Shown: positions 1 to 37,479 of the stretch, piece after piece
Layout of the letters: every line of letters starts with the position of its first letter
Numbering within the stretch: the stretch's first letter is position 1
From: Roseburia sp.
Lineage (GTDB): Bacteria; Bacillota; Clostridia; Oscillospirales; Ruminococcaceae
Length of the DNA: 37,479 bases
Assembly: GCA_023666265.1 (NCBI GenBank)
Contig: JAMPCH010000027.1
Location: 1-37,479 of the forward strand
Direction: 5' to 3'
Translations under genes and position numbers: made by a program
Notes under the pieces: model-generated
What the model saw: only the letters and a program-made list of their open reading frames with translations
Told to the model about the DNA's origin: nothing
Database searches by the model: none

Positions 1-81
1 TATTATATCATATTTTGTCTTTTTGTGCAACTTTTATTTTTCAGACAAGACCTAAAACCGCCTAAACAACAACTGAATAAC

Positions 82-121
82 AAAAATACCGTTTTGCAGT
101 CGCTTGCAAGGCGGTATTTTT
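82..121. terminator. Hairpin, possible intrinsic terminator
   Basis: An inverted repeat AAAAATACCG (82-91) / CGGTATTTTT (112-121) encloses a 20-nt loop and ends in a T run. It lies just before the small ORF at 148, so it may terminate a gene left of the window or attenuate the small ORF. Confidence 0.45.
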
Positions 122-147
122 ATGCCCGAAAGTGGAAAGGAGAGGCA

Positions 148-258
148 ATGGGAACGGATATAGACGCGATCCAAATGGACTATAACGAATGGGTGAAGCA
201 GATCGCTACGCTCGATCAGCGGCTCGTTGGCACAAAAAGGGCGGGTGAATACTTATAA
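148..258 (+). CDS. Small hypothetical protein (36 aa)
   Basis: A 36-residue ORF beginning MGTDIDAIQMDY. ATG 148 is chosen because a strong ribosome binding site (GGAAAGGAGAGG) ends five bases before it; the frame stays open upstream to a GTG at 25, but that part runs through the hairpin at 82-121 and has no ribosome binding site. There is no signal peptide or membrane segment and no family is recognised. It ends 46 bases before the sigma-28-type promoter of the next gene, so it belongs to a separate transcript. It could be the tail of a decayed gene. Confidence 0.4.
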   Translation: MGTDIDAIQMDYNEWVKQIATLDQRLVGTKRAGEYL

Positions 259-303
259 TAAAAATCCGCAGCACGACCGATCTGTTTTTGGTGAAAAAGC
301 GAC

Positions 304-330
304 TAAAGTTTTTATCCGATCCGACGATAT
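304..330 (+). promoter_or_regulatory. Sigma-28 (SigD/FliA)-type promoter
   Basis: TAAAGTTT (304-311), an 11-base spacer, then GACGATAT (323-330). Known flagellar sigma-factor consensus sequences are TAAAGTTT-N11-GCCGATAA (FliA) and TAAA-N15-GCCGATAT (SigD). Only one base of the -10 differs from the SigD form. The site lies 45 bases before the start at 376. Confidence 0.75.
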
Positions 331-375
331 AACACATAAGAATAGATTTCGTTTTTGTGTATAGGAGGCGTTCAT

Positions 376-1284
376 ATGTTAAAAATCACGGATTACGCGT
401 TTTTATTTCAAAATACAAACGGCACGGGGAAAACGAACCCCATAGGTAGCTTTCGATTGTCTCAATTGAACAGCAAAAGCGTACAAAATCAGCTTAAAGC
501 GGCGGGCATTGATACAAACAGCAAGCAATACAAGGCTGTGATGAAACAGATGATGAAGGACGCGAACGGCTGCGGCGCGATGTACACCAATCCGCAGGCT
601 ATCAAAAATTTGATGAAAAATTATGACTCCGACGGGAACTTTTTGAATGTGTACGGCGTAGCCGGAATGGACGCGACAGGAAAGAGCCTGTCGGAAATGC
701 ACCAAATCATAGACGTTTCGGAAGAATACAGACAAAAAATGTTTGATGAATGTAAGCGTCATTTTATTCAAGAAAACGGTGTCGCGAACGGAGATACCAC
801 AAAAAGGACAGAAGTGTTTACGGCATATCAAAAAAGCGTTCCGATCGAAGACCGCTTAAAAGGCACATGGACATTAGGACAATACGAAAGAAATTACACC
901 TTGGCTTTTGCCGAGGCTGTCAAGGCGGTTGATCCGAATTGGAAAATCGGCGATCCTTTTGATACAAAAATTTTAGACAGTGTTACAAGAGAGTCGGTTG
1001 ACGCTTCGCTTGTCAAATCATATGGTCAGTATGGGGAAATATTAGTCGTCGGGAATACCGCCGAGGCTTCAAAAGCCGAAAGTTCCTTAAAAAATAACAG
1101 CATTTCCCGAGTCGAGAACGCTGTAAGAGAAGGACTAAAAAATTACTCTCCCAAAATAGCTCAAGCGAAGGAGATGGAAGTCGAGATCGGCGGCGATATA
1201 AGAGCCGAAAAGGTAAGGCGGCTTGAAAAACAGCTGAAAGAGGGGACGTTTAAGAACAGCGATGCGCTTGATACGAAGGCTTAA
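376..1284 (+). CDS. DUF3879-like protein, sigma-28 controlled
   Basis: A 302-aa protein with no signal peptide and no membrane segment. ATG 376 follows ATAGGAGGCG at proper spacing; the in-frame GTG at 355 has no ribosome binding site. The N-terminal segment (ITDYAFLFQN, then IDTNSKQYKAVMKQMMKDA at about residues 45-65, then IKNLMKNYDSDGNFL) resembles, from memory, the DUF3879 family of gut Firmicutes; this needs a profile search. The segment NYDSDGNFLN is EF-hand-like, but only one copy is seen. The C-terminus is charged and helical. The promoter at 304-330 matches the motility sigma factor, so expression with flagellar or chemotaxis genes is inferred. Function is unknown. The surrounding DNA is more AT-rich than the rest of the window. 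Confidence 0.8.
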   Translation: MLKITDYAFLFQNTNGTGKTNPIGSFRLSQLNSKSVQNQLKAAGIDTNSKQYKAVMKQMMKDANGCGAMYTNPQAIKNLMKNYDSDGNFLNVYGVAGMDATGKSLSEMHQIIDVSEEYRQKMFDECKRHFIQENGVANGDTTKRTEVFTAYQKSVPIEDRLKGTWTLGQYERNYTLAFAEAVKAVDPNWKIGDPFDTKILDSVTRESVDASLVKSYGQYGEILVVGNTAEASKAESSLKNNSISRVENAVREGLKNYSPKIAQAKEMEVEIGGDIRAEKVRRLEKQLKEGTFKNSDALDTKA

Positions 1285-1309
1285 CGCTTCCCCAAAAACG
1301 TCGATTATT

Positions 1310-1777
1310 TCAGTCGTCCCGTCTGTGATCTCTCCGAAATAAGATCAGGTGGGTGACCGTGTAAGGAATAAGCTGATAAACAAACGAAGCGGCGGCTTGA
1401 CAGACAGCGGAATATTTTTTTGTCCCATAGCCCAAATATTCCGCAAGCCATGGGAAATTCGGGAAATCGATCCCGGTCATTGTCGGGAGGATATCCGGAT
1501 AAAAAACAGCAAAGCCCGCAAATATCAACAGGAACGACGGCAGCCAAAAACAGACTTTTGACCCGATAGCTCCGGCTAAAATCGCCGCCGATATTTCTGT
1601 TACGCTGATAATGAAAAATCTGATGATTTCCGTGGGCGCCATTATCCCTTGGCTCCTCACCCCCATGAACCAAAGAACGGGTTCAATTACCTGTGTATCG
1701 AGAATGATGATCAGATATACGCTTATTTGAATGATCATTGTTAGGATCAGATTGAAAAGCAACGGATGTTTTTTCAT
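1310..1777 (-). CDS. Small integral membrane protein
   Basis: A 155-aa protein with about four hydrophobic segments: LILTMIIQISVYLIIIL near the N-terminus, FFIISVTEISAAILAGAIG, FWLPSFLLIFAGFAVF, and a C-terminal VYQLIPYTVTHLILF. The start is supported by GGGAGGAG six bases upstream on the minus strand. The C-terminal tail is charged. No family is recognised and no catalytic motif is seen. It converges with the DUF3879-like gene, the stops being only 25 bases apart. No clear promoter is visible; a 43-bp hairpin (1812-1854) sits just upstream of the start. Confidence 0.65.
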   Translation of the reverse strand: MKKHPLLFNLILTMIIQISVYLIIILDTQVIEPVLWFMGVRSQGIMAPTEIIRFFIISVTEISAAILAGAIGSKVCFWLPSFLLIFAGFAVFYPDILPTMTGIDFPNFPWLAEYLGYGTKKYSAVCQAAASFVYQLIPYTVTHLILFRRDHRRDD

Positions 1778-1811
1778 ACTCTCCTCCCGTGTATAAAACG
1801 AATAAAAATCC

Positions 1812-1854
1812 GACCCGCGTCATATATGCCTCAAAAGGCTCTGTGACGCGGGTC
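1812..1854. repeat. 11-bp perfect hairpin upstream of the membrane gene
   Basis: The arms are GACCCGCGTCA (1812-1822) and TGACGCGGGTC (1844-1854), with a 21-base loop. On the minus strand it is followed by GGATTTTTATT, so it could terminate minus-strand transcription entering from the right, just before the gene at 1777. Confidence 0.5.
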
Positions 1855-1915
1855 TTAAAATTTTGGTCGGGCGAGTAAATGCCCGGTAAGACGCGGAACA
1901 GACCCCAGACCCTAC

Positions 1916-2081
1916 TAGGGCGTGTTGACACAATCGCAAGACGCCCGTCTTACAAGCATATTTTCCGTCTTTCTTCGTTAAAAATCCTTGAAATACATAC
2001 AGTATTCCTGCGGCTTTTTGCCTCGAAACACGAAAAATCTGCTTGCAATCCGAGCATTTCGAATTGCGTCAACAAGCCCTA
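1916..2081. mobile_element. MITE-like element, 162 bp
   Basis: Imperfect terminal inverted repeats GGGCGTGTTGACACAAT (1918-1934) and the complement of GGGCTTGTTGACGCAAT (2063-2079) match at 15 of 17 positions. They are flanked by TA on both sides (1916-1917 and 2080-2081), as expected for a TA target duplication. The interior has no convincing ORF, so this would be a non-autonomous element mobilised by a transposase elsewhere. The family (IS630-like or an IS5 subgroup) cannot be assigned from the sequence alone. Confidence 0.6.
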
Positions 2082-2276
2082 ATACCCAGTATAGCACAGC
2101 CCGGGGCAAAGGTCAAGTCGGAAATTGAGGCGGTGTAAAGAAAGAACAGAAAAAATTCGAGGCATGGAGGTTCTCACTTTGCTTGATTTTTTCTCAACAA
2201 ATACGTTGTAGATATTTCCGAGAAAAAGTGATATGATGATAGCGGAAGCTCCCGAAAAATAAAAGGAGTTGATACT

Positions 2277-2418
2277 ATGCTTAAACTCGGAGAAAATATA
2301 AAAAGGCTTCGTATACAAAACGGGCTTACCCAAGAGCAGCTGGCGGAGGTATTCGGCATATCGCCGCAGGCGGTCAGCCGTTGGGAGTTGGGCGCGACCT
2401 TCCCCGACATTGCGCTCG
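2277..2418 (+). pseudogene. Truncated XRE-family regulator fragment
   Basis: Starts at an ATG with a good ribosome binding site (AAAAGGAG) and encodes about 47 residues of a standard XRE helix-turn-helix domain (LGENIKRLR, LTQEQLAEVFGISPQAVSRW, TFPDIAL). The family continues at this point with a run such as LLPxLA. Here the homology stops near 2416 and the frame runs on through tRNA-Pro in the antisense direction, which is not plausible protein. The break lies about 30 bases from the tRNA-Pro 3' end. The residual peptide could still be made, but it is most likely a deletion remnant. Confidence 0.65.
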
Positions 2419-2445
2419 GGAGCGTATCGGGGGTCGCCTTGCGAC

Positions 2446-2521
2446 TGGTCGGAGTGACAGGGTTCGAACCTGCGGCATCCACATCCCAAATGTGGCGCGC
2501 TACCAACTGCGCTACACCCCG
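2446..2521 (-). tRNA. tRNA-Pro (anticodon TGG)
   Basis: A 76-nt cloverleaf on the minus strand: acceptor CGGGGTG/CACTCCG, D stem GCGC/GCGC, anticodon stem CCACA/TGTGG with loop TTTGGGA (anticodon TGG), T-loop TTCGAAC, discriminator A and an encoded CCA (2446-2448). A consensus promoter lies about 200 bases upstream, so the primary transcript has a long leader. Confidence 0.95.
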
Positions 2522-2591
2522 GTCTTTATTTTGGCGCAGGAGCGCTCGCGCGGGGAAGGGACAACGCCCGCCCGCCGCTCGGGTGCGCTTT

Positions 2592-2694
2592 ATACCGATC
2601 CGCAATGAAAACCGTAGACAAAAAATCCGTGCAAAACCGCATATATCCAAGCTTTGGCTTGACTTTTTGTACGGTTTTCATCGCGTATCGGTAT
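2592..2694. repeat. 103-bp imperfect palindrome in the tRNA-Pro leader
   Basis: Arms of about 33 bases begin ATACCGAT (2592-2599) and end ATCGGTAT (2687-2694), with matching inner blocks around ATGAAAACCGTA. The centre is less conserved. In the RNA made from the tRNA-Pro promoter it would fold into a long hairpin upstream of the tRNA. No ORF fits it. Confidence 0.65.
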
Positions 2695-2729
2695 TAGCGC
2701 ACGCCTGCACAAAAAGCTTATACATATTT

Positions 2730-2758
2730 ATTATACTCTCTCTCGCGTCCGCTGTCAA
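2730..2758 (-). promoter_or_regulatory. Sigma-70 promoter of tRNA-Pro
   Basis: On the minus strand, TTGACA (2758-2753), a 17-base spacer, then TATAAT (2735-2730): a perfect match to consensus. The only product downstream is tRNA-Pro, preceded by the palindrome at 2592-2694. Confidence 0.85.
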
Positions 2759-2807
2759 GACGCGTGGAAAAAATTTCTCCTTTCCCCAATTTTTTTCTCC
2801 CAAACTG

Positions 2808-2836
2808 TTTACAAAATGTGCAAAATGTGTTATTAT
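2808..2836 (+). promoter_or_regulatory. Sigma-70 promoter of the PFOR gene
   Basis: TTTACA (2808-2813), 17-base spacer, TATTAT (2831-2836). It diverges from the tRNA-Pro promoter and leaves an untranslated leader of about 70 bases. Confidence 0.75.
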
Positions 2837-2914
2837 TATCATAGTTGCAGGAGCTTTCCCGCGGAAGAGCCGCGCGGTCGGGCGGACTGCGAAAAATAAA
2901 GGAGGATGTTTCCA

Positions 2915-5900
2915 ATGGCAAGACAAAAACTCACAATGGACGGTAACAACGCCGCCGGTCACGTCTCATACGCGTTTACCGAGGTCGCGGCGATCTACCC
3001 CATTACCCCTTCTTCCGTGATGGCGGAGGTAACCGATTCCTGGGCGACTCAGGGACGAAAAAATATCTTCGGACAGGAGGTACAGGTCGTCGAGATGCAG
3101 TCCGAGGGCGGCGCGGCGGGCGCGGTCCACGGCTCTCTCGCGGCGGGCGCTTTAACGACGACTTATACCGCGTCACAGGGTCTGCTCCTCATGATCCCGA
3201 ATATGTATAAGATCGCCGGCGAGCTGCTCCCGAGCGTGATCCATGTTTCCGCCCGTGCGCTCGCGTCTCACGCGCTCTCGATCTTCGGCGACCACAGCGA
3301 CGTTTACGCCTGTCGTCAGACCGGGTACGCGATGCTCTGTTCGACCAACCCCCAGGAGGTCATGGACTTGGGCGCGGTCGCGCATCTGTCGACCCTCAAG
3401 GGGAGAGTACCCTTCCTCCATTTCTTCGACGGCTTCCGTACCTCGCATGAGATCCAAAAGATCGAGGTTTGGGACTATGATACCCTCGCGAAAATGGTGG
3501 ACATGGATGACGTCGCGGCGTTCCGCGATCGGGCGCTCAACCCCGAGAAGCCCGTCCTCCACGGGACGGCGCAGAACCCGGACATCTTCTTCCAGGCGAG
3601 AGAAGCCTCCAACGGCTACTACAACGCGCTCCCCGAGATCGTTACCGAGTATATGAATAAGGTAAACGCCGAGATCGGGACGGATTATAAGCTCTTTAAC
3701 TATTACGGCGCGCCCGACGCGGAGCATGTCATCGTCGCGATGGGTTCGGTCAACGACACCATCGAGGAGACGATCGACTATCTCGCGTCGAAGGGGAAGA
3801 AGGTCGGCTTGGTAAAGGTTCGCCTCTATCGTCCGTTCTCCGTCAACGCCTTTGTGGACGCGATCCCCGCGACCGCGAAGAAGATCACCGTCCTCGATCG
3901 GACAAAAGAACCCGGCGCGATCGGCGAGCCGCTCTATCTCGACGTTGTCGCGGCGCTCCGTCAGGCGGGGAAGTTCACCGACGTTCCCGTATTCAGCGGA
4001 CGCTACGGCTTAGGCTCTAAGGATTGTAACCCCGCTCAGATCATCGCGGTCTACAACAACAACGACAAGCCGCGCTTTACGATCGGGATCGAGGACGACG
4101 TGACCGGGTTATCTCTCCCGATCGGCGAAAATCCGAACACCACACCCGAGGGGACGACCTGCTGTAAATTCTGGGGTCTCGGCTCGGACGGTACGGTCGG
4201 CGCGAACAAGAACTCGATCAAGATCATCGGCGACCATACCGATATGTACGCACAGGCGTATTTCGCCTATGACTCAAAGAAGTCGGGCGGCGTAACGATC
4301 TCTCACCTACGCTTTGGGAAGTCCCCGATCAAGTCGACCTATTTCGTCAATAAGGCGAACTTTGTCGCCTGTCATAACCCCTCTTATATCGATAAATACG
4401 ATATGGTACAGGACGTGATCCCCGGCGGTTCTTTCTTACTCAACTGTCAGTGGTCGGTCGACGAGCTGGACGAAAAGCTCCCCGCGCCGGTGAAGGCGTA
4501 TATCGCGAAGAACAACATCAACTTTTATATCATCAACGCGATCAAGGTCGCGAAGGAGATCGGTCTCGGGAACAAGACCAACACCGTTTTACAGTCGGCT
4601 TTCTTCTCCATCGCGAACATTATCCCTGCGGACGACGCGATCGAGTACATGAAAAAGGCGGCGTATAAGTCCTTCGCCAAGAAGGGCGAGGACATCGTCA
4701 ATATGAACTACGCCGCGATCGAAAAGGGCGCGGGCGAAGTGATTAAGGTCGACGTTCCCGCCGCTTGGGCGAACGCCGAGGGCGAGCTTCCCGTTCATGT
4801 CGCGACGGGCGACCGGGCGGATCTCGTCGATTTTGTCAACAAGATCCAGATCCCCGTCAACGCTCAGCGCGGCGATCAGCTCCCCGTATCGACCTTCGTC
4901 GGTATGGCGGACGGTACGTTCCCTCAGGGTTCGGCGGCGTATGAAAAGCGCGGGATCGCGGTCGACGTACCGCAGTGGATCCCCGAAAACTGTATCCAAT
5001 GTAACCAATGCTCGATGGTATGTCCGCACGCGGTCATCCGTCCGTTCGTTCTGAACGCGGACGAGGCGGCGAAAGCGCCCGAGGGCATGAAGATGAAGGA
5101 CGCGACCGGGCTCGCGGGCTTTAAGTTCGCGATGGGGATCTCGGTACTCGACTGTACGGGCTGCGGCGTCTGCGCGAACGTATGTCCCGCGAAGAACAAG
5201 GCGCTCGAGATGAAGAGTCTTGATTCTCAGCTCGACGAACAGCCGAAGTTCGACTACGCGATGACCCTCGCGGAGAAGCCCGAGGTCGCCGAGAAATTTA
5301 AGACGGCGAGCGTCAAGGGGTCGCAGTTCAAGCAGCCGTTGCTGGAGTTCTCCGGCGCGTGCGCGGGCTGTGGCGAAACGCCTTACGCAAAGCTTGTGAC
5401 CCAGCTCTTCGGCGACAGGATGTATATCGCGAACGCGACCGGGTGTTCGTCCATTTGGGGCGGCTCCGCGCCTTCCACACCGTATACGGTGAATAAGTCG
5501 GGGAGAGGTCCCGCTTGGGGCAACTCGCTCTTTGAGGACAACGCGGAGTACGGTCTCGGTATGTTCCTCGCTCAGGATACCCTTCGCGGGAGAGCGCAGG
5601 AGAAGCTGAAGGCGCTCGAAGCGGTCGCGGAAAAGCCCGAAATGAAGGAAAAGATCGCGAAGTACTTCGAGACGGTAAACGACGGCGCGGCGAACCTCGC
5701 GGCGACGACCGACCTGATCGCGGCGCTCGAGAGCTGTGGCTGTGACAAGCCCGAGAAGGCGGAGGTCTTAAAGCTCAAGAATTACCTCTCGAAGAAGTCC
5801 AACTGGATCTTCGGCGGCGACGGCTGGGCGTATGACATCGGCTACGGCGGCGTCGATCACGTCCTCGCGAGCGGAAAGAACGTCAACGTATTCGTATTCG

Positions 5901-6451
5901 ATACCGAGGTCTACTCCAACACGGGCGGTCAGGCGTCAAAGGCGACGAATATCGGCGCGGTCGCTCAGTTCGCGGCGGGCGGTAAGAGCGTAAAGAAGAA
6001 GGATCTCGCCGGGATCGCGATGAAGTACGGCTATGTTTACGTGGCTCAGATCGCGATGGGCGCGGATATGAACCAATGCATCAAGGCGATCTCCGAGGCG
6101 GAGGCTTATGACGGTCCGTCGCTCATCATCGCCTATGCGCCTTGTATCAACCACGGGATCAAGGGCGGTCTCACGATCGCGCAGAAGGTCGAGAAGGAAG
6201 CCGTTCAGGCGGGCTATTGGCACTTATTCCGCTTTAACCCCGCTGCGCCCGAGGGGACGAACCCCTTCACACTTGACAGTAAAGCGCCGACCGGCGACTA
6301 TAAAGAGTTCATGATGCGCGAGGTGCGCTATAACTCGCTCATGCGCGCGAACCCCGACCGGGCGAACAAGCTCTTTGACATCGCGGTCGAGAACAGCAAG
6401 AAGAAGTATGACGACCTCGTAGGTCTTGTGGACTATTACGCGGTCAAGTAA
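2915..6451 (+). CDS. nifJ: Pyruvate:ferredoxin (flavodoxin) oxidoreductase
   Basis: A 1,178-aa homodimer-type PFOR that oxidises pyruvate with CoA to acetyl-CoA and CO2 and reduces ferredoxin in the cytoplasm. ATG 2915 lies nine bases after AAAGGAGG; the ATG at 2906 is too close to that site. Domain order is the normal one: N-terminal pyruvate/TPP-binding domain (AAIYPITPSSVMAE), a transketolase-C-like domain, the gamma-type domain, then a two-[4Fe-4S] ferredoxin insert with C693/C696/C699/C703 and C747/C750/C753/C757. The C-terminal TPP-binding domain contains CAGCGETPYAK, NATGCSSIWG and GGDGWAYDIG. All fold markers and cluster cysteines are present and length is normal. It has its own promoter and terminator, so it is monocistronic. 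Main catabolic use is most likely; a role in electron supply to nitrogenase is the historical origin of the symbol only. Confidence 0.97.
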   Translation: MARQKLTMDGNNAAGHVSYAFTEVAAIYPITPSSVMAEVTDSWATQGRKNIFGQEVQVVEMQSEGGAAGAVHGSLAAGALTTTYTASQGLLLMIPNMYKIAGELLPSVIHVSARALASHALSIFGDHSDVYACRQTGYAMLCSTNPQEVMDLGAVAHLSTLKGRVPFLHFFDGFRTSHEIQKIEVWDYDTLAKMVDMDDVAAFRDRALNPEKPVLHGTAQNPDIFFQAREASNGYYNALPEIVTEYMNKVNAEIGTDYKLFNYYGAPDAEHVIVAMGSVNDTIEETIDYLASKGKKVGLVKVRLYRPFSVNAFVDAIPATAKKITVLDRTKEPGAIGEPLYLDVVAALRQAGKFTDVPVFSGRYGLGSKDCNPAQIIAVYNNNDKPRFTIGIEDDVTGLSLPIGENPNTTPEGTTCCKFWGLGSDGTVGANKNSIKIIGDHTDMYAQAYFAYDSKKSGGVTISHLRFGKSPIKSTYFVNKANFVACHNPSYIDKYDMVQDVIPGGSFLLNCQWSVDELDEKLPAPVKAYIAKNNINFYIINAIKVAKEIGLGNKTNTVLQSAFFSIANIIPADDAIEYMKKAAYKSFAKKGEDIVNMNYAAIEKGAGEVIKVDVPAAWANAEGELPVHVATGDRADLVDFVNKIQIPVNAQRGDQLPVSTFVGMADGTFPQGSAAYEKRGIAVDVPQWIPENCIQCNQCSMVCPHAVIRPFVLNADEAAKAPEGMKMKDATGLAGFKFAMGISVLDCTGCGVCANVCPAKNKALEMKSLDSQLDEQPKFDYAMTLAEKPEVAEKFKTASVKGSQFKQPLLEFSGACAGCGETPYAKLVTQLFGDRMYIANATGCSSIWGGSAPSTPYTVNKSGRGPAWGNSLFEDNAEYGLGMFLAQDTLRGRAQEKLKALEAVAEKPEMKEKIAKYFETVNDGAANLAATTDLIAALESCGCDKPEKAEVLKLKNYLSKKSNWIFGGDGWAYDIGYGGVDHVLASGKNVNVFVFDTEVYSNTGGQASKATNIGAVAQFAAGGKSVKKKDLAGIAMKYGYVYVAQIAMGADMNQCIKAISEAEAYDGPSLIIAYAPCINHGIKGGLTIAQKVEKEAVQAGYWHLFRFNPAAPEGTNPFTLDSKAPTGDYKEFMMREVRYNSLMRANPDRANKLFDIAVENSKKKYDDLVGLVDYYAVK

Positions 6452-6470
6452 AAGCAAAGTAATATGAATC

Positions 6471-6526
6471 AAAACAGCGCGTTTCCCTCGGGGGTTCTCC
6501 TCGAAAAGACGCGCTGTTTTTTATTT
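6471..6526 (+). terminator. Terminator of the PFOR gene
   Basis: AAAACAGCGCGT and ACGCGCTGTTTT pair across a short loop and are followed by TTTATTTTA. It lies 20 bases after the stop. Confidence 0.85.
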
Positions 6527-6578
6527 TATGCTTTTATTTTTTGGGAAGGAGCGGGGGCGGGGCGGTCGTCGTTTTGGC

Positions 6579-7211
6579 TTAAACGTTTTTGTCGCTATGA
6601 TATTGCTCACAGTTCAACTTTACCGCGCCGACCTGTCCGCCTTCACAATAGATAATGTCGTCGCATTGTATTTGATAAGCGTCGATGATGTCGCGGCAGG
6701 TGATGTTTCCGTGAGAGCGGATCTCGCCGACCTTTATGTCGCCGCTCGCTCGGACGTCCCCGTTGATGCTCCCGCATTCCATCGTCCCGTGACATACCAC
6801 GTCCCCGTTGACAGAGCTGTCGGAGACCAAATCCCCGAAGACCTCCACTTTAAAATACTGTGTTTCGTTATTACAGTCGTGTGGGAAGGCGATCTCGATC
6901 GGAGGATGATTTTGGGAAGGAGCGGATATATCCAAAATTTGCTTCCCCCTCATTTGTACGACCCTGATCACGTCGTCGTCCTTGATCCGATCTGAAGCGA
7001 TGATCCGATCCGATATATGATCGGAAAAAAGCGCGTCGATGGAAACGCCGAAACATTCGGCGATCGGCGGTAAGAGCGAAATGTCGGGCGTGTTGACGCC
7101 CGTTTCCCACTTGGAGACCGCCTGATAAGAAACACCCAAGCGCTCCGCGAGCGCTTCCTGCGTCAAGTTATTCTTTTGACGTAAATATTTGATGTTAGAC
7201 CCGATATTCAT
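6579..7211 (-). CDS. XRE regulator with bactofilin-like repeat tail
   Basis: A 210-aa protein. Residues 1-60 are an XRE helix-turn-helix domain (IKYLRQKNNLTQEALAERLGV, split here as IKYLRQ and LTQEALAERLGVSYQAVSKW, then TPDISLLPPIAECFGVSIDALF). Residues of about 125-200 form a short-period repeat rich in NGD, SGD and CG steps (VNGDVVCHG, INGDVRASGD, HGNITCRD) like the right-handed beta-helix of bactofilin/polymer-forming proteins, with several cysteines. ATG 7211 has AAAGGA upstream, and a promoter lies at 7243-7271. A DNA-binding domain fused to a beta-helix suggests an assembly-dependent or envelope-sensing repressor; that is inference. It diverges from the DUF4869-like operon, which is a candidate target. 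Confidence 0.85.
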   Translation of the reverse strand: MNIGSNIKYLRQKNNLTQEALAERLGVSYQAVSKWETGVNTPDISLLPPIAECFGVSIDALFSDHISDRIIASDRIKDDDVIRVVQMRGKQILDISAPSQNHPPIEIAFPHDCNNETQYFKVEVFGDLVSDSSVNGDVVCHGTMECGSINGDVRASGDIKVGEIRSHGNITCRDIIDAYQIQCDDIIYCEGGQVGAVKLNCEQYHSDKNV

Positions 7212-7242
7212 AGTGATGCGTCCTTTCTTATGATTTGGTTTT

Positions 7243-7271
7243 ATTATACCATAGGATAAGGGGCAATTCAA
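7243..7271 (-). promoter_or_regulatory. Promoter of the XRE regulator
   Basis: Minus strand TTGAAT (7271-7266), 17-base spacer, TATAAT (7248-7243), about 32 bases before the start codon. Confidence 0.7.
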
Positions 7272-7373
7272 TAACCGAGCTGTCGTATTTTTCGAGCGGG
7301 GGTTGAATTTTTATATAGCGATCGTGTGTGCTGTTTCGTCGCCGCGAAACGCAAAAAAAATCCCCCAAAAAGC

Positions 7374-7400
7374 TAAAGTTTTCCCCCTTCCCGCCGATAA
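7374..7400 (+). promoter_or_regulatory. Sigma-28 (SigD/FliA)-type promoter
   Basis: TAAAGTTT (7374-7381), 11-base spacer, GCCGATAA (7393-7400): a full match to the FliA consensus. The block 7361-7410 is repeated at 8986-9035 with two mismatches in 50. A weaker sigma-70-like pair (TTGGGT 7447-7452, 18 bases, TATACT 7471-7476) lies between it and the gene. Confidence 0.85.
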
Positions 7401-7423
7401 AACAATCAGAGCTTTTATCGGCG
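7392..7423. promoter_or_regulatory. Dyad centred on the predicted start of transcription
   Basis: CGCCGATAAAA (7392-7402) and TTTTATCGGCG (7413-7423) form a perfect 11-bp inverted repeat that includes the -10 element. Its centre (7407.5) is 14.5 bases from the first base of the -10, exactly as in the second copy at 9009-9056. It could be an operator. Confidence 0.5.
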
Positions 7424-7545
7424 AAGGTCGCCCGAATGTCCGACGCTTGGGTATTTGAGGCGATCATGGCTATACTATAAGGTGAGAGAAAAGGCTTTTT
7501 ATCGCGGTGGGGATCTCCTTCGCGGGAAAGGAACGGTCATCCATT

Positions 7546-7995
7546 ATGCTCAGCGTTTATTTCGGCGATCTGTCGCCGAACGGTAAGGACACGATCTATA
7601 ATACGAGCGTTTATTTTAACAACACCTATAAAGACGCTTGGATCACGACGCCTTTGGCGAAGGAGATGATAAAAGCCGTCGATCGCTCCGAGGTCGTTGA
7701 CGAAAAGACCATACTCAGCCCCGTTTTGGGCAGCATCGGACCGAAAAGGTTATCGGGCGGGGTAAAAACGCTTTTATTGATCGCTTATGATAAGTCAAAG
7801 ATCTTTAACGCGTCCACATGCGGCGATAACTGCGCGGAGTGGATCTTAAAGATCGCCGAGGGTCGTAAGGTCGAGATCAGTCTTTATCATCTGATGGATT
7901 TTGGGAAGGGCGAGTTTAAAATAAAGATCCTAAATACGGGGAAGATCGTTAAAAATATGGGCGAGCTTGTCTCGGAAGCGGGCGGATTTGTGTGA
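7546..7995 (+). CDS. DUF4869-like protein
   Basis: A 149-aa soluble protein. It resembles, from memory, the DUF4869 family: MLSVYFGD at the start, VYFNNTYKDAWITTPLAKEM, SPVLGSIGPKRLSGGVKTLLL, then NASTCGDNCAEWILKIAEG and IMDFG-like and KILNTGK segments near the C-terminus. ATG 7546 is used; a GGGAAAGGAA site lies 13 bases before it, somewhat far. The frame opens at a GTG (7507) without a ribosome binding site. The stop overlaps the ribosome binding site of the ATPase gene, so the two are one operon under the sigma-28-type promoter at 7374. Biochemical function is unknown. The conserved cysteines C100 and C104 (CGDNC) could bind metal or form a disulphide. Confidence 0.85.
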   Translation: MLSVYFGDLSPNGKDTIYNTSVYFNNTYKDAWITTPLAKEMIKAVDRSEVVDEKTILSPVLGSIGPKRLSGGVKTLLLIAYDKSKIFNASTCGDNCAEWILKIAEGRKVEISLYHLMDFGKGEFKIKILNTGKIVKNMGELVSEAGGFV

Positions 7996-8002
7996 GGTGC
8001 TT

Positions 8003-8968
8003 ATGACGGGAGTTCATCACGTTGAGGTCAAAAACAGGGACGCGAGGTTTAAGTTTGACCTGTATCGGAATATCACCGTTGTTCGCGGAAACAGCGGAAC
8101 GGGAAAGACCACGCTTTTTGAAATGATCGCGGATTATACCCGGTTAAAAGAAGCCAGCGGCGTCAACCTATCTTGTGATAAGGATTGCGTCGCGCTGACG
8201 GATACGGATTGGAAAAATCAGCTCTCGGGCGTTACCGACAGTATTGTCTTTATCGACGAGGGCGCGGTATATTTAAGGTCAAAGGATTTCGCCAAAGCGA
8301 TAAAGAGGACGGATAATTATTACGTGATCTTTAGCCGCGAAAATCTACACGAGCTACCGTACAGCGTCGAGGAGATCTATGAGATCCGGGCGAGCGGTAA
8401 ATTTCATTCTTTTAAAAAAATGTATCGGTCGGAAAAGCATATCTATTATAAAGACGGCTCACGAAGCAAGCCGAAGCCCGACGCGCCGTTTCATGCGTTA
8501 CTGACGGAGGATTCGAGATCGGGCTATCGGTTTTACTGCGCTTTTTTCCGAGACGACGGGGTCGAGTGTCACACGTCGGGCTCAAATTCGGCGATCTTTC
8601 ATTGGCTGAACGAGCATCGGGACGAAAAGGTTTTTGTGATCGCGGACGGCGCGGCTTTCGGCTCGGAGATCGATAGAATTTTAAAGCTCCGCTCGGCGGA
8701 AAATTTTCGGCTATGTCTGCCCGAATCGTTTGAGTGGCTTATTTTAAAATCGGGGCTGATCAAGACCGAGGATATCGCCGATCTCCTTGATCGCCCTTCC
8801 GATTTTATCGAGAGCGCGGATTTTTTCAGTTGGGAGAATTTTTTTGAGAAGTACTTGACGGATCATACCGTCGGTACGCCGTTTCAATATTCAAAAAGCG
8901 AGCTGAACCCTACATATCTGAATCGGGCGAACGCCGAAAGGATCATCGGCGAGATCTTTCAAAACTAA
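8003..8968 (+). CDS. Small P-loop ATPase paired with the DUF4869-like gene
   Basis: A 321-aa protein with a Walker A GNSGTGKT at residues 29-36 and a Walker B SIVFIDE at 80-86. There is no ABC signature LSGGQ and no helicase or AAA sensor motif that can be recognised. The N-terminal layout (short strand, RNITVVRG, P-loop) is like SMC/AAA-type ATPases that recognise a stored target. Residues from about 170 form a second, uncharacterised domain. ATG 8003 follows GAGGTG, which overlaps the previous stop, giving translational coupling. The pair is the core of a possible two-component unit. Relatives are sometimes labelled translation initiation factor in databases; nothing in the sequence supports that. 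Role in defence, motility or envelope maintenance cannot be decided here. Confidence 0.8.
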   Translation: MTGVHHVEVKNRDARFKFDLYRNITVVRGNSGTGKTTLFEMIADYTRLKEASGVNLSCDKDCVALTDTDWKNQLSGVTDSIVFIDEGAVYLRSKDFAKAIKRTDNYYVIFSRENLHELPYSVEEIYEIRASGKFHSFKKMYRSEKHIYYKDGSRSKPKPDAPFHALLTEDSRSGYRFYCAFFRDDGVECHTSGSNSAIFHWLNEHRDEKVFVIADGAAFGSEIDRILKLRSAENFRLCLPESFEWLILKSGLIKTEDIADLLDRPSDFIESADFFSWENFFEKYLTDHTVGTPFQYSKSELNPTYLNRANAERIIGEIFQN

Positions 8969-8998
8969 AGAAGGCGTAAAATAATTCCCCCAAAAAGC

Positions 8999-9025
8999 TA
9001 AAGTTTTTCCCCTTTCCGCCGATAA
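8999..9025 (+). promoter_or_regulatory. Sigma-28 (SigD/FliA)-type promoter
   Basis: TAAAGTTT (8999-9006), 11-base spacer, GCCGATAA (9018-9025), a full match to the FliA consensus. It begins 31 bases after the ATPase stop, so the next gene has its own promoter even though it is in the same direction. Confidence 0.85.
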
Positions 9026-9056
9026 AACAATCAGAAGCATTATCGAGGAAAGGGGG
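9009..9056. promoter_or_regulatory. Extended dyad over the second sigma-28 promoter
   Basis: CGATAA (9020-9025) pairs with TTATCG (9040-9045) and, after two mismatches, CCCCTTTCC (9009-9017) pairs with GGAAAGGGG (9048-9056). The centre is 9032.5, again 14.5 bases from the start of the -10. The right arm also carries the ribosome binding site of the gene at 9066. Confidence 0.5.
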
Positions 9057-9065
9057 GGTCTTTTT

Positions 9066-9983
9066 ATGATCCGAGGGATCGCGGAGGGGGCTTATCCGCA
9101 CGGCGGAGCGGCTTTTTCGGAGAAGGTCGCCGCGCCTTCGCCGAGGACGGGGACGACAGGATCGGCGAACCCGACAGAGCCGACGGCGAGCGAAGGCGAG
9201 AATGTCGGCGGGAGCGGCGCTTTCGCCGCCTTTGACGGTCTCGGCGGCTTTGACCGCTTCGAGCGGTCGACGTCCTTTGATCACGCGGATCGCCGCGCCG
9301 CGCCGACCAATCGGGTCGCCCCGCTCCGCGAGGTCGCGGAGGAGGAGAGCGCCGCCGCAAGCACGCCTTCCCAAAATCAAAAAACGGCGACCGCCGTCGC
9401 GGGGTATGACCGATTTTACGGAAAGACCGACAAATACGGGAGCTATATGATCCGCTCGACGGAGAAGTCGACGATCTATATCGACCCCCGCTTTTACGAG
9501 ACGATCAAGGACGACCCCGAGAAGATCCGCGAATATTCCGACGCGATCGGGAATATGAAAATGATCGACCGTATGAAGGAGCAGCAGGCGAAGGCGGAGG
9601 GGAAAACCGTCGTTTCGCGCGGCTGGTACATCGACGCGGACGGCGGGATACGGAGCTGGAGCGTCGTCAAGACCGAGAAGAAGGTCAAAAAGACCCACCT
9701 CGAGGGGATGCGCGACCTCGAGCGTAAGCTTGCGAAAAAGCGGATCGCGCGGCGAAAGGCCGAGAAAAAAGCCGCCGAGAAGAAAAGTCGGAAAAAGGAA
9801 GAGCTCCTCAGGCTCGAGGGGCGAAAAAAGGCGGCGGCGAAGGAGCGGCTAAAGCGCAAGGCGCGGCGGGGGACGATCACCGACCCGAACGATCTCGAGA
9901 TCATGCGGAGGATCCGTCAGAGAGACCGGGGCGCGAAAACGTCCTCGACCGTGATCGGGAGCGGGTTTTCCTTCCGCGCGTGA
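9066..9983 (+). CDS. Basic coiled-coil protein resembling DUF6033, sigma-28 controlled
   Basis: A 305-aa cytoplasmic-looking protein with no signal peptide. Residues 1-110 are low-complexity, rich in Ala, Gly, Ser and Thr. Residues of about 115-205 are the conserved part (DKYGSYMIRSTEKSTIYIDP, then GNMKMIDRM, VSRGWYIDADGGIRSWS), which recalls DUF6033. Residues of about 215-285 are a Lys/Arg/Ala-rich helix (EKKAAEKKSRKKEELLR), probably a coiled coil. ATG 9066 follows GGAAAGGGGGGG. The promoter at 8999 is an almost identical copy of that of the DUF4869-like operon, so the two units should be expressed together. Function is unknown; secretion by a flagellar-type route is possible but not shown. 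Confidence 0.8.
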   Translation: MIRGIAEGAYPHGGAAFSEKVAAPSPRTGTTGSANPTEPTASEGENVGGSGAFAAFDGLGGFDRFERSTSFDHADRRAAPTNRVAPLREVAEEESAAASTPSQNQKTATAVAGYDRFYGKTDKYGSYMIRSTEKSTIYIDPRFYETIKDDPEKIREYSDAIGNMKMIDRMKEQQAKAEGKTVVSRGWYIDADGGIRSWSVVKTEKKVKKTHLEGMRDLERKLAKKRIARRKAEKKAAEKKSRKKEELLRLEGRKKAAAKERLKRKARRGTITDPNDLEIMRRIRQRDRGAKTSSTVIGSGFSFRA

Positions 9984-10035
9984 GGGGATTAAAAAAGCAA
10001 TAAAAGTATTGACAAAATCCTTCAAAAACCCGTGC

Positions 10036-10075
10036 GGCTTCAAATCATCTCGCCCCAATAACAAAAACCGAGCCT
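10036..10075 (-). repeat. Terminator-tail repeat, copy A
   Basis: This 40-base block matches 10917-10956 with four mismatches. On the minus strand it holds the T run that follows a terminator hairpin, then a conserved tail (GTTATTGGGGCGAGATGATT). The tail resembles the 3' end of a tRNA in reverse. Confidence 0.6.
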
Positions 10076-10104
10076 CTTACCCGGAGCGGGCAGGAGGCTC
10101 GGTT
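10061..10104 (-). terminator. Terminator of the Phd/Doc operon
   Basis: AACCGAGCCTC (10066-10076) and GAGGCTCGGTT (10094-10104) form a perfect 11-bp stem, followed on the minus strand by TTTTTG. It lies 30 bases past the Doc stop. Confidence 0.85.
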
Positions 10105-10132
10105 ATTTGTGAAACGCCGGCGAAAAAGATTT

Positions 10133-10508
10133 TTACCCGCAATGCTCGGTCAGCCAATTTAAAATATCGCCGACGTTAAGATTCCCCGAAGCGACGCCGA
10201 GTCCCAAGTCGATCAGTTCTTTTTGCGTGTAATCGAGCTGAACGCCGTTAAGCTCAAGGAAAATAAGCATAACGTGTATCCCGGCGCGCTTGTTTCCGTC
10301 AACGAACGAGTGATTTGAAATAATTGAGCGGCACATCGCCGCCGCTTTGGAAAAGCGACGGATACATCTCTTTTCCCTCGAACGACTGAAAGGGAGCGTT
10401 CAAAGCGGATTGAAGTCCGCCTATATCACGCACTCCTTCCGAACCGCCCGTTGCTTCTATCATCATTTTGTGAACGGACAGCACCTGCTGTTCGGTAAGC
10501 CGTATCAT
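10133..10508 (-). pseudogene. doc: Doc/Fic-type toxin, frameshifted
   Basis: Two overlapping frames together make a Doc protein of about 125 aa. The first (from 10508) gives MIRLTEQQVLSVHKMM to YPSLFQ, covering the N-terminal Doc fold. The second gives CRSIISNHSFVDGNKRAGIHV, with the Fic/Doc active-site motif HxFxDGNKR, down to the stop at 10133. Continuity needs a one-base change at about 10350-10357, in the run TTTTCCAAAGCGG read on the minus strand. Doc-family kinases inactivate EF-Tu by phosphorylation (established for phage P1 Doc). The ATG overlaps the antitoxin stop by four bases (ATGA). A true frameshift would make the toxin inactive; sequencing error or programmed frameshifting cannot be excluded. 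Confidence 0.8.
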
Positions 10509-10747
10509 TTGGCAAGCTCCTTATATGCTTCGAGATTTTTTTCGATAAGCCTTTTGGAAATACTCGCAATATCCTCGTCGGGAGCGGTTTGAAGCTGTTC
10601 GGCGGCAGGGAACTCCATAATAATGTATCTCGGAACATTGTTTTTCAAAATGACCGCCGAGCCGTTTTCGTCAACCAGCCTCGCGACCTTGGAAAAATTT
10701 TGATTTGCCTCGGTGATTGAAACCAACGCGTTTGTATTTACTGTCAT
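10505..10747 (-). CDS. phd: Phd/YefM-type antitoxin
   Basis: An 80-aa protein with the normal Phd N-terminal DNA-binding domain (ALVSITEANQNFSKVARLVD, then GSAVILKNNVPRYIIM) and a C-terminal helix (SISKRLIEKNLEAYKELAK) that would bind the toxin. ATG 10747 lies nine bases after GAGGAG; the frame opens further upstream but without a ribosome binding site. It is expressed with Doc by a 4-base overlap and from the promoter at 10771-10799, which it probably represses itself, as in the P1 system. It appears intact while its toxin is frameshifted. Confidence 0.9.
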   Translation of the reverse strand: MTVNTNALVSITEANQNFSKVARLVDENGSAVILKNNVPRYIIMEFPAAEQLQTAPDEDIASISKRLIEKNLEAYKELAK

Positions 10748-10770
10748 TGAAATCAACTCCTCTCGCATAT

Positions 10771-10799
10771 ATTATACCACATATCTAGGAGAAATTCAA
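10771..10799 (-). promoter_or_regulatory. Promoter of the Phd/Doc operon
   Basis: Minus strand TTGAAT (10799-10794), 17-base spacer, TATAAT (10776-10771), 24 bases before the antitoxin start. Confidence 0.75.
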
Positions 10800-10821
10800 C
10801 CTATTTTTTAAAAATTCAAAA

Positions 10822-10861
10822 AAGAAAACGACAGCCTCTTGTCGAAAGTTGTCGTTTTCTT
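10822..10861 (-). terminator. Strong intrinsic terminator
   Basis: A 12-bp perfect inverted repeat AAGAAAACGACA (10822-10833) / TGTCGTTTTCTT (10850-10861). On the minus strand the stem ends in TTTTTTG. It closes transcription from the tRNA-Gln side before the antitoxin promoter. Confidence 0.8.
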
Positions 10862-10882
10862 GGTTGGGGTGGAAGGATTTGA
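10860..10882 (-). repeat. Duplicated 3' end of tRNA-Gln
   Basis: A 23-base exact copy of 10987-11009, which covers the encoded CCA, discriminator, acceptor 3' strand and part of the T arm of tRNA-Gln. It is followed by unrelated sequence, so it is a fragment. This is either an att-type direct repeat or what is left of a second tRNA-Gln gene. Confidence 0.75.
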
Positions 10883-10916
10883 CGGCTTTTTGCTCCGCAA
10901 AAAAGCCTAACCCTTT

Positions 10917-10956
10917 GGCTTCAAATCATCTCAACCCAATAACAAAAACCAAACCT
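10917..10956 (-). repeat. Terminator-tail repeat, copy B
   Basis: Matches 10036-10075 in 36 of 40 bases. It lies directly downstream of tRNA-Gln and contains the T run of its terminator. The Phd/Doc module lies between the two copies. Confidence 0.6.
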
Positions 10957-10980
10957 TCGCACCCGAGGGGCGCGGAGGTT
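10941..10980 (-). terminator. Terminator of tRNA-Gln
   Basis: AACCTTCGC (10952-10960) pairs with GCGGAGGTT (10972-10980) with one G-T pair; on the minus strand it is followed by TTGGTTTTTG. It starts eight bases after the tRNA 3' end. Confidence 0.7.
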
Positions 10981-10987
10981 CGCTTTT

Positions 10988-11063
10988 TGGTTGGGGTGGA
11001 AGGATTTGAACCCTCGAAATGGCGGAGTCAGAGTCCGATGCCTTACCGCTTGGCGACACCCCA
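10988..11063 (-). tRNA. tRNA-Gln (anticodon CTG)
   Basis: A 76-nt gene on the minus strand: acceptor TGGGGTG/CACCCCA, anticodon stem CGGA/TCCG with loop CTCTGAC (anticodon CTG; the outer 27-43 pair is mismatched), T-loop TTCAAAT, discriminator A and encoded CCA (10988-10990). Confidence 0.93.
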
Positions 11064-11085
11064 GTATTCGCTTTTTAGCAGTTTA

Positions 11086-11114
11086 ATCATACCATATTTG
11101 CGCGGTTTTGTCAA
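11086..11114 (-). promoter_or_regulatory. Promoter of tRNA-Gln
   Basis: Minus strand TTGACA (11114-11109), 17-base spacer, TATGAT (11091-11086), 22 bases before the tRNA. Confidence 0.8.
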
Positions 11115-11172
11115 GCCTTTTTTGATGATTTTGAAAAAATTTTTAATTTTCGGCGAATTTTACGGAAAAATA

Positions 11173-11201
11173 TTGTAATATTCCGAAATCTATGGTAAAA
11201 T
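11173..11201 (+). promoter_or_regulatory. Promoter of purB
   Basis: TTGTAA (11173-11178), 17-base spacer, TAAAAT (11196-11201). It leaves a leader of about 75 bases in which no riboswitch is seen. Confidence 0.6.
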
Positions 11202-11283
11202 AAAAAGGTATGAAACCGCGCCCCGTCCCGCTCCTTCCCCAAAACGGCGCGGGCGGACAAGCGAAAAGAAAGGAACAACATCC

Positions 11284-12723
11284 ATGGATCAATACAGCAC
11301 CTACGAAAGCCCGTTTTGTACCCGCTACGCGAGCGAGGAGATGCAGTACGTTTTTTCGGCGCAGAAAAAATTCTCGACCTTTCGCCGCCTTTGGGTCGCG
11401 CTCGCGCGGGCGGAGATGAAGCTCGGGCTCGAACAGATCACCGAGGAACAGGTCGCCGAGCTCGAGGCGCACGTCGACGACATCGACTTTAAAGCCGCCG
11501 AGGAACAGGAGCGGCTTTGTCGCCATGACGTCATGGCGCACGTCCACGCCTACGGGCTGGCTTGCCCCAAGGCGAAGGGGATCATCCACCTCGGCGCGAC
11601 CTCCTGTTACGTCGGCGACAACACCGACGTGATCGTGATGCGCGACGCGATGCGGATCATTCGCCGTAAGCTCTTGAACGTGATCGCGAACCTCGCGGAC
11701 TTCGCCGAGAAATATAAGTCGCTCCCCTGTCTCGCCTATACCCACCTCCAGCCCGCCCAGCTCACGACCGTCGGGAAGCGCGCGACCCTCTGGGCGCACG
11801 AGCTTTTGATGGATCTCGAGGAGTTGGAATATCGTCTCTCGAAGCTCAAGCTCCTCGGGCAGAAGGGGACGACGGGGACACAGGCGAGCTTCGTCGAGCT
11901 GTTCCACGGGGACAGTGAAAAAATTCGCTCGCTCGAAAAAATGATCGCGGAGGAGATGGGCTTTACGGAGTGCTTCCCCGTCAGCGGTCAGACCTATTCG
12001 CGGAAGCTCGATTATCAGGTGCTTTCCGTCCTCGCGGGGATCGCCGAGAGCTGTTCCAAATTCAGCAACGACCTTCGCCTCCTCGCGAACTTTAAGGAGA
12101 TCGAGGAGCCGTTCGAGAAAAATCAGATCGGCTCGTCCGCCATGCCCTATAAGCGTAACCCGATGCGCTCCGAGCGGATCACGGCGCTCTCGCGCTACGT
12201 CATGATCGACTCGCTGAACGCGGCGTTCACGGCGGGGACCCAGTGGTTCGAGCGGACGCTCGACGACAGCGCGAATAAGCGGATCGCCGTCGCGGAGGCT
12301 TTCCTCGGGACGGACGCGATCTTAAATATTATGTTAAATGTGACAGGCGGGCTGGTCGTCTATGAGAAGGTGATCCGCCGCCGCGTGATGAACGAGCTTC
12401 CCTTTATGGCGACCGAAAATATCCTCATGCGCGCGGTCGAGAAGGGCGGCGACCGCCAAGAGCTCCACGAGCGGATTCGTCAACACAGCATCGCCGCCGG
12501 GAAGATCATCAAGGAGGAGGGCGGCGAAAACGACCTCGTCGACCGTCTCGCCGCCGACCCGCTCCTTATGACGACGAAGGAGGAGATCATGGCGACCCTC
12601 GAGCCGGAGCGCTTTATCGGGCGCTGTCCCGAACAGGTCGACGAGTTCCTCGACGGCTTTATCCGCCCGATCCTCGAAAAGAACAAGGATCTCCTCGGTG
12701 AAAAGGCGGAGCTGAGCGTATAA
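11284..12723 (+). CDS. purB: Adenylosuccinate lyase
   Basis: A 479-aa cytoplasmic enzyme of purine synthesis. It splits SAICAR to AICAR plus fumarate and adenylosuccinate to AMP plus fumarate. The family signature GSSAMPYKRNP lies at residues 283-293 with the catalytic serine in its flexible loop. The THLQPAQ segment carries the conserved histidine, and KGTTGTQASF the substrate-binding loop. Length fits the long, animal-like PurB subgroup common in Clostridia. ATG 11284 follows GAAAGGAA at good spacing. It has its own promoter, and no other pur gene is adjacent, so it is isolated from the main purine operon. Confidence 0.97.
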   Translation: MDQYSTYESPFCTRYASEEMQYVFSAQKKFSTFRRLWVALARAEMKLGLEQITEEQVAELEAHVDDIDFKAAEEQERLCRHDVMAHVHAYGLACPKAKGIIHLGATSCYVGDNTDVIVMRDAMRIIRRKLLNVIANLADFAEKYKSLPCLAYTHLQPAQLTTVGKRATLWAHELLMDLEELEYRLSKLKLLGQKGTTGTQASFVELFHGDSEKIRSLEKMIAEEMGFTECFPVSGQTYSRKLDYQVLSVLAGIAESCSKFSNDLRLLANFKEIEEPFEKNQIGSSAMPYKRNPMRSERITALSRYVMIDSLNAAFTAGTQWFERTLDDSANKRIAVAEAFLGTDAILNIMLNVTGGLVVYEKVIRRRVMNELPFMATENILMRAVEKGGDRQELHERIRQHSIAAGKIIKEEGGENDLVDRLAADPLLMTTKEEIMATLEPERFIGRCPEQVDEFLDGFIRPILEKNKDLLGEKAELSV

Positions 12724-12750
12724 ACTGCTCTCGCTAGGGGGCGTTTTTCG

Positions 12751-12836
12751 CTTTATTCTTTTTGGGAAGGCGCAAAGAGCGGCGGGCTTTGTACACCGCC
12801 GCGAGCTTTGACAGGAAGGATCCTTCCCCAAAAAAG
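12751..12836. repeat. Inverted pair of the T-run/GGGAAGG intergenic repeat
   Basis: CTTTATTCTTTTTGGGAAGG (12751-12770) faces an inverted copy CCTTCCCCAAAAAAG (12822-12836). The second copy includes the 14-bp palindrome GGAAGGATCCTTCC (12814-12827). The stretch has no ORF and separates purB from the secD promoter; it could act as a terminator. Confidence 0.5.
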
Positions 12837-12869
12837 AGACGGTGAAATCCCGAAATTCGCCAAAAACCC

Positions 12870-12898
12870 TTGACGAATCGGTCATTTTGATTTATAAT
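12870..12898 (+). promoter_or_regulatory. Promoter of secDF
   Basis: TTGACG (12870-12875), 17-base spacer, TATAAT (12893-12898). Confidence 0.8.
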
Positions 12899-12946
12899 AA
12901 TATAGTATGTCCTATTATATTAGCAGAAACGGAGTGAACAGACAAA

Positions 12947-14350
12947 TTGAAGCAGGTTAAAAAGCCCGTTTTCTTTGTGGTGTTCGTGCTGATCGCGGTG
13001 TTCTCTTATTTTTCGATCGTCGGCTTCAGCACGTATTACGGCGACATTGAAACGGTTCATGTACGGGGCGTCGGGGATATCCGCTGGGGGATCGACATCC
13101 GCGGCGGCGTCGACGTTACCTTTACCCCGCCCGAGGGCTATGACGCGACGAACGGTCAGATGGATTCCGCCCGGGCGATCATCGAGACCCGCCTCGTCGG
13201 TAAGAATATCACCGACTATGAGATCTATGTCGATTATAACAGCGATCGCTTGATCTGCCGCTTCCCGTGGCAGTCGGACGACGACAGCTTTGACCCCGAA
13301 CAGGCGGTCAAGGAGCTTGGCGAGACCGCCATGCTGACCTTCCGTAAAGGGTATAGCGGCGACATCCCCGCCGACGGGACGTATGAGGATCTCGAACAGG
13401 TTCTCTCGGGCGTCGACGTCTCGAACGCCACCGCGTATTACAGCCAGACGGATCGCGCCTATGTCGTCGCGCTCGAGCTCAACGACAGCGGGAAGGAAGC
13501 CTTTAAGGACGCGACGACCGAGGCTTACGCGAGCGGCGACAGGATCTCGATCTGGATGGACGACGTCCAGATCTCCGCCCCGACCGTCAACGCGATCATC
13601 GCGGACGGTCAGTGTACGATCTCGGGCGGCTTCGCCGACTATGACGAGGCGAACGACCTCGCGACCAAGATCAACGGCGGCGCGCTCCCCTTTAAGCTTA
13701 TCACCGATAGCTTTAGTACGATCTCGCCGACCCTCGGTATGGGCGCGCGCGACGCGATGGCGCTCTCGGGCGTGATCGCCTTCGCGCTGATCGCGATCAT
13801 GATGATCGCGATGTATCGCCTCCCCGGCGTGGTCGCGGTGATCTCGCTCGTCGGTCAGGTCGCGGGTACGCTCGCGGCGGTCACGGGCTTTTTCTCCTTT
13901 AACGATAGCTTTACCCTTACCATTCCCGGTATCGCGGGTATCATCCTCGCGGTCGGTATGGGCGTCGACGCGAACGTGATCACAAACGAGCGCATCAAGG
14001 AGGAGCTTCGCGCGGGGAAGACGATCGACGGCGCGCTCTATACGGGCTTTAAGCGGGCTTTTTCGGCGATCTTTGACGGGAATATCACCATGCTCATCAT
14101 CGCGGTCATTTTAATGGGCGCTTTCGGTACGCCCGACAGCTGGTGCGCGATCATCTTAACGCCCGTGTTTACGTGGTTCGGCGTTTCGACGGCGGGGACG
14201 ATCTACTCCTTCGGCTATACGCTCGCGGTCGGCGTCGTGTTAAACTTCCTTTTCGGGATCTTGACCTCCCGCCTGATGACGATGTCGCTCGCGCGGTTTA
14301 AGGTATTCCGCAGACCCGCTTTGTATGGGGGTGTTAAAAATGGAAAATAA
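12947..14350 (+). CDS. secD: Protein translocase subunit SecD
   Basis: A 467-aa membrane protein that, with SecF, uses the proton gradient to help pull exported proteins off the SecYEG channel. One N-terminal membrane helix (VFFVVFVLIAVFSYFSIVGF), a P1 periplasmic-type domain beginning at GIDIRGGVDVTF, then five helices from about residue 275. The RND-type motif GMGVDANVITNERIKEELR is present. The start is TTG 12947, supported by GGAGTG ten bases upstream; no ATG fits. The head domain is shorter than in E. coli, as usual in Clostridia. The stop overlaps the secF start by 11 bases. Confidence 0.95.
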   Translation: MKQVKKPVFFVVFVLIAVFSYFSIVGFSTYYGDIETVHVRGVGDIRWGIDIRGGVDVTFTPPEGYDATNGQMDSARAIIETRLVGKNITDYEIYVDYNSDRLICRFPWQSDDDSFDPEQAVKELGETAMLTFRKGYSGDIPADGTYEDLEQVLSGVDVSNATAYYSQTDRAYVVALELNDSGKEAFKDATTEAYASGDRISIWMDDVQISAPTVNAIIADGQCTISGGFADYDEANDLATKINGGALPFKLITDSFSTISPTLGMGARDAMALSGVIAFALIAIMMIAMYRLPGVVAVISLVGQVAGTLAAVTGFFSFNDSFTLTIPGIAGIILAVGMGVDANVITNERIKEELRAGKTIDGALYTGFKRAFSAIFDGNITMLIIAVILMGAFGTPDSWCAIILTPVFTWFGVSTAGTIYSFGYTLAVGVVLNFLFGILTSRLMTMSLARFKVFRRPALYGGVKNGK

Positions 14351-15299
14351 AAAATATTATGACTTTGTCGGGAAGCGGAAAATTTTTGCCGCCGTACCGA
14401 TCGTGATCGCGGTCGTGACGATCCTTACCGCGCTGATCCTCGGCGTCCCCGTCGATATCGAGTTTAAGGGCGGGACGATGCTCACCTATAGCTACGCGGG
14501 GACGATCGACGTAAACGCCGTTAAAAATACGGTCGAGGAGCTAAACCTCGGGACGGTCGGCGTGACGACGGGTTCCGCCTTTGGGAGCGACCTCGAGACG
14601 GTCCAGCTCGCCTTCTCCTCGGCGGAGGGACTGACCGCCGACGTCCAGTACAGCGTGTCCGAGAAGCTGATCGCGGCTTTCCCCGAGAACGCGCTCGAGC
14701 TCGTCAACAGCCAGGACGTTAATCCCTCGGCGGGCTTCTCGTTCTTCTTAAAATGCTTCGTGGCGGTGCTTTTCTCGTTTATCCTCTTGATCATCTATAT
14801 CGCGGTACGGTTTAAGAATATCGGCGGCTGGTCGGCGGGCGTATTCTCGCTTGTCGCGCTCTTTAACGACGTGTTTATGGTCTTCGCGGCGTTCGTCTTC
14901 TGTCGCCTGTCGATCGACGCCAACTTTATGGCGGTCATTTTGACGATCCTCGGCTATTCGATCAACAGTACGATCGTTATGTTTGACCGCGTCCGCGAAA
15001 ATCGGAAGCTCTATGGGAAGAAAATGAACATCACCGAGCTCGTCAACGCGAGTATCCAACAGACCCTCTCCCGCTCGATCAAGACGACGGTCACGACGAG
15101 TATCGCGGTATTATCGATGTGTATCGTGGCGCTGATCTGCGGCGTTGAGTCGATCATAAGCTTCGTTTTCCCGATGCTGGTCGGGTTACTCGCGGGCGCT
15201 TATTCCTCGGTCTTTATCAGCGGTCCGCTCTGGGCGGCGTGGCAGCTCCGCGAGGGGGCTAAAAAGCCCAAGGCTAAGACCAAAACCAAAACAGCGTAA
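14340..15299 (+). CDS. secF: Protein translocase subunit SecF
   Basis: A 319-aa partner of SecD. There is a first helix (FAAVPIVIAVVTILTALILG), an external domain starting at DIEFKGGTML (the SecF signature), and five further helices with LGYSINSTIVMFDRVRENR. The lysine-rich C-terminus (KKPKAKTKTKT) faces the cytoplasm. ATG 14340 lies six bases after GGGGGTG; the upstream in-frame ATG at 14325 has no such site. Translation is coupled to secD through the overlap. Confidence 0.95.
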   Translation: MENKKYYDFVGKRKIFAAVPIVIAVVTILTALILGVPVDIEFKGGTMLTYSYAGTIDVNAVKNTVEELNLGTVGVTTGSAFGSDLETVQLAFSSAEGLTADVQYSVSEKLIAAFPENALELVNSQDVNPSAGFSFFLKCFVAVLFSFILLIIYIAVRFKNIGGWSAGVFSLVALFNDVFMVFAAFVFCRLSIDANFMAVILTILGYSINSTIVMFDRVRENRKLYGKKMNITELVNASIQQTLSRSIKTTVTTSIAVLSMCIVALICGVESIISFVFPMLVGLLAGAYSSVFISGPLWAAWQLREGAKKPKAKTKTKTA

Positions 15300-15305
15300 T
15301 ACCCC

Positions 15306-15337
15306 AGCCCCGCGCCGTTTTACGTGTCGCGGGGCTT
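15306..15337 (+). terminator. Terminator of secDF
   Basis: AGCCCCGCG (15306-15314) pairs with CGCGGGGCT (15328-15336), followed by a broken T run (TATGTTTATTCTTTGATTTT). Confidence 0.6.
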
Positions 15338-15432
15338 ATGTTTATTCTTTGATTTTTTTATGGCAGGCGTGCGCTGTTTCCGCCCCGCACAGCGGGCGGG
15401 CGCGGAGGGCGTTATCTTAAAGGAGTGTTTTT

Positions 15433-15885
15433 ATGCGTTGTCCCGAATGTGGCTATCTTGACAGTAAAGTGATCGATTCGCGCCCGACCGACGGGCGGAT
15501 CAGGAGGCGGCGGGAATGTCTCTCTTGTAAGTGTCGCTTTACGACCTATGAGATCGTCGAGAATATCCCCCTCATGGTGATCAAGAAGGATCACACCCTC
15601 CAGCCGTTTGACTCTCAAAAGCTCGTCGAGCGAATTTTACGCGCGACGATCAAGCGCCCGATCACGCTCGAAACGATCGAGAAGATGGTCGAGGAGGTCG
15701 AGAGCGAGCTTAAAAATAACTTCCAGCGCGAGGTCACCTCGGAGAAGATCGGCGAGATGGTCTTTCGTAAGCTGAAGGAGATCGACCACGTCGCCTGTAT
15801 CCGCTTCGCGTCGGTCGTCCGAGATTTTACAGACGTCGACGGCTTTATCAAGATCATCTCCGAGCTGACGGAGGGGGAGGAGTGA
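15433..15885 (+). CDS. nrdR: Transcriptional repressor NrdR
   Basis: A 150-aa repressor of ribonucleotide reductase genes. Its zinc ribbon uses C3, C6, C29 and C32 and is followed by the conserved RFTTYE. The ATP-cone domain spans about 46-136 (VIKKDHTLQPFD start) and senses dATP/ATP. Length is typical. ATG 15433 follows AAAGGAGTG. No ribonucleotide reductase gene or NrdR box pair was noticed nearby. A strong terminator follows at 15931. Confidence 0.97.
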   Translation: MRCPECGYLDSKVIDSRPTDGRIRRRRECLSCKCRFTTYEIVENIPLMVIKKDHTLQPFDSQKLVERILRATIKRPITLETIEKMVEEVESELKNNFQREVTSEKIGEMVFRKLKEIDHVACIRFASVVRDFTDVDGFIKIISELTEGEE

Positions 15886-15930
15886 CCGCCTTATCCGCAC
15901 TCCTTAATTATCCGATATTTGATAAACGAT

Positions 15931-15973
15931 CACCGCCCGTTCTCCCCGCGAAGGAGAGCGGGCGGTGTTTTTT
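15931..15973 (+). terminator. Terminator of nrdR
   Basis: CACCGCCCG (15931-15939) / CGGGCGGTG (15959-15967) with an inner CTCC/GGAG stem, followed by TTTTTT. Confidence 0.85.
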
Positions 15974-16310
15974 CTCGGGGGAAGGAGATATTCTCCTCCC
16001 TGTTCGGTGCGCCCAAACGAGAGGAGAGAGGTCAACATTTTCCCCGCCGTGATGATCTCCTTCCGAGGAAGGAGCGGAGAGGGGGGACACCTCCCCCGAC
16101 TGGTCTCCTTCCGAAGGAGAGAAGAGAGAGGACAACATCTCCTCCCGGTCGCCGCCCTCCGAAGAAGGAGAGGGAGAGATCATCTCCCTCAACCGCCCCT
16201 CCGAGAGAGGAGAAGGAGCGGGAGATCACCTCCCTAAATCGATCCATCTCCGAGGGAGGGAGAAGGAGCGGAGAGAACATCTCCCTCGACTCGACCTACG
16301 AAGAGCGGGT
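15974..16310. repeat. Degenerate tandem repeat, about 48-bp period
   Basis: Five clear units begin near 16057, 16105, 16155, 16198 and 16248, with more diverged units before. Each has a dyad of the CTCCnnCCGAnGGAG type, then GGAGAG and a second dyad around ACATCTCC. All frames give low-complexity Arg/Pro/Ser/Gly runs with no ribosome binding site, so this is not coding. It resembles the stacked palindromic intergenic repeats seen in gut Clostridia genomes. Confidence 0.65.
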
Positions 16311-16764
16311 GAGTGAGCCACGCCTTCGGGGTACTCCCTCGCTCCTCCGCCGAACGTCGACAAGTCTCCAAAAATATTTCAAAAAACAGTCCGCGCTTGC
16401 CCGATCCAAACTCCTTCTCGGTCGACGCTCCGCCGCCGTCGGTCATGGTCGGGTGAGCGATTTGGGCGGACGATCGTCTACGATCGAGTCGGGTCGTTTT
16501 GCCGCACGGCGGCGGAGGCTGCCCCGTGCGTATCGACGAAATGCGTCCATTTTCGCTAATTTTGAGCTGTTTTACGCGAAAATCGCGCCGAAAAGCTCTA
16601 TTTTTCACGAAATCGGCGAAAAAGGAATGAATTTGAATTTTTAGTCCTATTTCCCGTCATTTCCCGGTCGAAATTCCGAAATTTCCCGCTCCTTCTCTCG
16701 ATTTTGAGGGGAATTTTTGTTCATATTTGATAATATTAGAATCATTTGAATTTTATGCCGCCGA

Positions 16765-16787
16765 AAAAATCGGGTCGTCCGATTTTT
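16765..16787. repeat. Dyad repeat, copy 1
   Basis: AAAAATCGG (16765-16773) / CCGATTTTT (16779-16787) with loop GTCGT. It is a perfect 9-bp stem sharing its core word order (AATCG, GTC, CCG, ATTTT) with the copies at 17196 and 17297. Confidence 0.5.
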
Positions 16788-17195
16788 AAAATTCCCGAAT
16801 TTTGCGGGAAAATGTCGGGAAATGCGATAACAAAGCCTTTTTCTTCATTCGATTTTTCCGAAAAATCCGCGTCATCCCAAAGAAATCCGCTTCAAAAACC
16901 GCGTTTTTTAACCCGCGAAAAAAATCCGAAGACTTTATTTTTGAAAAAATTCCCTTGATCCGAATAAAAAATAAGAGGCTTCTTTTTTTGTCGAACCGCG
17001 TCGGAAAGGCGTTTTGGGAAAATTTTCCCGCCGCGATCCTTTTAGGAACAAATTTTCGTCTTGTTAAAACTCCACAAAAATTTTTTGAAGGAACTCAAAA
17101 TCCATCCTTCAAGCCGAAATTTCACCCGCCGGCCAAATGAGAACATTTTCGTCCCAAAAACGATAAAAAGTCAAACGTTCCTGTTTTGAGCGAAT

Positions 17196-17224
17196 GTGAA
17201 AAATCGGGTCGGCCGGATTTTCAC
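17196..17224. repeat. Dyad repeat, copy 2
   Basis: Starts GTGAAAAATC and ends GATTTTCAC with one bulged A; the centre GGGTCGGCCG keeps the GTC and CCG of the other copies. Confidence 0.5.
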
Positions 17225-17296
17225 AAAAGGAAATTTCCAAATTTCCCTTTATAATGCGGTTTGATGAAAATATTTTTGTTTACAGGAGCGGGAAAT

Positions 17297-17325
17297 GTGA
17301 AAATCGTGTCATACCGAATTTTCAC
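17297..17325. repeat. Dyad repeat, copy 3
   Basis: GTGAAAAT (17297-17304) / ATTTTCAC (17318-17325), with the centre again keeping GTC and CCG. It lies 101 bases after copy 2. Confidence 0.5.
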
Positions 17326-18067
17326 AAAAATCGACCCCAAAAATCCGAAAAAACAAAGAAGATCGGGCGGTTCGGGGCTTTCGCCGCCGCGCGCGGGCGG
17401 GGAGGGGAAAGGTACGGGCGAGGAGAGCGGTTCGGGGATAGGGTGACCGAGCGATGGTCGGCGATCGATGAGGAAGATTTCCGGTCAAAGAGAAATGCAA
17501 GAGAAGGATAAATTGTTAAAAATATAACAAAGTGTGAGCGCTTGATCGACCTTCCGAGGAAATAAAAAAGAGGTCGCAAGTCTGACAAATGATCGAGTGA
17601 CAAACAAATCGTTTTGAGGGAATTTCGATATGGTAAAGCTGGAATATGAAAAAGCGTAAAAGTTTAAAGCACGAATAATTTCGGGTGGGAAGGGACGGGA
17701 AAGAAAGGGCAAAAATATACAGCGCTTGAAAGTGTAAAAGTTTAAAAATTTGAATTTCAAAAAAGTGGTGTGATAAAGTGTAGAACATTAAAGCGTCGTG
17801 AAATTTTTTCGGACGAGATGAGCGGTCGAGGCGGCGGGTTGTCGAGGGAGTAGGGGACAGGAAAAATCACACGGCGGAGAAGGAGATCCGCCTTCGCGGG
17901 AGAAGACAGAATTCCCCCAAGCGACCTCCCTTCCGAAAAAGCGAAAGCTACCGTCAAAAGGGAGAAGCCGCCGAGGCGAAAACGACCCGCCGAAAGCGGG
18001 AGGTCGCGTAGCGTACCCTTCTCCAAAAAGGGAAGAAGAAAAGCTCCGTAATTTGATATTCCGTTTC

Positions 18068-18106
18068 CCGTAAAAAAAGACCGACGGAGGGAAAGCGCCT
18101 CCGTCG
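18068..18106 (-). terminator. Terminator of the GH74 gene
   Basis: CGACGGAGG (18082-18090) / CCTCCGTCG (18098-18106), followed on the minus strand by GTCTTTTTTTA. Confidence 0.85.
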
Positions 18107-18125
18107 ATCCTCAAAAAATCATTTG

Positions 18126-20366
18126 TTATTTTAACCGCCCCATAATGATCCCGCGACCGTTTGTCCCAAAATAGACTTGCCCGAAGACGCGGTAGTCGGC
18201 GGCGATACTCTCGCCGATCACGCCGAATTGGTGGTCGTCGTCGTTGATCCGCTGCCAGCTCTCGCCGCTGTCGGTCGAGCGCCATACACCATAGACCTCG
18301 TTATTGATCCCGATCGCGTAGAGCGCCATCGGCTCTCCCTCGGCGCTCGCCGCGCCGACCGCGACACATTCCGCGCTCTGGATATTCTTACGGATCAGCT
18401 CGCCCTGACCGTATTCGGTCACGAGGAAGACCCCGCCGTAAGAGGTCGCGAGCCAAAGATCGCCCGCCTTCTCGGGGCTTGGCGTGATATGCCCGCCGTC
18501 GGGGATAAATAAGCCGCTCATCTCAAAGCTCTCGCCTCGGTCGCGCGAGATATAGAGCGTCCCGCCCGTATAGGCGAAAAGCGCGTCGGGGTCGAGACAG
18601 TCCGCCGCGAGCTGGGGGTTCGCGAGCGCCTTATCGAGCTGTATCCACGTCTCGCCGAGGTCGTCGGAGCGAAAGACCGCCGCCGCCGAGGAATTTGTCC
18701 AGTAGATCGCGCTCCCGTCCGCGTTGACCGCCGCCGTCCCACAGTCCCCGCCCTTGACGGGCTTCCGCGACTGTTTCCATGTCTTCCCGCCGTCGGTCGA
18801 GATCGAGATTGCGAGGTTCCCTTCCCCCGTCCTTACGACGATCTCGGGGTCGAGATAGCCGCAGGAGATAGAATGGGAGGTCGTAAAAGCGCCGTCCTCA
18901 TTCATCGTGTCGGGCGCGACGTCCACGTCGTAATGCGTAAAGCCGTCGATGTCGCCCATCGCCGAATAAAGGCGGATCTCGTCGCTGTTCGCGGCGGTCA
19001 CGTCCTGCACCGCCGTCTCCTCGATCCCCGCGCAGTAAACCTCGATGTTGATCGTCTCCTCGCCCCACTTCGTGAGGTTCGTCGAGCGATAGGTCGTCGC
19101 CCCCGTCCCATAGATCAGCTCGTCGCGATTGAAGGGATTGACCTCGAGGTCGCCGATCATCCAGCCGAGCTTCGCGTGATCGCTCCCCCAGTCGAGCCAT
19201 TTCGCCCCCGAGTAGTCGACCGCGAAGATACGATCCTTCCCGTCGCCCGTAAAAAGCCCTTCCCAGCTCGCGCCGCCGTCGGTCGAACGGTAGATATTAT
19301 CGTTCTCCTCCGCGCCCCATTTCCCCATGGTCGAGAGATAGAGGGTATTCGGGTCGCTCGGGTCGATCTCGAGGTCGCCCCAGCCGTGACCGCTGTCGTT
19401 CGGGGTGAGATCGGTCCATTCCTTTGTCGCGGGATCATAGCGGCGGATCGCGCCCTGCGCGACCTGATACGGTCCCGCTTGGGAGTTAAAGACGAAGTAG
19501 ACCTTCCCGTCTTGAACGTAGATATGACAGGGGAGATAGCCGTTCGGGTGATCGGGGATCTCCGCCCACGTCGCGCCGCCGTCGGTCGTGACATAGCTCA
19601 TACGGTCGCCCGTCCCGACATAGATCGTCCGACAGGCTTCTCCCGCCGCGCTCGAGTCGGGGTCAAAGGCGATCGCGGTGATCCCGAAGTTATACCCGTC
19701 CTCCTTATAATCGAGCCCGAGGGTCGGGAAGCTGTCCACCAAGCTAAAGCTCGCGCCGTAGTCGTGGCTCACCCATAGCCCGGCGGTACGCGACCCGACA
19801 TAGAGGGTCGCGGGGTCGTTAGGGTCGACCATGAGGCGGTCGGCGTAGCGGTTCGGTTCGTTCCCGCCGCAGGAAAACTCGAGCGGCGTGATCTCCCACG
19901 TCTCGCCGTAGTCCTCCGAGCGAAGGACTGCGGACTTCCACCCGCGATACATACCCGCGAGGAGATAGACGCGGTTTGGCTCGGTCTCGTCGACCGCTAA
20001 GCCGTCGATCCCGTAATAGGTATAGTCGTCCTCGTTAAATCGATCCGTGAGGGGGACCCACCGCCCCGTTTCGCGATCCATACGATACGCGCCGCCGATG
20101 TCGGTACGGGCGTAGACCAACCCCTCCTCGGCTTTATTATAATAAAACCCGACGACGTACCCGCCGCCGACGATCTCGACGTTCCCCCATTCATACGAGG
20201 CGGAGAGGTCGTCGGTGCTCGCGGGTTCGGGGCTTTCCGCGCCCGATCCTTCCGATCCGCTCGGGGCGGTCGTCTCGTCCGTCTCGCTCGGCGCGCTCTC
20301 GCCGTTACAGCCGCCGAGGATCAGCGCCGCCGCGCAGAGAAGCGAGAGCGTTCGTTTTTTATTCAT
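18126..20366 (-). CDS. GH74-family xyloglucanase-like lipoprotein
   Basis: A 746-aa exported lipoprotein. The signal peptide ends in the lipobox LGGC with the lipidated Cys at 20, then an acidic Ser/Thr/Glu linker to about residue 57. The rest is the two seven-bladed beta-propeller fold of GH74 with many copies of RSTDGGASWE-type (Asp-box/BNR) repeats. VYARTDIGGAYR carries the first conserved Asp (D89), and MGDIDGFTHYD the second (D472), the pair that forms the catalytic acid and base in the family. Expected activity is endo-cleavage of xyloglucan at the cell surface. There is no dockerin or carbohydrate-binding module. ATG 20366 follows AAGGAAGGG. Exact specificity (endo or reducing-end) cannot be told. 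A GCCGATAT word upstream (about 20,502-20,509, minus) lacks a proper -35. Confidence 0.9.
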   Translation of the reverse strand: MNKKRTLSLLCAAALILGGCNGESAPSETDETTAPSGSEGSGAESPEPASTDDLSASYEWGNVEIVGGGYVVGFYYNKAEEGLVYARTDIGGAYRMDRETGRWVPLTDRFNEDDYTYYGIDGLAVDETEPNRVYLLAGMYRGWKSAVLRSEDYGETWEITPLEFSCGGNEPNRYADRLMVDPNDPATLYVGSRTAGLWVSHDYGASFSLVDSFPTLGLDYKEDGYNFGITAIAFDPDSSAAGEACRTIYVGTGDRMSYVTTDGGATWAEIPDHPNGYLPCHIYVQDGKVYFVFNSQAGPYQVAQGAIRRYDPATKEWTDLTPNDSGHGWGDLEIDPSDPNTLYLSTMGKWGAEENDNIYRSTDGGASWEGLFTGDGKDRIFAVDYSGAKWLDWGSDHAKLGWMIGDLEVNPFNRDELIYGTGATTYRSTNLTKWGEETINIEVYCAGIEETAVQDVTAANSDEIRLYSAMGDIDGFTHYDVDVAPDTMNEDGAFTTSHSISCGYLDPEIVVRTGEGNLAISISTDGGKTWKQSRKPVKGGDCGTAAVNADGSAIYWTNSSAAAVFRSDDLGETWIQLDKALANPQLAADCLDPDALFAYTGGTLYISRDRGESFEMSGLFIPDGGHITPSPEKAGDLWLATSYGGVFLVTEYGQGELIRKNIQSAECVAVGAASAEGEPMALYAIGINNEVYGVWRSTDSGESWQRINDDDHQFGVIGESIAADYRVFGQVYFGTNGRGIIMGRLK

Positions 20367-20439
20367 TATTACCCTTCCTTTCTTGGTGTTGCCTTTATTT
20401 TTGGGAAGGCGGCAAAAGCCCGCGATCCCCTAAAAGATA

Positions 20440-20473
20440 CACCGTTTCGCAAAGGAGATCCCGCGAAGCGGTG
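20440..20473. terminator. Hairpin between aspartokinase and GH74
   Basis: CACCGTTTCGC (20440-20450) / GCGAAGCGGTG (20463-20473), with one G-T pair. It lies about 105 bases past the aspartokinase stop and ends on the minus strand in TATCTTTT, so it is a possible but weak terminator. Confidence 0.4.
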
Positions 20474-20577
20474 CAATAAAGCAATAAAATCATATAATAT
20501 TATATCGGCTTTCTTGAAATATCTCTATCACTTTTTCGACGCACAATAGCAGAAAACGGACAAAGAAAGCGGTTTAT

Positions 20578-21894
20578 CTACTCTTGTAAGAGAAACATAT
20601 GATAGATCACGCGGATCGCCTCCTCAAAGTCCGCTTCCTCGATCCCGATGATGATATTGAGCTCGGACGAACCCTGATCGATCATTTTGATGTTGATGTT
20701 GGCGTGAGAGAGCGCGGCGAAGATCCGCGTCGCCGTTCCCTTCGTCGCCTTCATTCCCCGCCCGACGACCGCGATCAGCGCGAGGTTATTGACGATCTCG
20801 ATATGGTTCGGGTCGGCGACCTCCTTGATCCGCTCGGCGAAACGGGGGTGAGCGGCGAGCTGATCGCTCCCGACGACGATATTCATGGTGTCGATCCCGG
20901 TCGGGATATGCTCAAAAGCGATGTCCTCGTTCTCCATGAGCGTCAGGATACGGCGGAGGAAGCCGATCTCGCTGTTCATCTCGTCCTTCTCGAGCGAGAT
21001 CGCGCTGAAATTCTTCTTCCCCGCGATCCCGGTGATGATATGCTCGTTCTTTCCCTCGGGCGCTTCCGAGACGATCATCGTCCCCTTGGCGGCGGGGTCG
21101 TTGGTGTTTTTGATATTGATCGGGATCTTCGCGTTCCTGACGGGGAAGATCGCGTCCTGATGTAAAACGCCCGCGCCCATATACGATAGCTCGCGAAGCT
21201 CGCGATAGGTGATCACGTCGATAAACTTTGGGTTATTAACGATCCTCGGGTCGGCGATCGCGAAGCCGGGAACGTCCGTCCAGTTCTCATAAAGCTCCGC
21301 GCCGATCGCCTTAGCGACGACCGAGCCGGTGAAATCGCTCCCCCCGCGTGAGAAGGTCTTGATCGACCCGTCGGGCTTCGCGCCGTAAAAGCCGGGGATC
21401 ACGGCGTTTGGGTATCCCTCTAAGATCGACGCGAGGCTCGCGTCGGTCAGGTCGGGGTCAAAGTCGCCCTTTTTGGTGAAAAAGATCGCCTTCGCCGCGT
21501 CGATAAAGGGGAAGCCGAGATAATTCGCGAGAATGATCCCGTTGAGATATTCGCCTCGGCTCGCGGCATAGTCGCGCCCCGCCCGCTTACGGAAGTGATC
21601 GAGGATGACCTCATATTCCTCGTCGAGCGAGATCGTCAGCCCGAGGTCGGAGACGATCCCGTCGAACCGCTCGGCGATCGGCATAAACGCGGCGATCGCG
21701 TTTTTCCCGGCGCAGACCTCCTCGTAACAGGTATAAAGGAGGTCGGTGACCTTAACGTCGTCGGGGCGGCGCTTCCCGGGCGCGCTCGGGACGACATAGC
21801 GGCGTTCGCGGTCGGCGCGGATAATATCGGCGACCTTACGAAACTGATTCGCGTCGGCGAGCGAGCTCCCGCCGAATTTTACAACCTTAGCCAT
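20578..21894 (-). CDS. lysC: Aspartokinase
   Basis: A 438-aa enzyme that phosphorylates aspartate, the first step to lysine, threonine and methionine. VVKFGGSSLADA at the N-terminus binds ATP, and SRGGSDFTGS at about residues 180-190 is the kinase signature. Two ACT domains at about 300-438 (MNIVVGSDQ, LIAVVGRGMK) provide feedback control by end-product amino acids. Length is that of the monofunctional Clostridia type with no homoserine dehydrogenase fused. ATG 21894 follows AAAGGAAAGG. The leader is only about 35 bases, so there is no room for a lysine riboswitch. It is transcribed alone from the promoter at 21938. Confidence 0.95.
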   Translation of the reverse strand: MAKVVKFGGSSLADANQFRKVADIIRADRERRYVVPSAPGKRRPDDVKVTDLLYTCYEEVCAGKNAIAAFMPIAERFDGIVSDLGLTISLDEEYEVILDHFRKRAGRDYAASRGEYLNGIILANYLGFPFIDAAKAIFFTKKGDFDPDLTDASLASILEGYPNAVIPGFYGAKPDGSIKTFSRGGSDFTGSVVAKAIGAELYENWTDVPGFAIADPRIVNNPKFIDVITYRELRELSYMGAGVLHQDAIFPVRNAKIPINIKNTNDPAAKGTMIVSEAPEGKNEHIITGIAGKKNFSAISLEKDEMNSEIGFLRRILTLMENEDIAFEHIPTGIDTMNIVVGSDQLAAHPRFAERIKEVADPNHIEIVNNLALIAVVGRGMKATKGTATRIFAALSHANINIKMIDQGSSELNIIIGIEEADFEEAIRVIYHMFLLQE

Positions 21895-21937
21895 ATAAAA
21901 ATGTCCTTTCCTTTGTCGTGGATTTTATTTTTACTAT

Positions 21938-21966
21938 AGTATATCATATCTTTCGGGAAAAATCAA
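21938..21966 (-). promoter_or_regulatory. Promoter of aspartokinase
   Basis: Minus strand TTGATT (21966-21961), 17-base spacer, TATACT (21943-21938). Confidence 0.75.
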
Positions 21967-22125
21967 CCTTAACGGGCGGGGAGTTTTGGTTTTATTTTTT
22001 TATGGAAGGAGTGCGAGGCGGCGGGTCTCGTTGTCGGCGACGGGTCTCGATAAAACGGCTTTCCCTCCCGGGACGGGAGGGAAAGAGGCTCAATTGTTTA
22101 TTCTTTTTTCTTTTGGGAAGGAGGG

Positions 22126-23145
22126 TTAATTCACGACCGCGCCGTTCTCGGCGAAGGTATACTCCGCCCCGTCGATCGTCGCCGTCCCCGTGACGAAATA
22201 GCCGTCCGCGCCGGCGTAATACTTCCGCGCGCCCTTTACTCTGATCCATTTGTTTTTGACGAGCGTCCCGTTTTTCCAGTAGCGCCGACCCTTGTCCGAG
22301 GAGGTGAAGCCGGTGTATTCGCCCTGACAAACGCCGCTTTTATCAAATTTGTAGCGAACGCCGTCGATCGTGGTACTGCCGGTCGCGAGAGAGCCGTCTT
22401 TTTTGACGTAAAAGCGGTCGGTCGTCCCCCGCGCCGTATAGTCCGCGTTCCAGCGGTCGTGGGTCGTCTCCGTCCAACCGCGCTTTGACGGGTCGATCAC
22501 GGAGAAGCGCTGAATGAAATGCTCCTCGTTGATGGTCGCGGGGTAATCGGCGGGCTGACCCTTGAACCATTCGGCGCGATTAAAGTCCATTCGCTCATAG
22601 ATCTCGATCCCCGTGATCGAGGGAAGCTCGACCTCCTCGTCCTCCTGCCCCGGCTCGATCCAACCGGCGTTTATCAGGCGCTCGACCTCGCTCGCTATCC
22701 CGGCTTGTCCGAGCCGAGCCGCTTTTTTGATCTCCTCCGAGGTGATGATCGAATTTTTCAGCACACTGAACTCACAGGTGTAATACTTCCCGACGTCCTC
22801 GTGAAGAACGAACACGGCGTAAAGATCAAATTCCGGCGAGGTGCGGTGTTCCTCGGCGATCCGGCTCAGGTCACAGGTAAACGAAAAGACCGCGCTCCCT
22901 TCGTTAAACAGCTCCGTCTCCGCCCGCGACGGGACGCCCGTCAGCTTATCGCCGTCGCCGCAGAGCCATTGATATTCGTCAAACGACACCTCCGCTCGGT
23001 CGACCGCGTGTAAGAGCGCGTTATAATGCTCGCGGTCGCCGTCGTCGATCTCCGCCTCTCTCACGGCGGCGGCGGTCGTCCCGTTCGCCGTGAAGCCGAT
23101 CAAAAGGCAAAACACGGCAAAAAAGCTTTTAAAGTAATGCTTCAA
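22126..23145 (-). CDS. Secreted protein with cell-wall/glucan-binding-type repeats
   Basis: A 339-aa protein with a signal peptide (FKSFFAVFCLLIGFTANG). Residues of about 40-235 match no family I know. Residues of about 240-339 hold short aromatic/glycine repeats (GSTTIDGVRYKFDKSG, GRRYWKNGTLVKNKWI, TGTATIDGAEYTFAENG) like the choline/glucan-binding repeats that anchor clostridial surface proteins. The frame opens at TTG 23151, overlapping the protease stop, but AAAGGGAA lies only a few bases before it; TTG 23145 has seven-base spacing and is preferred. It is almost certainly co-translated with the upstream protease gene and may be its surface partner or substrate. Confidence 0.75.
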   Translation of the reverse strand: MKHYFKSFFAVFCLLIGFTANGTTAAAVREAEIDDGDREHYNALLHAVDRAEVSFDEYQWLCGDGDKLTGVPSRAETELFNEGSAVFSFTCDLSRIAEEHRTSPEFDLYAVFVLHEDVGKYYTCEFSVLKNSIITSEEIKKAARLGQAGIASEVERLINAGWIEPGQEDEEVELPSITGIEIYERMDFNRAEWFKGQPADYPATINEEHFIQRFSVIDPSKRGWTETTHDRWNADYTARGTTDRFYVKKDGSLATGSTTIDGVRYKFDKSGVCQGEYTGFTSSDKGRRYWKNGTLVKNKWIRVKGARKYYAGADGYFVTGTATIDGAEYTFAENGAVVN

Positions 23146-23147
23146 AA

Positions 23148-24287
23148 TCAATTCCCTTTCTTAGTACAAATTGAGTCAAACCACGTATAGGATTTAGTCT
23201 TACTTACATAGGTAAACCCTGATGTGCCATTATACACGCTTTCTGAGATTCTTACCGCTTCGTGATGGCTACTATTAGGGTCCATCAGCAGATACACACT
23301 CCCTTCAATGGGATTGATAATCTGATAACCTTTTAAAACAACCGCATGTACTGCGTCCGAGTTATTATTTTGAAGTCTCATAATCACTAAGTTTTTCTCA
23401 TTTTGCGTCTTGGACTGCAATACGCTAAACGGCTTTATCCCCGTGAAAGAAGAATCCATTGTAAATCCGTAAACCGAAAGACCTCTTTCATAACGTTGTC
23501 TTTTACTTCCAATTGATTTGAAAACATCATTCACGGCATTATAGACATCGTCGGCTGTTAAATTCGAATACGAGGTACTTTCATAGCAAACCTTTGACGC
23601 TACACAAGCCGCCCAACAAGTTCCCTCTACTCCTTGACCAACAATATTTGCGCGTGAATCGAAATTTACCGTTGGATATTGAGTAGCATACACGGTCGCA
23701 TTTTCGGGAATAGACATCGAAGCGACCTGTACATCGGGTACAAGAGACGAACGGTAAGCGTCCGCTATTTTTATATCCGACAAGGAATAAGCCTTTTGAG
23801 GTGTAACGGGTCTATCTTCTTCGTATTCCGAAAGCAAAACAAGAGCTTCTTCGCCGTCCGTCATAATAAAATCGTCTCCGTAGCTGCAAAAGGACACCTT
23901 TTTGCCCGACAGAAAAGCTTCGCAAACGTCAGGGTAATCTTGTAATCCCGAGGAAGCTGAAAAATTGCCGTTCTCGTCAAAGGCAAACACAATATCCCCT
24001 ACTATCTTATTTTCTTGAATGATGAACGAGATATTTCTGCCGGTATCGTTTCCGTTCTCGTCATATATCGAGAAAATATTAGACATTTGGCAACTGGACG
24101 TGTCTTCTATTCCTGCGGCGTAAATCAACGAGGGCGCTTCTTTCATTAGGCAACTCCTTTCTTGATACGTTGATTCCAAAGAAGTTGCTATCTCGCTCTC
24201 CGCAAATGTCGCCGTCCCCGCGCTCGTCGCCATGATCCCCGCCAGTAAAACGGCGGTCGCTTTCTTGAATAAATTTTTGATTTTCAT
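23148..24287 (-). CDS. Secreted C39/papain-like cysteine peptidase
   Basis: A 379-aa exported protein. The signal peptide (KATAVLLAGIMATSAGTATFA) is followed by a pro-region to about residue 205. The peptidase domain has the motif GVEGTCWAAC with the nucleophile C224, then DAVHAVVLKGYQ with H314, and LLMDPNSS with D336 (or N338), giving a Cys-His-Asp/Asn triad as in the C39-like/staphopain clan. ATG 24287 follows AAAGGAACG. The part from about 23,160 to 24,170 is clearly more AT-rich than the signal-peptide part and the neighbours, suggesting a foreign mature domain joined to a native export signal. Bacteriocin-leader cleavage is unlikely because there is no ABC transporter domain. Confidence 0.85.
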   Translation of the reverse strand: MKIKNLFKKATAVLLAGIMATSAGTATFAESEIATSLESTYQERSCLMKEAPSLIYAAGIEDTSSCQMSNIFSIYDENGNDTGRNISFIIQENKIVGDIVFAFDENGNFSASSGLQDYPDVCEAFLSGKKVSFCSYGDDFIMTDGEEALVLLSEYEEDRPVTPQKAYSLSDIKIADAYRSSLVPDVQVASMSIPENATVYATQYPTVNFDSRANIVGQGVEGTCWAACVASKVCYESTSYSNLTADDVYNAVNDVFKSIGSKRQRYERGLSVYGFTMDSSFTGIKPFSVLQSKTQNEKNLVIMRLQNNNSDAVHAVVLKGYQIINPIEGSVYLLMDPNSSHHEAVRISESVYNGTSGFTYVSKTKSYTWFDSICTKKGN

Positions 24288-24362
24288 TTTTTCGTTCCTT
24301 TCTGCCCGTCAAGGGCATTGATTTACGTTTCTTTTTTTGGAAAGCGCTTTCGCTTTCCCGGT

Positions 24363-24797
24363 CTAACAGCTTACCTCGTCGCTGTAAACCGTGACCGTCT
24401 CGGTCTTACCGTTTTTGTCCGTCAGCGTGAAAACGGTTTTTACTCGATACGTCCCGCTTTCAAGTCCGCTCTTGCTGTTTGACATGGTAAGACTGTTGGC
24501 GCTTACGTTCTTTGTCCATTTTACGTCCTTTACATCGTCCCATATCCAAAGACCTTGATACTTTTGTAAGGTCTGTTCGGCAGATATGGAAACCGCCGTA
24601 CCGCTGACTTGGCTTGTACAATACGCCATATTCCCGATCATTTCAAGCTCGGAGGACGGATTGCTCGCGATCTTGTACATCGGCGAAATCTCGGACTCAA
24701 ACGGATATTTGGTCGTTTCGGCGAAGCTTTTGACGTTTAAACTTGTACAAAGCAGGCAAGCCGACAAAAACGGAATGACGATCCTTTTGAACCGCAT
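24363..24797 (-). CDS. Small secreted protein
   Basis: A 144-aa protein with a signal peptide (IVIPFLSACLLCTSLNVKSFA). The mature part is beta-rich with two conserved-looking blocks: YCTSQVSGTAVSISAEQTLQ, and WDDVKDVKWTK followed by SGTYRVKTVFTLT. Two Cys (about 60 and the last residue) could form a disulphide. I do not recognise the family with confidence. ATG 24797 is eight bases after AGGAGG; the frame opens at a GTG nine bases further up. It lies between the anti-sigma and the protease genes in the same direction, so it could be part of that response. The DNA is more AT-rich than average. Confidence 0.75.
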   Translation of the reverse strand: MRFKRIVIPFLSACLLCTSLNVKSFAETTKYPFESEISPMYKIASNPSSELEMIGNMAYCTSQVSGTAVSISAEQTLQKYQGLWIWDDVKDVKWTKNVSANSLTMSNSKSGLESGTYRVKTVFTLTDKNGKTETVTVYSDEVSC

Positions 24798-24896
24798 GGA
24801 AGACACCTCCTTTCGACAGAAAATGCGAGAGGAAATTTTTCCCTCTATTATATATATCGTTTTTCGTCGAAAAAAGATCCCCCCTTTTTTTGAAAT

Positions 24897-25616
24897 TTAT
24901 GAAATTTCAGCACTTTCCGCCAAATTCATTAGCTTATTTTTGGGTAAATTTCCGATAAGTTCCAAAACATAATCGCCGCAATCCCATAGGATCAAGACAA
25001 AATCGAGGCTTTCGTCGCTAAGATCGAGACAAATCCCGTCGTTTCCGTTCACAACAACGTCTTCGAGTACACCCCGCTCCGTATTATAATGAGGGTGATA
25101 GCTGTCTTTTACGTGCTGTCCGAAAACGATGGTTCGATCGGTCGCCGGATCGATGTAAGACGTGATCTCGTGAAACGGATTTGATACCGCGTCGTAAATT
25201 TCAAATTCCGTCGGTACTTCCGGTAAGACGTATTTTTTCTCGAGCGTTTCCGGGAAGTCCCCGGTATCGACCGAGAATAAGGTCGTATGATCGGGAGCGA
25301 CCGTCCCGTGAAAACGTTCGGAAACGTATAAAACCGTCCAGCCCGTTAAAAACGTCGCGAAAAGGATCGCGATCAGGAACAGGAGAGCCTTTTTCGTCGG
25401 TCTTAGCTTGGGGAGCGCTTTTGTGCGCTCGACGGGAGAGAGCGCTTCTTTCTCGGTCGCCGCATTTTTTCGTTTGTTTCTCTCATACTGCCGAAAGATC
25501 CGTTTCATCGCGAGACGATGACGGAGAGAGGGGCGGTATGGCGGGTAATTGTCATAAGCGTGAAATTCCTTTTGGCATAGCTCGTTCAGTATTTCACATA
25601 AGATCGTTTCGTTCAT
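24897..25616 (-). CDS. Membrane anti-sigma-like protein with DUF4367-type domain
   Basis: A 239-aa protein. The cytoplasmic N-terminus (residues 1-75) is basic and should bind the sigma factor; no zinc-binding HxxxCxxC is seen. One membrane helix spans 77-98 (ALLFLIAILFATFLTGWTVL). The external part ends in CGDYVLELIGNLPKNKLMNLAES, like the C-terminus of DUF4367 proteins. ATG 25616 lies inside the sigma gene (23-base overlap), so translation is coupled. The role as anti-sigma factor comes from position and topology, not from a recognised anti-sigma domain. Confidence 0.75.
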   Translation of the reverse strand: MNETILCEILNELCQKEFHAYDNYPPYRPSLRHRLAMKRIFRQYERNKRKNAATEKEALSPVERTKALPKLRPTKKALLFLIAILFATFLTGWTVLYVSERFHGTVAPDHTTLFSVDTGDFPETLEKKYVLPEVPTEFEIYDAVSNPFHEITSYIDPATDRTIVFGQHVKDSYHPHYNTERGVLEDVVVNGNDGICLDLSDESLDFVLILWDCGDYVLELIGNLPKNKLMNLAESAEIS

Positions 25617-26172
25617 TGCTTTCTTCCCTTTCGCGTACAAATTCGCGGATCGCCTTCCGCGCCCGATAGAGATGTTTTTTCGCGGCGGAAAGCGAGATGT
25701 TGAGGTGCTTCGCCGTTTCCTCGATCGAAAAACCGAGAAGGCGGTTACATACGAGGACGTTTTGTTGATAGAGCGGTAATCCTTCGACAAAGGCTAAAAG
25801 CTCGCTCCTCGAGAGCCTTTCCAAAACGTCGTCTTCGAGAGATACAGCGCTTTCGTCAACGTTATTTTCGTTTTCTTCAAAAAATACGACCCGATTTCGA
25901 CGTCTGTAAAGATCGACGGTGTTATTTCGGATCATGACGTTTACGTAAGCGATCCGTTTATGCGGCGGAAGAGCAAAAAAACGTTCGGGCTTATCCGTTA
26001 TATCGATAAACGCGTTTTGGACCGCGTCCTCCGCGTCGTGACGATTATTCGTCCGTGAAAGCGCGATATAGATAAACCGATCAAAATTTTTGGCATAAAA
26101 CTCCGCCAGCTCGTCCCGCTGACCCTCGTCCTCGATCGTCGCGAGCGCGGACGCGAACGTTTGAGCAAGCAT
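25594..26172 (-). CDS. ECF-type RNA polymerase sigma factor
   Basis: A 192-aa group-4 sigma factor. Region 2 contains DRFIYIALSRTNNRHDAEDAVQNAF, here split as DRFIYIALSR and HDAEDAVQNAF, followed by AYVNVMIRNNTVDLYRRR. Region 4 has the helix-turn-helix GFSIEETAKHLNISLSAAKKHLYRAR. ATG 26172 follows AAGGGGGGAAGG; the longer open frame runs into hairpin DNA and is not real. It has a sigma-70-like promoter (26206-26234) and is followed by its membrane partner. The three secreted-protein genes downstream in the same direction are candidate targets or cargo. Confidence 0.9.
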   Translation of the reverse strand: MLAQTFASALATIEDEGQRDELAEFYAKNFDRFIYIALSRTNNRHDAEDAVQNAFIDITDKPERFFALPPHKRIAYVNVMIRNNTVDLYRRRNRVVFFEENENNVDESAVSLEDDVLERLSRSELLAFVEGLPLYQQNVLVCNRLLGFSIEETAKHLNISLSAAKKHLYRARKAIREFVREREESNERNDLM

Positions 26173-26205
26173 ACGCCTTCCCCCCTTCCGCGGATCGTTT
26201 TTATC

Positions 26206-26234
26206 AGTATACCATATAAAAACAAATTTTTCAA
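26206..26234 (-). promoter_or_regulatory. Promoter of the ECF sigma operon
   Basis: Minus strand TTGAAA (26234-26229), 17-base spacer, TATACT (26211-26206), about 33 bases before the start. Confidence 0.75.
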
Positions 26235-26290
26235 GGTAAAAAAAGACCCGCCGCCTGATCGGGCGCGAGGAGGATCGCAAGGAGGCGATA

Positions 26291-26340
26291 GCGGGTCGCC
26301 CCAAGCGCTTGCACGGACGCAAGCGCCCAAAGCGACCCGC
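26291..26340. repeat. Nested hairpin
   Basis: GCGGGTCGC (26291-26299) / GCGACCCGC (26332-26340), with an inner AAGCGCTTGC and GCAAGCGC that can also pair. It lies between the GH25 terminator and the sigma promoter and has no ORF. Confidence 0.6.
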
Positions 26341-26355
26341 AAGTCGTGCCTTCCC

Positions 26356-26409
26356 AAAAATAAAAACAAAAAAACGGCGTACCCCCGCGTGATCGCCGAG
26401 GGTACGCCG
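26356..26409 (-). terminator. Terminator of the GH25 gene
   Basis: CGGCGTACCC (26375-26384) / GGGTACGCCG (26400-26409), a perfect 10-bp stem followed on the minus strand by TTTTTTTGTTTTTATTTTT. Confidence 0.9.
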
Positions 26410-26419
26410 CGCCCGCCCT

Positions 26420-27826
26420 TTAAGACAGGTTATTTAAGCCGTATTTTTTTAAGATCGCCGGGAAGTCGCGGTAGCTGTAATCGAGATCGACGTCGCCGTC
26501 GATCCCGCTCACCTTCCCGGTAAAGCTGTACTGCCAGATATAATAGCCGCCCTCATAGGTGACCGTGTCGCCGACCTGGGCGAGCCAGATCGCGTATTTA
26601 TCGAGGATCGTCATATCGAGGTTCCGCTCGAGCCACGCCTTATAGGAGTAAAACATCGGGAAGTAGCGCTCCTCGATCAGGACCTCAAAAAACGCCTCGA
26701 TCATATTCGTGAGCTTACGCGTCCCGATCCCGCCCTGAAACTCCTCCTCCATATCGAGGATCAGCGGGTATTGGATCTCATAGTCTTTAACGAGGCTGAC
26801 GAAAAACCGCGCCTCCTCCTTCGCCTCCGAGACCGAGGTCGCGTAGCTGTAAAAATATACGCCGACGTCGATCCCGTATTTTTGCGCCTCGGTGATGTTA
26901 CGGCGGAAGTAGTCGTCCTCCTTCATCGTGTTCGAGCTTCCCGCCCGTCCACGCCCCGCGCGTATGATCGCGAAGTCGACCCCCGACGCGGCGACTTTTT
27001 TCCAGTCGATCTCGCCTTGGGCGTAGGATACGTCGATCCCCTTACGCGTGACGCGCTTTTCGTCGACGAGGATCCCGACCGTCATATCGGCGTTCTCGTC
27101 CTCGGGGCGCTCGTCGGTGAAGCGTCCGCTCTTAGTGATCGTGATCTTTTTAAAGCGGGTATAGCTCGCGCTCTCGTCGAGGATGATCGTACCGCTGCAG
27201 CGGACGTTGGAGCGCGCGCCGATCGTTAAGTGACCGCTCATATCGATCGAGCCGCTCACCGTGATCCCCATGATCCCTTGTAGGTGGAGTTGGCTTCCCG
27301 CCTCGCCCCGGATCGTCCCGCTGACCGTCGCGTCGCTGCTCTTATAAAAGCTGAGCGAGCCTCGGGTGACGAGCTTACTGTTTTTATAGATCTTGACCGT
27401 CGACGAGATCTCCGCCGTCCCCTGTTTATAGACCGTCGTCGTCCCGCCGAGCTCGAGATTACCGCTCACCGAGGATTGAAAAGCGCCGTAGAGATTCATC
27501 GCGCCGTTCTTTTTGACCGTGATCGTCCCCGAGTTAAAGATCAGTCCGCCGATCGCGACGGCGAGCTCGCCTCTTACCGTGATCGAGCCGCCCGAATAGA
27601 TCCTCAGCTCGCCGCCCTTTTTGACGCTGAGCTTTGTATTCTGGGGGATCTCGATCTCTTTTTTGAGCTTTACCAAGTCCGTGATTATGTACGTATTCCC
27701 GGCTTTTAGCTTACTTTTACCGTCCCACTCGTAAACGCCCGCTTCCGCGCCCGCCGCGACCGTAAAGATCGGGACGGCGACGCATAGGCATAAAAACAGC
27801 GAGACAAATTTTTTGAGAATTTTCAC
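26420..27826 (-). CDS. Secreted GH25 lysozyme with repeat-rich N-terminal domain
   Basis: A 468-aa exported protein. GTG 27826 is chosen because GGAAAGG lies nine bases upstream and a signal peptide follows at once (FVSLFLCLCVAVPIFTVAAG). Residues of about 40-240 are short beta-strand repeats (GGELRIYSGG, GSITVRGELAVAIGG, SGTITVKKNGAMNLYG, SGSIDMSGHLTIG) like a polymer-forming beta-helix. The GH25 domain is at about 262-468: KGIDVSYAQG with D265, LILDMEEE with D358 and E360, and the C-terminal YIWQYSF and DLDYSY. GH25 enzymes cut the MurNAc-GlcNAc bond of peptidoglycan. Export and its monocistronic layout suggest wall remodelling rather than phage lysis. Confidence 0.92.
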   Translation of the reverse strand: MKILKKFVSLFLCLCVAVPIFTVAAGAEAGVYEWDGKSKLKAGNTYIITDLVKLKKEIEIPQNTKLSVKKGGELRIYSGGSITVRGELAVAIGGLIFNSGTITVKKNGAMNLYGAFQSSVSGNLELGGTTTVYKQGTAEISSTVKIYKNSKLVTRGSLSFYKSSDATVSGTIRGEAGSQLHLQGIMGITVSGSIDMSGHLTIGARSNVRCSGTIILDESASYTRFKKITITKSGRFTDERPEDENADMTVGILVDEKRVTRKGIDVSYAQGEIDWKKVAASGVDFAIIRAGRGRAGSSNTMKEDDYFRRNITEAQKYGIDVGVYFYSYATSVSEAKEEARFFVSLVKDYEIQYPLILDMEEEFQGGIGTRKLTNMIEAFFEVLIEERYFPMFYSYKAWLERNLDMTILDKYAIWLAQVGDTVTYEGGYYIWQYSFTGKVSGIDGDVDLDYSYRDFPAILKKYGLNNLS

Positions 27827-28123
27827 AATGACCGCCTTTCCGGGCGAAGATCGCCCTTCTATTAAACCGAAACGATTCGTGATATTTCGGTAGATGAAAA
27901 CGGGAGAGGAGCGCGGGGAGATGTAAACGGTACCCAAAAATATTTTATTCCAAGAAAGTTTCTTTGGTGAAAGTGAGTGTCCGCGCTCCCTTCCCTTTCC
28001 GCAATTGTCGGATCGCGGAAATTTCCCGTACCTTTATTTTCTCATATTGGCGGCGAAATGTCAAATGTTTTTTTGCATTTTCCAGTATTTTTCTGAAACC
28101 GAGCGGCGAGAGGGCGTTTTTTC
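27827..28123. other. Intergenic stretch, nothing definite
   Basis: Divergent region between the GH25 gene and tRNA-Arg. It must hold the GH25 promoter, but no -35/-10 pair with good spacing was found. The near-palindrome CCAAGAAAGTTTCTTTGG (27951-27968) is the only visible structure. Confidence 0.4.
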
Positions 28124-28152
28124 TTGACTTTTTGGATAATGAATGGTATAAT
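28124..28152 (+). promoter_or_regulatory. Promoter of tRNA-Arg
   Basis: TTGACT (28124-28129), 17-base spacer, TATAAT (28147-28152), 33 bases before the tRNA. Confidence 0.85.
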
Positions 28153-28185
28153 AGGGATAACCGACCATAATAAGATCGGAAATAT

Positions 28186-28260
28186 GCCCCCTTAGTTAAA
28201 TGGATATAACAAACCCCTCCTAAGGGTTCGTTATCGGTTCGATTCCGGTAGGGGGTGCCA
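28186..28260 (+). tRNA. tRNA-Arg (anticodon CCT)
   Basis: A 75-nt gene: acceptor GCCCCCT/AGGGGGT (G1-T72 wobble), D stem GTTA/TAAC, anticodon stem AACCC/GGGTT with loop CTCCTAA (anticodon CCT), T-loop TTCGATT, discriminator G and encoded CCA (28258-28260). Confidence 0.95.
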
Positions 28261-28261
28261 T

Positions 28262-28403
28262 GTAGTTTATTTTCCCGTGCGAAGCACGGGAAAATAAACT
28301 ACGCACACAGCCCGCGAAGCGGGTAGTGTGCTGTCTTACTGCACTACCCGCGAAGCGGGCGGTGTGCTACCTTATCGCACAAGCTTGCGGAGCAAGCTTG
28401 TGC
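28262..28403 (+). repeat. Row of four hairpins after tRNA-Arg
   Basis: Hairpin 1: a 19-bp perfect stem with loop GAA (28262-28302). Hairpin 2: 28303-28331 (GCACAC..CCGC GAA GCGG..GTGTGC). Hairpin 3: 28341-28367 (GCACTACCCGC GAA GCGGG..GTGTGC). Hairpin 4: 28377-28403 (GCACAAGCTTGC GGAG CAAGCTTGTGC, as one stem with its loop). Hairpins 2 and 3 are related copies. The first may terminate the tRNA, though no long T run follows. No T-box or riboswitch motif is seen. Confidence 0.75.
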
Positions 28404-28434
28404 AAATTCTGCACCGATTGAGAGTTTATATTCT

Positions 28435-29907
28435 ATGAAATTTCATTTTAACCCAAAATATACCCAAGTCGCGGTGTACGCTCTCATCGTGGTCGTACTG
28501 AGCGGCTTTTTATTGTTAAGTATCTCTAAGTTCCCCGATCTCGGACAGATGTTTGAGACGATCGGCGCGAGCCTTTCGCCGATCATTTGGGGGGTCGTGA
28601 TCGCCTATCTCTTAAACCCGCTCGTTGAGTTCTTTCGGACGCGGGTCTTTAAAAGCCGGGCGGAGAAGGCGGCGAGTGTTCGGCGCGGGGTCGTGATCCG
28701 AAACCTCTCGGTCGTCCTCACGATCCTACTCGCGGTCGGACTGATGATCGGGCTTCTCTATCTGATCATTCCCCAGGTCTGGCGCAGTCTTACGGGGCTT
28801 GTCGGACAGTTCGGCGACTACGCCGAGCGGTTTATGAGCTGGGTCTATGCTAATTTCGCGGATCAGCCCCAGGTGATCAGCGCCTTTGAGAACCCGATCG
28901 AACAGATCGAGACCTATTTAAACAGCTCGTGGACGGAGATCTCAAAGACGGTCTTTGACTTTGGCTCAAGGATCGGCGGCGGGGCGATCAACTTTATCCT
29001 CGCGTTTAAGGATTTTATTATCGGATTTATCATCGCGATCTACTTTCTTATCTCTAAAGAGACGCTCAAGGCTCAAGTCAAAAAGATCCTCTTCGCCTTC
29101 TTTCGGAATGACCGCGTACAGGGGATCTTACGCGTATCGCGCCACACCAACGATATTTTTACCCATTATATCACCGGGACGCTCATCGACGCGTTTTTTA
29201 TCGGCTGTGTCGCGTTTATCGGCGCTTCGCTCATCGGTACGCCCTATCCGCTCTTAATGGCGGTCATTATCGGCTGTACGAATATCATCCCGTTTTTCGG
29301 TCCGTTTATCGGGGCGATCCCCTGCTGCTTCTTCGTTTTACTCGAGGACCCGATGAAAATGGTATGGTTCGCCCTCTTTATCCTGATCCTCCAACAGGTC
29401 GACGGAAATCTCTTAAAGCCGCTCTTATTCGGCGAGACGATGGGGCTGCCGGCGATGTGGGTATTGATCTCGATCATTCTCGGCGGCGGCTTGTTCGGCT
29501 TCGTGGGGGTACTCCTCGGCGTCCCCGTCTTTGCGCTGATCTATACGCTGACGAAGGAGCTTCTCGAGAACCGTCTGACAAAAAAGGGTCTCCCCGCCGA
29601 GGGCGCTCTCTATAACCGCGACGATGTCGGGAAATATACCGACGGCTATCGATATACCGAGGAACAGCGGGCGGCGGATGAAAAATGGCTCGAAGCCAAC
29701 GCGGAGAAGAAAAAGACCCCGCGCCTCCTCCCGATCGCGGAGAAGGCGGAGGAAAAGGTCGTCGAGACGATCCGCGTAAAGCGGACGGGGACGGGTAAGA
29801 CCGATCGGGGCGGAAGCGGCGAGCGGAACGACCATAATAATATGAATAACCATAACGGAAGTAAGAAAGGAACGACAAAAAATGAAAGAACAGCTTCGAA
29901 GCATTAA
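28435..29907 (+). CDS. AI-2E family transporter (PerM/YtvI type)
   Basis: A 490-aa membrane protein. Two helices near the N-terminus (VAVYALIVVVLSGFLLLSI and LSPIIWGVVIAYLLNPLVEFF), a further one at VVLTILLAVGLMIGLLYLI, then an external segment and about four more helices. The family motif region GTPYPLLMAVIIGCTNIIPFFGP and QQVDGNLLKP is present. The C-terminal 90 residues are hydrophilic and end in Lys/Asn-rich sequence, longer than usual. Members export small molecules or act as Na+/H+ antiporters; the AI-2 role is established only for a few. The ribosome binding site is weak (GAGAG). The end overlaps pheS by 26 bases, so the two are co-expressed. Confidence 0.9.
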   Translation: MKFHFNPKYTQVAVYALIVVVLSGFLLLSISKFPDLGQMFETIGASLSPIIWGVVIAYLLNPLVEFFRTRVFKSRAEKAASVRRGVVIRNLSVVLTILLAVGLMIGLLYLIIPQVWRSLTGLVGQFGDYAERFMSWVYANFADQPQVISAFENPIEQIETYLNSSWTEISKTVFDFGSRIGGGAINFILAFKDFIIGFIIAIYFLISKETLKAQVKKILFAFFRNDRVQGILRVSRHTNDIFTHYITGTLIDAFFIGCVAFIGASLIGTPYPLLMAVIIGCTNIIPFFGPFIGAIPCCFFVLLEDPMKMVWFALFILILQQVDGNLLKPLLFGETMGLPAMWVLISIILGGGLFGFVGVLLGVPVFALIYTLTKELLENRLTKKGLPAEGALYNRDDVGKYTDGYRYTEEQRAADEKWLEANAEKKKTPRLLPIAEKAEEKVVETIRVKRTGTGKTDRGGSGERNDHNNMNNHNGSKKGTTKNERTASKH

Positions 29908-30901
29908 AGAGAAGGCTTCCGCCGAGATCGGCGCGCTCACCGATATAAAGGCGCTCGAGGAGCTTCGCGTAAAGCTCCTCGGGAAGAAGGGCGACCTCAC
30001 CGCGATCTTAAAACAGATGGGTAAGCTCTCCGCCGAGGAGCGTCCCGTTATCGGTCAGCTCGCGAACGAGATCCGCGCCTCGCTCGAGACGGCGATCGCC
30101 GAAAAAGCGGTGGCGCTCAAGGCGGGCGTCCTCGAACAGCGGCTTAAAGCCGAGGCGCTTGACGTGACGATGCCCGGCGAGCGGCGGTCGGCGGGGAAGC
30201 GTCACCCCTTTAATATCGTCCTCGAGGAGATGAAGGATATTTTCCGGGGAATGGGCTATACCGTCGTGGACGGACCCGAGGTCGAGGAGACGAAGTATGT
30301 CTTTGATATGCTCAATACCGACGAGGGTCACCCCGCCCGCGACCCACAGGATACGTTTTATATCACCGAAAAGATCCTCCTCCGTACTCAGACCTCCTCG
30401 GTACAGATTCGCACCATGCTAAAGGAAAAGCCCCCGATCGCGATCATAAGCCCCGGGCGGGTCTATCGCTCCGACGCGGTCGACGCGACCCATTCGCCGA
30501 TCTTTCACCAATGTGAGGGGCTGGTGATCGATCGTAAGATCCGCTTCTCCGACCTAAAGGGGACGCTCGAGATCTGGGCGCGGCGGCTCTATGGCGAGGG
30601 GATCAAGCTCCGCTTTCGCCCTCACCACTTCCCCTATACCGAGCCGTCCGCCGAGGTGGACTTACAATGCTTTAAATGCGGCGGGGCGGGCTGTCCGCTC
30701 TGTAAGGGCGAGGGCTGGATCGAGATGCTCGGCTCGGGGATGGTACACCCACAGGTACTTTTAAACTGTGGGATCGACCCCGAGGAATACAGCGGCTTCG
30801 CCTTTGGCGTGGGCTTAGAGCGGATCACGATGATGCGCTATAAGATCGACGATATGCGCCTCCTTTACGAGAACGATTCACGCTTTTTGGAACAGTTTTA
30901 G
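29882..30901 (+). CDS. pheS: Phenylalanine-tRNA ligase, alpha subunit
   Basis: A 339-aa catalytic subunit charging tRNA-Phe. The N-terminal coiled coil (about 1-85) is followed by the class II core: motif 2 IISPGRVYRSDAVDATHSPIFHQCEG (in two parts, PGRVYRSDAVDATH and SPIFHQCEG), FRPHHFPYTEPSAEVD, and motif 3 GFAFGVGLERITMMRY. A cysteine block CFKCGGAGCPLCKG at about 260-272 is a zinc-ribbon-like insert found in many Firmicute PheS. ATG 29882 follows AAAGGAACG and lies inside the transporter gene. Confidence 0.97.
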   Translation: MKEQLRSIKEKASAEIGALTDIKALEELRVKLLGKKGDLTAILKQMGKLSAEERPVIGQLANEIRASLETAIAEKAVALKAGVLEQRLKAEALDVTMPGERRSAGKRHPFNIVLEEMKDIFRGMGYTVVDGPEVEETKYVFDMLNTDEGHPARDPQDTFYITEKILLRTQTSSVQIRTMLKEKPPIAIISPGRVYRSDAVDATHSPIFHQCEGLVIDRKIRFSDLKGTLEIWARRLYGEGIKLRFRPHHFPYTEPSAEVDLQCFKCGGAGCPLCKGEGWIEMLGSGMVHPQVLLNCGIDPEEYSGFAFGVGLERITMMRYKIDDMRLLYENDSRFLEQF

Positions 30902-30925
30902 TTTCGTTTGATTTTTTAATTGCAG

Positions 30926-30945
30926 GACTTCGCCTTCGCGAAGTC
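30926..30945. repeat. Hairpin between pheS and pheT
   Basis: GACTTCGC / GCGAAGTC with loop CTTC. It sits in the 155-base gap with no strong T run, so it may only reduce read-through into pheT. Confidence 0.5.
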
Positions 30946-31056
30946 GGATCGGCGGGCGGGCTTTGATCTGTCGCCGAGCGGCACTCCTTCCAAAAAAATA
31001 AAAAATAAAAACAAGACCTCGCGAAAAAACACACGGGCGAAAGGACATCATATACT

Positions 31057-33462
31057 ATGGACTTATCAATGAAATGGCTCGGCGATTATGTTAAGATCGA
31101 CGCGCCGATCAAGGAATTTGTCGAAAAAATGACGATGAGCGGCTCAAAGGTCGAGACCTATGAGGACACGCGCGGCGCGGTCGATAAGGTCGTCGTCGGG
31201 AAGGTCGTGGCGCTCTCGCGCCACGAGAACAGCGACCATCTTTGGGTCTGTCGGGTCGACGTCGGTTTGGGCGAGCCGATCCAGATCGTGACCGGGGCTC
31301 AGAATGTTTATGAGGGCGCGTTTATCCCGACCGTCCTCGACGGCGGGACGGTCATCGATCGTAAGGAGAAGACCCTCCAAAAGATCAAAAAGGGGAAACT
31401 TCGTGGCGCGGAGAGTAACGGGATGTTCTGCTCCTTTGAGGAGCTCGGGCTTGAGAACGCCCAAGTCCCCTATTCCTCGCCCGACGGCGTCCTCGTCTTA
31501 AACGACGACCCCGATTTCGCCGAGATGACGGTCGGCGAGGACGCTTTTAAGGCGCTCGGGCTGGACGACGTCCGCGTCGAGTTTGAGATCACGAATAACC
31601 GCCCCGACTGTCTCTCGGTACTCGGTCTCGCGCGGGAGGCGAGCGCGACCTTTGACGTCCCGCTGGGCGTAAAAGCGCCGATCTTTCGCGGGGTCGACGG
31701 CGACATCCGCGACGAGCTGTCGGTCGAGGTAAAAAATACCAAGCTTTGTTCCCGTTATATGGCGGCGAAGGTCAAGAACGTTAAGATCGCGCCCTCGCCC
31801 CGCTGGATGGCGGAGCGCCTCCGCGCGAGCGGCGTCCGCCCGATCAATAACCTCGTCGACATCACGAATTTCGTCATGCTCGAGTACGGTCACCCCATGC
31901 ACGCCTTTGACGCGCGGTATTTACGGGGAAATAAGATCGTCGTCAGAAACGCCGAGGCGGGCGAGACGATCAAGCTCCTCGACGAGGCGAAAGAGCCGAT
32001 CGCGCTCTCCCCGGAGATGCTCGTGATCTGTGACGAGAGAGAGCCGGTCGCCGTCGCGGGGGTCATGGGCGGCGAACACAGCGGGATCTGGGACGATACG
32101 ACGGAGGTCATCTTTGAGGCGGCTTGCTTCGACGGCGTATCCGTCCGCCGTACCGCCAAAAAGATCGGCGAGCGGACGGAGGCGAGCGCCCGCTTTGAGA
32201 AGGGGATCGACCCCGTCAACGCCAAGAACGCCCTCTATCGCGCCCTCGAGCTGGTCGAGGAATTAGGCTGCGGCGAGGTCCTACGTACCGTGATCGACGA
32301 GGATCACTCCAATAAGACCCCTCACCGCTTAAAGCACGACTATCAGTGGGTCAACGATTATCTCGGCTCGGATATCCCCGAGGCGGAACAGATCGCGATC
32401 CTTCGCCGCTTGGGCTTTGAATACGACGAGGCGGCGAAGGAGATCACCGTCCCGAGCGTTAGGATCGATATGAACCTTCCTTGCGATATTGCCGAGGAGG
32501 TCGCGCGTATCTACGGCTATAATCGGATCGCCTCGACCGTCCCCAAGCTCTCGAGCCAGGGGAAGATCACCCCCGCCCAGCGCTTCGCCGATCAAACGAT
32601 CGAGGTCATGCTGTCTCAGGGCTGTCTGGAGACGATGACGTTCAGCTTTATTTCGCCGAAGGGCTATGAGAAGCTTCGCTTCCCCGAGGGGCGGCGAAAA
32701 AGCGTCGTCCTCATGAACCCGCTCGGCGAGGATACGAGCGTGATGCGGACGAGTATGCTCCCCTCGATGACGGAGCTGATCGCGCGGAATATCAATAATC
32801 GGAACAGCGCGGGACGCTTTTTTGAGCTTGGGCGGATCTATCTCCCCAAGGAGAGCGCCGACGAGCTTCCCGAGGAGCGCGAGAGCCTTTGTATCGGGCT
32901 TTACGGCGCGGACGAGAGCTTTTTTACCCTAAAGGGGATCGCCGAGGAGCTTTTCGACCGCCTCGGGGTAAAGGTAAAATTTGAGAAAAAGGTCGACGAT
33001 CAGACCTTCCATAGCGGGCGTTGCGCGATCATAACGTCCGGGGATCGCGTGATCGGGACGCTCGGTGAGCTTCACCCGACGGCGGCGGAGGCTTACGGCG
33101 TTAAAGAGCGGATCTATCTCGCGGAGCTCGATCTCGAGACCATGCGCGAATGCGCCGAGGGCGAGCGCGAATATCGTCCGCTCCCGCGCTTCCCCGCGAT
33201 CTCGCGCGATCTTAGCCTCGTCTGTGACGAGGAGATCTCCTCCGGCGAGCTGATCGAGCTGATCTCGGGCGCGGCGAGCTGTCTCGAACAGGTCACCTTA
33301 TTCGACCTCTATCGCGGGACGGGGATCCCCGAGGGGAAAAAGAGCGTCTCGTATAAGCTCATTTTCCGCCGCGCCGATCGGACAATGGAGGCGGAGGAAG
33401 CCGACCGCGCCGTCGAGAAAATTTTAAAGAAGCTCGCCGAACGCGATGTTACGTTGAGATAA
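31057..33462 (+). CDS. pheT: Phenylalanine-tRNA ligase, beta subunit
   Basis: An 801-aa subunit. Domain order is the full bacterial one: N-terminal catalytic-like block, tRNA-binding (EMAP/OB) domain at about 40-150, B3/B4 editing domain at about 205-375 (GHPMHAFDARYL, GVMGGEHSGI), B5 at about 405-475, catalytic-like domain, and the C-terminal ferredoxin-fold anticodon-binding domain from about 705 (RFPAISRDLSLV). Editing removes misactivated tyrosine. ATG 31057 follows GAAAGGA. It is most likely transcribed with pheS. Confidence 0.97.
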   Translation: MDLSMKWLGDYVKIDAPIKEFVEKMTMSGSKVETYEDTRGAVDKVVVGKVVALSRHENSDHLWVCRVDVGLGEPIQIVTGAQNVYEGAFIPTVLDGGTVIDRKEKTLQKIKKGKLRGAESNGMFCSFEELGLENAQVPYSSPDGVLVLNDDPDFAEMTVGEDAFKALGLDDVRVEFEITNNRPDCLSVLGLAREASATFDVPLGVKAPIFRGVDGDIRDELSVEVKNTKLCSRYMAAKVKNVKIAPSPRWMAERLRASGVRPINNLVDITNFVMLEYGHPMHAFDARYLRGNKIVVRNAEAGETIKLLDEAKEPIALSPEMLVICDEREPVAVAGVMGGEHSGIWDDTTEVIFEAACFDGVSVRRTAKKIGERTEASARFEKGIDPVNAKNALYRALELVEELGCGEVLRTVIDEDHSNKTPHRLKHDYQWVNDYLGSDIPEAEQIAILRRLGFEYDEAAKEITVPSVRIDMNLPCDIAEEVARIYGYNRIASTVPKLSSQGKITPAQRFADQTIEVMLSQGCLETMTFSFISPKGYEKLRFPEGRRKSVVLMNPLGEDTSVMRTSMLPSMTELIARNINNRNSAGRFFELGRIYLPKESADELPEERESLCIGLYGADESFFTLKGIAEELFDRLGVKVKFEKKVDDQTFHSGRCAIITSGDRVIGTLGELHPTAAEAYGVKERIYLAELDLETMRECAEGEREYRPLPRFPAISRDLSLVCDEEISSGELIELISGAASCLEQVTLFDLYRGTGIPEGKKSVSYKLIFRRADRTMEAEEADRAVEKILKKLAERDVTLR

Positions 33463-33524
33463 GAACAGAATGTTAAAGAGATTTGTAAGAGACTTAAAAG
33501 AGATTTTTTGAGATAATTTAAGAG

Positions 33525-33604
33525 AAGAATATCATTACCGAGGGCTCTGCCCTCGGACTCCCGCAAGCCTTTGAAAAGGCTTGACCTAAACTTTAATATT
33601 CTTT
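33525..33604. repeat. REP-like intergenic element with two hairpins
   Basis: CCGAGGGCTCTGCCCTCGG and AAGCCTTTGAAAAGGCTT are two short hairpins, bounded by AGAATAT and ATATTCT. The pattern (GC-rich hairpin, then CTCCCGCAAGCCT, then an AAGCC hairpin) is common between genes in gut Clostridia. It lies just past pheT. Confidence 0.6.
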
Positions 33605-33718
33605 AGACACGTTTGACGAAAAATAACAAGCTTTTTATAATTCGACAATTTACGGTTTGTGTTTCGCGAAAGCCATAATAAAATTGCGGACTTACAAATT
33701 TATGCGATATTTGGTAAA

Positions 33719-33796
33719 GCAATATTGATTTTTGCTTCTTTTTGGCACAAAAAGAAGCAGGGGGTTCGGGGGACAGCGTCCCCCGCTGAATATTAT
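33719..33796. repeat. Second REP-like intergenic element
   Basis: GCTTCTTTTTGGCACAAAAAGAAGC is a hairpin (given as stem GCTTCTTTTT / AAAAAGAAGC), followed by GGGGGAC AGC GTCCCCC. AATATT is found at both ends. It lies just upstream of the PrsA/SurA-like gene. The rest of 33,463-33,842 holds no gene. Confidence 0.6.
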
Positions 33797-33842
33797 GTTT
33801 CTCTTAAATTATCTCGCACAAAACAAAGAAAGGAAACAGGAT

Positions 33843-35003
33843 ATGAGAAAGGCATTTACAAAAGGGGCGGCGGCGCTGATCTGCGGCGCGATGATCTGCT
33901 CCGCCGCTTCCTGCGGCAACACGACGGGGACGGCGCTCACGATCGACGGGCGACCGATCCGCGCGGGGATCTATATTTTTTATCAGATGCAAGCGCTCAG
34001 CGAGGCGGCGTCGAAGCTGACCGAGGAACAGCCCGACCTCGACCAGAGCGCGGAGGATTTTGACCTCCTCGCCCAGAGCGTAGAGGGTACGTCGGTCCGC
34101 GACTGGATCAAAAATCGGACGGTCGCGCTCTGTCGCGAATTTATCGCGACGGAGGAGAAATTCGAAGAATACGGACTCGCCCTCACCGACGAGGAGACCG
34201 CCGAGATCAAGAGCTACGCCAACAGTATGTGGACGGAGGAAAATATGTACGCCCAGTATTTTTACGGCGTGGATATTATCGGCGACTATTACGAGAAATA
34301 CGGGGTCGGGCAGGAATCCTTCCGCGACACCTACGCGCTCTCGTATAAAAAGGACAAGCTTTTTGACGCGATCTACGGCGAGAGCGGCTCGCTCGCGGTC
34401 TCCGTTGACGAACTGAACGCGGCGGTCGTCGAGGGGTACGCGCTTGTGAAGTACTTCGCGGTCGAGGACGGCGCGGGGACGACGGAGGAATACGTCGCTC
34501 TCCTCAATAGCGGGACGGCGTTCGCCGCCGTAAAACAACAGCACGACGAAGCGGCGGAACGCGCGGAGATCGAGGCGGAAATGGCGGAAGCGGCGGCGAA
34601 CGGCGAGGAATATGAGGGGACGCTCCCCGAGGAGGTCGTCGTCGCGGCTTCGGAGGAGAGCGACCTCGAGAGAGTTCTCGCTAAAGACGCGACCTCGCCG
34701 TCGGCGGACTTTATCGCCGAGGTCTTCGCGATGAGCGCGGGCGAGAATAAGGCGGTCACGGTCTCGTCGACCTCGACGGACGCGGACGGGAACGAGACGA
34801 CGAACGAGACGAGCTATGTTGTCGCGAAGCTCGATATTTCGGCGAACGCCGAGACGATGGAGAGCTATCGCCATACTGAGCTCCACGAGATGAAGGACGA
34901 CGAGCTCGATGCGATGATCACCGAGACGGGCGCGGCGCTCTCGCTCTCGGAGAACGCGGCGGCGATCTCAAAATATAAGATCGAGAATATCATGGACGAG
35001 TAA
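33843..35003 (+). CDS. PrsA/SurA-like foldase lipoprotein
   Basis: A 386-aa exported lipoprotein. The signal peptide (AFTKGAAALICGAMICSAASC) ends in the lipobox AASC, then GNTTG. The helical region at about 40-180 (LTEEQPDLDQSAEDFD to YALSYKKDKLFDAIYG) resembles the SurA/PrsA N-terminal chaperone domain. A clear parvulin domain is not seen; residues of about 215-330 are acidic and low-complexity. ATG 33843 follows AAAGAAAGGAAACAGGA. The longer open frame upstream passes through a repeat element and is not coding. It is probably a chaperone at the membrane surface, without proven isomerase activity. Confidence 0.75.
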   Translation: MRKAFTKGAAALICGAMICSAASCGNTTGTALTIDGRPIRAGIYIFYQMQALSEAASKLTEEQPDLDQSAEDFDLLAQSVEGTSVRDWIKNRTVALCREFIATEEKFEEYGLALTDEETAEIKSYANSMWTEENMYAQYFYGVDIIGDYYEKYGVGQESFRDTYALSYKKDKLFDAIYGESGSLAVSVDELNAAVVEGYALVKYFAVEDGAGTTEEYVALLNSGTAFAAVKQQHDEAAERAEIEAEMAEAAANGEEYEGTLPEEVVVAASEESDLERVLAKDATSPSADFIAEVFAMSAGENKAVTVSSTSTDADGNETTNETSYVVAKLDISANAETMESYRHTELHEMKDDELDAMITETGAALSLSENAAAISKYKIENIMDE

Positions 35004-35027
35004 GTCTTTATGCTTTTCTTTTTGGGG

Positions 35028-35074
35028 AAGGACTGCCTCGCGGCGCGATCGGATCGAGCCGGGAGGCAGTCCTT
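35028..35074 (+). terminator. Hairpin after the PrsA/SurA-like gene
   Basis: A 12-bp perfect stem AAGGACTGCCTC (35028-35039) / GAGGCAGTCCTT (35063-35074), preceded by a T run (TTTTCTTTTTGGGG) and followed by only a short T-poor stretch. Confidence 0.6.
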
Positions 35075-35164
35075 CTCTAAATAATAAAGCAAAATAAAAA
35101 CCTTAAACCGTCATTTTTACCGAAACTTTCGTAAACACGCCGTAAAAATTATGAAATTTATCCA

Positions 35165-35193
35165 TTGTTTCTTTCGCGGAAAAGGGTTATAAT
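35165..35193 (+). promoter_or_regulatory. Promoter of nifI1-nifI2
   Basis: TTGTTT (35165-35170), 17-base spacer, TATAAT (35188-35193). It is a sigma-70 form, not a NifA/sigma-54 promoter. Confidence 0.7.
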
Positions 35194-35239
35194 ATTCATT
35201 ACAACAAAAATTCGGCGTATTTTGAGAAAGAGGTTTCGC

Positions 35240-35566
35240 ATGCTCCTGATCAAGGCGATCGTTCGCCCCGAGAAATCGGGCGACGTCATAGAGGCGTTAT
35301 TTTCGGCGGGGTTTCCCGCGCTCACGCGTATGGACGTGAGCGGCTGTGGGAAACAGCGGGGGATCCGCGTCGGGTCGATCCTCTATAACGAGCTTCCGAA
35401 GGATCTTTTTTATATCGCTTGTAACGACGAGGATAAGGACACGATCGTCTCGACGATCATAAGGGCGGCGCGTACCGGCGAAGAGGGCGAACACGGCGAC
35501 GGTCGGATCTTTATCTCGGCGCTCGAGGACGCGTATACGATCAGTACGGGCGAGCGGGGATTATAA
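35240..35566 (+). CDS. nifI1: PII-family regulator NifI1
   Basis: A 108-aa PII-type protein. LIKAIVRPEKSGDVIEALFSAG, here LIKAIVRPEK then DVIEALFSAGFPA, is the PII start. GCGKQRGIRVGSILYNELPKD is the T-loop typical of NifI1 and differs from GlnB/GlnK, which have a uridylylated Tyr. The C-terminus AARTGEEGEHGDGRIFIS has an extra GEHG compared with usual members. ATG 35240 follows AAAGAGG. In methanogens NifI1 and NifI2 bind nitrogenase and switch it off in response to ammonium (2-oxoglutarate and ATP sensing); that is established. Here no nitrogenase gene is nearby. Confidence 0.9.
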   Translation: MLLIKAIVRPEKSGDVIEALFSAGFPALTRMDVSGCGKQRGIRVGSILYNELPKDLFYIACNDEDKDTIVSTIIRAARTGEEGEHGDGRIFISALEDAYTISTGERGL

Positions 35567-35579
35567 GGAGGGGCGCGGT

Positions 35580-35954
35580 ATGAAGGAAATTATGGCGATG
35601 ATCCGCGTCAATAAGGTCGACGAGACCCGCGAGGCGCTTGAGCTCAACGGCTTTCACGCCCACACCTGTCGTAAGTGTCTCGGGCGGGGTAAAAACGCGC
35701 TCTCCTCGGCGGGACAGAGCCTTTTTATGGCGACCGATACGCTCTCTCCCCTCCCCGAGGGCGGCTTCGCCGAGAACCGCCGACTGATCGCCAAGCGCTT
35801 CTTTCTCCTTGTCGTCGAGGACGACGAGGTCTCTAAGGTCGTGAATATCCTCATCAAGGCGAACCAGACGGGAAATCCCGGCGACGGGAAGATCTTCGTC
35901 CGTAACATCGAGGAGAATTATTGTATCCGAACGGGGGAAAGGAAGGATATTTAA
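35580..35954 (+). CDS. nifI2: PII-family regulator NifI2
   Basis: A 124-aa partner of NifI1. MKEIMAMIRVNKVDETREAL, then GFHAHTCRKCLGRGKNALSS begins the longer T-loop of NifI2, followed by RRLIAKRFFLLVVEDDEV and GNPGDGKIFVRNIEENYCIRTGE. ATG 35580 lies 13 bases after the nifI1 stop with a strong AAGGAGGGG site. The T-loop contains two cysteines (CRKC), which I do not remember as a family standard. A terminator follows at 35972, so the operon has only these two genes. Confidence 0.9.
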   Translation: MKEIMAMIRVNKVDETREALELNGFHAHTCRKCLGRGKNALSSAGQSLFMATDTLSPLPEGGFAENRRLIAKRFFLLVVEDDEVSKVVNILIKANQTGNPGDGKIFVRNIEENYCIRTGERKDI

Positions 35955-35971
35955 ACGATCTCACATAAAAT

Positions 35972-36011
35972 AAAACCTCCCACGGTGTTTGAACCATGGG
36001 AGGCTTTGTTT
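35972..36011 (+). terminator. Terminator of nifI1-nifI2
   Basis: AAAACCTCCCA (35972-35982) / TGGGAGGCTTT (35997-36007) followed by GTTTT. Confidence 0.8.
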
Positions 36012-36027
36012 TGATCGCCATTTTGTA

Positions 36028-36104
36028 AGACTTACGACCTGACAGGCAGAGAGTTGAACTTAGAAGAAAAGTTGTGATGGGAACAGAGGATTCCAAAGGG
36101 GATC
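36028..36104. repeat. 77-bp direct repeat, copy 1
   Basis: Starts AGACTTACGACCTGACAGG and ends CCAAAGGGGATC. Copy 2 is at 36170-36246 with only scattered mismatches in the middle. The period is 142 bases. No ORF or RNA gene is recognised in it. Confidence 0.75.
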
Positions 36105-36169
36105 CCGACAGGATGTCGCATAGCGATCGCCCCTACTTTATTCCCTTTCTTTCACAGCCGGATACAACG

Positions 36170-36246
36170 AGACTTACGACCTGACAGGCAGAGCGTTGAG
36201 GTCAGAAGAAAAGTAACAATGGGAACAGAGGATTCCAAAGGGGATC
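36170..36246. repeat. 77-bp direct repeat, copy 2
   Basis: Same ends and length as copy 1. It continues into a hairpin GGGGATCATCCCC and then GGGGGCGAAGCCCCC (36267-36281). Confidence 0.75.
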
Positions 36247-36283
36247 ATCCCCTTTGGTAGGGGTATGGGGGCGAAGCCCCCGA

Positions 36284-36319
36284 AATCTGTTCAATCTGTT
36301 CAATCTGTTCAATCTGTTT
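36284..36319. repeat. 9-bp tandem repeat, four copies
   Basis: AATCTGTTC is repeated at 36284, 36293, 36302 and 36311 (the last ends in T). It is followed by a pyrimidine-rich run (CTCTGTCTTTCTGCCTCTCC) up to the galM stop. Confidence 0.85.
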
Positions 36320-36344
36320 CTCTGTCTTTCTGCCTCTCCGTCTC

Positions 36345-37367
36345 TCACCGTACCCCGAAGGCGTAGATCGTCGTAAAACGGTATACCTCGCCTTTTTTCA
36401 AGACACAGCTCGGGAAGCCCGGCTGGTTCGGCGAGTCGGGCGCGTACTGGCTCTCGAGACAGATCGCCGTCTGTACGCCCATTTTCATACCGTCCTTCCC
36501 GATCTCGGGCGACAGCCCGATCGCGGTATAGAGCTGGATCGCGGGCTTATCGGTATAAACGGTCATCTCGCGCCCCGTCTTTTTATCATAGACGATCGCC
36601 GCCTTACGCATAACGTGCGGCTCGCCGAGCATATAGTTGTGGTCGTACCCGATGAGTAGCCCCGCGTCCACGTCCTTCCCGATCAGCTTCGGCTCGCGGA
36701 AGTCGAAGGGCGTACCCGTCACGTCCGCCTCCTCGCCCGTCGGGATCAGCGCCGCGTTCACGGGCGTATAGCGGTCGGCGACAAGCTGGAGCTCGTGATC
36801 AAGGATCGTCCCGCTATGGACGCCGCCGAGGTTAAAATACGAGTGGTTCGTGAGGTTTAAGATCGTGTCCGCGTCGCTCACGCCCGTATATTCGAGCTTT
36901 AGCTCATTCTCGTCCGTGAGGGTATAGGTACAGGTCACCTTGACCGTCCCGGGGAAATTCTCCTCGCCGTCGGGGCTCAGATAGCCGAAGGTGACGCTGT
37001 TCTCGGTCGTCCCGTCGACCGTCCAGACGCGCTTATTAAAGCCGACGATCCCGCCGTGGAGCGAGTTCCCGTTCTCGTTCGGGCGAAGCCGGTACTCCGT
37101 CCCGTTCAGGGTGAATTTCGCGTCCGCGATCCGATTGGCGTACCGCCCGATGAGCGCCCCCTGTGACGACGTACCGCCGACATAGCCGTCGAGGTCGTCA
37201 TAGCCGAGGACGACGTCGCCGAGCTCGCCGTCGCGGTCGGGGACGAGGAGGTTCACGATCGCGCCGCTGTAATTCGTGAGATCGACGCGCATTCCGTTCT
37301 TGTTGGTCAAGGTGAACAGGAGGACCTTGTAGCCGTCAAAAAAGCCAAATTCCTTTTTCGTTATCAT
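36345..37367 (-). CDS. galM: Aldose 1-epimerase (mutarotase)
   Basis: A 340-aa cytoplasmic enzyme that interconverts alpha and beta anomers of glucose, galactose and other aldoses. Motifs of the family are in place: GALIGRYANRIADAKF, NSLHGGIVGFNKRVW (substrate-binding His), LTNHSYFNL (catalytic His) and CLESQYAPDSPNQPGF (catalytic Glu). ATG 37367 is about 11 bases after AAGGAG; the in-frame GTG at 37376 is almost on top of that site and cannot use it. It stands alone at the right edge, and no terminator or promoter is clear. It fits sugar use downstream of polysaccharide breakdown. Confidence 0.95.
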   Translation of the reverse strand: MITKKEFGFFDGYKVLLFTLTNKNGMRVDLTNYSGAIVNLLVPDRDGELGDVVLGYDDLDGYVGGTSSQGALIGRYANRIADAKFTLNGTEYRLRPNENGNSLHGGIVGFNKRVWTVDGTTENSVTFGYLSPDGEENFPGTVKVTCTYTLTDENELKLEYTGVSDADTILNLTNHSYFNLGGVHSGTILDHELQLVADRYTPVNAALIPTGEEADVTGTPFDFREPKLIGKDVDAGLLIGYDHNYMLGEPHVMRKAAIVYDKKTGREMTVYTDKPAIQLYTAIGLSPEIGKDGMKMGVQTAICLESQYAPDSPNQPGFPSCVLKKGEVYRFTTIYAFGVR

Positions 37368-37376
37368 AGGGGTCAC

Positions 37377-37479
37377 GCTCCTTAAATGTTATTTTACGGC
37401 GCCTCGCCGTTATGGGTCTTTTTTTAGGCTACACCGCACAATTATTGTCGTTCGAGTGGCAGTCAGATTTTTCGTCAGA
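37377..37479. other. Right edge, upstream of galM
   Basis: About 100 bases that must carry the galM promoter, but no convincing -35/-10 pair was found. ACGGCGCCTCGCCGT (37395-37409) is a small hairpin. Confidence 0.4.

Follow-up and report, generated by a model that had tools for sequence, protein, structure and literature searches.

The window analysed here is the whole stretch of 37,479 nucleotides from Roseburia sp. (GenBank assembly GCA_023666265.1, contig JAMPCH010000027.1). It carries three sigma-28-type promoter sequences, located in front of a DUF3879 gene, a DUF4869/ATPase pair and a DUF6033 gene. The features are listed below.

304..330, forward strand: sigma-28 promoter TAAAGTTT-N11-GACGATAT, 45 nt 5' of the DUF3879 start codon
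376..1284, forward strand: DUF3879 gene (PF12995, 1.5e-77 for a longer ORF starting at 355), with an AGGAGG ribosome site just 5'
1267..1284, forward strand: codons of the C-terminal tail L-D-T-K-A, a common tail motif, and the stop codon
7350..7420, forward strand: repeat copy 1, about 70 bp, containing the 7374 promoter
7374..7400, forward strand: sigma-28 promoter TAAAGTTT-N11-GCCGATAA, 145 nt 5' of the DUF4869 gene
7546..7995, forward strand: DUF4869 gene (PF16163, 2.5e-57 for a longer ORF starting at 7507), of a family not linked to the flagellum
8003..8968, forward strand: P-loop ATPase gene, the conserved partner of DUF4869
8975..9045, forward strand: repeat copy 2, containing the 8999 promoter
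8999..9025, forward strand: sigma-28 promoter TAAAGTTT-N11-GCCGATAA, 40 nt 5' of the DUF6033 start codon
9066..9983, forward strand: DUF6033 gene (PF19498, 5.5e-10), whose product ends in GFSFRA

The window was scanned for TAAAGTTT-N11-G[CA]CGATA[AT]. Matches with no mismatch were found at 304-330, 7374-7400 and 8999-9025, all on the forward strand, and nowhere else in the window. None of 400 dinucleotide shuffles of the window held even one. With up to three mismatches allowed, six sites were counted against a shuffle mean of 1.38, and the three inexact ones all had three mismatches. The E. coli sigma-28 consensus, as given in an excerpt of PMC2859248, is TAAAGTTT-n11-GCCGATAA. The 7374 and 8999 sites fit it completely; the 304 site is off at two -10 positions. 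The distances listed above run from the end of the -10 element to the likely ATG (at 376, 7546 and 9066). These results confirmed what a sequence-only reading of the window had described, namely three sites with an 11-base spacer, each facing the next gene, with two of them matching the FliA consensus in full. It also stated that no flagellar gene lies in the window. None of the 23 ORFs scanned with Pfam, a set that left out pheS, pheT and several small ORFs, passed the cut-off for a flagellar family.

Regions 7350-7420 and 8975-9045 are copies of one block of about 70 bp (local score 100; background maximum 30). The 304 region shares part of this block with the 8999 region (score 41), and its score with the 7374 region was only 29, within background. 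The three promoters are therefore not independent inventions. That the window genes depend on sigma-28 in vivo, and thus the word regulon, is what we infer from their sequence.

The sequence-only reading had proposed looking for fliA/sigD and scanning the whole genome. A sigma-28 gene was found at C12:6939-7580 (TIGR02479, 203.8 bits; curated cut-off 189.6), adjoining flhA and with fliP and fliR also as neighbors. The genome scan gave 24 sites (7 exact, 2 with one mismatch and 15 with two), against 6 for the reversed pattern. Besides the three exact sites in the window, one precedes a flagellin gene on C20 (Flagellin_N 1.9e-45), one precedes a FliD_C-like gene on C10 (6.6e-7), and two lie elsewhere. 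An operon with FlgN and FlgK on C15 has a site with one mismatch.

The distribution of the three families was analyzed in 150 genomes of one family, representing 149 genera (nearly one genome per genus), of which 78 have flhA. DUF6033 was present in 47 genomes and DUF3879 in 10, and all of them were flhA-positive (47/47, Fisher p 3e-18; 10/10, p 0.0015). DUF4869 was present in 30 genomes, 13 of them flhA-positive (p 0.31; 12/28 over the cut-off). In a class sample of 293 genomes, 119 of which have flhA, DUF6033 passed the cut-off in 15, and 14 of these were flhA-positive. The exception, G033, is given as 100% complete and has DUF6033 without FlhA. Thus, two of the three promoter-led units belong to families that are almost exclusive to bacteria with flagella. 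DUF3879 is patchy and was found in 4 of 197 genomes of the order to which the window's genome belongs.

Relatives in other genomes were then compared for their upstream regions and neighbors. For DUF3879, 18 of 79 upstream regions scored at least 13/16 as sigma-28-like, and none of 79 reverse-complement controls did. Three of the 18 sites are more than 260 nt from the gene and probably arose by chance. The remaining 61 of 79 had no strong match; many of the genes sit inside operons. DUF3879 genes are accompanied on the same strand by about a dozen little-known clusters. Upstream of these cassette genes, a 12/12 core match was found in 9 of 186 cases against 0 of 520 controls, and a match of at least 11 in 20 of 186 against 5 of 520. 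One operon (L091) runs from a sigma-28 site through c9, c18, DUF6033 and DUF4885 to DUF3879. FlxA-like genes adjoin DUF6033 or DUF3879 genes at three loci (L066, L118 and L136), and FliD_C-like genes also keep company with cassette genes. No rod or hook domain was matched among the cassette proteins scanned, and an NCBIfam scan of ten proteins gave nothing over the cut-off.

Outside the genome under study but within its genus, the closest DUF6033 relative found is in G061 and shares 47% identity over 163 residues. It lies in the flagellar cluster, about 4 kb past flhA and a sigma gene, with a sigma-28-like site in front and a FlxA-like gene after it. The cultivable motile species Roseburia inulinivorans carries genes of this kind as well (L119/L138). 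DUF6033 occurs in several copies per genome (5 matches in the genome under study and 7 in G598). The DUF6033 genes on C52 and C75 of the former had no clear sigma-28 site: the best gene-strand matches were 10/12 and 9/12, and the best scores within 250 nt were 9 and 8. At 3 of 30 DUF6033 loci (L059-L061) the matches were weak; by eye these look like other, longer proteins, and the matches are probably due to chance.

The window DUF3879 protein is a long variant with an additional C-terminal region, and its AlphaFold 2 model has a pLDDT of 80. In the DUF6033 model, residues up to about 126 are mostly below 50. Fold comparison gave only meaningless best PDB matches (E 2.3 for DUF3879, 0.51 for DUF6033). 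PDB sequence searches found nothing convincing for DUF3879 (best 0.23) or DUF6033 (RecA 0.0011, MotB 0.011). Residues 269-300 of the DUF3879 ORF gave a weak Pfam match to FlgM (0.0076, 16.9 bits; cut-off 25). Five long DUF3879 relatives had no FlgM match at 0.1, and membership of the FlgM family (PF04316) was rejected on these two grounds.

Cassette proteins differ from controls in composition. A hydrophobic N-terminal segment was found in 0 of 156 (controls 32 of 86) and a membrane span also in none (controls 37 of 86). Their Cys content is 0.53%, compared with 1.36% in controls, and their N-termini are richer in Ser (13.7% versus 5.5%), Asn (9.5 versus 4.9) and Gln (6.5 versus 3.1). Several families have a common C-terminal tail of the form hydrophobic-D-x-[KRSQT]-[AIV]-COOH. 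In strict form it was present in 49 of 75 DUF3879, 8 of 22 DUF6033-like and 13 of 16 c4 proteins, in none of 507 control ORFs, and in none of the nine other clusters, c18 included. The GFSFRA end of the window DUF6033 protein is a near form that the motif does not count. A broader form is also found on a DUF6470 protein of a flagellar locus and on two FlxA-like proteins. Profile comparison detected no homology between DUF3879 and DUF6033, nor between DUF6033 and c4.

FxxxPhi, which takes its letters from the export-gate motif, was used as a stand-in for it. It was enriched in c4, c9, c11, c13 and c17, near shuffle level in DUF6033-like, DUF4885, c10 and c20, and depleted in DUF3879 (3/65, against 29 in shuffles). 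It was absent from c8 (0/3), c18 (0/4) and FliD_C-like proteins (0/3). In an export substrate, the gate motif would be expected 26 or more residues past a non-polar N-terminal patch; across ten clusters, F lay at 26-35 in 28 of 54 matches. The outcome for this motif was thus mixed. A leave-family-out N-terminal profile scored barely above shuffles for DUF3879 (0.58), DUF4885 (0.55), FliD_C-like (0.56) and c20 (0.57), and c18 (0.48) was grouped with those that hardly beat them.

We propose, with a probability of roughly 0.6, that DUF3879 and DUF6033 are accessory proteins of the late sigma-28 regulon, most likely exported via the flagellar type III system, and that DUF4869/ATPase is separate. 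The two window genes would be late (sigma-28, FliA) flagellar-regulon genes, members of a large set of small accessory proteins, mostly without names, that flagellated Clostridia may make together with the filament. The most likely way out of the cell for these proteins would be flagellar type III export. Their putatively unfolded Ser/Asn/Gln-rich N-termini, many with an initial small non-polar patch, may engage the export gate, and the tail of several families could be a targeting or chaperone-docking tag. Outside the cell, the proteins might bind the filament or act on neighbors or the host. Promoter sequences, fliA, the flagellum-restricted distribution, operon company and sequence features were computed; export, the role of the tail and a function outside we infer.

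The sequence-only reading had placed all three operons, DUF4869/ATPase included, in one motility-coupled regulon. This holds for DUF3879 and DUF6033, since both occurred only in flhA-positive genomes of the family sample; for DUF4869/ATPase it is improbable. The 7374 promoter is perfect and has the same direction, but it is a copy of the 8999 promoter and lies 145 nt from the start codon. DUF4869 genomes were flhA-positive in 13 of 30 cases, a full sigma-28 match occurred at 1 of 25 DUF4869 loci, the window's own, and the nearest of the ATPases at the loci compared (64%, L174) comes from a genome without FlhA. As a general rule, a DUF4869/ATPase motility operon was rejected. A known defence system was also rejected: the ATPase matches were weak (LmuB 2.3e-5, PtuA 0.001), and DUF4869 had none. 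Between 7400 and 7546, TATACT was seen by eye at 7471-7476, but it was not among the results of the consensus scan, so we claim no housekeeping promoter there. In this strain, the operon may be read from the copied promoter. It would be a separate, non-motility pair preceded by a duplicate of the DUF6033 promoter.

Sigma-28-controlled proteins might also stay inside the cell as regulators, anti-sigma-like proteins or flagellar assembly factors. We consider this unlikely, though it is the strongest of the competing readings. Missing signal peptides fit a cytosolic protein too, and long DUF3879 variants have FlgM-like ends, with K[MV].RLE.[QR]L..G seen by eye in L075, L076, L077, L081 and L082; yet the FlgM match of the window ORF is below the cut-off and its five long relatives have none. 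Low Cys, polar N-termini and a tail that crosses families without detected homology point to a shared route and not to a single regulatory role, and the several DUF6033 copies per genome also argue against it. Least probable is a mobile cassette that borrows the sigma-28 promoter for expression in motile hosts, with no functional tie to flagella. The patchiness of DUF3879 (10/150 and 4/197), conjugation-like or transposase-like ORFs seen by eye near some copies (L040, L042) and the block shared by the promoters would fit it. Against it, DUF6033 is common (47/150) and, in the 150-genome sample, confined to genomes with flhA; in G061 it lies within the flagellar cluster, and FliD_C-like and FlxA-like genes occur in its company.

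A wider idea, which we hold only tentatively and at somewhat less than even odds, is that flagellated gut Clostridia have a large unrecognized repertoire of flagellum-exported proteins (DUF3879, DUF6033, DUF4885, FlxA-like proteins and seven or more clusters that lack a name), with the five-residue tail of several unrelated families as a new export tag. On this idea, the flagellum of these commensals would be a secretion system for non-flagellar proteins. If motile gut and rumen Clostridia did use the flagellum so, several unnamed families would gain a testable role at once, the tail would offer a simple experimental handle on export, and commensal flagella would do more than drive swimming and be sensed through their flagellin.

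In open-licence PMC literature, we found no paper for DUF6033, DUF3879, DUF4869 or DUF4885 and none on cysteine in flagellar proteins; among the matches listed, no title concerned such a regulon in Clostridia. FlgM is a small, unfolded, sigma-28-linked protein that is exported by the flagellum. The window DUF3879 resembles it in the weak C-terminal Pfam match, but the score is below the cut-off, the match is absent in five long relatives, and the matching stretch follows a DUF3879 domain. In E. coli, flxA depends on sigma-28 and has no assigned role. The likeness to its family (PF14282), a different one, is limited to gene company with DUF6033/DUF3879 and the broader tail. According to excerpts of PMC8983047 and PMC10936197, the early flagellar subunits FlgD, FlgE, FlgC and FlgG carry small non-polar residues at the extreme N-terminus and, later in the chain, a gate recognition motif; FlgE, FlgC and FlgG also have a C-terminal export signal. 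In contrast, the tail described above consists of the last five residues and is not the FlgE 371-380 region, the cassette proteins scanned have no rod or hook domain, and the gate-motif stand-in is depleted in DUF3879. The closer parallel is with the Fed (flagellar coexpressed determinants) and Cia proteins of Campylobacter jejuni, which are co-expressed via sigma-28. Flagellum-secreted non-flagellar proteins are best known from Campylobacter. The Fed and Cia proteins are described in PMC12445086 as secreted by the flagellum, dispensable for motility and required for colonization. Like them, the proteins described here would be accessory proteins produced alongside the filament and exported by the flagellum, with export predicted from sequence. 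They differ in comprising many families in operons, several with a common C-terminal tail, in Clostridia.

The window was scanned with the pattern TAAAGTTT-N11-G[CA]CGATA[AT], which gave three exact matches, starting at 304, 7374 and 8999 on the plus strand, and none in 400 dinucleotide shuffles. The published sigma-28 consensus, as given in an excerpt of PMC2859248, is TAAAGTTT-n11-GCCGATAA. A sequence-only reading had placed three sigma-28 promoters at these positions and on this strand, and proposed that the genes behind them form a motility-coupled accessory regulon; the promoter sites were as described. The genes are as follows.

376–1284: DUF3879 gene (Pfam, 1.5e-77)
7546–7995: DUF4869 gene (Pfam, 2.5e-57)
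8003–8968: P-loop ATPase gene
9066–9983: DUF6033 gene (Pfam, 5.5e-10)

In the open-licence PMC literature, no paper was found that mentions DUF3879, DUF4869, DUF6033 or DUF4885 by name. The predicted DUF3879 structure was helical for the most part (pLDDT 80). That of DUF6033 (mean pLDDT 66) had about 126 N-terminal residues mostly below 50, followed by an alpha/beta region and then one long helix. Neither model had a relative in the PDB (best E 2.3 and 0.51, respectively). Elsewhere in the window, an ORF at 2277–3020, whose start resembles by eye that of an XRE-type regulator, continues into a tRNA-Pro gene (2446–2521), as though a regulator had been truncated at this point. An HTH_3 regulator with a weak bactofilin/FapA-like C-terminus (6579–7271, minus strand) is divergent from the 7374 promoter.

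The genome of the window (G000; 2.81 Mb, 98 contigs, the window being C19) was searched for fliA/sigD and for further sites, as the sequence-only reading had suggested, and both were found. Its FliA gene, above the curated cut-off, adjoins FlhA, FliP and FliR genes and lies between flhA and a rod-type gene, the order reported for Eubacterium siraeum in an excerpt of Neville et al. (PMC3720852). With the strict pattern, the scan found seven sites without mismatch, two with one and 15 with two, against six in total for the reversed control. Exact and one-mismatch sites on other contigs were as follows.

C20: exact site before a flagellin gene (Flagellin_N, 1.9e-45)
C10: exact site before a FliD_C-like gene (6.6e-7)
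C26: exact site in front of the gene for a 224-residue protein (L009:1596–2270) whose N-terminus is rich in Ser, Thr and Lys
C16:5671–5697 (L004), minus strand: exact site, the next ORF beginning about 240 nt on
C15: both one-mismatch sites, one preceding an operon with FlgN (9e-10) and FlgK (4.3e-25)

The 224-residue protein had no Pfam match and is possibly a further member of the set formed by DUF3879 and its neighbour families (cassette genes). No clear gene was found directly downstream of the C16 site, which possibly precedes a small RNA. The first gene of the C15 operon, in the position expected for flgM, had no Pfam match.

DUF3879 upstream sequences, available for 79 of 80 loci from named records (L074–L153), were scored out of 16 for sigma-28. 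Eighteen of the 79 reached at least 13, versus 0/79 reverse-complement controls, and 15 of these 18 sites lay within 100 nt of the match. Those of L083, L084 and L106, more than 260 nt off, are probably chance. The six loci closest to the window's long variant (L074–L077, L081, L082) all scored 14–16. The other 61 fell below 13, and many such genes are operon-internal. A regular-expression search of five DUF3879 loci, the window's own excepted, found no sigma-28 site; the Pseudobutyrivibrio sp. YE44 gene, missed by that expression, scored 13/16. A core score (TAAA-N15-G[CA]CGATA[AT], 12 points) was full for 9/186 cassette genes versus 0/520 control ORFs of the same loci, and at least 11 for 20/186 versus 5/520. 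In four related records (L091, L092, L093, L147), where some further scored sites fall within genes, a single sigma-28 site precedes a run of four to six cassette genes that ends with DUF3879.

In G061, a genome of the same genus, the DUF6033 protein closest to that of the window (47% identical over 163 residues; C-terminus MMDTKA) is encoded on contig C79. The gene lies about 4 kb beyond flhA and a sigma gene, with fliM in the same cluster, TAAA-N16-GCCGATAT a short way upstream (11/12) and an FlxA-like gene downstream (2.5e-8). For another DUF6033 gene of G061 (L054), the site is perfect. Upstream scanning found no clear sigma-28 site at the DUF6033 genes of G000 C52 and C75.

Co-occurrence with FlhA was counted in a class sample (293 genomes, 119 with FlhA) and a family sample (150 genomes of 149 genera in the family of G454, 78 with FlhA). 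In the class sample, FlhA accompanied DUF3879 in 3/3 genomes, DUF6033 in 14/15 above cut-off and 16/18 at E 1e-3, and DUF4869 in 4/5 above cut-off. The FlhA-less DUF6033 genomes were G415, whose match looks like chance by eye, and G033 (same order as G000, listed as 100% complete), which has three matches (L055, L069) and is the one clear exception. DUF3879 is rare in G000's own order (4/197). In the family sample, with Fisher tests that do not take the tree into account, FlhA was present in 10/10 DUF3879 genomes (p 0.0015), 47/47 DUF6033 genomes (46 above cut-off; p 3e-18) and 13/30 DUF4869 genomes (p 0.31; 12/28 above cut-off). As nearly every genus in this sample is represented by a single genome, kinship can hardly account for the DUF6033 result. 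The firm outcome is a sigma-28-linked, flagellum-restricted set of uncharacterised families, two members of which are in the window.

The proposed regulon was supported for DUF3879 and DUF6033 and not supported for the DUF4869/ATPase operon, since only 13/30 DUF4869 genomes had FlhA and a full sigma-28 match occurred at 1/25 DUF4869 loci, the window's copy. DUF4869 and the ATPase are a conserved pair, adjacent in 20/26 loci with the window's counted (window 7546–8968; L154–L179), and occur both with and without flagella; G523 and G551 have 13 DUF4869 matches each. The ATPase matched defence ATPases only weakly. The 7374 and 8999 sites each belong to one of two copies of an approximately 70-bp block (7350–7420 and 8975–9045; score 100, background maximum 30), part of which is present at 304 (41 against 8999, 29 against 7374). 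The simplest history would be that the pair came to sit downstream of a DUF6033 promoter copy. The 7374 promoter has its -10 element inside a 10-bp inverted repeat, GCCGATAAAA ... TTTTATCGGC (7393–7422), which is only partly kept in the 8999 copy.

The neighbours of DUF3879 clustered into families, all on the DUF3879 strand: DUF6033-like (21 loci), c4 (17), DUF4885 (10), c8 and c9 (8 each), c10 and c11 (7 each), c13 (6), FliD_C-like (5), and c17, c18 and c20 (4 each); the c11 and c17 families may be remotely related to DUF6033. Also near DUF3879 are regulators of the LytTR type (33 loci) and kinases of the GHKL type (26) (L074–L153; one example of each confirmed), which resemble Agr quorum-sensing parts.

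Sequence features were compared between 86 controls and 156 cassette proteins whose start is backed by a ribosome site. Hydrophobic N-terminal segments (0/156 versus 32/86) and membrane spans (0/156 versus 37/86) were absent from cassette proteins. Their residues 2–40 were enriched in Ser, Asn and Gln and nearly lacked Cys; over full proteins, Cys was 0.53% (197/37065) versus 1.36% (372/27383) in controls and 1.34% in soluble controls.

A strict C-terminal tail, hydrophobic-D-x-[KRSQT]-[AIV], was found in DUF3879 (49/75), DUF6033-like (8/22), c4 (13/16) and DUF4885 (1/10), and in none of the nine remaining clusters or 507 controls. A broader form was found in 63/75, 9/22, 14/16 and 3/10, respectively, in c18 (4/4), and in 4/507 controls, two of them FlxA-like. 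Among 272 ORFs of the window and the G000 and G061 stretches, the strict tail occurred in three, every one DUF3879 or DUF6033; the broader form added a DUF6470 protein adjoining fliW, a further two proteins of the DUF6033 family and a small, unrelated ORF. Of 30 further DUF6033-type loci, six had the tail when either D or N was accepted, and seven others had a like ending with final G or L (by eye). In three profile comparisons, no homology was found for DUF3879/DUF6033 (0.3%) or DUF6033/c4 (0.2%), and DUF3879/c4 gave 15.7%, in the N-terminal part.

A leave-family-out N-terminal profile separated DUF6033-like, c4, c8, c9, c11 and c13 from shuffled versions of the same sequences (0.78–0.92), c17 less so (0.70), and DUF3879 (0.58), c10 (0.61), DUF4885 (0.55), FliD_C-like (0.56), c20 (0.57) and c18 (0.48) hardly. 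FxxxPhi, which we took as a stand-in for the gate recognition motif of flagellar export, was above shuffles in c4 (9/12), c9 (6/8), c11 (4/5), c13 (7/7) and c17 (4/4); over ten clusters, 28/54 matches had F at residues 26–35. It was near shuffles in DUF6033-like (3/20), DUF4885 (4/8), c10 (3/4), c20 (3/4) and controls (46/81 versus 47.6), depleted in DUF3879 (3/65 versus 29), and absent from c8, c18 and FliD_C-like, so export is unevenly supported. As our best explanation rather than a demonstrated fact, the cassette proteins would leave through the flagellum, some with a new C-terminal tag. Early flagellar subunits, as described in excerpts of PMC8983047 and PMC10936197, have small non-polar residues at the N-terminal extremity and a gate recognition motif (FlgD 36–40) at least 26 residues beyond the N-terminal patch, and FlgE, FlgC and FlgG have a C-terminal signal too.
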